Shown here piece after piece: positions 1 to 44,394 of a DNA stretch of 44,394 nt. The DNA is from Candidatus Bathyarchaeum sp. (GTDB taxonomy: Archaea; Thermoproteota; Bathyarchaeia; Bathyarchaeales; Bathyarchaeaceae). A program made the translations under genes and the position numbers. Where the stretch lies: NCBI GenBank assembly GCA_020344315.1, contig CP070820.1, positions 173,605 to 217,998 on the forward strand, in the 5' to 3' direction. The notes under the pieces are model-generated. The model saw only the letters and a list, made by a program, of their open reading frames with translations. It ran no database searches and was not told where the DNA came from. The stretch's first letter is position 1. Each line of letters starts with the position of its first letter.

Positions 1-39
1 GCGTATGTCTTTGACTATTGCGATTTCCTCTTCTGTCAA
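1..39 (-). CDS. Start of a gene running off the window edge (partial)
   Basis: The first 13 codons of a minus-strand reading frame are visible, beginning with TTG at 39-37 and reading MTEEEIAIVKDIR. The TTG overlaps the TGA stop of the upstream gene (TTGA), and an AAGGAGG ribosome binding site lies about 11 bases upstream of it, which is slightly long but usable. This is the layout of a translationally coupled downstream cistron. The acidic then basic helix-like residues look coding, but the product cannot be named from so little. It would form an operon with the two small genes upstream. Confidence 0.45.
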   Translation of the reverse strand, partial: MTEEEIAIVKDIR

Positions 40-386
40 ACGGTAAGTGTTCCTCCTTTATGTTTGGGCTTGGCGAACCGCACTTCTTTCAGGTAGGTTT
101 GGTGCAAGTACTTCATAATTTCCGCATAAAGTTCTTCATCTCGTTTTTTTATCAATGAATTGGCGTTCTTTTCGTAGCCTTTAATCTCTTCAACAATCCA
201 ATTTAGTTTCTTTAGCGAGTCGCTGTCAAGCATAAAAATCAGCCCCTTGAGTTGCTTCAGAGTTTTAGCTGCGCTTACTCTCTCGAAAAATATGGAATAT
301 TCGATTTGTCGGCTAACCAAAATCAACGAATTCACGTAAGTGTTCCTAGGCTCTCCTGAAAGGCTGTCTCTAATGTCTTCCCTCAC
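36..386 (-). CDS. Hypothetical small helical protein
   Basis: This encodes 116 residues beginning at a GTG codon that overlaps the stop of the preceding gene (GTGA). A very strong ribosome binding site, GGAGGTGATT, sits just upstream, so the start is well supported. The protein is charged and predicted mostly alpha-helical (for example the stretches around residues 38-75 and 80-95), with no signal peptide, membrane segment or cysteine motif. The C-terminus is basic (KPKHKGG). I do not recognise a family. It belongs to a run of small minus-strand genes whose compactness and overlaps suggest an accessory operon, but no neighbour gives a clear functional clue. Confidence 0.7.
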   Translation of the reverse strand: MREDIRDSLSGEPRNTYVNSLILVSRQIEYSIFFERVSAAKTLKQLKGLIFMLDSDSLKKLNWIVEEIKGYEKNANSLIKKRDEELYAEIMKYLHQTYLKEVRFAKPKHKGGTLTV

Positions 387-571
387 ACAATCACCTCCGG
401 AAGATCAATATACAAACTTTCAAAACAGGAAAAATGATAAACTCGTCTCGAATCGTGCCTCCCCCTCAGAACTATTCTCTCTCCTAATTCAATAGAATTT
501 TTACAGTGAAAGCAAGTAACAGAAATGCCTCGTTTAATGAACCGGGTTCTGTTGGATTTCGTTAATTTCAT
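383..571 (-). CDS. Small zinc-finger-like protein
   Basis: This is a 62-residue protein. The ATG at 571 is chosen over a start at 628 because GGAGA lies 8 bases upstream of it. The sequence has a CxxC pair (CFHCKNS) near residue 20 and an HFSCF segment near residues 47-51. That gives a Cys2-His-Cys arrangement likely to bind one zinc, as in short treble-clef or LIM-like knuckles. The N-terminus is basic (KLTKSNRTRFIKR), consistent with nucleic-acid contact, but this is inference. The stop overlaps the GTG start of the next gene, so the two are probably co-translated. No named family is recognised. Confidence 0.65.
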   Translation of the reverse strand: MKLTKSNRTRFIKRGISVTCFHCKNSIELGERIVLRGRHDSRRVYHFSCFESLYIDLPEVIV

Positions 572-795
572 TTTGTTGTCTCCTTTCCAAAATCTCCTGA
601 AAGTTCCCTGAATTAGAAATCCAAACATAATATGGCAGAGACGGACCAGGAAGGTGAAGAACCCTCTTTTCTACATTCAAAAGAAATGTCTGGAAACTTT
701 TCTTCAAACTTTTAACGCTTAACTTCTTGCCTTGAAGTGTCAGATTGGAAATACACTTTGTGCAAATACCAATTAGTTGTAAATGTTCTTTTCAT
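534..795 (-). pseudogene. Frameshifted small ORF (CTKC-containing)
   Basis: An ATG at 795 is preceded by a strong ribosome binding site (GGGAGGTGAAAG), but the frame stops after 23 codons. Removing one A from the AAAA run right after the ATG would open a frame of about 86 codons beginning MKEHLQLIGICTKC and ending at 534, inside the next gene. That frame contains a CTKC pair and looks coding in composition. Either the gene carries a one-base insertion (natural or a sequencing error), or the run is a slippage site. It heads the small-gene operon, with an inverted repeat upstream. Confidence 0.4.
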
Positions 796-851
796 GTGAC
801 TTTCACCTCCCTGTAGCGTTGTTTTACAGTTCTCCTGTTTTACTCATATAC

Positions 852-875
852 AATATGTCTTTTTCAAGACATATT
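852..875. promoter_or_regulatory. Perfect 10-bp inverted repeat upstream of small-gene operon
   Basis: The arms aatatgtctt and aagacatatt are separated by four bases (tttc). The repeat lies in an AT-rich stretch about 57 bases upstream of the first ribosome-binding-site/ATG of the minus-strand small-gene cluster, where a promoter or operator is expected. The rest of the gap up to 1022 is AT-rich (several TATA-like runs such as catatactagcatata) with no coding sign. Confidence 0.4.
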
Positions 876-1022
876 TAGTATAGCAATATATCATATACTA
901 GCATATAAACATTCCCGTAAGATATACAAAAACCAACAAATTTGATAAGCATACAACACGAAACACTACATTACCACAAACCCTTGGTTTCTTGCGTTCC
1001 GTATTTCCTACGATCTCATCGA

Positions 1023-1730
<708 letters not shown>

Positions 1731-1784
1731 CTATATTATAGGAACTTAAAGATTTAACCTCAATTTGAAAGGATACTGAACTAA

Positions 1785-1844
1785 CCTCTAGAAATCACAT
1801 CCCCCGTCTTTCCTTCAAAGGTTCAACCTAGAATTTCCTAGAGG
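1785..1844 (-). other. Long-range inverted repeat between HtrA stop and tpiA
   Basis: CCTCTAGAAAT at 1785-1795 can pair with ATTTcCTAGAGG ending at 1844, with one bulged base. The 37-base loop contains a smaller ccttcaaagg inverted repeat. It begins four bases downstream of the HtrA-like gene stop on the minus strand and upstream of tpiA. It could be a 3' processing or termination structure or part of the tpiA leader; there is no long T-run after it. Confidence 0.35.
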
Positions 1845-1848
1845 CCAA

Positions 1849-3360
1849 TTATCCTTGATAAGGCGCTCGTTCCGTAGTCGTGACATCAACTGATGCGGTT
1901 ACACCAGATCTCCAGAGGGTCAAAGTTATAGATTGACCGGGCGACACTTCTCCTTCCATGTATGCAACCATCTCTTCTCTAGTGAAAGTAGGATGGCCAT
2001 CGATAGCCAGTATAATATCCATGGCTGTTAAACCTGAAGGCCCGCTTACAGCCGGATTTAATCCAGCATCATCCGCTGGAGAGCTTGGAACAACCTCAGT
2101 AATTAGAAGCCCTGTCTGGTAAGGATCAACATTCAGAATATTCATTGAACTTATAACTTCTGAACTTAGTGCTACGATGCTAACACCCACAAACGGATGT
2201 TTATACTCCCCTTCCGTGATAAGAGAAGGAACCACCCGATTAATGATGTTACCTGGAACTGCAAAGCTGAAACCTACGTCGGTAGCCGCATTTGTTATCC
2301 CAACTACATCTCCAGAAAGATCCAATAACGGTCCTCCTGAACTACCGGGGGCAACTGTTAAGTCAAGTTGTAATACAGGTGTGATTATGGGTTCAAGATC
2401 GAGGAGCTTGTTAAGCTGACTTATGTAGCCTGATGAAAGGCTTTCTGTAAGCCCAAGAGGGTTACCTATGGCTACTACCTGCTGTCCAATGAAATATTGG
2501 TCACTAAAATTCAATGGATTAACCCCGGATGGGACTGTAGGTACTGTTAGCACAGCAATGTCAGAGTAAGCATCGGAAGCTATCACGGTTGCTTGTGTCC
2601 TAGTTCTGTCAAAGAACTCGATTTCAATATCCGTTTCATCTTCAACCACATGGTAGTTGGTGGCTATCGTGGTTGAATTATTGAAGAAAAATCCTGAACC
2701 TTGTCCCACAGGGGTCCTGATTACCACAACGGACTTGTATGTAGCCGCGTAGACTTCAGCCGGTGTCAGGTTAAGCAGTTGGTCAACAATTCCTTCTAGG
2801 TCCGAAAGGTTTGAAATAAGCCCCTCAAGGGTTGCAACAGTGGTTCCGAGCTCAGCTAGTTCTGTAGAGGTGCTCTGATTTAGGGCGTTCATTTGATTGG
2901 TTAGATTTGATAGGCTTGATTTGGTTTCCTCGATGCTTGTTGTTGTTTCGTCTAGGGTGTTTTGTAAATCACTAAGCTGTCCTTCTTGGATACTGAGCTG
3001 TTCTTCCTGTGCACTAAGTTGTTTTAGAGCGCTTTGTAGTTCATCGAGCTGTCCCAGAGCATTTTGTAGCTCGTTAAGCTGTTCTTCCTGGGCATCAAGT
3101 CGTCCTTCTTGGATACTAAGCTGTTCCAGAGTGCTTTGTAGTTCACTAAGCTGTTCTAGAGCATTTTGTAGTTCGCTGAGCTGTTCTTCGTGGGTACTAA
3201 GTTGCTGCAGAGCATTTTGTAGCTCATTAAGTCGTTCTTCTTGAACATTAAGTTGCTCTTGAATACGAATGCTGTCAAGTATCAAATAGAAGCTAAAAGC
3301 CGAGAAGACAATAGCGACAACGGCTATGATGGCTACTATCTTTAAGGTCCTGCTAGACAT
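1849..3360 (-). CDS. Membrane-anchored HtrA/DegP-like serine protease with long coiled coil
   Basis: Numbering is from the ATG at 3360, chosen over one 21 bases upstream because GGTGG lies just before it. Residues about 6-29 form a signal anchor. Residues about 33-173 are a Q/E/L-rich coiled coil built from near repeats such as QLSELQNALEQLS. A trypsin-like domain follows, with the full triad: His237 in TNYHVV, Asp267 in SDIAVL and Ser341 in APGSSGG. A C-terminal PDZ domain starts near HPFVGVSIV and includes GLLITEVVPSSPADDAGL. The family degrades misfolded envelope proteins. The topology suggests an extracytoplasmic protease held away from the membrane by a helical stalk. The stalk is much longer than in bacterial DegP/DegS; the repeats probably expand and contract. 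Confidence 0.9.
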   Translation of the reverse strand: MSSRTLKIVAIIAVVAIVFSAFSFYLILDSIRIQEQLNVQEERLNELQNALQQLSTHEEQLSELQNALEQLSELQSTLEQLSIQEGRLDAQEEQLNELQNALGQLDELQSALKQLSAQEEQLSIQEGQLSDLQNTLDETTTSIEETKSSLSNLTNQMNALNQSTSTELAELGTTVATLEGLISNLSDLEGIVDQLLNLTPAEVYAATYKSVVVIRTPVGQGSGFFFNNSTTIATNYHVVEDETDIEIEFFDRTRTQATVIASDAYSDIAVLTVPTVPSGVNPLNFSDQYFIGQQVVAIGNPLGLTESLSSGYISQLNKLLDLEPIITPVLQLDLTVAPGSSGGPLLDLSGDVVGITNAATDVGFSFAVPGNIINRVVPSLITEGEYKHPFVGVSIVALSSEVISSMNILNVDPYQTGLLITEVVPSSPADDAGLNPAVSGPSGLTAMDIILAIDGHPTFTREEMVAYMEGEVSPGQSITLTLWRSGVTASVDVTTTERAPYQG

Positions 3361-3531
3361 ATGTCCACCAAAATCATCCATGGGCTTTAAGAGTTTTGGA
3401 TTAGAACTCCAAATGCGCTTGGAACTTCAAAAGAGATGCAAAAACATATAGCAGATTTATAATCCAACCTTCCTTATTCAGACTCGCAGAATAATATGGC
3501 ACTTCTCCACCTTATATTTGAGCCTTAACTT

Positions 3532-4281
3532 TTAGAAATGCTCTATTTTCGCGGCTATTTTCCTTAAAGTGTATGTTACGGGATGTTCTTTTTTCTCAAA
3601 AGCAAATAGGTATTCTCCGCCTGATTGTAGTACATCACAGGAACAGGGAACGAGGTCAATGATGGGTAACTGCTGTGGATCGAGTTTGAGGGGAATTCTT
3701 CCTAGTAAGATGGTGTCTGGAACTTTGTTAACTATGATTCCTGTCTTTTTTTCATATAGGTCGTAGAGGTCATATATCATCCTCTGTGTTCCTTCCACAT
3801 CCGACTTGTCTATGGAAGTTACTACTAGTACTATGTCGGCTGCGACGATGGCATTAATGGATGAGTATTGAAGTCCAGGACTGGAGTCACAGATCACATA
3901 ATCAAAATTCATATCATTAATGAGAGAGCTTTTAAGAGATAGAAGTCTGCCTAATGCTTCCATTCCCCATTTTCTGTCCCTAGATGACATTTCCCGAATA
4001 GCCACTGTTGAAGGGTTTGCCAAACCAACAAACAATTTTCCCTCTCTAATGTACCTGGGAGTGCAGTCTGTCAGAATACTGTTTATCTCGCAGGCTTTGT
4101 TCAGGTAGTCATTTATCCAGTATTTCATGTCGTTCTTGAATGTGGAGTTGAGGCTGGGGGCTCGAAGATCTAAATCCAGTAGACAAACCCTTTTGCCCTT
4201 GTCGGCTAAAATCATTGCCAAATTCACTGATAGCAGGGTCTTTCCTGTTCCGCCCTTGTACGAGTGAAGTGTTATGATCAA
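3532..4281 (-). CDS. MinD/ParA-family P-loop ATPase
   Basis: The 249-residue protein starts directly with the first beta strand and carries the deviant Walker A motif KGGTGKT (residues 9-15), followed by LLDLDLRAPS (switch I/A' region) and YVICDSSPGLQ (Walker B region). These define the MinD/ParA/SIMIBI group, which dimerise on ATP and position proteins, plasmids or membrane complexes. No ParB-like or centromere-like partner is visible beside it. The C-terminal TLRKIAAKIEHF is amphipathic and could be a MinD-type membrane-targeting helix. It is divergent to the nreA gene across about 250 bases. Its exact cargo cannot be told; ParA, MinD and flagellar or chemotaxis positioning ATPases are alternatives. 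Confidence 0.85.
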   Translation of the reverse strand: MIITLHSYKGGTGKTLLSVNLAMILADKGKRVCLLDLDLRAPSLNSTFKNDMKYWINDYLNKACEINSILTDCTPRYIREGKLFVGLANPSTVAIREMSSRDRKWGMEALGRLLSLKSSLINDMNFDYVICDSSPGLQYSSINAIVAADIVLVVTSIDKSDVEGTQRMIYDLYDLYEKKTGIIVNKVPDTILLGRIPLKLDPQQLPIIDLVPCSCDVLQSGGEYLFAFEKKEHPVTYTLRKIAAKIEHF

Positions 4282-4528
4282 CGAATTTTATCTCCTGTGT
4301 GGGGCTGGATGCTGACTTTTGTATGGTTTCTTACTAATTAATACATTCTCCCCGTCCTTAAATAATAAATATGTAGACATCAGAATCAGACACACACTGT
4401 TCATTAAAAACAAGACAATAAAAACATGATAATTCATACTTAAAATGGAAAAATTTACTGGAAGAACAGAAAAGTCTTACTAACCTCATTAACAAAGTTA
4501 TTGCCCAATCTTTTCCGGCGGAGTAAAG
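4282..4528. other. Divergent intergenic region
   Basis: This AT-rich stretch separates the MinD-like gene (minus) from nreA (plus). It must hold both promoters. TATA-like runs include ttaaataataaatatgt near 4358-4374 and aataaaaacatgataa near 4418-4433. No repeat, RNA or small gene stands out. Confidence 0.4.
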
Positions 4529-5920
4529 ATGAGAAGACCAATTGGGGGAAAGAGAAACGCCAAGGTCATAGGGCAGGTGAGGAAACCCAAGCCTTCTTTG
4601 AAGGATAACCCGTGGGTTCTGGAGCTTTTAGATGATCACAGCCTAGCCGCAGACCTAAACTACAGTAAAGACCAGCTGGTGACGAAAGCTAGAGGACGAA
4701 GCCTGTGTGCAGCATGTAAAGGCGGCAAGTTCCTATGTGGCAAAACCAGGTGTCCTCTTGTCGTCAGGTTCCGTTCTTACTTCAAAACCGCCCCTCTTCT
4801 TCAGAGCACTGATTTGGATGGAGCTTGCCCCCCAGGGGTCTTTGTGGGTCGAATCGGCTACCCCTACGTGTATGCAGGACCGCTTGTTCCTCCTCTCCAC
4901 GAGGACACGAGCCTCTATGACCTCCCTGAATTCTGGTTTGGAAAATCAATTGATGAGATTGTGGGTTTCCGCTCTTTGCTCGTTAGAGGGAAACATAGGG
5001 TTCACGTGAAGAAGTTCGAGGAGGCGGGAAAAATAATGGATCAGACCATTGATCTGGCCCTGTCTATTCGCCCAGTTGATGTTGAATTGTCCCTCAAGAA
5101 GAAGCCTACTAAGACCCTTGTTCTTGATAGTCAGATCCAGCCCTTTGGGCCCTCCGCTTTGCTCAGGAAAATGAGTGTTTCAAACTCTCGGTGGGACCAT
5201 CATATTGAGAAGGCTTACTTCGATGATGATCTGAAGGCCTCCGAAGCTGTTACAACTCTATTCCAGAAGGGAACTTTGGTTACCAAAATTCAGCGGGCTT
5301 TTAGTGTCGGTGCTTTTGGAATGAAGGAGCAGAGACGTTTGGTTCCCACTCGCTGGAGTATAACAGCGGTGGACAGCATTATCTCGGAGGATATGATGAA
5401 GAAGATCAAGACTTTTCCTGAAATTAATGAGTATCGTGTCTACGAGTCTCGCTATTTAGATAATAGATTCGAGATTTTGATGATGCCGAGAGCTTGGAGC
5501 TATGAAGCTATGGAAGCTTGGTATCCGGGCACGGCTTGGAACCCAAGTAACAGATATGTTATCATGTTTGGTGACTGGGAAGGTTTTGGCGGTCGCACCA
5601 CCTACGCCAGCATTGGAGGCTGCTATTATGCAGCTCGTCTAGCAGTGGGAGAGTTGCTCATGAAGGAACGAAGACAAGCATTGGTGATTGTTCTGAGAGA
5701 AGCACATCCCGGATACATCATGCCTGTAGGGGTCTGGCAGGTGAGAGAGAACGTGAGGAACGCCCTGAGGCAGAAACCCCACAAATACAACACGCTAGAC
5801 GAAGCTTTAAGTCGCATCGCCAACCAGTTCCAGATTCCCATGAAACAATGGATAGCGAGAAGCAGCCTGCTAAGGAATGCTCTATTTCAGAGAAGAATCA
5901 CAGATTACTTCAAGAGATAG
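4529..5920 (+). CDS. nreA: Nre-family archaeal DNA repair protein with PIP box
   Basis: The 463-residue product matches the archaeal Nre family, whose members act in repair of alkylated or mitomycin-damaged DNA and bind PCNA. The N-terminal region has a four-cysteine cluster, Cys60, Cys63, Cys70 and Cys75 (LCAACKGGKFLCGKTRC), expected to bind zinc. It is followed by the conserved family block around FVGRIGYPYVYAGPLVPP. The extreme C-terminus is QRRITDYFKR, a canonical PCNA-interacting peptide (Q454, I457, Y460, F461). The start at 4529 follows GGCGGAG. It stands alone on the plus strand. NucS, with a similar C-terminal tail, lies 9 kb away and is another probable PCNA client. Confidence 0.92.
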   Translation: MRRPIGGKRNAKVIGQVRKPKPSLKDNPWVLELLDDHSLAADLNYSKDQLVTKARGRSLCAACKGGKFLCGKTRCPLVVRFRSYFKTAPLLQSTDLDGACPPGVFVGRIGYPYVYAGPLVPPLHEDTSLYDLPEFWFGKSIDEIVGFRSLLVRGKHRVHVKKFEEAGKIMDQTIDLALSIRPVDVELSLKKKPTKTLVLDSQIQPFGPSALLRKMSVSNSRWDHHIEKAYFDDDLKASEAVTTLFQKGTLVTKIQRAFSVGAFGMKEQRRLVPTRWSITAVDSIISEDMMKKIKTFPEINEYRVYESRYLDNRFEILMMPRAWSYEAMEAWYPGTAWNPSNRYVIMFGDWEGFGGRTTYASIGGCYYAARLAVGELLMKERRQALVIVLREAHPGYIMPVGVWQVRENVRNALRQKPHKYNTLDEALSRIANQFQIPMKQWIARSSLLRNALFQRRITDYFKR

Positions 5921-6026
5921 GTGCTTTTCAGAAATTAATGTTCCTGATGTTGTGTTGATATGCTATTCTATTAGGGGTGGGATTTTCTAGATTTTTTTAC
6001 TATCTATTAATTCATTATTGGTGGAA

Positions 6027-6045
6027 CTGAAATAACCATTAAAAT
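6027..6045 (+). promoter_or_regulatory. 19-bp element shared with the second winged-helix gene (copy 1)
   Basis: The 19 bases ctgaaataaccattaaaat occur here and again, identically, at 10502-10520. Both lie 41-52 bases before the ATG of paralogous winged-helix genes. The attaaaat end could serve as a TATA box, and the ataaccatt part matches each half of the palindrome at 14172-14193. A shared promoter/operator is inferred. Confidence 0.55.
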
Positions 6046-6097
6046 CCCTACCAGCCAATCATCTTCATTAAACAATCTGCTATAGCGGTGTGTAGAG

Positions 6098-6421
6098 ATG
6101 GGAAGGAAAAACGAGTTCAAGGTCGTTGCGAATATCTTGCGAGTGGCAGCCAAAGGATCCAAGGAAAGCGAGATTATGGACAGATGCAAGTTGGATTCCA
6201 CGGCTTTAGATAACTACCTATCAGCTCTAGCAGAATTGAATCTGTTGACTATGGAAGATGGCAAGGGAATGTGCTACCGAACAACCAAAAAAGGTTTAGA
6301 ATTCCTCAATACTTACCATAGGCTCAGATGGCTTCTCTTGGGCAAAGACAACGATTTCCTTTTGATGCGACTTCTGGGACAGATGAAAGGGAAAGAGAGT
6401 CATCCCTTTTACGTAAGCTAG
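6098..6421 (+). CDS. Winged-helix regulator (HTH_45-like), paralogue 1
   Basis: The 107-residue protein resembles the short archaeal winged-helix family typified by PF14947. An N-terminal helical HTH includes GSKESEIMDRC, a short wing is near CYRTTKKGLEFL, and a C-terminal helix contains YHRLRWLLLGKD. It is a clear paralogue of the protein at 10562-10885. Both share VVA-ILRVA--GSKESEI, the YRTT--G-EFL wing, the LRWLL-GKD helix and an aromatic YV tail. It likely binds DNA as a dimer. It converges with the end of the exopolysaccharide operon, 12 bases from that operon's last stop. Control of that operon or of itself is inferred from this position and the shared upstream element. Confidence 0.82.
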   Translation: MGRKNEFKVVANILRVAAKGSKESEIMDRCKLDSTALDNYLSALAELNLLTMEDGKGMCYRTTKKGLEFLNTYHRLRWLLLGKDNDFLLMRLLGQMKGKESHPFYVS

Positions 6422-6433
6422 AACTTATAATTT

Positions 6434-7222
6434 TTACTGCAAAATATTGCTGATGCCTTCAATTGTGTTGAAGGAGAAATTCTCAAGAATACTCTGCAGG
6501 ATTTGTTCGTATTCGTTAGCAACATCCCGATTTAGACTATTGTATTCCATAAATTCTTGTGGATGCGTTACAATCATCGCATAACCATACTTTTCTATGC
6601 TAGCTTCCACTTCTTTCAAGATTACACTTCTGCTTTTCATCTGCCATGTTTCATTGCCATAATCTGATAATTCAATTGTCGCTGGTATGCTCTGAATCCT
6701 TACGGAAGCCCAGCCCTTTTCATGGAACTCAGAAAGTCCTGATATTATTGTATATCCCGTTGTCTCCATTGCTATTATCGTATCGCTGTTGTAACTGAAC
6801 ATAGGAGGTACTAGAACCTTAGTTTCAGTATTCAAAGTCTTTTCGAGATATTGTTTAGCTTCGAGAAGTCTCAAGTTTTGCTCATCTAATGCAAACTGTG
6901 CAAGGTCTTCATGTTCCCATCCGTGGACGACCACTTCGGAGCCTGCTCTAATTGCTTGTATCGTAGCCTCGACTAATTCATGATCCATGCCGAAGAACTT
7001 TGGGATTATAGCAAGACTTACAGGTAGTTTGTTGACCCTGCTATATTCCATCAAGTATAGTTGTGCATCTTTGAATGCAAAGTCTTGAACATCGTCTATT
7101 CGGACAACTATCACTGGAGGCTTAGCTGTCTTTTTCGGCATCGTTACTTCATTACAGAGTGCCACTATAATTGAAATTACGATTAAAACTGAGGCAATGA
7201 AAAAATATTGCTGTTTTTTCAA
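6434..7222 (-). CDS. Polysaccharide deacetylase-like protein (DUF2334-type), membrane anchored
   Basis: The best start is TTG at 7222, preceded by GAGGTGA at 5-base spacing. A GTG at 7231, which overlaps the GT2 stop, is the alternative. Residues about 5-26 form a signal anchor (YFFIASVLIVISIIVAL). The outer domain is a NodB/DUF2334-like barrel: RIDDVQDF carries the metal-binding aspartate pair and VVHGWEHEDL keeps the His-x3-His metal ligands. So this copy looks catalytically competent, unlike the NodB-like protein at 8663-9406. It is the last gene of the exopolysaccharide operon and probably removes acetyl or similar groups from the polymer outside the cell. The substrate is not determinable. 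Confidence 0.82.
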   Translation of the reverse strand: MKKQQYFFIASVLIVISIIVALCNEVTMPKKTAKPPVIVVRIDDVQDFAFKDAQLYLMEYSRVNKLPVSLAIIPKFFGMDHELVEATIQAIRAGSEVVVHGWEHEDLAQFALDEQNLRLLEAKQYLEKTLNTETKVLVPPMFSYNSDTIIAMETTGYTIISGLSEFHEKGWASVRIQSIPATIELSDYGNETWQMKSRSVILKEVEASIEKYGYAMIVTHPQEFMEYNSLNRDVANEYEQILQSILENFSFNTIEGISNILQ

Positions 7223-7227
7223 TTTTT

Positions 7228-8682
7228 TCACCTCGTAAGCCACTGATTCTTCCTGAAAGTCCAGAGGGCTGGAAATATTAACCATGGAAGCACAAGGAAT
7301 GCGATGATGTTCATTATTGGCTTGTATTTCCACGTTTTAGTTTCGGGATTTCTGAATTTGTAGTCAAGCCCAGCAACGAAACCTATCGCCAATTGTCCCA
7401 TCAGATAGGTTAAGGGTAACAGATAGTTATGCAATACCAATGGTGTGTAAAAGTAGATTATGAATAAAAGCAGAGGAGCAATAAAAGTTGTCATGAACTC
7501 GATATAAAAAACTAGAGAAATCAAAGGGTGTTTTCGCCAAAAAAACGCACTAACAAAGAAATTTGACCGTAAGTACCCTTTTTTCCATCTAGTTTGCTGT
7601 TTAATATAAGCTTTCCATTTCTCAGGAACTTCAGTATGAACAATTGCTGAGGGTACGTAAGCAGTTTTCCATTCAACAAGAGTTTGCGCGGTTAGGCCTC
7701 GATCTTCAGCATCGTCATACTGTGCCATGGACGTCATCAATTTCTTTGATACTGGAGCCAATTCTTTCTTAGCCCACGGTGTTGCTATCGTGTAAGTTGT
7801 CAGGTCTCTATCGTCACTATTCTGAACTTTCCAATCAACCCAGTATGGAATAAAATGGGCTATAGCATCACGCCTATAAGCGGACAAACATCCTGAGCAA
7901 CAAAGAACCGACCCAAAAACACTTTCTGTTGTTTTATGGATATTGAAGGCGTAATCATACCACGCATCTTGGCATTTTGTGAGAAAATTTTTGTTTGCGT
8001 TAAGTACTCTACCGTTTCCAACTACTGCACCTACGTCAGGGTTAGACTGGAGTGTTTTCATGAACTCTTCTATTGCATGTTTGTCGACAATACTATCGGA
8101 GTCCATCAGAACGACGTATTTTCCCAGGGAGGCGTAAAATCCAGTAGAAATGGCTCTCCGTTTTCCCCCGTTCTTTCTATGTATAACTGTAAGCTGAGGA
8201 TATTTTTCATCAAGATAATCCAGAACATCGCTTGTACCATCAGTACTGCCATCGTTAACCGCAATAACTTCTATGTTTTGGTAAGATGACCTGAAAACAG
8301 CATCGATTACTCTCTCAATTAGCACTTTTTGATTGTATATTGGAATGATCACTGACACTAGATCTTGATCATCAACTTGCTTTCGTTGTGCTGAATTTTT
8401 AAAGAAAAACCATCCTATGAAGAAAATAGCTATTGTTTGTATGGGCATAAGTGTTGAGTAAATCACAAGTGGGTCATTGATTCTTAATGCAATAATTATG
8501 TTGCTGCTCATCAAAAAAATTAACGTGAAGAGAAGAACTATCCTTAAGGTCCAAGCTTTTTTCCCAACTGAGACTCTTTGATCGCTTAGTATGGGCTGAT
8601 TTGCAGGTTCTTTTACAGGCGAAGAATTACTCTGCTGTGTCTCAGCTTCTGAGACGATAACCTCAGAAACCAGGTGAGACAC
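7228..8682 (-). CDS. Processive family 2 glycosyltransferase (HAS/NodC/PgaC-like synthase)
   Basis: Numbering is from GTG at 8682 (484 residues). Two membrane segments (about 44-66 and 71-95) precede a GT-A domain with VIIPIYNQ, VNDGSTDGT (Asp144), MDSDS (Asp194/Asp196), the acceptor-base region AEDRGLT (Asp327) and the processivity motif QQTRW (362-366). More membrane helices follow (about 385-440). This set defines membrane synthases that polymerise and export beta-linked polysaccharides such as hyaluronan, chitin or poly-GlcNAc. It overlaps the upstream NodB-like gene by up to 20 bases. The GTG lies inside a GAGGTG ribosome binding site that is ideally spaced for a CTG at 8673, so the true start may be that CTG. 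Confidence 0.9.
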   Translation of the reverse strand: MSHLVSEVIVSEAETQQSNSSPVKEPANQPILSDQRVSVGKKAWTLRIVLLFTLIFLMSSNIIIALRINDPLVIYSTLMPIQTIAIFFIGWFFFKNSAQRKQVDDQDLVSVIIPIYNQKVLIERVIDAVFRSSYQNIEVIAVNDGSTDGTSDVLDYLDEKYPQLTVIHRKNGGKRRAISTGFYASLGKYVVLMDSDSIVDKHAIEEFMKTLQSNPDVGAVVGNGRVLNANKNFLTKCQDAWYDYAFNIHKTTESVFGSVLCCSGCLSAYRRDAIAHFIPYWVDWKVQNSDDRDLTTYTIATPWAKKELAPVSKKLMTSMAQYDDAEDRGLTAQTLVEWKTAYVPSAIVHTEVPEKWKAYIKQQTRWKKGYLRSNFFVSAFFWRKHPLISLVFYIEFMTTFIAPLLLFIIYFYTPLVLHNYLLPLTYLMGQLAIGFVAGLDYKFRNPETKTWKYKPIMNIIAFLVLPWLIFPALWTFRKNQWLTR

Positions 8683-9406
8683 CTCTTCCCGTCAAGTCGA
8701 CTTCTGCTACGTCTGAAGCACTGACAAATTTTACTTCACCATTCTTCAGCCTAGAAATTACATCAACAATCTGTGATACTGATCTAGAACTATCAAAAGT
8801 TATTATCTTGAGGTCGGTTGATCTTGTCTTGTTCAGAATTAATTCAACAGAATCGATTGAGCCTTCGTATGTTATTGCGTTGTATTTTATGAATTGTCCA
8901 TTCTGAAATAAGTTATATTGCTGCTCGTATGAGAAGTCTGCGATGACCCCGCATTGGCTTAAGAGATAGTAAATGTTCTCATCGGTAGCTCCGTATGGTG
9001 CTCTGAACACGCGAGAGAACAAATTTCCAGCATTATCAACCGCCTCTTTGCCCTTTCTCACTTCTTCAAGTTGAACTGTAAAGTCTGAAACCGAAGTTAA
9101 ATCCACGTAATTATATGTTTGACTTCCAATATCGATTCCTTCTCCAAAATAAGCTAGACATTCCGGATTTTCCTCAGCAATTTTCCCTGGAAAGAAGATG
9201 GCTGCTTTGACATTTTGCTCTTCTAAAAATGATGCAAGTTCACTACACCATGTTACGAGATCTTCAGTGTCACGGATGTCGAAGGAAAGCATAACTTGTA
9301 GCTTCTCTTGAGGGGATGGCCCACGAAAAAAAACGGGGACAATCAGGGCAATTCCTATCAGAATAACAATTGTTGTGGAGATTGTTGCAACGTAAAAAAT
9401 CTTCAG
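8663..9406 (-). CDS. NodB-like polysaccharide deacetylase pseudoenzyme, membrane anchored
   Basis: An ATG at 9292 begins inside the fold (MLSFDIRD). In-frame upstream codons encode a membrane helix (KIFYVATISTTIVILIGIAL), so the gene must start earlier. No ATG, GTG or TTG is available there; AAGGGTGA sits 6 bases before a CTG at 9406, which I take as the start (247 residues). The fold has NodB-type blocks, but motif 1 reads SFDIRD rather than FDDG, and the usual SHTYNH metal motif reads SQTYNY, so one Asp and both His ligands are gone. FRAPYG is kept. It probably binds rather than cleaves polymer. It is the second gene of the exopolysaccharide operon, between the dehydrogenase and the GT2 synthase. 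A frameshift in the T-run near 9392 is an alternative explanation of the start. Confidence 0.75.
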   Translation of the reverse strand: MKIFYVATISTTIVILIGIALIVPVFFRGPSPQEKLQVMLSFDIRDTEDLVTWCSELASFLEEQNVKAAIFFPGKIAEENPECLAYFGEGIDIGSQTYNYVDLTSVSDFTVQLEEVRKGKEAVDNAGNLFSRVFRAPYGATDENIYYLLSQCGVIADFSYEQQYNLFQNGQFIKYNAITYEGSIDSVELILNKTRSTDLKIITFDSSRSVSQIVDVISRLKNGEVKFVSASDVAEVDLTGRGVSPGF

Positions 9407-9439
9407 ATACTTTCACCCTTGTAAAGAAGGAATAGCATC

Positions 9440-10312
9440 CTAGGCTTCAATGGCTTGCTCGATCAGATTTGCTTTTTCTTTGTTGTACCTAATGTGTCGT
9501 TTATATTGTCCATCAACGGCTTTTGCAGAATAAGCTATACTGAAAGGTATAGTTTGTTCTGTCAGCCTGAGGTACATTTGTGAATCTTTGGGGAGACAAT
9601 GCCCATTAATTCCGCTCCTAGCTTCAAGAATCTCTACGTTCCATTTTGAATTAATAGCCTTTCTTAATTGGGTGAAATCTAATGCTTGAATATCACAGAA
9701 CATTTTCAGCTCTTCTGCAAAAGCGATTTGGATCATTCTGTAAGTGTTCTCGATTATTTTGCTGAGTTCTGCCAGTTCAATGTCTTCTACTACATGTATC
9801 GGTATGTTAAGCAAATCGAGGTAAAAGTAAAGTGCCTCTGTTGCACAGCAAGTTCCACATCCTCCGAGCACTCTGGTCTGCTTTATACCGTGTAAATCTT
9901 TATCCTCAGAGTAAAATCTATGGGGCACGTGAGCAACGTGAAGTCGATGATTAAGGATATTATTGGCTTTTCTGGATGTTCCTTTTGTTATTGTGCTTTC
10001 TATAGCGACTAATGAACCTTCATTTCCTTCATCTGCTAATCTACGTATGACATCAAAAAATCCTTCAAGTGATGGAAAAGACATATTTTGAGGATTATGT
10101 GTGGAAACGCAAATTATATAGTAGTCATATCCTTTGAAACTTGTGGCTTCATTTTTGATGACTCCAGTGTTGAGAGCATGTTGGACAGCTTCGTCACTGA
10201 TGTCATAACCGTCAACGTTTAATCCGTGACGAGTCATGTATTCGCAATTGTTGTATCCAATCTGTCCAAGCCCTATTACTAAGGTCTTTGGTATTTTTGA
10301 AGATGGGTTCAT
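9440..10312 (-). CDS. UDP-sugar/GDP-mannose dehydrogenase family, lacking C-terminal domain
   Basis: The family oxidises the C6 hydroxyl of a nucleotide sugar (UDP-glucose, UDP-GlcNAc or UDP-ManNAc) to a uronic acid with two NAD+. The N-terminal Rossmann fold carries GLGQIG. The central helical domain contains IENTYRMIQIAFAEEL and the catalytic cysteine block SGINGHCLPKD. The protein ends about 47 residues after that cysteine, so the third (nucleotide-binding) domain of the usual roughly 420-residue enzymes is absent. The start ATG at 10312 is chosen because GGTGA lies 8 bases upstream; a GTG at 10324 is the alternative. It is the first gene of the operon and would supply a uronic acid precursor to the GT2 synthase, if active. 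Confidence 0.85.
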   Translation of the reverse strand: MNPSSKIPKTLVIGLGQIGYNNCEYMTRHGLNVDGYDISDEAVQHALNTGVIKNEATSFKGYDYYIICVSTHNPQNMSFPSLEGFFDVIRRLADEGNEGSLVAIESTITKGTSRKANNILNHRLHVAHVPHRFYSEDKDLHGIKQTRVLGGCGTCCATEALYFYLDLLNIPIHVVEDIELAELSKIIENTYRMIQIAFAEELKMFCDIQALDFTQLRKAINSKWNVEILEARSGINGHCLPKDSQMYLRLTEQTIPFSIAYSAKAVDGQYKRHIRYNKEKANLIEQAIEA

Positions 10313-10501
10313 GTTTTCATTCACCGTGAGAATGTAGCGTTTATTGAGTAATAATATTTAATAAACGTTGTCGTATTGCTGCCAAACACAAATACACTAC
10401 GTAACATCCGTCACACAGGACAGCGTAGATCAAAAGGCTGTTTGTTGGGGCTATTAACGCGACTAGAGGTTTCTTCTATCAACTTTGACATATTACCGCT
10501 T

Positions 10502-10520
10502 CTGAAATAACCATTAAAAT
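10502..10520 (+). promoter_or_regulatory. 19-bp element shared with the first winged-helix gene (copy 2)
   Basis: The sequence is identical to 6027-6045 and lies 41 bases before the ATG of the second paralogue. If attaaaat is the TATA box, transcription would begin near 10540. It is also about 190 bases upstream of the divergent exopolysaccharide operon, so a regulator bound here could affect both directions (inference). Confidence 0.55.
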
Positions 10521-10528
10521 TGATTGAA

Positions 10529-10552
10529 GCCTAGATTTGAAAATGTCTAGGC
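10529..10552 (+). promoter_or_regulatory. Leader hairpin overlapping the ribosome binding site
   Basis: GCCTAGA (10529-10535) and TCTAGGC (10546-10552) form a perfect 7-bp stem with a 10-base loop. The 3' arm covers the first bases of the GGCGGTG ribosome binding site (10550-10556) of the winged-helix gene. Translation of that gene could therefore be damped by this hairpin. Confidence 0.4.
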
Positions 10553-10561
10553 GGTGCTTCG

Positions 10562-10885
10562 ATGACGGAGAACAGAAAGGAGTTTGATGTTGTCGCCGAC
10601 ATCCTACGAGTAGCCACTTTGGGCTCAAAAGAGTCAGAGATCATAGTTGGATGCGACCTAGACCAAGACAGCCTTGAGAAATACATGCCTGCAATGATGG
10701 CGTTGAAGCTGGTAAGCGTAAAGAAAGAGCGCGAGAATTTTTACCGAACCACCCGCAGGGGAGTAGAGTTCCTACGCTTTTACCACGGTTTACGATGGCT
10801 CCTATGGGGCAAAGACTTTGACCTTGTTTTAGTCAACGTCCTAAATAAGCTGAAAAAAGACAGGAAACCGTACTATGTAAGATGA
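10562..10885 (+). CDS. Winged-helix regulator (HTH_45-like), paralogue 2
   Basis: This 107-residue protein is the same length as the product of 6098-6421 and aligns with it end to end without obvious gaps. Conserved segments include LGSKESEII, FYRTTRRGVEFL (wing) and HGLRWLLWGKDFD. It is divergently oriented to the exopolysaccharide operon (start at 10312), the classic position for a regulator of a neighbouring operon. It has no signal peptide or membrane segment. The two paralogues bracket the operon, suggesting they arose by duplication and may heterodimerise or compete at the shared 19-bp element. DNA binding is inferred from the fold; the ligand or signal is unknown. Confidence 0.82.
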   Translation: MTENRKEFDVVADILRVATLGSKESEIIVGCDLDQDSLEKYMPAMMALKLVSVKKERENFYRTTRRGVEFLRFYHGLRWLLWGKDFDLVLVNVLNKLKKDRKPYYVR

Positions 10886-11204
10886 CAAAAATTTGAAAAA
10901 AAGCCAGAGCCGAAAGAAACGATAACTCATTTTATCAAATAGCATATAGTCAATTTTCCCCTCAAGTTAAGGGATCAAAATTTCAGCATTTGGAAGTAAA
11001 GGAGCTATCATCGCAAAAGTTTCGATACCTGCTGAAAGATTAAAGCGTAGATATATCTAGGAATAAGGGTTTGCTGAGGCTCAACACGGGGCGATTCAAG
11101 GGAGATAAAAAGATAAAAATCCCAAGCTGCTACAATCGCTTTTGGTGATTCTCATCTTTTCCCGTATTGGAGCCTTTTCAGTCCCTTATTCCTCGGATGT
11201 TTTA
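10886..11204. other. Intergenic region between converging genes
   Basis: About 320 bases lie between the plus-strand winged-helix gene and the terminator of the minus-strand propeller gene. No open frame with a plausible start/ribosome binding site, RNA fold or repeat was found. A short aaaatttgaaaaaaagcc run right after the winged-helix stop may help termination. Confidence 0.35.
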
Positions 11205-11226
11205 CTCCCCATAAAAAAAGGGAGGG
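11205..11226 (-). terminator. Terminator of the secreted propeller gene
   Basis: Read on the minus strand, CCTCCC, a run of seven T, then GGGGAG form a short stem with the T-run in the loop, 12 bases after the stop at 11238. Archaeal termination relies chiefly on such T-runs. Confidence 0.5.
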
Positions 11227-11237
11227 AAATTCTGGGT

Positions 11238-13940
11238 TTATTTTCGTCTTCTGAGTGCCCAGAAGGCGCCTATGCCTATGACGGTGGCTATGGCAGTGGC
11301 TGCTATGATGGCTACTTCGATGGTGATGAACCTTGTTGGCTCCTCAGGCTCTTTAGTCGGTTCTTCGGTTGGTGCTTCAGTCGGGGCTTCAGTTGGTGCT
11401 TCAGTCGGGGCTTCAGTTGGCGCTTCAGTCGGCTCCTCAGTCGGCTCATCAGTCTCCGGTTCGACAGCCGGTGAAGGCGCTGGACCCACATCTATGTAGG
11501 TTGCTGCTCCTGAGCTACCATAAGATTCGTCTGCCTCGAAAGAGGCGATGATCTTGTAGGTGTCCTCTTCTGGAGGAGTCCATGCGAGACCGAAAGTGCC
11601 GTAATATCCTTCAGTTGTGGTTGTCCCAATGTCGATGTAACCCCCATCAGAGTCGATGGCCGATAATGTTACGGTAACACCAGTTATTGTCTCGTTTTGC
11701 CATATTCCGCCGATTGGTCTCTGCAGGTGCAGGTATTCCATTTGCAATGACATTGAGTCTTTGGAGACGCAAGGAGTACCTGGTTGAGCAGGAGACTGAT
11801 CTAGGACCGTGCCCTCAATCATAACTTTGGTTCCTTTTGCGATAGTTTTGGGTGATGCAGTGACTGTTGTCGCGCTTTTTCCTCTGCCGAAGACGTACAG
11901 GTACCCGTCCCAAGCGTTGGCGGCTGCGAGGTAGCCGTCAGCGATAGCGCTGGGGTTCATTTGATTTGCTATCTTCCATACAAGTTCGCCTGTGAAGATG
12001 TCGATGCAGTGTGTACCCCACCCTCTGGTTAGGGGCCAGCTTTCTGTGTGTTCAGTGTTGTATGTGAACATCTTTCCGTCAGCAATAACGGCGCCTGTGT
12101 TGAAGGGATAAACTCCTTTACCCTCAGCATTGATGTAGGGAGATTCATACACTGCAAGCGAGGGCGCTTGATAATGCCAGACTATGCTTCCGTCATCCCA
12201 GTCAAAGGCGTAGACACCGTCGTAGGCTTGTCTGAATAGCATGCCATAAGCTGATTGTGTAGCGTAAGCTCCGAAGCCGGCTGAGGACCAAGGATAGTCC
12301 ATCTGTTCGCTTCTCCATGCAAAGTCACCTGTCTCTAGATCATATGCCAGCCAATCCCCGTTCATCGTCAAGACAGCGATTTTTCCGTGGTCAGCGATAC
12401 TGCAGCCATAGCTGCTGTAAGAGGTGTCAGTAGGAAGCGTTTTGCTCCATAGCTCTTCGCCAGTCCAGAGGTCGTAGCCTTGAATCTCTAGTCCATACCA
12501 TGCGCCCATTGCGTCGGGTTCAATAGCGGCCGCATTAGCACCATAGCCAGCATTCCAATCGATTCGACTAGGTAGGCTGCTCCTTGCATAGGTCGTGTTG
12601 CTTACTACTCGTTCAGAGAAGTCATCGGTGTTTCCAGATGTGGTCCATTTAATCAAACGGTAATCAGGACTGAAATAGGTGCCAAGGTTCTGCACGCTCA
12701 AGGCGTAATTGTTCATGTAGTAGGTGCCATCATCTAATGGAGCAATCGAAACGTTCGCGGATATAGACCCATCCCATGGGTCATACTTTACCAGCCTCCC
12801 GCCGCCTATATAGAGTAGATTTGCATCCCATGAAGAAGCTGCTCCAGCGCCTGGCACTTCAGCCCACTCGCCGTAGTCATATTCAATGATGTCGGGTACT
12901 ATGGAAGTAGTCATCGGGAAGATACCAAACCACCAGAAAGTAGTTGTCTCTACTGGTTTTTCCCAATATATTTCTCCGGTACGTAGGTCGTAACATTGCC
13001 AGAGAGTTTCCTCACTTTCAGGATTTACGTAGGTACCATAACATCTTCCTTCAAAGATTAAGCTTGGGGCATAGCTTGCACCGCCAAAACCACCAGCAGT
13101 CCTGCCGTAGTGGTATGCTGTCGCTCCGAGGAGACCAGCTAAGGCTCCTTGCCGTTTCCATACTACGTGTGCACTATTCGGTCCTTGGACCCATGGATGA
13201 AATCCATAGTTAGCGCTCCAGCATGGATTCGTATCAGGGTAGAGTTGGTCCCACATAGAACCTCCTCCTATGTAGCCTGTACCCGGAAAGCCCCCTGCGA
13301 TCGGCCACCACTCTCGGTTATCCAGAGATACGGGTCGTTCCCAGTAGTCGGTTGGCCACTCAGATTCAGGCCAAGAATAAACCATGTCTTCCTGCACGGT
13401 AAGTGACTGTTCTTCAGTGGAGCTGGGCTCATAGTAGCACGATTCCTCAAATTCGGTGACACCCGCACCCCAGACAGCCCCCTCATGTCTAGTGTAGTTT
13501 CCTGGTGGGAAATAGCCTCCAAGGAAATCGAACTTGAGCGTCCATTCGCCAACCTGGTCAGGTACGTACTCGAACCATGCTGTGGTATCTGCACGATAAG
13601 AATCAATCCAGATGATGTCTTCGTTATCGTCCGGGTCTGTGATTGTTACCTTGTAGTCTGAAAAGTATTTGCTTACATGAAGTGCAGGGTTAAGATACAG
13701 GTTAACTAGTATGGGCTGGTTAACGCCTACTGGGTTGGGTCTAAAGCTAAGAAAGGCTCTGGTAGGAACTGACAAGTCAGGAGTAACGCCGGGAGGTAGC
13801 GGTATTGAACCGCCTTCTTGCATATTCTCGTATTGTTGAGCTTGCACTAGAACATTAAACAATGCCATAAAAGTTGCAGTCACCAAAAGAAATATAGCGA
13901 TTGTAGCAATCAATTTTGTTTTGTTTATTGAAAGTTTCAT
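11238..13940 (-). CDS. Large secreted PQQ-like beta-propeller surface protein, C-terminally anchored
   Basis: The start ATG at 13940 gives a clean signal peptide (KLIATIAIFLLVTATFMALF). An in-frame ATG at 13997 is the alternative and would be coupled to a small leader ORF. The 900-residue product has an Ig-like N-terminal region (about 40-150). A long block follows of repeats with WD/YD-[LG]-x-G-[ED]-x-x-W patterns (for example DLRTGEIYWEKP, DLWTGEELWSK, DLETGDFAWR and DIFTGELVWK), typical of PQQ/pyrrolo-quinoline-type propellers. Then comes a second Ig-like domain, a Thr-Glu-Ala-Pro linker and a final membrane helix followed by RRRK. It is therefore held at the outer face of the membrane. 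Ligand binding or surface-layer association is likely, but no enzyme activity can be assigned. It is common in archaea of the Bathyarchaeia type. Confidence 0.85.
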   Translation of the reverse strand: MKLSINKTKLIATIAIFLLVTATFMALFNVLVQAQQYENMQEGGSIPLPPGVTPDLSVPTRAFLSFRPNPVGVNQPILVNLYLNPALHVSKYFSDYKVTITDPDDNEDIIWIDSYRADTTAWFEYVPDQVGEWTLKFDFLGGYFPPGNYTRHEGAVWGAGVTEFEESCYYEPSSTEEQSLTVQEDMVYSWPESEWPTDYWERPVSLDNREWWPIAGGFPGTGYIGGGSMWDQLYPDTNPCWSANYGFHPWVQGPNSAHVVWKRQGALAGLLGATAYHYGRTAGGFGGASYAPSLIFEGRCYGTYVNPESEETLWQCYDLRTGEIYWEKPVETTTFWWFGIFPMTTSIVPDIIEYDYGEWAEVPGAGAASSWDANLLYIGGGRLVKYDPWDGSISANVSIAPLDDGTYYMNNYALSVQNLGTYFSPDYRLIKWTTSGNTDDFSERVVSNTTYARSSLPSRIDWNAGYGANAAAIEPDAMGAWYGLEIQGYDLWTGEELWSKTLPTDTSYSSYGCSIADHGKIAVLTMNGDWLAYDLETGDFAWRSEQMDYPWSSAGFGAYATQSAYGMLFRQAYDGVYAFDWDDGSIVWHYQAPSLAVYESPYINAEGKGVYPFNTGAVIADGKMFTYNTEHTESWPLTRGWGTHCIDIFTGELVWKIANQMNPSAIADGYLAAANAWDGYLYVFGRGKSATTVTASPKTIAKGTKVMIEGTVLDQSPAQPGTPCVSKDSMSLQMEYLHLQRPIGGIWQNETITGVTVTLSAIDSDGGYIDIGTTTTEGYYGTFGLAWTPPEEDTYKIIASFEADESYGSSGAATYIDVGPAPSPAVEPETDEPTEEPTEAPTEAPTEAPTEAPTEAPTEEPTKEPEEPTRFITIEVAIIAATAIATVIGIGAFWALRRRK
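11334..11456 (-). repeat. Tandem Thr-Glu-(Ala/Glu)-Pro coding repeat
   Basis: A stretch of tandem 12-base units encoding PTEA/PTEE repeats forms an extended linker, about 41 residues long, just before the C-terminal membrane helix of the propeller protein. Such wall-spanning linkers are often glycosylated. The tandem DNA is likely length-variable. Confidence 0.8.
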
Positions 13941-13996
13941 CTTTTTCCCATTCTTTATTTTCTTCTTCTGTAGTTGAGTTCTGATCGCCTTCAGCA

Positions 13997-14098
13997 TCAA
14001 GACAACAGAGATAAAACGCCAGAGGGAGACCGGAATGAAATCGAAGAACTGGGTAGGATTGAGCCCGTGCGGTTGTTAAAAGGCAAGTTTTGAATCAT
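13997..14098 (-). CDS. Possible leader ORF upstream of propeller gene
   Basis: An ATG at 14098 preceded by AAGGGAGAA opens a 33-codon frame beginning MIQNLPFNNRTGS. Its TGA stop overlaps an in-frame ATG of the propeller gene (TGATG at 13999-13995). The strong ribosome binding site and stop-start overlap suggest translational coupling. The peptide is Ser-rich with no recognised motif. It could equally be a chance ORF in the leader. Confidence 0.3.
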   Translation of the reverse strand: MIQNLPFNNRTGSILPSSSISFRSPSGVLSLLS

Positions 14099-14171
14099 AG
14101 TATTCTCCCTTAGATACGATGGATTCTTGCTAAAGTTGAGGTGCGCTACTATTGGCGGCCTTCACCCAACT

Positions 14172-14193
14172 ATAACCATTGCTCAATGGTTAT
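14172..14193. promoter_or_regulatory. 22-bp perfect palindrome with ATAACCATT half-sites
   Basis: ATAACCATTG and CAATGGTTAT flank a two-base centre (CT). The half-site ATAACCATT is also inside the 19-bp element before both winged-helix genes. It lies 230 bases upstream of the propeller start, next to TATA-like bases (gttataa on the plus strand at 14195-14201). Good candidate binding site for the twin winged-helix proteins. Confidence 0.5.
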
Positions 14194-14582
14194 TGTTATA
14201 AGCCTTTCCCCATATATCCGTCAAAACTACGCGAATATGTATCTCAAGAGGGAATGAAACGGATATTAAACAAATAAAATAGTAGATTATTTGTGATGCT
14301 ATGCAGGGATTGTGGTTTTTTGGGTGAAATCAGGGTGACGATTAACGAAGTTGGATTCGTTTCTCGATTAACTTGTTAATATATGGGGCTTCATCCTTCA
14401 AAGTCTGAACTCATGAGATGCGGTGCAGTTCACCTTCTCAGAAATCTTGGTTCATTGACAGACTTCATAAACGCAAACAAAAAGGCTAGCAGCAGGTAAG
14501 CCATCTGCTACAACACACAAAAACAAGAAACCTAGAACGTTCGGGTCAACCAGTACAAGTACATCATTTCCTAAAGACTAGA
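14194..14582. other. Intergenic region without recognisable gene
   Basis: Nearly 390 bases with no convincing open frame on either strand. A repeated cgattaac at 14339-14346 and 14375-14382 and a ttaatatat TATA-like run at 14385-14393 are the only structure seen. A non-coding RNA cannot be excluded, but no tRNA-like cloverleaf or conserved RNA family was recognised. Confidence 0.3.
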
Positions 14583-14628
14583 AAAGGAAAGGGGCTGTTC
14601 CTAGGTCGCTAATTGCTCTAGGTCCTTT
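14583..14628 (-). terminator. Nested hairpin downstream of nucS
   Basis: AAAGGA (14583-14588) pairs with TCCTTT (14623-14628). Directly inside the right arm, CCTAG (14600-14604) pairs with CTAGG (14618-14622). It lies about 50 bases after the nucS stop on the minus strand and is followed by a pyrimidine-rich tract (CCTTTCCTTTTC). A 3'-end structure is likely. Confidence 0.35.
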
Positions 14629-14674
14629 CTTAATACAACAACGCATGCGCGTATTGAACAGCTCTCTTAAGAAG

Positions 14675-15475
14675 CTATTTCTTCATAAAAAAATCAGCAA
14701 GTTTACGGGTTTCTGATCCTCGCAAGGTCTCTGCACATTTCTTCGGTGCCAAGGCTTTGAACTCTAGTCCCAAAGTAGCTAAAAGTCTCTGAACACCCTT
14801 AGCTAGGCGAGGAGCCACAAGGACGCCTCTAATTTCCCGGTTCACCGTCGTCTTCACAAAGTCAACATACTTCGCCAGTTGTAACGCCGCATCCCTTCCA
14901 GCAGTCCTCCGCTTGATCTCCACCACAACAAGCCTTCCGTCTCTGTCGATACCATAGACATCAACAAACCCGGGTTCAACCTTCTTCTCGTAAGATATAG
15001 GCGCGAAGCCAGCTTCTAAAATTGATGGATCCAGCAGAATCGCCCTCTGCATATCCGCCTCACTGGCATGAAGAGAAAATTCTCCCCGGTCAACCAAGCT
15101 CATGGCAGAAAGGAGGTAAACACGATCAAAAGATATGGTGACCGACTCGGAGGGTTTCCTGCGACTAGCACGAACCCGCAGAACATCTCCGATGGTACGG
15201 GTTTGAAATAGGCATCCGGCGGGCTGCCAGTTGACAGGCTCGTATCCCACTGGCCGGTGAACCAAAACTGAGCCATCCTCCTTGATTAAAACAATGCGCT
15301 CTCCGGGCTCCAGTTTTGAGCTTGCCCGTCCTTTGTAGTTTACCCAGCAGTTACCTACCATAATCACAGCTTTCCGCTCTGAAACAGCTTCTCTGATGAA
15401 TTTGGCTGCCTGCTCAACGCTTGGATTTTCTAGAGCAGTGACTGTTTTTCGACTGGGCACTTCGACCGCCAACAA
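14675..15475 (-). CDS. nucS: Endonuclease NucS/EndoMS
   Basis: NucS cuts DNA at mismatches or flaps and is the archaeal and actinobacterial alternative to MutS/MutL repair, stimulated by PCNA. The N-terminal half (residues 1-125) forms the DNA-binding, dimerising domain, with the WVNYKGRASS region contacting DNA. The C-terminal half is a RecB-like nuclease with the D-ExK motif: Asp172 in FVDVYGID, Glu186 and Lys188 in VVVEIKRR. The tail RKLADFFMKK is a PCNA-interacting peptide. The 266-residue length is normal for the family. It diverges from a methyltransferase gene across 39 bases, so both promoters overlap and transcripts probably have very short leaders. Confidence 0.95.
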   Translation of the reverse strand: MLAVEVPSRKTVTALENPSVEQAAKFIREAVSERKAVIMVGNCWVNYKGRASSKLEPGERIVLIKEDGSVLVHRPVGYEPVNWQPAGCLFQTRTIGDVLRVRASRRKPSESVTISFDRVYLLSAMSLVDRGEFSLHASEADMQRAILLDPSILEAGFAPISYEKKVEPGFVDVYGIDRDGRLVVVEIKRRTAGRDAALQLAKYVDFVKTTVNREIRGVLVAPRLAKGVQRLLATLGLEFKALAPKKCAETLRGSETRKLADFFMKK

Positions 15476-15514
15476 TCTTTAGAAGTGTGAAGATAGATAA
15501 AACTTCTGAGAAGC

Positions 15515-16069
15515 ATGCAGGAATGGAGCCAAAAGCGCAAAACATTGCAGCACTACGACCAGCAAGCAGTGGTCTATGATGTACAATATTTGGAGGAGCA
15601 GAATGCCAAAATAGAAGATGCCTTGGACAGCATGGAAGTCGGGTCAAATGAACTTGTCCTCGATCTGGGATGCGGAACAGGATTCCTCTTTCCACACATC
15701 CGCAAAACCAAGCTCCTCGTCGGCATAGACATCTCCTCAAAAGCTCTTCAGGTAGCAAAAAAACGGTCCAACACACTTCTCGTCCGTGCAGACGCAGATA
15801 ATACACCCTTCCCAAGCCACATTTTTGACAGAGTCTTCGCCATAACTCTCCTGCAAAACATGCCGAACCCCAAGAAAACTATCTCAGAAATGAAGAGACT
15901 CAGTAAACCTGATGCCGTCTTCGTTGTAACTGGACTGAAAAAGAAGTTCACAGCAGAAAGTTTCGTTGACCTCCTTAGGCGGACACGGTTGAAAGTCTCC
16001 ACTCTGAAGTCCGATGAGCACCTGAAAGGGCATGTTGCAGTATGCACAAACCTTCAGGAAGAAATGTAG
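15515..16069 (+). CDS. SAM-dependent class I methyltransferase
   Basis: The 184-residue protein has the Rossmann methyltransferase motif I VLDLGCGTGFLFPHI, an acidic end of strand 2 (VGIDISSKAL), VRADADNTPFP (motif II region) and a motif III-like VFVVTGLKK. This is the UbiE/COQ5-like (Methyltransf_11/25) branch. Motifs show SAM binding but not the substrate. It is short, lacking a C-terminal cap domain. It lies 44 bases upstream of the elp3 gene on the same strand and may be co-transcribed with it. A role in RNA or small-molecule methylation is possible but only inferred. Confidence 0.82.
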   Translation: MQEWSQKRKTLQHYDQQAVVYDVQYLEEQNAKIEDALDSMEVGSNELVLDLGCGTGFLFPHIRKTKLLVGIDISSKALQVAKKRSNTLLVRADADNTPFPSHIFDRVFAITLLQNMPNPKKTISEMKRLSKPDAVFVVTGLKKKFTAESFVDLLRRTRLKVSTLKSDEHLKGHVAVCTNLQEEM

Positions 16070-16113
16070 ACTTTATCTGAAAGCTTTCGCGCATATTTTG
16101 TAGATGAAACCTG

Positions 16114-17703
16114 ATGAGCGGAGAAGCCTACAGAGCAATCATTCATCGTCTAATGGAGATTCCTAACCCCACAAAGAGGGATGTAGATCTGGTTAAGGTG
16201 AAGGTTGCCGGAGAATACCGTCTAGGAAAGGTTCCCTCCAACTCCAACATAATACAGCACCTCAAACCTGAAGAGAGAACCAAACTGCTCCATATCCTGC
16301 GAAGAAAGATTGTCCGCACCATCTCCGGAGTAACCATAGTTGCTGTGATGACAGAACCTTTCCCTTGCCCCCAAGAAGAACCTTGCGCCTACTGTCCCGG
16401 CGGTCCATCTTACGGTGTTCCCCAAAGCTACACAGGCCACGAACCCGCTGCAATGAGAGGGATACAAAACGAGTATAGCCCCTATGAGCAGATTAGAAAG
16501 CGCATTGAACAGCTGGAGGTTATAGGACACAAGGTTGACAAGGTGGAACTCGTCATTATGGGCGGAACCTTCCCCAGCACGCCCCTAGACTACCAAGAAA
16601 ATTTTGTTAGGCAATGCTTGAACGCCATCACTGAAACAGAATCCCAGCTTCTGAAAGAAGCAAAAAAACAGGCGGAGACCAGTCGAATCCGCAACGTCGG
16701 AATTACTGTTGAAACAAGACCTGACTGGGCAAAAAAAGAACACATTAACCATATGCTCTCCATGGGCGTAACCCGAGTAGAAGTGGGAGTCCAGAACATT
16801 TACGACGACATCTATGAGCGGGTTAACAGAAGCCACCGACTTCAGGACGTCATAGAAGCCACCCGCATACTCAAGGACGCTGGCTTGAAGATAGTTTATC
16901 ACCTTATGCCCGGTTTGCCCGGCTCAAGCTTCGAACGCGACCTAAAAGGCTTTCGAGAGATATTCACGAATCCTTTGTTCAAGCCGGACATGATCAAAAT
17001 TTATCCCTGTCTGGTTCTAGAAGGAACAAAAGTTTACGGCTGGTGGAAGAAGGGAGAATATCGCCCGTACACCACAGAGGAGGCGGCTCAGCTAATCTTG
17101 GAAGTGAAGAAGTTTGTTCCTCCTTGGGTCAGGATTATGAGGGTTCAGAGGGACATACCAGCCTACTTGATTGAGGCGGGAGTGAAACGCAGCAACCTTA
17201 GGCAAATTGTTCAGGAAAGGCTCAGTGAAGAAGGGATGCGGTGCCGATGCATAAGATGCAGGGAAGTTGGGCACAGATGGCTGAACGACAAAGTGAAGCC
17301 TGACACAGACAAAATCGAGGTTCGAACAGTTACAGAAGAGGCTTCTGAGGGCGAAGAGCTTTTCATTTCTGCTGAGGACCCAGTTAACGATGTTTTGGTT
17401 GGTTATATCCGATTACGCATTCCGTCAAAAAGAGCTTGGAGACCAGAGATTCTTCCCGATACCACAGCTGTAGTTCGTGAACTTCGGGTTTATGGTCCCT
17501 TGGTTCCTGTTGGGAGACATCTGGATAAGGCGTGGCAACACAAAGGCTACGGAGCCATTCTTTTGTCTGAAGCTGAACGAAAAGCTCTGGAAGACTACGA
17601 CCGAACAAAAATTGTTGTCACAAGCGCCCTTGGAACAAAACAATACTACAAGCGCTTCGGCTACGACTACGACGGACCATACGTCTCTAAAAACCTCAAC
17701 TAA
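16114..17703 (+). CDS. elp3: Archaeal Elp3: tRNA U34 carboxymethyl transferase (radical SAM/GNAT)
   Basis: Elp3 builds the cm5 side chain on wobble uridine U34 of tRNAs from acetyl-CoA and SAM. In archaea it works without the other Elongator subunits. The N-terminal part binds tRNA. The radical SAM cluster is Cys85-x5-Cys91-x2-Cys94 (CPQEEPCAYCPGG), followed by the barrel with VELVIMGGTFPS, VETRPDW and YHLMPGLPGS. A zinc-binding cysteine pair lies in CRCIRCREVG. The C-terminal third is a GNAT acetyltransferase domain with HKGYGAILLSEAE and YYKRFGY. The 529-residue length matches the family. The ribosome binding site before the ATG is weak. Its neighbours (GatD, GatE) also serve tRNA and translation. 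Confidence 0.96.
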   Translation: MSGEAYRAIIHRLMEIPNPTKRDVDLVKVKVAGEYRLGKVPSNSNIIQHLKPEERTKLLHILRRKIVRTISGVTIVAVMTEPFPCPQEEPCAYCPGGPSYGVPQSYTGHEPAAMRGIQNEYSPYEQIRKRIEQLEVIGHKVDKVELVIMGGTFPSTPLDYQENFVRQCLNAITETESQLLKEAKKQAETSRIRNVGITVETRPDWAKKEHINHMLSMGVTRVEVGVQNIYDDIYERVNRSHRLQDVIEATRILKDAGLKIVYHLMPGLPGSSFERDLKGFREIFTNPLFKPDMIKIYPCLVLEGTKVYGWWKKGEYRPYTTEEAAQLILEVKKFVPPWVRIMRVQRDIPAYLIEAGVKRSNLRQIVQERLSEEGMRCRCIRCREVGHRWLNDKVKPDTDKIEVRTVTEEASEGEELFISAEDPVNDVLVGYIRLRIPSKRAWRPEILPDTTAVVRELRVYGPLVPVGRHLDKAWQHKGYGAILLSEAERKALEDYDRTKIVVTSALGTKQYYKRFGYDYDGPYVSKNLN

Positions 17704-17782
17704 AGCTTTTATTAAACTGGTCTCAGTAAGGGAAGATGTTTTCAGTAAGTTTACCTGAAGGGATGAAGAGGAGAAAACGGGT

Positions 17783-19114
17783 TTGAGTGAGGAGTTTCCG
17801 GGCTATAGGGGTCAAGCATTAAGGTTTTTGAAGAAGGCGGGAGCCGAAATCGGTGATGTGATCCGCGTAACTAAAGACGGAGAAAAATGGGAAGGCATTC
17901 TTATTCCCAGATCAGAGATCGGAGACGAAAAGCACATCATAATCAAACTTAAGAGCGGCTACAACGTGGGAGTCCGCATCGAGTCCACAACGCGGATAGA
18001 AAAGGTTGGAAAGGGAATCAAGCCAGCTTTCACACCTCCCTCTCTCCCTAAACAGAAGGCGGGATTGCCCAAAGTAGCTATCGTCAGCACCGGCGGCACC
18101 ATAGCCAGCCGAGTTGACTACAGAACCGGAGGCGTGCGTCCCGCTCTCTCTGCCAGCGACCTCTACAGCGTGGTTCCGGAGCTCTCCGAGATAGCCGTGG
18201 TGGATACAGAGATTCTCTTCAGCGTCTACAGCGAAAACATCGCATCAAAACACTGGATAGAAACCGCCAAAACCGTTACAGAACATATCAAAAAGGGCGT
18301 AGCTGGAATCGTGGTGGCTCATGGAACCGACACCTTGGGATACACCGCCGCAGCCTTGAGTTTTGCTCTTCAAAACTTGCCGGTTCCTGTGATAATGGTG
18401 GCTTCCCAAAGGTCAGCGGATCGACCCAGTTCAGATGCTGCAACCAACTTGTTGGGAGCCGTCAAGGCTGCTGCGGCTGCTCCTTTCGCAGAGGTTGTGG
18501 TTGCCATGCATGAAACGGTTTCAGACGAGTCCATAGTCTTTCATAGAGGAAGCAAAGTGCGAAAATGCCACACGAGCCGCAGAGACACCTTCAAGTCCAT
18601 AAACACCTCGCCTCTAGCCAGAATGGAAGACGATAAAATCACAATGTTAATCAAAAGCTACGGGAAACGGGACCCTTCACGAAAACTGAACTTGAAACCA
18701 GACTTTGATGATAGAGTTGCCCTTCTCAAGTTTCATCCAGACTTGAATCCCCAGATTATAGATTGGTATGTTGAGAAGGGTTACCGCGGGATTATCCTTG
18801 AAGGCACCGGATTGGGTCATGTGGGAAATTACTGTTTTTCAGCCATTCAGCGGGCCATCGAAAAGGATGTGGTTGTTGCCATGACCTCCCAGTGCATCTG
18901 GGGACGCTTAGACATGAATGTTTACGATCAGGGCAGAGACCTCCTAGCCATGGGAGTTCTTTCACTAGAAGATATGCTTCCTGAAACAGCCCTCGTGAAA
19001 CTCATGTGGGTTCTCGGTCAAACCACCAACACTGAAGAGGCGAAGAGGCTTCTCACTGAAAACATAGCCAATGAAATATCACCCAGAACCCTTCATGAAA
19101 AAGTGGGATACTGA
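17783..19114 (+). CDS. gatD: Glutamyl-tRNA(Gln) amidotransferase subunit D
   Basis: GatD is the asparaginase-like subunit that releases ammonia from glutamine for the archaeal GatDE amidotransferase, which converts Glu-tRNA(Gln) to Gln-tRNA(Gln). The TTG start at 17783 follows GAGGAG about 10 bases upstream. Residues about 1-80 are the small GatD-specific N-terminal barrel. The catalytic domain carries VSTGGTIASR (Thr103/Thr106) and VVAHGTDTLGYT, the two threonine-containing asparaginase signatures. Then follow HRGSKVRKCHTSRRDTF and GTGLGHVGN. The 443-residue length is normal. gatE starts 10 bases after the stop, using a ribosome binding site at the gatD stop codon, so the two are made together. 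Confidence 0.96.
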   Translation: MSEEFPGYRGQALRFLKKAGAEIGDVIRVTKDGEKWEGILIPRSEIGDEKHIIIKLKSGYNVGVRIESTTRIEKVGKGIKPAFTPPSLPKQKAGLPKVAIVSTGGTIASRVDYRTGGVRPALSASDLYSVVPELSEIAVVDTEILFSVYSENIASKHWIETAKTVTEHIKKGVAGIVVAHGTDTLGYTAAALSFALQNLPVPVIMVASQRSADRPSSDAATNLLGAVKAAAAAPFAEVVVAMHETVSDESIVFHRGSKVRKCHTSRRDTFKSINTSPLARMEDDKITMLIKSYGKRDPSRKLNLKPDFDDRVALLKFHPDLNPQIIDWYVEKGYRGIILEGTGLGHVGNYCFSAIQRAIEKDVVVAMTSQCIWGRLDMNVYDQGRDLLAMGVLSLEDMLPETALVKLMWVLGQTTNTEEAKRLLTENIANEISPRTLHEKVGY

Positions 19115-19124
19115 GGAAAACCGC

Positions 19125-21026
19125 ATGACAGTTAACTACTCAAAAATCGGTTTAAAGGCAGGACTTGAAATTCATCAGCAGTTAGATACTAGAGAGAAGC
19201 TCTTCTGTTCCTGCGAGCCTCAACTGTTTAAGGAAGAGCCTGAATTCACCTTTCTCAGAAGGTTAAGGCCGACACAGAGCGAGTTGGGTCAGGTTGATCC
19301 AGCGGCTCTCTTTGAGTTTCAGAAGGGAACACGGATTCTTTACGAAGCCAACAATGAGACGGCGTGCTTGGTGGAGATGGATGAGGAACCTCCCCATGAC
19401 CTTAACCGAGAGGCTGTGGAAACCTCTCTTATAGCAGCCCTCATGATGAATGCCAAACCGGTGGATGAGATTCATGTTATGCGCAAGACAGTCATTGATG
19501 GCTCGAACACAACAGGGTTCCAGCGAACATGCGTAGTGGCACTAAACGGGGAAATTGACATCAAAGGGAAGAAAGTGCCCATTCAGCATGTGAGCCTCGA
19601 AGAGGATGCGGCTAGGAAAACGGGAAAAGAGGGACAGCTGATCCGTTACCGCATTGACCGTCTCGGAATTCCCCTCATTGAGGTTACCACCGCCCCGGTT
19701 ATCTATTCTCCAGAAGAGGCGGAAGAGACTGCTTCTGCTATTGGTAGAATCTTGAGGGCGACCCGCAGGGTGAGGAGGGGTTTGGGAACCATTCGTCAGG
19801 ACCTGAACGTTTCCATACGAGACGGTGCTCTGATTGAGATAAAGGGTGTTCAGGAACTGGAGCTGGTCTCTCAGGTAATCGAGAACGAAGTTAAACGCCA
19901 ACTCGGTCTTCTAGAAGTAAGGGATGAGCTGAAGAAACGGGGTGTGAAGAGAGAAGACATCATTGAAGATTTTGTTGATGTCACCTCTGTCTTCAAGCAG
20001 ACCAAATGTAAAGTTATTGCGAAGGCTCTTAAACAGAACAATCCTGTCTTGGCGGTGAGGCTCACTGGATTCGCTGGGCTTCTCAAGAGAGAGCTTGCTC
20101 TGGGTATGAGGCTTGGGGCTGAGTTAGCTGGGATTGCCCGTTTCTGGGGAAGGGTTGGCGGCATATTCCACACAGATGAGATGCCAGCCTATGGTGTAAC
20201 AGTTGAAGAAGTAAATCAGTTGGGGCAACTCTTGAAGAAGAAGTCAATGGACGCCGTGGTCTTCGTGACGGATACCTCCGAAAACGCAACCGATGCCCTG
20301 AAAGCCGTGACTGAACGAGCAAAAGTAGCTCTGGAGGGTGTTCCAGAGGAGACTCGTGCAGCGAATCCTGACGGAACAACAAAGTATATGCGCCCGAGAC
20401 CTGGAGCTGCACGAATGTATCCTGAAACTGATGTTCCGCCGATCCAGTTGACAAAAGACTATCTTGACGAATTGCGTAGCAGGCTTCCTGAATTGCCTGA
20501 GCAGATGATGAAGCGTATGATGGCTGAATATAAACTCAACAGAAAGCTTGCCAAGCAGATTTTAAATTCTGAATACCTTGACCTCTTCGAGTCTTTGGGT
20601 AAAGAGACGAAGGTTTCTCCGACAGTTATTGCAGTTGCGTTCACGGAAACTTTGAAGGCGCTAAAACGGGACGGAATAAACGTTGAAGCCATTACGGATA
20701 AGCAGTTCCGGGAACTGTTCAGCCTCGTAGGCTCTGGAAAGACTGCGAAGGAAAGTATCCTTGAGATTTTAACGTGGCTTGCAAGTCACGAAGAGGCTAC
20801 TGCTGATGATGCTCTTAATAGTCTGGGGCTTGGGATGATTTCGCAGAAGGAACTGGAGAAGTTGGTGGATGATGTGATAGAGAAGAACAGGGAGTTGATA
20901 GAGGCGCGGGGAAAGGGTGCGCTTGGACCATTAATGGGCATTATCATGAAGAAGGCTAGAGGACGAGTGAAGGCTGAGGTGGTCAGCGGGATTCTGAAAA
21001 GACGGTTAGAGGAGTCTCTGTCATAG
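19125..21026 (+). CDS. gatE: Glutamyl-tRNA(Gln) amidotransferase subunit E
   Basis: GatE binds and phosphorylates the glutamyl group of mischarged Glu-tRNA(Gln) and transfers ammonia from GatD. GatE is restricted to archaea. The ATG at 19125 is chosen over one at 19071 because GAGG lies 8 bases before it and the protein then begins MTVNYSKIGLKAGLEIHQQL, as in homologues. The cradle domain contains GSNTTGFQRT, ISLEEDAAR-like VSLEEDAARK and RYRIDRLGIPLIEV. An AspRS-like insertion follows in the middle, and the C-terminal helical/YqeY tail contains GKGALGPLMGIIMK. The 633-residue length is typical. It forms an operon with gatD. Confidence 0.96.
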   Translation: MTVNYSKIGLKAGLEIHQQLDTREKLFCSCEPQLFKEEPEFTFLRRLRPTQSELGQVDPAALFEFQKGTRILYEANNETACLVEMDEEPPHDLNREAVETSLIAALMMNAKPVDEIHVMRKTVIDGSNTTGFQRTCVVALNGEIDIKGKKVPIQHVSLEEDAARKTGKEGQLIRYRIDRLGIPLIEVTTAPVIYSPEEAEETASAIGRILRATRRVRRGLGTIRQDLNVSIRDGALIEIKGVQELELVSQVIENEVKRQLGLLEVRDELKKRGVKREDIIEDFVDVTSVFKQTKCKVIAKALKQNNPVLAVRLTGFAGLLKRELALGMRLGAELAGIARFWGRVGGIFHTDEMPAYGVTVEEVNQLGQLLKKKSMDAVVFVTDTSENATDALKAVTERAKVALEGVPEETRAANPDGTTKYMRPRPGAARMYPETDVPPIQLTKDYLDELRSRLPELPEQMMKRMMAEYKLNRKLAKQILNSEYLDLFESLGKETKVSPTVIAVAFTETLKALKRDGINVEAITDKQFRELFSLVGSGKTAKESILEILTWLASHEEATADDALNSLGLGMISQKELEKLVDDVIEKNRELIEARGKGALGPLMGIIMKKARGRVKAEVVSGILKRRLEESLS

Positions 21027-21073
21027 AGTAGTGATTGATTTATGAGGGTAACTTTCTGTTTTGGAGGAAAGTG

Positions 21074-22006
21074 ATGACCGACAACATTATCATTCGGACG
21101 GTCTTTCCGATTCTCTTGCTAATCGCCATTGGGTTCCTCTCGAGAAAAATTGGCATTTTAAAGTCGGGGGACGAACGGGTGCTCAGTGCCTATGTATATT
21201 ATTTTGCGTTGCCAGCCCTATTCTTCGTTGATTTGGCTGAAACAATTTTTGTCATGGAAACTATGAGTTTCATTTTAGCGGGGCTTATCCCAGTTGTTGG
21301 GGTAGTGGCGATTTACGTCCTGCTGTTCTTTATCTTTAGGTTCTCTAGGAATACTCTTTACTTGCTCATTTTGAGCACGGTTTTTGGCAGTCTCGCATTC
21401 TTTGGCATACCATTCATAACGTTTGCTTTTCCCTCAGAACAGAGCGAGCAACTAGCTACCTTAGCAGCGGCTTCCATTGGTATTGTGGCTATTGCAATTT
21501 CTATTATGGTGCTTGAGTTGTATAGGCTTGGGGAATCTTCGAAGTGGGAGGGCTTGAGGCATGTTGCTACTCGGCTTTCAAGGAATCCGCTGATCATTTC
21601 GATTATTGCTGGCATTTTGGTGTCTCTGGTTGGAGTAGAGATTCCTTCTCCGATATCTACCTCTTTGCATATGCTGGGAAGCACCACATCTGCGGTAGCT
21701 GTCTTCATGTTAGGAGCTTTTCTGTATGGAAAGAAGTATACTGGCTTAGCTAATGCTTCTGGGTTGAGTCTCCTGCGGATAGTTTTCTTGCCGACCTTAG
21801 CTCTCTTGACTCTGATGCTGTTTGATTTGCCAATTATGTCGGGGTCGGTGTTGGTGCTTATGCATGGGATGCCTGTTGCTGTTTCGCTCTCAGTTCTCAG
21901 TGAACGATACGACTTCTACAAGGAGACCATAGCCTCTCTAACCCTGATCAGCTCCCTCGGTGCAATAGTCTATCTGAACATATGGCTATTCGTCCTAGGA
22001 ATCTAG
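21074..22006 (+). CDS. Auxin efflux carrier (AEC) family transporter
   Basis: This is a 310-residue membrane protein with about ten hydrophobic helices arranged as two similar halves, as in the AEC/PIN-type family (for example bacterial malonate and malate transporters). The N-terminal IGFLSRKIGIL and YVYYFALPALFF motifs are typical. The unwound helix region in the second half is near GSTTSAVAVFMLGAFLYGK. The start ATG at 21074 is set by GGAGG 8 bases upstream; an in-frame ATG at 21035 lacks one. Substrate prediction is not possible; organic acids or amino-acid-like anions are usual. It follows gatE by 47 bases but is probably unrelated in function. Confidence 0.85.
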   Translation: MTDNIIIRTVFPILLLIAIGFLSRKIGILKSGDERVLSAYVYYFALPALFFVDLAETIFVMETMSFILAGLIPVVGVVAIYVLLFFIFRFSRNTLYLLILSTVFGSLAFFGIPFITFAFPSEQSEQLATLAAASIGIVAIAISIMVLELYRLGESSKWEGLRHVATRLSRNPLIISIIAGILVSLVGVEIPSPISTSLHMLGSTTSAVAVFMLGAFLYGKKYTGLANASGLSLLRIVFLPTLALLTLMLFDLPIMSGSVLVLMHGMPVAVSLSVLSERYDFYKETIASLTLISSLGAIVYLNIWLFVLGI

Positions 22007-22134
22007 CAAACTTTTCGTTATTTCTCTTGGATTTTTGGAAAAAGTACTGTTTTCAACAATCTTCTGTTATTAGGCTCCTAATATGGAAGCAAATTCTAAA
22101 AGCTGTTATGTCGTATTTGGTTGTGGAGAATCTG

Positions 22135-22575
22135 ATGGAAATACCTTTTTCTTTTCGTGTAAAAATTGGGGAGTATGAGATTGAAATTTCTGGAACCAGA
22201 GACGAGGTCATGAAAACCTTTGAGGAGCTTCCGAGGTTAATGGAAAACGTCCAGAAGGCGTTCGAATTAACCAAAAACAAAGAAACTGCACAGTCTGCTA
22301 GTTCCGCTTTTCCCTCCATCTCCTCTTCTTCGAGTTGCAGCGAAGCCGTTCTGCAGCTTCTCGCATCAGATTGGGGCAGACAACCCAAAACCTTAACCGA
22401 ACTAGGCAAAGCCTTGAAGGCTAACGCCGTCCATTACCCCTCCACAACTCTTTCGGGGGTGCTGGCTTGGTTGGTTAGGAAAAATAAGATAAAGCGGTGG
22501 AAGACTGATAAGGGCTATGTGTATGTTTTAGCTGGAGGAAGACCCGAGAATGGGAAAAATTCGAGTGCGCGTTAA
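22135..22575 (+). CDS. Winged-helix-like protein, first of three tandem paralogues
   Basis: The ATG at 22135 is preceded by GGAG at 6-base spacing, giving 146 residues; earlier in-frame ATGs at 21982 and 22108 lack this. The N-terminal domain (about 1-45) is a beta hairpin then helix: SFRVKIGEYEIEISGT, then DEVMKTFEELPRLMENV. A Ser-rich linker (SASSAFPSISSSSSC) follows, then a C-terminal helical domain with WGRQPKTLTELGKAL and VLAWLVRKNKIKRWKTDKGYVYVL, which reads as helix-turn-helix plus wing. The same architecture is seen in the next two genes. Probably a DNA-binding or adaptor protein; no named family recognised. Confidence 0.72.
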   Translation: MEIPFSFRVKIGEYEIEISGTRDEVMKTFEELPRLMENVQKAFELTKNKETAQSASSAFPSISSSSSCSEAVLQLLASDWGRQPKTLTELGKALKANAVHYPSTTLSGVLAWLVRKNKIKRWKTDKGYVYVLAGGRPENGKNSSAR

Positions 22576-23023
22576 AGCTCCCTTCGGAGAAATCGTTGTC
22601 GAGGGAGACAGCGCTCAAGAAATTCTCACAACACTGAAGAACATGCCACCACAATTCATGAACGAGATAGGCAGCCTGATATCCACAAAAATGACCCCCT
22701 CAATAAAAACACAGTTAGACGGAATAATCGAACTAACAACAGAAGGACCCATCATCACCACCAGAGAAAAACTCACCCACTACGAAGCCATCGCACTAGT
22801 CCTCTTCGCCTCCGAAAAAAACTCCAGCACAGCCACCCAGATCAAACGACTGCTGGCTTCAAGCGGAATCAGATCCATGGTGCCAGCACGCCTCAATGAG
22901 ATGACAAAACGGGGAATCGTCTTCAAACCAGACCCCGCAAGACCCGAATTCAAGTTAACCACTCAAGGAGAAAGATGGATAGAAGAAGAAGTGCTGGCTA
23001 AACTTCGAGGCGCAACAGCGTGA
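22550..23023 (+). CDS. Winged-helix-like protein, second of three tandem paralogues
   Basis: The 157-residue product overlaps the previous gene by 26 bases and shares its layout. The N-terminal hairpin is VRVKAPFGEIVVEGDS, and the helix is AQEILTTLKNMPPQFMNEI. A middle segment EGPIITTREKLTHYEAIALVLFAS follows, then an HTH with wing ending FKLTTQGERWIEEEV. The EGP-(I/V)-(I/L)-x-(T/V)-(T/S)-R-(E/Q)-KLT block is also found in the third gene, showing close common ancestry of genes two and three. Codon use here is A-rich (many aaa/aac/aca), somewhat unlike the GatDE operon. It ends with GTGA overlapping the third gene. Confidence 0.78.
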   Translation: MGKIRVRVKAPFGEIVVEGDSAQEILTTLKNMPPQFMNEIGSLISTKMTPSIKTQLDGIIELTTEGPIITTREKLTHYEAIALVLFASEKNSSTATQIKRLLASSGIRSMVPARLNEMTKRGIVFKPDPARPEFKLTTQGERWIEEEVLAKLRGATA

Positions 23024-23523
23024 ACAAAGAAACAGTCACTGTACACATCAAATACAGAGACACGGAACAAACCTTCACGGGCGATGTAGATCAAGTCTGG
23101 GTAAGCGTGAACCGATTCTTCAGCGAAATGATTCCCGCCCTTCAGACTGTAAAGAAAGCGCTCCTCACAGTCGACCTTAAAAACCTCATCGAAGACTGTA
23201 AAGACATAATAGCTGTTGCCCCAGAAGGTCCGGTTCTCTTAGTTTCTCGGCAAAAGCTCACGGACAGCGAAACCGTAATGTTACGTCTACTAGCTACACA
23301 CATCGGCAACAAGCTGGGATTATCAAAAGATTATCTCACCAAAGAAGAGCTGCAAGCTGGACTTGGAAAAACCGCGAAAATAACCAGCACCCGACTTGGT
23401 GAACTCTGCCGAGAAGGATACGCAACAAAAAGCGAAGAAGGCAATTACAGAATAACAACCCTAGGAATCAAGCGTTTCCAGAAAGAGGCACTACCCCAAA
23501 TCCGAGACAAACTTCAAAAATAA
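23020..23523 (+). CDS. Winged-helix-like protein, third of three tandem paralogues
   Basis: The 167-residue protein starts at GTG overlapping the previous stop (GTGA). The N-terminal hairpin is VTVHIKYRDTEQTFTGD, then helix VWVSVNRFFSEMIPAL. The shared block reads EGPVLLVSRQKLTDSETVMLRLLA. The C-terminal winged helix includes LTKEELQAGLGKTAKITSTRLGELCREGYATK and a wing GNYRITTLGIKRF. The gene converges with endA, and an intergenic palindromic element lies between them. The three genes look like a regulatory or adaptor set, perhaps forming hetero-oligomers through the common N-terminal domain (inference). Confidence 0.78.
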   Translation: MNKETVTVHIKYRDTEQTFTGDVDQVWVSVNRFFSEMIPALQTVKKALLTVDLKNLIEDCKDIIAVAPEGPVLLVSRQKLTDSETVMLRLLATHIGNKLGLSKDYLTKEELQAGLGKTAKITSTRLGELCREGYATKSEEGNYRITTLGIKRFQKEALPQIRDKLQK

Positions 23524-23554
23524 CTGCCTTGTTGAATAGGGACTTTCCCAAATA

Positions 23555-23579
23555 TGGGTTTGGGGGTTAAAATTTAAGC
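23555..23579 (+). repeat. Palindromic intergenic element, copy 1
   Basis: GGGTTTGGGGGTTAAAATTT followed by AAGC. It sits between the converging third winged-helix gene and endA, and supplies the TAA stop of endA. The same core occurs at three other places up to 26.66 kb. Confidence 0.6.
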
Positions 23580-24131
23580 TTTGAACCACTTGAAGATGAG
23601 GTAACGTATCTCTTCAGCCTCCAAATCAGGTACGGCTATAATAAACCGTTTCCTCACGGTTGTAGCCAACCTTCCCGCCTTCACAACATCCGTCCCCGTA
23701 ATCTCATCCTTAGCCTTCCTCACCGAAACCATGTAAGGCGCATGATCCACACCCGGTCCATGCCTATAAACAGCAAAATCACATCCATACTTTATTCCAG
23801 GAGTAACAATAAGCTCCTGACCCCGCAAGTCACGATAAACCGCATACTTCGCATCAAAATCCTCATACAACTTCCTTGCCTTTCTCCGCAACATTGAAAA
23901 GCCGACCCTTTTCCTCTCCTTTCCCCCATGCACAACAATCACTCCCTTCTCCACCAGATATAGACCCTCCATGAGGTCAAGAATCAGGGGAACATCAAAT
24001 TCCGGAATTTTCGGCTTAGGAATCCCTATGGGTTTGCCGTAATAACCGAGTTTATAGAGCCCCGACCCTTTCTCAGGGTTCCAAACTACAAGAAAGTTGT
24101 CTATAAGCTCAGTTTCAATTTTCTCTGGCAT
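23574..24131 (-). CDS. endA: tRNA splicing endonuclease
   Basis: The enzyme removes introns from precursor tRNAs and rRNA by recognising a bulge-helix-bulge. The 185-residue size is that of homotetrameric archaeal EndA. The N-terminal domain (about 1-85) is followed by the catalytic domain with the triad Tyr115 (IKYGCDFAVY), His130 (GVDHAPYMV) and Lys161 (TTVRKRF). The start ATG at 24131 follows GAGTGA. Its stop codon lies within a copy of the intergenic palindromic element, and a second, inverted copy lies about 220 bases upstream of the start. Presence of endA implies intron-containing tRNA genes elsewhere in this genome. Confidence 0.95.
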   Translation of the reverse strand: MPEKIETELIDNFLVVWNPEKGSGLYKLGYYGKPIGIPKPKIPEFDVPLILDLMEGLYLVEKGVIVVHGGKERKRVGFSMLRRKARKLYEDFDAKYAVYRDLRGQELIVTPGIKYGCDFAVYRHGPGVDHAPYMVSVRKAKDEITGTDVVKAGRLATTVRKRFIIAVPDLEAEEIRYLIFKWFKA

Positions 24132-24175
24132 GCAGATTCACTCTACGGAGTTGCGTGTGGTGGTAACTTTTTCTG

Positions 24176-24298
24176 TTAATGTGTAGTTTGTTGGTTTATG
24201 GATTCCTGTTTGAAGAAGTATTCTAATGGTTTATCGCCTTCTAGTAGTGCTAATAGGTGTAGGGATGTTACTGGGTTCTTTAAGTTTTGTGGTGAAGG
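24176..24298 (-). pseudogene. Possible C-terminal gene remnant
   Basis: A frame closed by stops on both sides has 40 protein-like codons, with segments TSLHLLALLEGDKPLEYFFK and ending NQQTTH, but no ATG, GTG or TTG start. It lies just upstream of endA on the same strand. The amphipathic, leucine-rich pattern looks more like real protein than random sequence. It may be the end of a decayed gene, but chance is possible. Confidence 0.25.
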
Positions 24299-24349
24299 TT
24301 AGATTTGAAAAGAGAGTACGCATATGAACACACAGACGAGAAAGAGAAA

Positions 24350-24376
24350 GGTTAAATTTTAACCCCCAAAACCCAA
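24350..24376 (-). repeat. Palindromic intergenic element, copy 2
   Basis: On the minus strand it reads GGGTTTTGGGGGTTAAAATT then TAACC, the inverse orientation of copy 1. Copies 1 and 2 bracket endA. It lies between endA and the CPBP-protease gene in a 328-base gap that otherwise holds only the possible remnant at 24176-24298. Confidence 0.6.
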
Positions 24377-24459
24377 AAATGAGAAGCCATATGAAAAACA
24401 ATCTTGCAAATTTTAAGAAAAGAAGATGCTAAATAAGCACCATGGAATTTTTACAGCAT

Positions 24460-25272
24460 TTAGCTGTACTTGATTTTAAGGGATTTTCCGTATTTCAACG
24501 CAACAATTAAAGCTACCAAGCATAAGGCGACCCCATAAACATTGTAGAAAATTACCCAATTCACTGGTGCCATTGTTGTTGATATTAGTAATCCATAGAA
24601 TCCTGTTGAGCTAACATGCATCAAGATAGACAAGAACACGCTTCCTGTATTCTCGTAGACCCACACTATCAGCACTCTTAACGCCACAACGTGTAAACAA
24701 AACCCAAAGAAATATGGCAGCCAATATCCTCCAAAAGCGTTAAAGTTACCTAGAAAGTCGGCTACAATATGCCAAATCCCATGAAACACCCCAAAGTAGA
24801 TAGCTGTACCCAGAGCACTTCTTTTTCCCTTCATTTTGGGGTATGCAAATCCCATCCATCCAGTTTCTTCCAATAACCCCGCCATTGGACCCCCAATAAG
24901 TCCAAAAACTCCGAATGTGGGTGCTAATTCAGGAGAAACTAAAATCCCTAACAACAACGAAACAGCCAACAAAAGGCCTGGGAAAATTAGTACCGGAAGA
25001 TACCAACGTCCAGCCACCTTGTATTTCTTCATTCTACTGAACAATTGTTTAATACCCAATTTTCCATTGACAAGAAGAGTCATCAATATTCCAGCAAAAA
25101 AAGGCCCATTTAATTGTGCAATCGCCATTATACCTAAATCACTAATCTCAATTACCGAGCTTGCCCAGAATTTTTGTTCAATAACAGCATACACCCCAAT
25201 CCAGCTAATTGAGAAAGCCAAAACAAAATAGATTAACGCCGAATGACGTTTGATAAAACTCTGTTCACTCAT
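24460..25272 (-). CDS. CPBP-family intramembrane metalloprotease (CAAX/Abi type)
   Basis: This 270-residue protein has about eight membrane helices and the CPBP motifs. LLEETGWMGFAYPKM carries the two glutamates, FGVFHGIWHI the FxxxH histidine, and ILMHVSSTGF the last histidine. In most members motif 1 reads EExxWRG; here the arginine is a methionine and the final Asn of HxxxN is not seen, so activity is uncertain. Family members process prenylated proteins, mature bacteriocin-like peptides or give self-immunity. Its ATG overlaps the TGA of the upstream TetR gene (ATGA), so the protease is expressed with that repressor and is probably under its control. Confidence 0.85.
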   Translation of the reverse strand: MSEQSFIKRHSALIYFVLAFSISWIGVYAVIEQKFWASSVIEISDLGIMAIAQLNGPFFAGILMTLLVNGKLGIKQLFSRMKKYKVAGRWYLPVLIFPGLLLAVSLLLGILVSPELAPTFGVFGLIGGPMAGLLEETGWMGFAYPKMKGKRSALGTAIYFGVFHGIWHIVADFLGNFNAFGGYWLPYFFGFCLHVVALRVLIVWVYENTGSVFLSILMHVSSTGFYGLLISTTMAPVNWVIFYNVYGVALCLVALIVALKYGKSLKIKYS

Positions 25273-25895
25273 TTGTTTTCACCTCCTTTCGCGCTTTTTG
25301 TATATTCAGAGATGAATTTGATGTGATCAAACATTTTCTTTCTAACTTTGTCCGTGGCAAGATTCCAGTTGGTTAGAATATCGTATTCAAACTGCATTGC
25401 CAACAATGCGTAAGTATATTCCATCGCTAAAAACCTTGGATCCAAATTATCCTTAATTAGCCCTTTTTTTTGCATCAACATGAATATTGTTTCCACGATC
25501 TTCTGCTGCCTCGAAAAAAACACATCCAAAGCAATATCTCTAGCCCGCTCATCGCGAAACATCTCCAACAAGATGATTTTGGAGATCTTCTGCATTAATG
25601 GCTTCAGCGTTACTGCTTGAAAATTTAGTAATCCTTTTTCCCAAAACTCTTGCGCAGACAAACGGTCTATTCTCTTCTCCAAATACTCTTTAGAACGCAT
25701 AGTCTTTTCAATTTCAGCTTCGTAGTAATCAAAAATCTTGGTTAGTATGTCTTCTTTGCTTTGGAAGTGATTATAAAGCGAGCTTACCTTTATTCCAACA
25801 TTTCCTGCGATTTCTCGAACTGGCACACCGTTAAATCCTTTTTGGGATATTAGGTCAACTGCTACGTCAAATATTCTTTGTTTGGTTGCACTCAT
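25269..25895 (-). CDS. TetR/AcrR-family transcriptional repressor
   Basis: The ATG at 25895 is chosen because GAGGAG lies 7 bases before it; the GTG 15 bases upstream is inside that site. The 208-residue protein has the classic N-terminal HTH: RIFDVAVDLISQKGFNGVPV, REIAGNVGIKVSSLYNHFQSK. A helical ligand-binding domain follows with no recognised ligand signature. It heads an operon with the CPBP protease. Two palindromes in front of it (25911-25957) flank a TATA box and are the likely autoregulatory operators. TetR family members are usually released by a small hydrophobic ligand. Confidence 0.93.
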   Translation of the reverse strand: MSATKQRIFDVAVDLISQKGFNGVPVREIAGNVGIKVSSLYNHFQSKEDILTKIFDYYEAEIEKTMRSKEYLEKRIDRLSAQEFWEKGLLNFQAVTLKPLMQKISKIILLEMFRDERARDIALDVFFSRQQKIVETIFMLMQKKGLIKDNLDPRFLAMEYTYALLAMQFEYDILTNWNLATDKVRKKMFDHIKFISEYTKSAKGGENK

Positions 25896-25910
25896 TTTCA
25901 CTCTCCTCAC

Positions 25911-25957
25911 TAACTAACGTTAGTTAATCTACTATATAAAACTAACGTTCGTTAGTT
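25911..25957 (-). promoter_or_regulatory. Twin TetR operators around a TATA box
   Basis: Site 1 is the perfect 16-bp palindrome TAACTAACGTTAGTTA (25911-25926). Site 2 is AACTAACG-TT-CGTTAGTT (25940-25957). Between them, TTTATATAG on the minus strand (25931-25939) is a good archaeal TATA box. Binding of the TetR protein here would block the TATA-binding protein and also the start region. The divergent gene at 26104 is another possible target. Confidence 0.75.
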
Positions 25958-25969
25958 AAGTAGAGTTGG

Positions 25970-25995
25970 GGTTTTGGAGGTTAAAATTTAACCCC
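25970..25995 (+). repeat. Palindromic intergenic element, copy 3
   Basis: GGTTTTGGAGGTTAAAATTT then AACCCC: left arm, AT core and right arm are all present. It lies in the divergent gap between the TetR operon and the membrane protein gene, so it is not purely a terminator. Confidence 0.6.
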
Positions 25996-26103
25996 TCACT
26001 ACCAAAAAACTCACATATATTAGGAAGTCTCTGTGTCTCTATACGAGTGCAAAGTTTTAAATCACAAACTACATAAAAGGTAAAAAGTTTTGAGGGTTGA
26101 TCG

Positions 26104-26610
26104 TTGTCTCGTAAAAGCAATTTATCTAGTTTTCAATTATGGTTGTCAGTTATAGTAATTGCTTTAACTATTTCATTGGCTTCAGCAATATATCTTGATT
26201 TACTTGATACACATTTTAAGATTGGCGAATACTATCTTCATCACTGGTTCAGTTTGACAGGAACGTTTTTCATTGCACTTTTTACGCCCGCTTATTATCT
26301 TTTGAAACGGCAATACATTAACCGATTTAAAGCATTACTGTTAACTCATGTTTTTGGGAACTTAGTTGCTTTCCTTTTAATCTCAATCCATTTTGCACAT
26401 CAGATAGGAAGACCTGCACGGTTTTATCCAGATCTTGGAACAGGAATAGTACTTTATCCCTCAGTAATATTGCTAGTCATTACAGGGTTCCTGACAAGGT
26501 TCAACCTAATCAAGAACGCTAATTACTTGAAATTTCTACACAAAAGTGTTACAGTCACCTTCTACTTCGTAATAGCTGTTCATCTGTTACATGGCTTCGG
26601 ATTCATCTAG
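26104..26610 (+). CDS. Four-helix membrane protein with intramembrane histidines
   Basis: The TTG start at 26104 follows GAGGG. The 168-residue product has about four hydrophobic helices. Histidines lie inside or at the ends of helices: LTHVFGNLVAFLLISIHFAH in the third, and LHKSVTVTFYFVIAVHLLHG in the last. Paired helix histidines spaced 13-14 residues apart are the pattern of b-type haem ligands in cytochrome b561/ferric-reductase-like bundles. This is inference from spacing alone, and no family name is certain. It is transcribed away from the TetR operon across a gap containing the operators and a palindromic element. Confidence 0.6.
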   Translation: MSRKSNLSSFQLWLSVIVIALTISLASAIYLDLLDTHFKIGEYYLHHWFSLTGTFFIALFTPAYYLLKRQYINRFKALLLTHVFGNLVAFLLISIHFAHQIGRPARFYPDLGTGIVLYPSVILLVITGFLTRFNLIKNANYLKFLHKSVTVTFYFVIAVHLLHGFGFI

Positions 26611-26631
26611 AATGGGTCGGCTTCAATAGTT

Positions 26632-26660
26632 TTGGCTTTGGGGGTTAAAATTTAACACCC
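26632..26660 (+). repeat. Palindromic intergenic element, copy 4
   Basis: GGCTTTGGGGGTTAAAATTT then AACACCC. It lies between converging genes (the membrane protein and the PhoU-like gene), as copy 1 does between its neighbours. Confidence 0.6.
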
Positions 26661-26702
26661 AACCCAATGTCTAGCGCGCGCATTTTGCATATTTTATTTA
26701 CT

Positions 26703-27362
26703 CTAAAGCGTGAACGCCAGTATGCGGGCGGCGTCCGAGGCGTCTTCAGCCTTGTCGGCGGCATCCTCCATAAGCTGTACAACATCCCATAAAAGAAACA
26801 TTGGAGGAAGTTCCATCCTGCTGTCTATAATGTCCACTTCCAGCTGTCGGTAAAGACCATCCACTATACGTTCCGCAGCCTCAACTTCTCTAGCCTTCTC
26901 CAGAGCTTTGGAAGCGCCGTAATTCAACGTCATAACGGTCTCTCGAAGCCTGGAGATGGTGTCAAACACTGCATCCGAAAGCTTGATCAGGTCTTCCTTT
27001 ATGCCCTTTGGAACTTTCCATCCCCTCTCCATAATCTGAAGCAGTCGAAAGGCTATTCCTACACAAAAGTCAGCTATCTCACTCGTCAGGTTGGTGAACC
27101 TGAAAAAGTCTTCGCGACTCATCAATATGGCTCCTATTTCTGCAAGTTCCAATGAGACAGTGCGCCGCGCGGCATCCACGTCATTTTGAGCCTTCGAGAT
27201 GTCAGCAAACAATTCTCGAGTCACATTTTTGTCTCCCTTTACGAAGGCGGCCACCAGCTGTGAAATTTTTCGGGATATATCTACTACTTGTCTGAGGTGG
27301 TCTCTTGAAACGTTGAGAGCTCTTCGCTTCACCCGTTCTTCTGTCTCTACAGGAAACACCAT
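26703..27362 (-). CDS. PhoU-like DUF47 family protein
   Basis: The 219-residue all-helical protein matches the TIGR00153/DUF47 group, distant relatives of PhoU. Evidence is the succession of long amphipathic helices with acidic patches (KAQNDVDAARRTVSLELAEI, then EVEAAERIVDGLYRQLEVDI) and the C-terminal QLMEDAADKAEDASDAARIL, which carries the metal-binding D/E-x-x-E-x-x-x-D style of PhoU repeats. Such proteins usually sit beside Pit phosphate transporters. None is seen here, so the partner is encoded elsewhere. The ATG at 27362 is preferred over a GTG at 27395 because GTGGGG lies upstream. Confidence 0.82.
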   Translation of the reverse strand: MVFPVETEERVKRRALNVSRDHLRQVVDISRKISQLVAAFVKGDKNVTRELFADISKAQNDVDAARRTVSLELAEIGAILMSREDFFRFTNLTSEIADFCVGIAFRLLQIMERGWKVPKGIKEDLIKLSDAVFDTISRLRETVMTLNYGASKALEKAREVEAAERIVDGLYRQLEVDIIDSRMELPPMFLLWDVVQLMEDAADKAEDASDAARILAFTL

Positions 27363-27466
27363 TTCATTGCCCCACAAATGTCCTACTGTTACCACGATAG
27401 AATAGTCTCGAGTCTCTTAAAAAAGGTTAGCTAAAACTGAACTCTCGTTTATCGTTTCTTTAGATT

Positions 27467-29011
27467 TCACCGTTCGACCAGTTGCCCTAGACCCTCGAAG
27501 TCTATTTTGTTGCGGAAGTAATCATGAAGCAGCTCCGGCAGATTTTCGATCTTGCTTCTGACTTGCTTCCAAGTGTCACGGTCACGTAATGTCACGGTGC
27601 CATCTTCAAGGGTTTGATAATCGACGGTAACCCCCAGGGGAGTTCCTACTTCATCGGCTCGCGCATATCGCCTTCCAATGGACCCTGACTCATCCCATTC
27701 CACCGTGAAACCCTCATTGATTAGCATCTGGTAAACCTCCTTCGCCTTCTCCGGTAATCCATCTTTGCTCACCAAGGGAAAAACGCCCATTTGTAAGGGA
27801 GCAAGCTCACGGGATAGACTCAAGAGGGTTCGCTTCTTTTTCTTGGTGTAGGCATACTCCAAGGCAACGTAGACTAGTCGATCTAACCCGAAACTGGGTT
27901 CTACCACATGGGGAATGAATCTTTTTCCTCCCTCATTTTCCGTTTCTTTGAAGGCTGTCAGGTCTACGCCGCTGAATTTCATGTGGCGGCTCAGGTCGTA
28001 GTCTGTTCTGTAGTTGTGTCCTGAAACTTCTGTCCAGCCCCAACGTTCCAGATATACTTCTTGATCGAAGCCCTGCACTGAGTAGTGAGCTCGTTCCCAT
28101 TCGAGTTTTTCGATGAAACGCTGTTTATCCTCGGGAACTCCCAGTTCCACGAGAAATCTCTTGGCTAAAGCCATGAAGTATGCTTGCCACTCCTTCTTGA
28201 TGATGCCTTTGTTTAGGGCTTCCTTCACTGTGACTTCTATAGGTTCAGTTACTCCGTTCAGCTTGTTTTCTGCTGTTATCAACCGTAACGTGTCATTTTC
28301 TACTTCGTGTAGCCTCTCACATTTTGTGTTTTCTGGATCCAAGAAGAATTCGATGTCGATGATGGTGAATTCCCTCAGCCTTACAGGACCTTGCCTTGGA
28401 GAGATTTCGTTTCTGAGAGCGTGACCGATCTGAACAACTCCTAAAGGAAGCTTTCCACGTGCACTTTCGTGGATGCGTTTGAATTCCACGAAGATTCCTT
28501 GGGCTGCTTCGGGGCGTCCGTAGCCTACAGAATCGGAGTAGGGTCCGATTGTGGTTGTGAACATGGTCATGAATTGTTCAGCTTTGCTGAAGTCTCCGCC
28601 GCATTCTGGGCAGTGGATGTTTCGGTTTTTGATCTCTTCAACAACGGCTTGGAGGGTGAGTTTCTCGGTTTCTGTGTCGCTCATCTCCCCGAACTCTTGG
28701 AGTAGATGATCGGCTCGGAACTTGTGTTGGCATTTGAGGCATTCTACGGTGGGTTCCTTGAAGCTTTCCACATGACCTGACGCTTCCAGAACTTTTCCGG
28801 GCATGATTATTGAGGTTTCGATTTCTAGGATTCCTAGGGGTCGGATGTAGAATCTTCGAAACTTGTCTTCTAGTCTTCTTTTGAGCAGTGAGCCAAGGGG
28901 GCCGAAGGTTAAGAAGCCGCTGACGCCTCCGTATATCTCGTAGGAGGGCCAGAAATATCCTCGGCGCTTCGCCATCTCGCTTATTATCTCGTACTTGTCT
29001 TTGGGTTTCAC
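27467..29011 (-). CDS. glyS: Glycyl-tRNA synthetase (class II, archaeal/eukaryotic type)
   Basis: The enzyme charges tRNA(Gly) with glycine. The 514-residue protein starts with the conserved RRGYFWPSYEIYGGVSGF block. It has the CLKCQHKFRADHLL and CPECGGDF cysteine pairs of a zinc-binding insertion, motif 2 ALRNEISPRQGPVRLREFT, and motif 3 HVVEPSFGLDRLVYV. The C-terminal anticodon-binding domain begins near LAPLQMGVFPL and includes GSIGRRYARADEVGTPLGVTV. It is a little shorter than many archaeal relatives (about 570), mainly in insertions. It is a stand-alone minus-strand gene with PGI/PMI upstream. Confidence 0.96.
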   Translation of the reverse strand: MKPKDKYEIISEMAKRRGYFWPSYEIYGGVSGFLTFGPLGSLLKRRLEDKFRRFYIRPLGILEIETSIIMPGKVLEASGHVESFKEPTVECLKCQHKFRADHLLQEFGEMSDTETEKLTLQAVVEEIKNRNIHCPECGGDFSKAEQFMTMFTTTIGPYSDSVGYGRPEAAQGIFVEFKRIHESARGKLPLGVVQIGHALRNEISPRQGPVRLREFTIIDIEFFLDPENTKCERLHEVENDTLRLITAENKLNGVTEPIEVTVKEALNKGIIKKEWQAYFMALAKRFLVELGVPEDKQRFIEKLEWERAHYSVQGFDQEVYLERWGWTEVSGHNYRTDYDLSRHMKFSGVDLTAFKETENEGGKRFIPHVVEPSFGLDRLVYVALEYAYTKKKKRTLLSLSRELAPLQMGVFPLVSKDGLPEKAKEVYQMLINEGFTVEWDESGSIGRRYARADEVGTPLGVTVDYQTLEDGTVTLRDRDTWKQVRSKIENLPELLHDYFRNKIDFEGLGQLVER

Positions 29012-29145
29012 GTTTTATCGCTCCGCATCATGAATGGGCTTTAAGAGACCTACAGTATTACCTCAATAAAAATAAGATGTACTGCTATGGCTTAATAACT
29101 GAAGTTTTCAGTTCAGTCCTGCTAATTCTGCCTCGAACTTTTATT

Positions 29146-30219
29146 TCATGCTGTTTTCTTCGCCAGCTCCCTCTTCACCCTGTCAATGATTTCGACTGGT
29201 GTTGGGTCCTTGTTCTGTAGAATCGCCAGGTAGACGCTTGCGAAGTCGCCTATGCAAAGGACAGAGAGCATCTTCGCCAATTTTCCGGTTCCCTCGGCAT
29301 TGATTTGGAGTACTTTCTTGGCTTTGCTAAACGCTAAGGCTGTGGTGGTTTCGATTCTGTTTTTGATTTCAGGAGGTTCTGCGGGGTCTCGGATGAGGAT
29401 GATTGAGTAGTTTTTGGTGAGGGTTTCTGGGGCTTCCCATCCTACTGTTGTGTTGTGGTTTAGTTCGGGGAAGACGTCGTGTTTGCTGGGGACCTTGCTG
29501 TTTTCGTTGAATTGGGTCTTGAGGCGGTGGGCTATGGCGCCGTATTGCCTGAATCCATAGATTACGGGGATAGTGTCCATCAGTTCATGTGCAAGCTTCT
29601 TTGCCTTGTTGTCTTCTGTTGGTACACTGGGGGAGTTGGTTTTGCCTATCTTTTCTAGAACTTGGATTGCTTCTTCCAATTCATTTCCTATATTGGAGAG
29701 GATTCCCATTTTTTCCATGAGAACTGGTAGGGGGAAGAAGAGGTAGGGAATGGCGGCTCGGGGCGGCAGACCTTCGGGTATTGTTACGTGGGGTAATTGC
29801 ATTTTTTTGCATAGTGCTTCAAGTTGTCCGCCTGATGTTATGGCTATTGTTGTGCATTTTCGTTTATTGGCGGCGAGAAAGGCGCTTAATGTCTCTTCTG
29901 TGTTTCCTGAGTAGCTGTTTGCGATGACAAGGGTGTCTTTGTTTGCGTATGCGGGGAGGGTGTAGTCTCTGCAGACTTCTATTGGGATGGGCAGTTCGTC
30001 TCGGAGCCAATCTTTGAGGATTTCTCCGCCTATGGCTGAGCCTCCCATGCCAATAATTACGATGTTCTTAGGTTTCATGTTTGAGGGCACGCTTGTCTCG
30101 GCGGTTCTCTTTATAGCGTCTCGGCAGTAATTTGGAGTTTTAACTAGATGATTGAGCATGCCGCTCTTGTCAACTTCTTTAACCCTCTCCTGATTGTCCA
30201 AAATGGTGACCACACCCAT
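29146..30219 (-). CDS. Bifunctional phosphoglucose/phosphomannose isomerase
   Basis: This enzyme interconverts fructose 6-phosphate with glucose 6-phosphate and with mannose 6-phosphate. It is common in crenarchaeal-type lineages lacking the standard PGI. Two SIS domains are present. The first has VIIGMGGSAIGGEIL and ANSYSGNTEETL (phosphate-binding serines). The second includes YGFRQYGAIAHRLKTQFNE and ELNHNTTVGWE, with the catalytic histidine. The 357-residue length fits. The 5' 200 bases and promoter region are duplicated at about 32090-32370 as a broken copy. It would supply hexose phosphates for the nucleotide-sugar and glycan genes in this window. Confidence 0.93.
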   Translation of the reverse strand: MGVVTILDNQERVKEVDKSGMLNHLVKTPNYCRDAIKRTAETSVPSNMKPKNIVIIGMGGSAIGGEILKDWLRDELPIPIEVCRDYTLPAYANKDTLVIANSYSGNTEETLSAFLAANKRKCTTIAITSGGQLEALCKKMQLPHVTIPEGLPPRAAIPYLFFPLPVLMEKMGILSNIGNELEEAIQVLEKIGKTNSPSVPTEDNKAKKLAHELMDTIPVIYGFRQYGAIAHRLKTQFNENSKVPSKHDVFPELNHNTTVGWEAPETLTKNYSIILIRDPAEPPEIKNRIETTTALAFSKAKKVLQINAEGTGKLAKMLSVLCIGDFASVYLAILQNKDPTPVEIIDRVKRELAKKTA

Positions 30220-30466
30220 TCACCTCGCAGGATACACATAATATGGCATATAGAATCTTTTAAAAACAAAGGTAAAAAACCTCACCAAAACTAGCAGGAT
30301 AACCATAGCTGATTAATGAAGAGTCTCTTTTGTTGGCTAAGTTTCTGAGAAACGAAAAGAAAGAGTGGATTCCAAGAATAACTGTTCTTCAGCTTACGTT
30401 TTTCTGTAACAATGTAATTGCTATTTTGGGCTGTCGAAACATACGCTGTTGCCTATAGTTAATGTT

Positions 30467-31720
30467 TCAAGAAGAGGACCTGTGTCTTTTCCAAACGTAA
30501 ACAATAGCTACAGTTGTAACAGCGATAACTATTGCTGAAATTAGTAATAGAGTGGAATCTGAAAAGGTTGTGGAAGGTGGCTCTGTGGGTTCTGCATTGA
30601 TGGTGGCTGTGGCATACATTATGGGCCAAAGGCGTGCATCCGGGCGCGGTTGGAATCGAAAACTGATGTGGGGGTAATCGTTGGTGTCTAACGCTAAATA
30701 ACTTGAACTATCTGCAGTGGAGTTTCCCACGGTTTGGATGTTCCAGACTGTGCCTGTCCAATAAGCATACATCAGTTGTTCTGGATAATCACTTATGTAG
30801 CTGATGTGGGGGTAATCATGGGAGTCTAACGCCAAAAAAGCTCGGTTATAAGAGACGTCAGGGTCCACTGTCTGTGCAGTCCAAGCAGCCCCGTTCCAGC
30901 TGACATATTCAAGGTGCCGAGTGGTGGGGTCGCCGTAAAGTTCCTTATAAATGAAATGTGGATAACCTTCAGAGTCTAAAGCCATACTCTCGAAACCCTC
31001 TATACCGCTCAAGTCATAGACAGTTTGAATATTCCAACTCGTAACATCATAAACTGCAAGCTTTGAACTCTCTGCCGTATACAATATGTATGGAGTATTG
31101 TTTGGGTCTAATGCAAACGACAAGAAAAAGGGGATTCCATCAAATGTGTCTAGTGTTTGGATGTCCCAGCCGTCGCCTGTCCAGTTCGCATATTTCAATA
31201 CTTGACCATTGGTGTAGGCTATGTTTGGGTTGCCAGATGAGTCCAAAACAACTACTCCGTAACCTCCGCCGTTTTCGTCTACGGTTTGATTATACCAGTT
31301 GGTCCCTGTCCAACTGGCATAGATTAAACTTTCTCCTCCATAAAGTATATGTGGATTGTCGTCAGCGTCCAATGTAAGACTATAAGCCGTTTTATACTCC
31401 TCTATTATTTGGGTAGTCCATCCTGAACCGTTCCAGCTTGCATAACTCACAATAGCATACGTATAGGGCGGATAATCAAAGACAGTGTAAGCTATGTGAG
31501 GGTTGTTGGATGAATCCAATACAATAGGGATATAGCCGTTACCATATCTTTGGCCCTTTTCGTCTACGGTCTGAACAGTCCACGATATACCATTATCAGC
31601 TAACACTGCCAAGCAAAAAGTCAACAATAACATGGAAATGAAAAAAGCGCTTAAGAAGATATAAACTCGCGTTTTTTCTATCACATTAAAACCATGAAAG
31701 ATTATATTACATAATCCCAT
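30467..31720 (-). CDS. Membrane-anchored seven-repeat beta-propeller surface protein
   Basis: The start ATG at 31720 follows AGGA. A signal peptide spans about residues 18-42 (VYIFLSAFFISMLLLTFCLA). Seven repeats of roughly 50 residues each have the signature L-D-x-x-x-x-P-x-[IF]-x-[YF], for example LDSSNNPHIAYT, LDADDNPHILYG, LDSEGYPHFIYK and LDSHDYPHISYI. Each is followed by YA-x-W-[TN]-G-x-x-W. Seven such units would close a propeller. A C-terminal membrane helix (LLLISAIVIAVTTVAIVYVW) and KRH anchor complete an exported, outward-facing protein. No catalytic residues are evident. It is likely a surface binding protein. Confidence 0.75.
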   Translation of the reverse strand: MGLCNIIFHGFNVIEKTRVYIFLSAFFISMLLLTFCLAVLADNGISWTVQTVDEKGQRYGNGYIPIVLDSSNNPHIAYTVFDYPPYTYAIVSYASWNGSGWTTQIIEEYKTAYSLTLDADDNPHILYGGESLIYASWTGTNWYNQTVDENGGGYGVVVLDSSGNPNIAYTNGQVLKYANWTGDGWDIQTLDTFDGIPFFLSFALDPNNTPYILYTAESSKLAVYDVTSWNIQTVYDLSGIEGFESMALDSEGYPHFIYKELYGDPTTRHLEYVSWNGAAWTAQTVDPDVSYNRAFLALDSHDYPHISYISDYPEQLMYAYWTGTVWNIQTVGNSTADSSSYLALDTNDYPHISFRFQPRPDARLWPIMYATATINAEPTEPPSTTFSDSTLLLISAIVIAVTTVAIVYVWKRHRSSS

Positions 31721-31729
31721 AAAAGTATC

Positions 31730-31966
31730 CTAAATAGTTTCCAGAATAGAAAATCCAGTGAGTAGAATTTTGTTTGAGCAATTGTTGCATCTAATCAATA
31801 GATCCTCTAATGCATTGTTTCTGACTTTTGGCTCCAGAATAGAATAAACCTTTTCTGTTTCATCATCAGGCGAAATCTTTGTCCCACAGCAAGGACACAA
31901 AAAATCGCCCTTGCCTTCCAGTTCTATTAAATCAATTTTATGCACCAACAACTGTTTCACCTTCAC
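31730..31966 (-). CDS. Small zinc-ribbon protein
   Basis: The 78-residue protein contains two cysteine pairs, FLCPCCGTK (residues about 23-29) and IRCNNCSNK (about 59-64). This is the pattern of a zinc ribbon that binds one zinc ion. There is no signal peptide. Its stop lies 9 bases before the start of the propeller gene on the same strand, so they may share a transcript. A cluster of TTGAC/GTCAA palindromes lies just upstream and is likely its operator region. Function unknown; DNA, RNA or protein binding is possible. Confidence 0.68.
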   Translation of the reverse strand: MKVKQLLVHKIDLIELEGKGDFLCPCCGTKISPDDETEKVYSILEPKVRNNALEDLLIRCNNCSNKILLTGFSILETI

Positions 31967-32001
31967 TCCTCCTCAATGGGCACCAATAGTACCTTCGATA
32001 A

Positions 32002-32072
32002 TTGACAAAAAAAGCGTTTTTGTCAAGAAATTTTGACTAAAATGAAACATGAGTTAGTCAAGAAACTTTGAC
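32002..32072 (-). promoter_or_regulatory. Three TTGAC/GTCAA palindromes upstream of the zinc-ribbon gene
   Basis: Palindrome 1 is TTGACAAAAA-n5-TTTTTGTCAA (32002-32026). Palindrome 2 is GTCAAGAAATTTTGAC (32022-32037) and palindrome 3 is GTCAAGAAACTTTGAC (32057-32072), differing at one base from palindrome 2 and 35 bases from it. They lie 36 to 106 bases upstream of the start at 31966, as expected of a multi-site operator. Confidence 0.6.
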
Positions 32073-32077
32073 CAAGC

Positions 32078-32290
32078 TTAATATTTGGGTTTGAGGATTT
32101 CTCCGCCTATAGCTGAGCGTCCCATAGCAACGATCATGATGTTTTCAGGTTTCACATTTGGGGGCACGCTTGTTTGCTCGGTTCTCTTTATAGCATCTCG
32201 ACAATAATCTGGAGTTTCAACCAAATGACTAAGCATGTCGCTCTTGTCAACTTCTTTAACCCTTTCTTGATTGTCCAAAAGGGTAACCAT
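32078..32290 (-). pseudogene. Broken duplicate of the PGI/PMI gene 5' end
   Basis: The first 66 codons closely follow the intact isomerase gene at 29146-30219 (for example LLDNQERVKEVDKSDMLSHL against its ILDNQERVKEVDKSGMLNHL), then end abruptly after GGEILKPKY with a stop. The phosphate-loop motif is damaged (AMGRSAIGG instead of GMGGSAIGG). Homology begins at about 32090 and continues past the start into the upstream DNA to about 32370, where the promoter bases around agaatcttttaaa are kept. So a segment of roughly 280 bases was copied and has since drifted. It is not expected to be functional. Confidence 0.85.
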
Positions 32291-32426
32291 ACACGTTTTC
32301 GCCTCGGCTGATGCAGTAATAAATAGTGTCTAGAATCTTTTAAAGAAACACAGATAAAACCTTCAGATAAATCAAATTTCTCTGAAGAGCCAAAAATGCC
32401 TACTATTTCTGCGAAACTCTCGAACA

Positions 32427-33791
32427 TTAATGAGATTTGTTCATTTCATGTCTCTTGGCATGGATTGCTGCAACAGTGTCTCCAACATTGCTTTCATCAA
32501 TTACCAAGATTATCTGTGATGTGTGAGGCGCAAAGACCCCCCTCTTTATGTTGATATGAGGTATAGCCCCTATTGCAATGGAGGCAACTCCGGGAGAATA
32601 TTTCATCCTGTCTCCAATGAGGGTAACCACACCAACACCGTATTCTACTGCTAAAGCTTCATCAAAACCTTTAAGTCGTTCTTCATTTTTTCTCAGAAAC
32701 TCTGAGTCAAGGAACAGAAAATCTCGTATTTTTTCTCCAGTCTCAAGTATTTCGGTTCCCAATTCGAGGAAGTCGTTGCGGTTTTCCCAAATCCTCAGAG
32801 CATCCTCCAGAGACCTGCTTTTTTGATCGTGAATTGTGAGAATTGCGCATCCGGTTTTTCCAGTTACACACTTCACTGTTTGGTCAGCATTGCTTTCTGC
32901 CTCGATCATCGTAAATATTTCAGGATAGTTTATTGACACGACCTTTATAGGCTGGTTAAAATGCCTAGCTACTGATATCGCATCTCCTTGAACGATTTTC
33001 ATTCCCATCATGGACGCTTTGTGGGCTTCATTATAAGTCAGAGATGTAAGGTGCTCGGTTTCTTGGTCATCAACCAGATTTGGATCAGTGCTCTGAATTG
33101 GCAAATCTTTGAACAAAACCGTTTCAACATCATATCTTCTTTTTAATAGGCATGAGACAAAAACGGCTGTAAGGTCGGAACCGCCTCTTCCAAGCATTGT
33201 CTCTAATCCATCACTTGTTAATCCGAGAAATCCTGCTTGCACAACTATCTTGCCCTCTTCAAGTGACTCCATGAGGAAATGAATTCTATTCTTGCTCAAT
33301 TCATAATCAGGAGTAGCATTTTCAAAGTTATCATCAGTCACAATCGGCCATTGCTCCTTAGGAACATGGCAGCAATCGAGACCTCTACTCTTCAAGACAT
33401 ATTCCATAAGAACCGATGTTGGTAATTCCCCACCATTGGTTAGAAATTTTGCTTTAATAGCTCCATGAAAACGTTTACCGATTAAAGCGACAGCTTCATC
33501 CATCTGCTGACGATGTTTTTTCAATTCATAAATAACCCGTTTCAGATACTTGCCTTTAACATAGGTTTCTGCTAGGCTTTCATACGTATTGAAGACCGAA
33601 TCTATTGAGATAGGTCTAGAATGCGTATAGGATTCACCTATCCTTATGAGCGCATCTGTAAATCCGCTCGGAGCCGAGAAAACAACTACAGGACCGAAAT
33701 CATTCCCATCCTTGAGGGATATTATGCAATCCAAAATCGCGGGTATTTTTTCCCCAGCATCACCCAAGAGGCTACCACCGAATTTTGCCAC
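32427..33791 (-). CDS. Aspartate kinase
   Basis: The enzyme phosphorylates aspartate at the head of lysine, threonine and methionine synthesis. The 454-residue protein begins MAKFGGSLLGD, with the catalytic Lys3 in KFGGS, at a GTG (33791). It continues with GEKIPAIL, PTSVLMEYVL, VVQAGFLGLTSDG, LGRGGSDLTAVFVS (aspartate/ATP site) and KDLPIQSTDPN. The C-terminal part holds ACT regulatory modules (VTLIGDRMKYSPGVASIAIGA, then SQIILVIDESN). Feedback control by an amino acid is therefore likely. The upstream gene is a low-molecular-weight phosphatase, and the downstream sequence is the broken PGI/PMI copy; no other amino-acid pathway gene is near. Confidence 0.92.
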   Translation of the reverse strand: MAKFGGSLLGDAGEKIPAILDCIISLKDGNDFGPVVVFSAPSGFTDALIRIGESYTHSRPISIDSVFNTYESLAETYVKGKYLKRVIYELKKHRQQMDEAVALIGKRFHGAIKAKFLTNGGELPTSVLMEYVLKSRGLDCCHVPKEQWPIVTDDNFENATPDYELSKNRIHFLMESLEEGKIVVQAGFLGLTSDGLETMLGRGGSDLTAVFVSCLLKRRYDVETVLFKDLPIQSTDPNLVDDQETEHLTSLTYNEAHKASMMGMKIVQGDAISVARHFNQPIKVVSINYPEIFTMIEAESNADQTVKCVTGKTGCAILTIHDQKSRSLEDALRIWENRNDFLELGTEILETGEKIRDFLFLDSEFLRKNEERLKGFDEALAVEYGVGVVTLIGDRMKYSPGVASIAIGAIPHINIKRGVFAPHTSQIILVIDESNVGDTVAAIHAKRHEMNKSH

Positions 33792-33835
33792 CGAAAGCTT
33801 TCTCAGTCCCCTTGCCCCCTGTCATACAGCTAACA

Positions 33836-34234
33836 TTATAATGACTTTGCTAGGTGTGCTACTTTGCTTTTTATCTTTTCGAATATCTGTTGAGCTTGTC
33901 TATAGGGTACGGCATATGGATCAGTGATGTGCCATACAACAACTCTGTCAGCACACTCCGGCGACCGATCAAGTATAACCCGCTCATGCCGAGACTCCAT
34001 AGCCACAATAACATCATACTCACAAAGAGTCTTCACATCCAAATCTTCAGGAGTTCTCTTCAGGAATTCATCTGCGCCCTCCTGCTCCGCATACCTCCTC
34101 GTCAAATCCACAACTCTGTAATAAGCATGGGTTCCAGCAGAATCAACATCAACATCTGGCCTAAACTTCTTTAACAGCGCCTCCGCCAACGGACTACGAC
34201 AAGCATTACCAGTACAGACAAACAACACCTTCAT
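33836..34234 (-). CDS. Low-molecular-weight protein tyrosine phosphatase family
   Basis: The 132-residue protein begins with the signature P-loop VCTGNACRSPLAE (nucleophile Cys7, Arg13) and has the general-acid loop ITDPY near its end, as in LMW-PTP and related arsenate reductases. The start ATG at 34234 is fixed by GAGGTG at 6-base spacing; a GTG 9 bases upstream is the alternative. Arsenate-reductase members carry extra resolving cysteines. Cys residues here at CEYD and PECAD exist, but their positions do not settle the question. It lies 44 bases upstream of the aspartate kinase and may be co-transcribed with it. Confidence 0.88.
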   Translation of the reverse strand: MKVLFVCTGNACRSPLAEALLKKFRPDVDVDSAGTHAYYRVVDLTRRYAEQEGADEFLKRTPEDLDVKTLCEYDVIVAMESRHERVILDRSPECADRVVVWHITDPYAVPYRQAQQIFEKIKSKVAHLAKSL

Positions 34235-34441
34235 TAGACACACCTCATCGGAGTTTAGAACCCTTAACTATTTTCCACTTAATAAACACCAAGCTGTGTG
34301 TGTTCATTCTTAACGTGAAAAGAAACTTATATCCGACCACCATATTACAGATTCAACAAAAACATTACAGATTTCAATTCACAAATCAACTGAATCGAAA
34401 AGCGATTCACTGTACCGTAACTAAAGGCTGGTGCGCCCGGA

Positions 34442-35605
34442 ATGAAAATAGGTAAACTAAGCTGGGAATTCCCACCACGAGTCGTAGGTGGAATAGCTCG
34501 CCACTGCGAAGGCTTAGCCAAAGCCCTCATTCAGCAAAACCATGAAGTTTACCTCTTCACCCTGGACTTTCCCGGCTCACCAAGCTACGAAGAGATGGAC
34601 GGAATCAAAGTATACCGCGCCTCAACAGAATTGGGGCACCCCAACTTTCTAACATGGGTTCTCCTGTTTAACCACTTTCTGGAGAAAAAGATGGCGGAAG
34701 TAAGCCAATCGGTTGACTTTGACGTTATGCACGTTCATGACTGGCTAGCCGCCTTCGCAGGAATCTCCTTCAAGCGCTACGTACAAAAGCCGATGGTTCT
34801 CACAGTGCACAGCACAGAAGTTGGAAGAGCACAAGGTCTCCGCAGCGCCGATTCTTTCTCCATTGACGGAATAGAATGGTGGGCAACCTACGAGGCAGAT
34901 AAAGTCATAGTGTGCAGCCAATCAATGAAAAACGAAATCTGCGGACACTTCAACCTACCACAGGACAAAGTTGACGTAATCCCGAACGCCATTGACACAA
35001 CGCAATATCACACCACGGCTGACAGAGGATCAGTTAGACAACGCTACGGAGTAGGCTGGGACGAAAAAATGATCCTCTGTGTAGGACGTCTGGTTCCGCA
35101 AAAGGGAATCGAATATTTCATCCGAGCAATACCCAACATAATCAATCGTTATCCCGAAGCAAAGTTCGTAATTGTCGGAGAAGGATGGTCAAGAGATTTT
35201 CTCGAAAGTGAAGCCCGCTCCACCGGACATAGAAAGAAGATTCGCTTTACCGGCTTCGTTCCTGACAGGGAAGTGATAGACCTCATGACCAGCGCAGACG
35301 TCCTGGTTGTTCCCTCTATCTATGAGCCCTTTGGCATAGTCGCACTGGAGGGAATGGCTACAGGCGTTCCCGTGGTAGCTAGCCAAGTGGGGGGTTTATC
35401 TGAGGTGATAGAACATAATCGCACAGGAATTTTCGTGTATCCAAAGAGCCCCGAATCGATCGCATGGGGGATTGATAGAATTTTGTCCGATCCAGACCGC
35501 GCCAGATGGCTGACCGAGAACGCAAAAGATAAACTTGAGAAGGCTTATAGTTGGGAAGCAGTTGCTATGAAGACTGTAGAGGTTTACAGAAAGTTGGTGG
35601 GATAG
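34442..35605 (+). CDS. Family 4 glycosyltransferase (glycogen-synthase-like)
   Basis: This 387-residue GT-B enzyme begins KIGKLSWEFPPRVVGGIARH, the sugar-nucleotide-side Gly-Gly loop of GT4/GT5 enzymes. It has VMHVHDWLAAFAG, VLTVHSTEVGR, VIPNAIDTTQY, ILCVGRLVPQKG and the C-terminal E-x7-E motif EPFGIVALEG. These features indicate a retaining glycosyltransferase using a nucleotide sugar, of the type seen in archaeal glycogen or glycolipid synthesis. A second, similar enzyme is at 39140-40414. The downstream winged-helix gene starts 2 bases after the stop, using a ribosome binding site inside this gene, so they are coupled. Confidence 0.9.
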   Translation: MKIGKLSWEFPPRVVGGIARHCEGLAKALIQQNHEVYLFTLDFPGSPSYEEMDGIKVYRASTELGHPNFLTWVLLFNHFLEKKMAEVSQSVDFDVMHVHDWLAAFAGISFKRYVQKPMVLTVHSTEVGRAQGLRSADSFSIDGIEWWATYEADKVIVCSQSMKNEICGHFNLPQDKVDVIPNAIDTTQYHTTADRGSVRQRYGVGWDEKMILCVGRLVPQKGIEYFIRAIPNIINRYPEAKFVIVGEGWSRDFLESEARSTGHRKKIRFTGFVPDREVIDLMTSADVLVVPSIYEPFGIVALEGMATGVPVVASQVGGLSEVIEHNRTGIFVYPKSPESIAWGIDRILSDPDRARWLTENAKDKLEKAYSWEAVAMKTVEVYRKLVG

Positions 35606-35607
35606 AA

Positions 35608-35880
35608 TTGGGCGAGAATTCTTTTCGTTCATACAATGCTGAGCAGCCTAATCAACTACGCCTTTTGGTGATGCTCCACAATATAGGGGCAACTGAATCA
35701 TCCAAATCGTTAACTATTCAACAGATTTCAGAGTGGACCAGAATGGAGGCTCCGGAGCTGCAGACTCATCTACAAAAACTGATTGAGCTAGGTTACGCAC
35801 AATCATTTCGTTCAGAAGAAACCGACAAATACTACCTTACAATCGACGGAATCAGAAAAGTGCTGAGCCTATACAGCTAG
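35608..35880 (+). CDS. Small winged-helix protein coupled to the glycosyltransferase
   Basis: The TTG start at 35608 is preceded by GGTGG inside the end of the GT4 gene. The 90-residue product reads as a winged helix: QLRLLVMLHNIGATE (helix 1), SLTIQQISEWTRMEAPELQT (HTH), HLQKLIELGYAQ (recognition/third helix), then a beta wing DKYYLTIDGIRKVL. It belongs to the broad MarR/ArsR-like archaeal regulators. Its coupling with the glycosyltransferase suggests it regulates that gene or senses a related metabolite, which is inference. Confidence 0.75.
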   Translation: MGENSFRSYNAEQPNQLRLLVMLHNIGATESSKSLTIQQISEWTRMEAPELQTHLQKLIELGYAQSFRSEETDKYYLTIDGIRKVLSLYS

Positions 35881-36028
35881 CGTCCCATGCAGCCTTTCTT
35901 CTCGGTTTGAAGTAAAGAATGGAGAAGCAAACTGAGTAGGCGCGCACATTTCGATTTAGCGTAAAAGATGTTTAAATGTTGCTGGTATAAAATTCAATTT
36001 CTGCAAAAAATAAGTAATGGTTCTGGAT

Positions 36029-36096
36029 GCGCAGAAGTGGATGGAGGTAACCTAAGTCTCCTTTTAATCGAAGCACGCAAGAAATCCACTTAGCGC
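36029..36096. ncRNA. Candidate structured RNA (stem-closed 68-base element)
   Basis: GCGC-AG-AAGTGGA (36029-36041) pairs with TCCACTT-A-GCGC (36085-36096): 11 base pairs with a small internal loop. Inside, GGAG (36043-36046) and CTCC (36058-36061) can form a second stem. It lies in the 270-base gap between two converging genes. It does not match a tRNA. The sequence around it shows no gene. Confidence 0.35.
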
Positions 36097-36153
36097 CTGG
36101 AACAAGAGGGAGTATGACTCGAAGAGTTGTACGAAATGAAGTTCATAGTTTGG

Positions 36154-36408
36154 TTATCTGCTTTGGTCCACGCGCAGGACATTTCCCTTTTCGTCGATCA
36201 CGAGTTCCACCCAAGCTCCCTCGTATCTTGCATCGTCCACGAATCTTGCGACCCAAGCTTTCTTCAATTCGACCTTACCGGCTTTTCCGCGGTTTTCTAT
36301 GAGTTTTACGTATTTTTGTCCAAGGGATCGCAGATACGCCCTTTCTGAGACCTTAACGAATTCTTTCACCTTTTCTTCAGCTATTTTTCTGATCTCTTCT
36401 TCACGCAC
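36154..36408 (-). CDS. Small PepSY-like protein, protease operon gene 3
   Basis: The GTG at 36408 overlaps the stop of the preceding gene (GTGCGTGA); a GTG at 36420 is the alternative. The 84-residue protein is a charged helix (EEEIRKIAEEKVKEFVKVSE) followed by beta strands ending in AWVELVIDEKGNVLRVDQSR. That strand-turn-strand ending resembles PepSY/propeptide domains (xxVEVxVDxxGxVxxVD). No signal peptide is present. It is the third gene of the caspase-like protease operon. It may act as a companion or inhibitor of the protease, which is inference. Confidence 0.6.
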   Translation of the reverse strand: MREEEIRKIAEEKVKEFVKVSERAYLRSLGQKYVKLIENRGKAGKVELKKAWVARFVDDARYEGAWVELVIDEKGNVLRVDQSR

Positions 36409-36892
36409 TCTTGACCACACTCCAGTTCTTAGTTGTTGAGATAACAGCTTTTGTTTCAGGATTTATCTTCACCACTATAAAGTCTCCCTCCACAGGAATA
36501 CCTCCTACAACATGCTTCCATCTTACGAAGAACGTCAAACCGACCGCACCCCTGTCTATTAACTCCACGGATTCAAATACCGCATCCTCTGGAACTTCCA
36601 ATTCAGACTTTGCTATTTCTATGGCTTCCTCTTCCGTAAGCTTAACGACTTTGGAACCGATCGTTCTACCTGGATATCGCCACCCTACGGTCTCCCCGGT
36701 TTCCTCGTCGATCCTAGCAACTATAGACTGTTCCGCCGCTCTCACTTCTACTTCAGAAATTTTTCTCAGAAGGCCCGGAGACCATCTACTTGTCTTTTCT
36801 CCAATTTCAGGAGCTATTCTTTTTCCTCTTAGCCTCAGTTTCTTTGTTGCTAATTTCTTGACCTTCTCTTCAATCTTCTTTTCCTGACTCAC
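36401..36892 (-). CDS. PepSY/propeptide-like protein, protease operon gene 2
   Basis: The GTG at 36892 is chosen because GAGGTGA lies 5 bases upstream; a GTG at 36901 is the alternative. The 163-residue protein has a lysine-rich N-terminal helix. A first beta-rich unit follows (EQSIVARIDEETGETVGWRY), then helix TEEEAIEIAKSELEVP and strands ending VVGGIPVEGDFIVVKINPET-KAVIST. The G-I-P-V-E-G-D block followed by a strand with a turn and NW is the signature of PepSY/YcdB-type and M4-peptidase propeptide domains, which inhibit or chaperone proteases. Unusually, there is no signal peptide. It lies directly after the caspase-like gene, with no gap to speak of. Confidence 0.7.
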   Translation of the reverse strand: MSQEKKIEEKVKKLATKKLRLRGKRIAPEIGEKTSRWSPGLLRKISEVEVRAAEQSIVARIDEETGETVGWRYPGRTIGSKVVKLTEEEAIEIAKSELEVPEDAVFESVELIDRGAVGLTFFVRWKHVVGGIPVEGDFIVVKINPETKAVISTTKNWSVVKSA

Positions 36893-36902
36893 AGACTTCA
36901 CC

Positions 36903-37541
36903 TCACTCCCATAATATCCAGCAGCTCATGGCTGGATAACTGTCGTCTGCCTCATCCAATGCTGTTCTCAAATTCTTTCCCTCAACGAGCCACTTTTGGT
37001 AGACCAAATCGTCGAAGTACTTGGCACCCCAGTCAGGTATTGTCTGGGTGAATCCCACATAGTTTTTCGTGCCTTTAGCTCTAAAGGCATTTGCCATAGT
37101 ATCGTTCTTTCCTCCCAAACATACTCCTGCATAAAGCAGCAATCCCGGAGCTGAACTCGAGGATGTTACGTCACTAGGATAAACATTTCCGTCATCGAAG
37201 CAGAAATAAACTTTGCCACCGCCAAAGCCTCCGTGTCCTGCCAAGTGCACGATATTCTTATTCAAGTTGGTCAAGAAGTCAGTCTTGGTTGCAGGATGCC
37301 TAATCATAGTAACGGAGTGCCCTTCAGACTCTAAAATGTTCTTGATCTGCTCCCCCTCGTCGTATGCGCCAGGGAGATGACCATTCCCTGATGTGTGCGG
37401 ATCTGCGCAGACAAAGTCGTTCTTGAATGTCGGTACTAACTGTGCTATCAACTTCTTCAAAAGCTTCAGAATAAAATCTAGGATACCTCTCATTTCTTCA
37501 ATATCCCTAGTCAATCTCTCTAATCTTTCTTCTCTTGACAT
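36903..37541 (-). CDS. Caspase/CHAT-like cysteine protease (clan CD)
   Basis: The 212-residue protein has an N-terminal coiled coil (about 1-35), then a fold with a His/Cys dyad. NIVHLAGHGGFGG carries His103 and LLLYAGVCLGGKND carries Cys141, each at the end of a hydrophobic strand as in caspases, gingipains and CHAT proteases. After the dyad, GTKNYVGFTQTIPDWGAKYFDD matches the CHAT-type segment that follows the nucleophile (V-x-G-x-T/x-x-x-x-D). There is no signal peptide or membrane segment, so it acts in the cytoplasm. It is the first gene of a three-gene operon whose other members look like PepSY/propeptide domains. Substrate and trigger are unknown; regulated proteolysis or a defence/cell-death role is plausible. 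Confidence 0.8.
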   Translation of the reverse strand: MSREERLERLTRDIEEMRGILDFILKLLKKLIAQLVPTFKNDFVCADPHTSGNGHLPGAYDEGEQIKNILESEGHSVTMIRHPATKTDFLTNLNKNIVHLAGHGGFGGGKVYFCFDDGNVYPSDVTSSSSAPGLLLYAGVCLGGKNDTMANAFRAKGTKNYVGFTQTIPDWGAKYFDDLVYQKWLVEGKNLRTALDEADDSYPAMSCWILWE

Positions 37542-37572
37542 TTTAACTCTGAGTAAAACTTTATAATTAATT

Positions 37573-37582
37573 GCTTTATAAA
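37573..37582 (-). promoter_or_regulatory. TATA box of the caspase-like operon
   Basis: TTTATAAAGC on the minus strand lies about 36 bases before the ATG at 37541, so transcription should start about 10 bases upstream of the ATG. The region is strongly AT-rich on both sides. No palindromic operator is evident. Confidence 0.5.
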
Positions 37583-38071
37583 ATTTATGATTTGATTATT
37601 GATTATATGGAGAGTTCTATAATCCAGTTTTAGAACTAAATGAAACGAACGAAAAATATTGCATACCCCGAGCTATTCAGGACATTTTAATTTTTGATGT
37701 GAATGTGAATAGGTAAACTTTGGAAAACTACTGTGGGATGACATCAATACTCACTTATCAAGAAGAGGCAACAAGCTATCTAATAATTACTATACCCAAT
37801 GAGAATCCTACTTCAGGGCACATCATTGTTTCTTTAACTTTTATGTGAAGACACATACATTGGTGTAATTCGTTTTTCGGATACAGTATGATTACCTCCT
37901 TTAACACTGGTTTTCCAAGTTTCATTAATGAAGTATGATTGCCAAACGGAGCAATCGACAGCAATGGTATGTTGTTTCCAGACGTAGCGCGGGCATCGAC
38001 GTTGTCATTCTCTCTGCACTTTGTGAGGCAGGAGGCACAGGACACCAATCAGGCAGATTTTAGCTTTCTTT
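37583..38071. other. Mostly non-coding gap with one doubtful ORF
   Basis: The gap between the caspase-like operon and galT holds only one doubtful minus-strand ORF (37776-38048). That frame encodes 90 residues from a TTG with no ribosome binding site, has several cysteines near its start (SCASCLTKC) and later PLLSIAPFGNHTS, and shows no clear family. I would not call it a gene without homologues. The rest is AT-rich with no repeats. Confidence 0.35.
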
Positions 38072-39118
38072 TCAGATCTTATTTGAAGAGGAGAGATATA
38101 CCACATGCTTAAGTTCTGCAGCAGCGTCTTCCGGGGAAATCACATTAATGAACATACCCGTGCTCTTCTCAAACCCTGCCCATATGGCTAATCTGGGATA
38201 GACCTCTAGATGCCAGTGATAGCAATCCTGCGCATCTTCCGCTGATATTGTGTGGAAACCGAAATTGTAGGGAGGATCATTCAGTAAAGACCTCAACCCG
38301 CCCAGACAGACGCGCATGGTTTCAGCCAAATCTTTAATCTCCTTCTGGGAGAGTCTTAACATGCTTGACTGGTGCCGTTTAGGCAACACCCAAAATTCCA
38401 TAGGGTGAACACTTGCCCAAGGAGCGAAAACTACAAAACTGTCATTCTCCCAGATGAAACGCGGACCTTCATTCTCTCTCTCCATAACATCACAGAGCAG
38501 ACATTCATGATTCTTCTTCCAGTAACTTTTGCTTGCCTCCAATTCCTCCTCCAGAAGACTTGGAATAAAGGGAGTTGCAATCAGCTGGGTGTGAGCGTGA
38601 GAGAGAGATGCTCCCGCCTCGCGTCCATGGTTCCTGAAGATTGAAACATACTTCACGTAGGGCTTTCCGGAAAGGTCTGCTAGCCGATCAAGATATGCGT
38701 TTATCACATGAACCAGCTGGGAAACTCGGGCAGCTCCAGGGTGTTCGTCATGACATGGCGATTCTATGAGAACTTCGTGAAGGCCTGCAGCATTTTTGAG
38801 AACAGGGCTTTCTTTGATTGTTCCCCTTTCTTTATCTGGAGGAGTGAAAGCAGGGTATAAATTCGGTACAATTCTAACTATCCAATCTTTATGGCGGTAA
38901 CCGTTCTGGTCCCTTTCCTTTCTGATCTCTCCGTTAGGAGAAAGATACAGTAGTACTGCTGGAGGGGTCATATGCTCATTACCGGGGCAGAGAGGGCAAA
39001 CACCTTCCTTCTTCTCAATCAGCTTCTTGACAAAATCTGTGGGTCTCTTCTTGCGCTCCTTAGCAATGACAACCCATCGATTCAATAAATAGTCTTTCCG
39101 AACTTCATTACTCATCAT
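38072..39118 (-). CDS. galT: Galactose-1-phosphate uridylyltransferase
   Basis: GalT transfers UMP between UDP-glucose and galactose 1-phosphate (Leloir pathway); some archaeal members act on other hexose phosphates with ADP or UDP. The 348-residue protein has the N-terminal DYLLNRWVVIAKERKKRP block and zinc-binding CPLCPGNE (with a later CLLCDV pair). The first HIT-like segment SLSHAHTQL follows, and CYHWHLEVYPRL with histidines in HxH form near the C-terminus. The start ATG at 39118 follows GGAAA; a TTG at 39136 is the alternative. It begins about 22 bases after a GT4 glycosyltransferase stop, an arrangement suggesting that activated sugars are made for that enzyme. Confidence 0.93.
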   Translation of the reverse strand: MMSNEVRKDYLLNRWVVIAKERKKRPTDFVKKLIEKKEGVCPLCPGNEHMTPPAVLLYLSPNGEIRKERDQNGYRHKDWIVRIVPNLYPAFTPPDKERGTIKESPVLKNAAGLHEVLIESPCHDEHPGAARVSQLVHVINAYLDRLADLSGKPYVKYVSIFRNHGREAGASLSHAHTQLIATPFIPSLLEEELEASKSYWKKNHECLLCDVMERENEGPRFIWENDSFVVFAPWASVHPMEFWVLPKRHQSSMLRLSQKEIKDLAETMRVCLGGLRSLLNDPPYNFGFHTISAEDAQDCYHWHLEVYPRLAIWAGFEKSTGMFINVISPEDAAAELKHVVYLSSSNKI

Positions 39119-39139
39119 GTTTTTTCCAGCTAACAAATA

Positions 39140-40414
39140 CTAAGTAGCGGCTTTCTGAGATTTTTTCAATTTCAGGAGTTCAGAATAACGGTTAACAGTT
39201 GTCTTGGCAGCTTCGTCCCAAGAAAAGAGTTCAAGCACTCTCTTCCTGCCATTGCGTCCGAATTCAATTCTTTTCTTGGGATCTTGGATGGCGCTTATAA
39301 TTCCCCAAGCGATGTCAGTTGGGTCGTTTGGATTGATGTGGAAGCCACATTGATCTGGACCGCTAATGCTGACAATCTCTCTCATTCCGCTGATGCCGGC
39401 GGCTCCAACAACTACGGGTTTCTCCATGCTCATAGCCTCTAGGGTTACGATTCCGAAGGGCTCATAGAGACTGGGATAAACCGCCACGTCACATGCTGCG
39501 TAATGGGCGATTCGCTCTTCCTCGGGTATGAATTCAAAACGGAACTTCACAACGTCTTCAAGGTGTAGATTACGAACGAGTCCCTCCAGGTAGTCCCGCA
39601 TGTCGCCGAGACCAACGACAACCAGTTTTGCGTTCGGAATCTTTTGCCTGACCTGGGGCATGGCTCTGATGAGTTTGTCTACCCCTTTGATCCATACGAG
39701 TCTTCCCACGAAGAGCACCATCAAATCATCGTTGGTGAGTCCGTATCTCTCTCTAACTGCATTGATTCTTTCTTCTGCTACATGCTCAGGGCTGTACTTC
39801 TTTGGATCCACCCCATTGTAGCAAACTCGAATCTTCTCTGCAGGAAATCCAGCCTGTATTAGTTCATCTTGCATCGCGTAAGAAACCGTTATAACCATGT
39901 CCGCCATCTGTCCCCCCCGGTTTTCTATGCTGCTGACCACAGCTGAGCCGTTGCCGAGGGTTCGTCCCCTCTCATTGGAGTGTACATGAAAAGCTAGGGG
40001 CAATCCCAACTCTTTTCGGATGGAGATGCCTGCAATAACTGAGAGCCAGTCGTGGGCTACTACCAGATCGAATTTGAAGTCCTCGGATCTAACAAGTTCG
40101 TTTATCATCTTTGAGGCGCTGAGATAATTGTACATGAGAATTTTTGAGAAGAACTGAATTCCCCTACCCCACTTTTTAACGTCTTCAGCGACCACATCCG
40201 GCAGGGAGTCAGAGACATCAATGTGGACTGGGCGATGAATTTCTATGCCGCGCAGAAGCTCTCTGGTAGGGAGGCTTCCTTGATCGTCATTCATGGTGAA
40301 GACTGTTACGTCGTGACCAAGCAGAACGAACTTTCGCGTTATCTCTGCAGCATAGGTTCCTAAGCCACCAACGATCTTGGGAGGATACTCGTAAACCAAC
40401 ACAGCTATTTTCAT
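39140..40414 (-). CDS. Family 4 glycosyltransferase (glycogen/starch-synthase-like)
   Basis: This 424-residue GT-B enzyme begins KIAVLVYEYPPKIVGGLGTY with the nucleotide-sugar loop. It contains LVVAHDWLSVIAGIS, LAFHVHSNERGR, VCYNGVDPKKYSP, LFVGRLVWIKGVDKL and EPFGIVTLEA (E-x7-E). It is a paralogue-level relative of the enzyme at 34442-35605 but not close enough to be a recent duplicate. It is co-directional with galT, so the pair likely converts hexose phosphate to nucleotide sugar and then glycan. The acceptor could be glycogen-like glucan, lipid or protein. Confidence 0.9.
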   Translation of the reverse strand: MKIAVLVYEYPPKIVGGLGTYAAEITRKFVLLGHDVTVFTMNDDQGSLPTRELLRGIEIHRPVHIDVSDSLPDVVAEDVKKWGRGIQFFSKILMYNYLSASKMINELVRSEDFKFDLVVAHDWLSVIAGISIRKELGLPLAFHVHSNERGRTLGNGSAVVSSIENRGGQMADMVITVSYAMQDELIQAGFPAEKIRVCYNGVDPKKYSPEHVAEERINAVRERYGLTNDDLMVLFVGRLVWIKGVDKLIRAMPQVRQKIPNAKLVVVGLGDMRDYLEGLVRNLHLEDVVKFRFEFIPEEERIAHYAACDVAVYPSLYEPFGIVTLEAMSMEKPVVVGAAGISGMREIVSISGPDQCGFHINPNDPTDIAWGIISAIQDPKKRIEFGRNGRKRVLELFSWDEAAKTTVNRYSELLKLKKSQKAAT

Positions 40415-40556
40415 AGTTTTTTCCCCGTTTCGATATGCGCTTCCAGCCTAAGGGGTTTAGTTTTGGTTTATGAGATGCCTTATTTAACGGTTACTGGCTT
40501 CGCCTAATGAATGTTAGTTCATCTTTTTTGGTGTTTGAAATCGAATCCGACTGTGA

Positions 40557-40575
40557 GCTGAGCCTGTTGCTCAGC
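40557..40575 (-). other. Strong short hairpin downstream of the DEAD-box gene
   Basis: GCTGAGC and GCTCAGC form a perfect 7-bp stem with a 5-base loop, 24 bases after the helicase stop at 40599 on the minus strand. There is no T-run after it on that strand, so it is more likely a 3'-stabilising or processing structure than a classical terminator. Confidence 0.4.
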
Positions 40576-40598
40576 GTATCTGGCACCTTAGATGCTTT

Positions 40599-41729
40599 CT
40601 ATAAGCACTGTGGATCCAATGTTTCCATTTCTTCTATATTGGTTTTCGTTAAGGTTTTTATTTTGCTTAGTTCTGCGATTTCTCCGTATCCCACAAGAGT
40701 TATAGCGGTTCCTTCGCCTCCCATTCTAGCAGTTCTTCCGATTCTATGGAAATAAACCAGAGCATCCAATGGGATATCATAGTTTATTATGTGTGTTATT
40801 CCTTGGATGTCTAAACCTCTTGCAGCAACATCAGTTGCAATAAGAAGTTTCAGTTTTCCGTTTCTGAAAGAGTTGCTAACGCGTTCTCTCTGTGCTTGAG
40901 TGAAACCACCATGCAACGGTTTTGCATCATATCCATATCTGCTTAGTTTGTGTGCCAACCAGTCTGTTCCTCTGCGGGTGTTACAGAATATGATTGCTTT
41001 TCCCATGTTGTTATGTTTCAGTATGTCGAGTAGATATTCAAGTTTGTTCCTTGGATTTATTACCATGTAGTACTGGTTCAGTTGTGTAAGAGCTATCTCG
41101 TCTTTGCTTACAAGTATCTTTTCAGGTTTTTTCATGTATCTGTGGCACACGTTCATTACTGATTGGTCAATGGTTGCTGAGAAGAGGCTCAACTGTCTAT
41201 CTGCTGGCACTCTTGAGAGTATGTAATTTATGTCATCGATGAATCCCATGTCAAGCATTCTGTCAGCTTCGTCAAGAACAACAATTTTCGTTGATGCTAG
41301 ATTCAATGTTCCTCGTCTCAGATGGTCTATTACTCTACCGGGCGTACCAACAACAATATGAACGCCTCTCTTCAGTTCGCGGATTTGTTTTTGTATTGTT
41401 TCTCCGCCGTAAACAGGTAGAATATTCAGCATTGAGTATCTGCTAAATCGTCTTATGCGTTCTGCAACCTGTATGGCCAGTTCACGTGTTGGCGCTAGAA
41501 CTAAGCCTTGAACCCTCTTGATTTTCGGGTTCACGCGTTCAACCATGGGAATTCCGAAAGCCGCAGTTTTGCCGGTTCCGGTTTGTGCTTGCCCAATTAC
41601 ATCTTTTCCTTCCAGTAGGGGGATTATTGCTTGAGCTTGAATTGGAAAAAGATTGCAGAATCCAAGCTCCTCTATCCCTTTCATGACTTCTGGAGTTAAA
41701 GGCAAGTCTTCGAAATTTTCTATTTGCAT
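40599..41729 (-). CDS. DEAD-box ATP-dependent RNA helicase
   Basis: This 376-residue two-domain helicase has the Q motif (FCNLFPIQAQAI), motif I AQTGTGKT, Ia PTRELAIQ, Ib TPGRVID, II DEADRMLD, III SAT, IV-like KAIIFCNTRRG, V ATDVAARGLDI and VI HRIGRTAR. There are almost no extensions on either side, a minimal core as in many archaeal cold-shock and ribosome-assembly helicases. Its C-terminus, KTLTKTNIEEMETL, is the usual short tail. It unwinds short RNA duplexes with ATP. It is a stand-alone gene with a pyrimidine-rich leader (tttactatttcctcctgtc on the plus strand is the complement of the ribosome binding site). Confidence 0.95.
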   Translation of the reverse strand: MQIENFEDLPLTPEVMKGIEELGFCNLFPIQAQAIIPLLEGKDVIGQAQTGTGKTAAFGIPMVERVNPKIKRVQGLVLAPTRELAIQVAERIRRFSRYSMLNILPVYGGETIQKQIRELKRGVHIVVGTPGRVIDHLRRGTLNLASTKIVVLDEADRMLDMGFIDDINYILSRVPADRQLSLFSATIDQSVMNVCHRYMKKPEKILVSKDEIALTQLNQYYMVINPRNKLEYLLDILKHNNMGKAIIFCNTRRGTDWLAHKLSRYGYDAKPLHGGFTQAQRERVSNSFRNGKLKLLIATDVAARGLDIQGITHIINYDIPLDALVYFHRIGRTARMGGEGTAITLVGYGEIAELSKIKTLTKTNIEEMETLDPQCL

Positions 41730-41929
41730 ATTTACTATTTCCTCCTGTCACAAGTTTTTTTTTACACGCAGTCTTCAAAAGCCGTTAAAAGCTGTTCGAG
41801 GTAAGCATGAGTTAATGTGACGATACCACCCAACAAGCAACTCCCATATAAAAAGGTTTACCATAGCCAAGTTTCTTGGATATGTAACTCGAAAGCCAAA
41901 TTGCACCATTCAGAAGTCCATAATTCTCT

Positions 41930-42009
41930 GAGAAAAAAAGAAGAAGCAAAGTCAAAAGTAAAAGGGGGAGTTTGAAACTGGTTTCTCCACGAAAGCTGGA
42001 AATTCAAAC
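41930..42009 (-). terminator. Hairpin and T-rich tract after the bPH2 gene
   Basis: GTTTGAA (41973-41979) can pair with TTCAAAC (42003-42009). On the minus strand this is followed by CTCCCCCTTTTACTTTTG and then a CTTCTTCTTTTTTT run ending near 41932. It lies 15 bases after the stop at 42024 and is a likely archaeal-type terminator. Confidence 0.45.
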
Positions 42010-42023
42010 CCTCGGTCTGCAGG

Positions 42024-42761
42024 TCACTTGCGCGTCTTTTGGTTCCTCAATATATCGCGTATCTCACGTAGAGTAATCAGTATCTCGTCGTCCAAGCCTT
42101 CCGTTCTTGGTACAGGTTCTTCGATTCGAGGAACCACCTCGGTTCCAGTTACGTAGGGTGCCTTGAACTTCCTCAGCTCATTCAGGATGAAGTCTCTGAC
42201 TTCCTCATAGAATACGATGCCTTCCAGTTTAACTTCGGGTCCTTTCTGATGGCTGCCAGAGTAGCCTGCGGTCTCGATGTGAACTGAACCGATATTAAAC
42301 AGTCTATCAAAGACGCCTGCCCTGCTGGATATGTTTGTAATGGTTCTGAAGGGCACATGCTTGCGGGTAATAGTGACGATGCCTCGCTTGACGTAGATTT
42401 CAGGCATTGTTTCACCGGTCTCAGCTTTAACTGAGTACTCGAGACTCTTGAAGTAGAAGGGAGTGTAGATCAAGACAGGTATCAACCAAATCAGATTGAC
42501 GACTATTGTCCAGAAGTTAACTGGAACAATCCATGCGTTGATGTGCTGAATGGCGCTTGGAATCTCTTCTGGCTCCACTGCAGCACCTATAAACGATCCG
42601 CCTACGAAACAGATGACAACAATCAGCCAAATAGTGAACGCCAAAACTACGGGCTGAAGCAAATTCTTGTGTAGAAACGCCTTTGATGGTTTGAAGATTT
42701 TTTCGCTTGTTACTCTCTTTATTGGAGGCTTGATGACTTTTTCTCCAACATCTTTTTCCAA
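42024..42761 (-). CDS. Membrane protein with bacterial PH (bPH2/YdbS-like) domain
   Basis: The 245-residue protein has two membrane-helix regions (about 38-62 and 79-103). A beta-rich domain follows whose YVKRGIVTITRKHVPFRTITNIS and RLFNIGSVHIETAGYSG segments are the hallmark of bPH2 (PF03703) domains. A C-terminal coil (GLDDEILITLREIRDILRNQ) lies in the cytoplasm. The biochemical role of these proteins is poorly known, though membrane integrity or antimicrobial-peptide tolerance has been linked to bacterial relatives. It starts 2 bases after the upstream HTH gene, so the two form an operon. Confidence 0.85.
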   Translation of the reverse strand: MEKDVGEKVIKPPIKRVTSEKIFKPSKAFLHKNLLQPVVLAFTIWLIVVICFVGGSFIGAAVEPEEIPSAIQHINAWIVPVNFWTIVVNLIWLIPVLIYTPFYFKSLEYSVKAETGETMPEIYVKRGIVTITRKHVPFRTITNISSRAGVFDRLFNIGSVHIETAGYSGSHQKGPEVKLEGIVFYEEVRDFILNELRKFKAPYVTGTEVVPRIEEPVPRTEGLDDEILITLREIRDILRNQKTRK

Positions 42762-42763
42762 AC

Positions 42764-43267
42764 TTAATCACCTTCCTTTTTTCTTTTATATCTAGGAATC
42801 TCCTTTGCCGCGAGCTTGTTGAGAATTGCAATAGATTGTTGAGTCATGAGAAGTTCTTCCTCATCTGGTCTCAGCGTGATCTGATACTCTTCCAAGATGG
42901 TATCCAAGATTTCTCTGCACTCCGATTCCTTTGGACACTCAGGACATAGCTTACCTGCGTAGGAGTCGTGCTTGTACCAAACGATAATTCCAAGTTTCTC
43001 CGTGAAGACTATGTATACTTGGGCGTTCGCTTGATAGTCGAAGCCTATCAGCAATCCCTTGTAGTCTAAGAGGCTTTCAATGTCGAGCCGGTGACTCTTC
43101 GCGTGTTCCTCAAGTGCCTTCGCAATCTTTTCTCTTGTTCTGCTAAGAACTCGCGACACGTAAGAGGGGCTCCACTCTCCGTTACTTTCATCTGCAATGT
43201 CGCTGGTAGACTTGCCCTTATGGAATTCTTTCCAGACAATTGTTTCGTGATTTGAGAGCAGCCCCAT
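42764..43267 (-). CDS. HTH protein with sigma-70-region-4-like domain
   Basis: The 167-residue protein has an N-terminal HTH (ETIVWKEFHKGKSTSDIADE, SPSYVSRVLSRTREKIAKAL) of the sigma-70 region 4/LuxR style. A beta-rich middle domain (GLLIGFDYQANAQVYIVFTE) could sense a ligand, and a cysteine cluster LCPECPKESEC (three Cys within ten residues) may bind zinc. The C-terminus is basic (KRKKEGD). It is the first gene of an operon with the bPH2 membrane protein and likely regulates it. The ligand and the exact family are not identified; Tfx-like archaeal regulators are the nearest idea. Confidence 0.72.
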   Translation of the reverse strand: MGLLSNHETIVWKEFHKGKSTSDIADESNGEWSPSYVSRVLSRTREKIAKALEEHAKSHRLDIESLLDYKGLLIGFDYQANAQVYIVFTEKLGIIVWYKHDSYAGKLCPECPKESECREILDTILEEYQITLRPDEEELLMTQQSIAILNKLAAKEIPRYKRKKEGD

Positions 43268-43454
43268 GTTCTATCCCGGGTATTTGTTTATCAAAATATA
43301 GTAAAGATTTACTTATTAATCTTTCCATACCCACCTCCAAAACAAACACTCACACGCCAAACACTAAGAAATAGAAAAAGCCAAATCTTGGTCAATCAAG
43401 TTAGTGAAGTCTAATATCCTCGATTGCAGCAGTAGTTTTGGAGAGGCAAAAAAG

Positions 43455-43799
43455 ATGAAAATCTTTCCCTATACGGACATTGAAGCGAAAGATGCTGAAG
43501 GCGGAAGTTCAAAATTGAAAGTCAGATGGCTCATAACCAAAGAGACGGGCGCAGAAAACTTTGCCATGAGACTCTTCGAATTGGAAGCTGGAGGACACAG
43601 CCCATTTCACAATCACCCGTGGGAACATGAAGTCTTCATATTAGAAGGCGAAGGACTTGTGGTTAGTGAAGAAAAAGAAGTGAAATTTAATGCTGGAGAC
43701 ATAATTTTCATCCCCCAAAATGAAAAACATCAACTGAAAAACAACAGCGAAAAACTGGTGAAGTTTCTCTGCCTCATACCCTATAAACAAAACAAATAA
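43455..43799 (+). CDS. Cupin-domain protein
   Basis: The ATG at 43455 is supported by GGAGAGG 9 bases upstream; an ATG 51 bases earlier lacks this. The 114-residue single-domain cupin has metal-binding motif 1 SPFHNHPWEHEVFILEGEG (His, His and Glu, with a second His in WEHE) and motif 2 GDIIFIPQNEKHQL (final His). A divalent metal site is therefore intact. Small stand-alone cupins include dioxygenases, isomerases and sugar-binding proteins, and the sequence does not choose among them. It is followed 47 bases later by a small HTH-like gene on the same strand. Confidence 0.88.
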   Translation: MKIFPYTDIEAKDAEGGSSKLKVRWLITKETGAENFAMRLFELEAGGHSPFHNHPWEHEVFILEGEGLVVSEEKEVKFNAGDIIFIPQNEKHQLKNNSEKLVKFLCLIPYKQNK

Positions 43800-43845
43800 T
43801 AAGCGCACGTTGGCGATATTACTGGTTGCGTTGGGGTGAAGGATC

Positions 43846-44109
43846 CTGGTTAGAAGAAAGGGATTAGAAGCTCAGAAGATGTTTAGGGCGATCGCCATTC
43901 TCATCCGAAACACCACCTGGAAATGCGGAAGGATCGAGCGGCTTGTCGTAAAATACCTGCAAAATCGGCTCAAAAGGTGTGGATCTACTCAAACCCCCGT
44001 GAAGGACATGATGCGACATTTCGAGCTCAACGGAAAACAAAAGAGTGAGTTCCTCGAAGCGATAAGACGATTAGAAAAACGTAACATAATTAGAATTTTT
44101 TGGCATTAA
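43846..44109 (+). CDS. Small HTH-like protein, possible CTG start
   Basis: An ATG at 43879 gives 76 residues but has no good ribosome binding site. GGGGTGA at 43833-43839 points to a CTG at 43846 in the same frame, which would add 11 residues (LVRRKGLEAQK). No other start codon lies in between. The protein contains two helical units, AIAILIRNTTWKCGRIERLV and a HTH-like TPVKDMMRHFELNGKQKSEF, then EAIRRLEKRNIIRIFW with a recognition-helix/wing feel. It is likely a small DNA-binding protein. The start is uncertain. Confidence 0.55.
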   Translation: MVRRKGLEAQKMFRAIAILIRNTTWKCGRIERLVVKYLQNRLKRCGSTQTPVKDMMRHFELNGKQKSEFLEAIRRLEKRNIIRIFWH

Positions 44110-44226
44110 CATCATCCTCTTCTCTCCTTACGAACGGCTTGTAGACTTGAAACCTCGCAAAACAGAGAAGTGAATAAAGTCAGGTGAGACAGGATTCGAC
44201 TGGAAAGTGGATAGATGGTATATGTT

Positions 44227-44394
44227 CTATTTCTTTTCCTGTAACACGACAGCACTGAATATTAGAGCTATGATGAAGAGAAGAAATGAAGCAACAAAAG
44301 GTCCACCGATTCCAGCAACATAAGATTCTCCAACCCAGAATACAGCAACAGAAATAACAATCACAAATATCCAGACAAAAGCAACTACCAAGTT
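44227..44394 (-). CDS. C-terminal end of a membrane protein (partial)
   Basis: The last 55 codons of a minus-strand gene enter from the window edge. They encode two hydrophobic helices (VAFVWIFVIVISVAVFWV and FVASFLLFIIALIFSAVVL) joined by GESYVAGIGG, and end with QEKK and a TAG stop. It may be a small two-helix protein or the tail of a larger transporter. No family can be named from this part. Confidence 0.55.
   Translation of the reverse strand, partial: NLVVAFVWIFVIVISVAVFWVGESYVAGIGGPFVASFLLFIIALIFSAVVLQEKK

Follow-up and report, generated by a model that had tools for sequence, protein, structure and literature searches.

A compact archaeal operon encodes a predicted cytoplasmic cysteine protease of the CHAT family (gene 1), a free-standing protein that is PepSY-like by profile comparison (gene 2) and a small third protein (gene 3), and the simplest reading of its genomic setting is that this lineage acquired it horizontally. 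Most likely, gene 2 binds the gene 1 CHAT protease and holds it inactive, an interpretation to which we assign a probability of about 0.45. It builds on the family assignments of genes 1 and 2, on the layout of the operon and on the recurrence of a protease/PepSY gene pair in a second genome of the phylum. The operon lies in a window of 44,394 nucleotides, i.e. the whole stretch of DNA that was analysed, and the host genome (G000) is archaeal and consists of a single contig of 1.56 Mb.

Organisation of the operon

The ORF listing of the region 36154-37541 gives the order protease, PepSY-like protein and small protein on the minus strand (Table 1). The junction of genes 1 and 2 reads GGGAGTGAGGTG, gene 1 ending in GGGAGTGA one base ahead of the GTG of gene 2, and genes 2 and 3 share an 8-nt overlap, GTGCGTGA, in which the end of gene 2 overlaps a GTG start of gene 3. 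Both downstream genes have alternative starts, a second GTG at 36892 that would shorten gene 2 to 163 aa and an internal GTG at 36408 that would shorten gene 3 to 84 aa. The abutting and overlapping arrangement of the trio suggests translational coupling. Upstream of gene 1 there are two A+T-rich TATA-like elements, TTATAAAG and TTTTATAAAG, which may constitute an archaeal promoter.

Table 1. Positions in the window of the trio, its candidate promoter elements and the insert that carries it
Feature	Position	Strand	Remark
Gene 1 (P1), CHAT/caspase-type cysteine protease (predicted)	36903..37541	-	212 aa
Gene 2 (P2), tandem PepSY-like protein	36401..36901	-	166 aa from first GTG
Gene 3 (P3), small helical and beta protein	36154..36420	-	88 aa from first GTG
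Two A+T-rich TATA-like elements (candidate promoter)	37559..37584	-	about 19-42 nt before the gene 1 ATG
Trio-bearing insert	35881..38071	.	2,191 bp (about 2.2 kb); from synteny with G045 and G049

The codon-usage scores of genes 1, 2 and 3 are 0.20, 0.28 and 0.41 bits/codon, with 18 host genes ranging from 0.09 to 0.32 bits/codon as reference. The antisense ORF scores 0.01 bits/codon, and neither it nor the flanking ORFs resemble host genes in codon usage. As the codon usage of the trio is host-like and that of the antisense and flanking ORFs is not, we take all three genes to be real, and the three tightly packed genes of an earlier, sequence-only reading stand as overlapping or abutting minus-strand ORFs. 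That reading had also noted that the two small proteins lack signal peptides, and by hydropathy none of the three products has one (maxima of the 19-residue means 1.28, 1.15 and 0.41 for genes 1, 2 and 3). The products of genes 1 and 2 are thus predicted to be cytoplasmic.

Elsewhere in the window, at 1849-3381, lies a gene for a trypsin-like protease (HtrA/DegP-type by sequence reading), the N-terminus of which is a long coiled coil with repeated EEQLxELQNALxQL units.

Gene 1 as a CHAT-type protease

The sole Pfam match of gene 1 is CHAT (PF12770; E=7e-8, 32.7 bits vs. a cut-off of 24, residues 37-199), and this family model assigns gene 1 to the CHAT-type cysteine proteases, i.e. it is a predicted peptidase. 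A putative catalytic dyad, His103 in HLAGHGGF and Cys141 in LLLYAGVCLGG, lies within the CHAT match in the expected order, and its motifs are, as judged from the residues, those of caspase-type enzymes. The previous proposal of a caspase-type cysteine protease with a His/Cys dyad in GHGG and AGVCLGG is thus supported in both respects, the family match being above the cut-off and enclosing both motifs.

The single-sequence AlphaFold model of gene 1 is of low confidence (pLDDT 48), and it contains a predicted N-terminal helix at about residues 3-38, with pLDDT values of 81-93 across residues 1-30. Searching with this low-confidence model, Foldseek returns weak matches only, MALT1 being the best and the metacaspase Yca1 and caspase-11 being among the others, none of them with E<1e-3. 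Across the 257 genomes of the class, no homologue of gene 1 is found at E<1e-4 beyond its own genome. Likewise, no close relatives emerge from tblastn against plasmids and phages or from scanning viral and genome collections for patterns, be it with gene 1 alone or with the alignment of the pair described below, and NCBIfam gives no informative match to gene 1 or gene 2.

Gene 2 as a tandem PepSY-like protein, and gene 3

The Pfam matches of gene 2 are all below threshold, i.e. PepSY (PF03413) with 15.4 bits vs. a cut-off of 24, FTP with 16.2 vs. 21 and DUF4901 with 20.9 vs. 27, and no other protein of the host genome matches PepSY better. Profile comparison is clearer: gene 2 scores 31.3 when compared with aligned archaeal PepSY domains, where 20 shuffled sequences reach at most 15.4, and 40.2 when compared with a tandem PepSY protein from another genome of the phylum, G437, where the shuffled maximum is 17.0. 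The two proteins are 35% identical over residues 62-151, which comprise the end of the first unit and most of the second. By these comparisons, which lie well above the shuffles, gene 2 is a free-standing PepSY-like protein. Its single-sequence AlphaFold model is of low confidence (pLDDT 58) and shows two helix-plus-four-strand units, and the top Foldseek match of this model is a lipoprotein of C. difficile (4exr; E=3e-3), with a low TM-score of 0.31.

Gene 3 differs from gene 2 in this respect. Pfam yields nothing for it up to E=10, its score against the PepSY profile (13.2) is within the shuffled range (maximum 13.3), and only its C-terminal VIDEKGNVLRVD resembles the strand that closes a PepSY unit. 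Thus, of the two PepSY-like proteins originally suggested, gene 2 is retained and a second one is not supported, and the search for PepSY/FTP relationships that had been proposed separates the two proteins in the same way. A match of gene 3 to RNase P component 4 in NCBIfam (E=0.0016 over the helices, far below the cut-off) was set aside, as RNP4 is already encoded elsewhere in the genome, at 507979, and a whole-genome search with the RNP4 model misses gene 3.

Searches of the kind run with gene 1, covering plasmids, phages, and viral and genome collections, found no close relatives of gene 2 or of gene 3. A second, partial homologue of gene 2 is cut at the start of a contig in G215 (L007 1-6326, G215:C7). 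The same locus also encodes a papain-like protease of family C70 (E=3e-16) and, further along, possibly a tail-like protein; it is possibly a contractile-injection-type locus.

Recurrence of the gene pair

When gene 2 alone was used to query 398 genomes of the phylum, two matches were obtained outside its own genome, one in G437 (E=1.7e-3) and one in G431. We judge the latter (L009) to be spurious, the ORFs at this position reading to us as unrelated FKBP-like and Pelota-like proteins. The match in G437, a distant archaeon, is a tandem PepSY protein of 314 aa, which exceeds the Pfam PepSY cut-off (E=3e-9) and the gene for which lies, after a gap of 15 bp, directly behind that of a caspase/C25-like protease of 246 aa. 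This protease has weak matches to C25 (E=2e-4) and CHAT (E=1e-3) and carries the motifs HIASHGGF and ASACYSG. The order, protease followed by PepSY, is common to G437 and the window, with a spacing near zero in both.

The two pairs differ in their predicted localisation. In G437 the protease has a signal-like N-terminus and the PepSY protein an N-terminal hydrophobic segment for export or anchoring, features that neither protein of the window possesses, so that in each organism the pair shares one compartment. Recurrence of the pair together with its confinement to one compartment favours a partnership in trans. Moreover, the G437 genome (1.7 Mb) contains a single caspase-like match, which makes chance adjacency unlikely, at roughly 0.1-0.5% by our own estimate. 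Between the two pairs, the proteases are related at the superfamily level only (profile score 34.9, shuffled maximum 16.9), and each is as close to archaeal CHAT-like proteins that have no PepSY gene beside them as it is to the other. The G437 pair is sporadic, occurring in one of the 147 genomes of its order, and searches of the kind described above found no close relatives of its proteins. Clear cases of a caspase-like protease gene paired with a PepSY gene thus number two.

Caspase/CHAT-like proteases as such are more widespread, with matches of the A3 profile in 65 of the 398 phylum genomes. Mostly they have an N-terminal membrane anchor and, outside the window and G437, no PepSY neighbour. 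At the loci L019-L047 these proteases share the motif series VDQL...RVHS...MGC...AFxxKGA, and by our reading several of them are neighboured by Lrp-like regulators and by large surface-type proteins rich in repeats.

Insertion site and distribution

The trio occurs in one of the 257 genomes of its class and is absent from the other 256, and conservation of the trio in related genomes is not supported. It sits in an insert that is flanked by convergent galT-like and wHTH-like genes. In sister genomes the site is empty, the galT-like and wHTH-like ORFs being 13 bp apart in G045, the neighbour genes of which are 80-91% identical to those of the window, and 4 bp apart in G049. The simplest reading is that this lineage acquired the trio horizontally. 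In a further genome (G048:C10, L097 562-1741) nucleotidyltransferase-like and membrane-protein genes replace the trio beside the galT-like gene, which may mark this position as a hot spot for insertions. The insert has neither repeats at its ends nor a tRNA. An intergenic repeat of 137 bp is located at 35942-36079 of the window and recurs (78%) at G000:C1:1119026-1119162; it has no Rfam match and folds no better than shuffled sequences.

A patchy distribution and horizontal transfer are features of the trio, but they are not specific to toxin-antitoxin or defence systems. Neither the PADLOC defence families nor PHROGs match any of the three genes, and the toxin-antitoxin or cell-death role put forward before, with activation of the protease by breakdown of its partner, is not directly supported. 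In a wider generalisation, PepSY-like proteins would be dedicated trans inhibitors of caspase-type (CHAT/C25-like) cysteine proteases within archaeal cells, the two together being a mobile and switchable module for self-digestion or defence, of which there is an exported form as well; we regard this as rather doubtful.

Proposed mechanism and alternatives

That the protease of gene 1 is regulated in trans by the PepSY protein of gene 2 is plausible. In the mechanism we propose, gene 1 would be a cytoplasmic cysteine protease with the caspase fold of the CHAT family, and gene 2 would bind it in trans and keep it inactive, much as PepSY propeptides act in cis and YpeB may act on SleB in trans. 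The protease would then be set free by a signal that takes gene 2 away or dislodges it, and gene 3 may be a co-translated accessory. Points against this mechanism are the small number of paired cases, the sub-threshold Pfam score of gene 2, the distance between the two proteases, the many archaeal caspase-like genes that lack a PepSY neighbour, the low confidence of the models, the absence of PADLOC matches and the otherwise extracytoplasmic description of PepSY domains.

Three other explanations have to be weighed against inhibition by gene 2. First, gene 2, and perhaps gene 3, might be a substrate or sensor that is cut by the activated CHAT enzyme. CHAT proteases with co-encoded substrates do exist, as in the type III-E Craspase (PMC10028731, PMC9729208), and the predicted N-terminal helix of gene 1 might serve as an arm for regulation or oligomerisation, but it is for regulating proteases, and not as their substrates, that PepSY domains are best known (PMC2954215, PMC13393411). 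In addition, reading the ORFs of the window we recognised no CRISPR or signalling genes, and we consider a substrate role unlikely.

Second, gene 2 might be a folding helper or stabilising subunit, i.e. a propeptide-like chaperone acting in trans, with any inhibition being incidental. Propeptides frequently serve as intramolecular chaperones, and in both known cases the two proteins share operon and compartment, just as such a role would have it. Furthermore, YpeB has been proposed to stabilise SleB (PMC6660665). The CHAT domain of gene 1 is small and single, which speaks against this explanation, and we judge it to be improbable to a similar extent.

Finally, a coincidence, in which CHAT and PepSY-like genes with no connection became neighbours in two lineages, would accord with there being two cases only, with proteases that are not mutual closest relatives, and with the restriction of the trio to one genome of its class, but it is quite improbable given that the search that retrieved G437 was unbiased, gene 2 being its query, that the chance of such adjacency is so low, and that gene order, spacing and matched localisation agree between the pairs. 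Inhibition of the gene 1 protease by gene 2 remains our preferred interpretation.

Comparison with known systems

A text search of the literature found no pairing of PepSY with CHAT, PepSY and caspase-like proteins co-occurring in unrelated work only. The TPR-CHAT protein Csx29 of Craspase, the substrate of which is Csx30, which Craspase cleaves, shares with gene 1 the CHAT domain, the caspase-type His/Cys dyad and the lack of a signal peptide. Gene 1, however, has only 212 aa, its chain includes neither TPR nor any other partner domain, its partner is PepSY-like, and no CRISPR gene is recognised nearby. The membrane-anchored archaeal CHAT-like proteases have a catalytic domain related to the caspase-like domain of gene 1, but differ from it in their anchor, in an RxHS-type motif that replaces GHGG at the His and in the missing PepSY neighbour.

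PepSY/BLIP-like domains have been proposed to inhibit either the protein of which they are part or a separate one, and are otherwise described as extracytoplasmic (PMC2954215). The propeptides of the M4/M36 metalloproteases resemble the trio in that a PepSY/FTP or PepSY-like domain is associated with a peptidase, but they act in cis on an exported metallopeptidase, whereas gene 2 would act in trans on a clan CD cysteine peptidase that is not exported; with separate genes, no signal peptide and a CHAT enzyme, the trio is distinct from an exported PepSY-propeptide metalloprotease. Closer in arrangement are YpeB and SleB, where PepSY domains reside on a separate protein and YpeB may keep SleB inactive until YpeB is proteolysed (PMC13393411). 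These two are, however, proteins of the spore envelope and SleB is a cell-wall hydrolase, whereas the products of genes 1 and 2 are predicted to be cytoplasmic and the enzyme to be a caspase-type protease.

PepSY has mostly been described as an extracytoplasmic regulator of metalloproteases and cell-wall hydrolases. If a caspase-type protease and a tandem PepSY protein form a recurring archaeal gene pair, clan CD cysteine proteases would come under the control of PepSY as well, and this control would reach into the cytoplasm. Archaeal double-PepSY proteins with unidentified protease targets have been described in the DPANN cluster cls.004634 (PMC6393860). No protease partner is named for this cluster, whereas gene 2, which is likened to it by description, directly adjoins a gene for a caspase-like protease, and the pair thus offers a candidate type of partner for such proteins.
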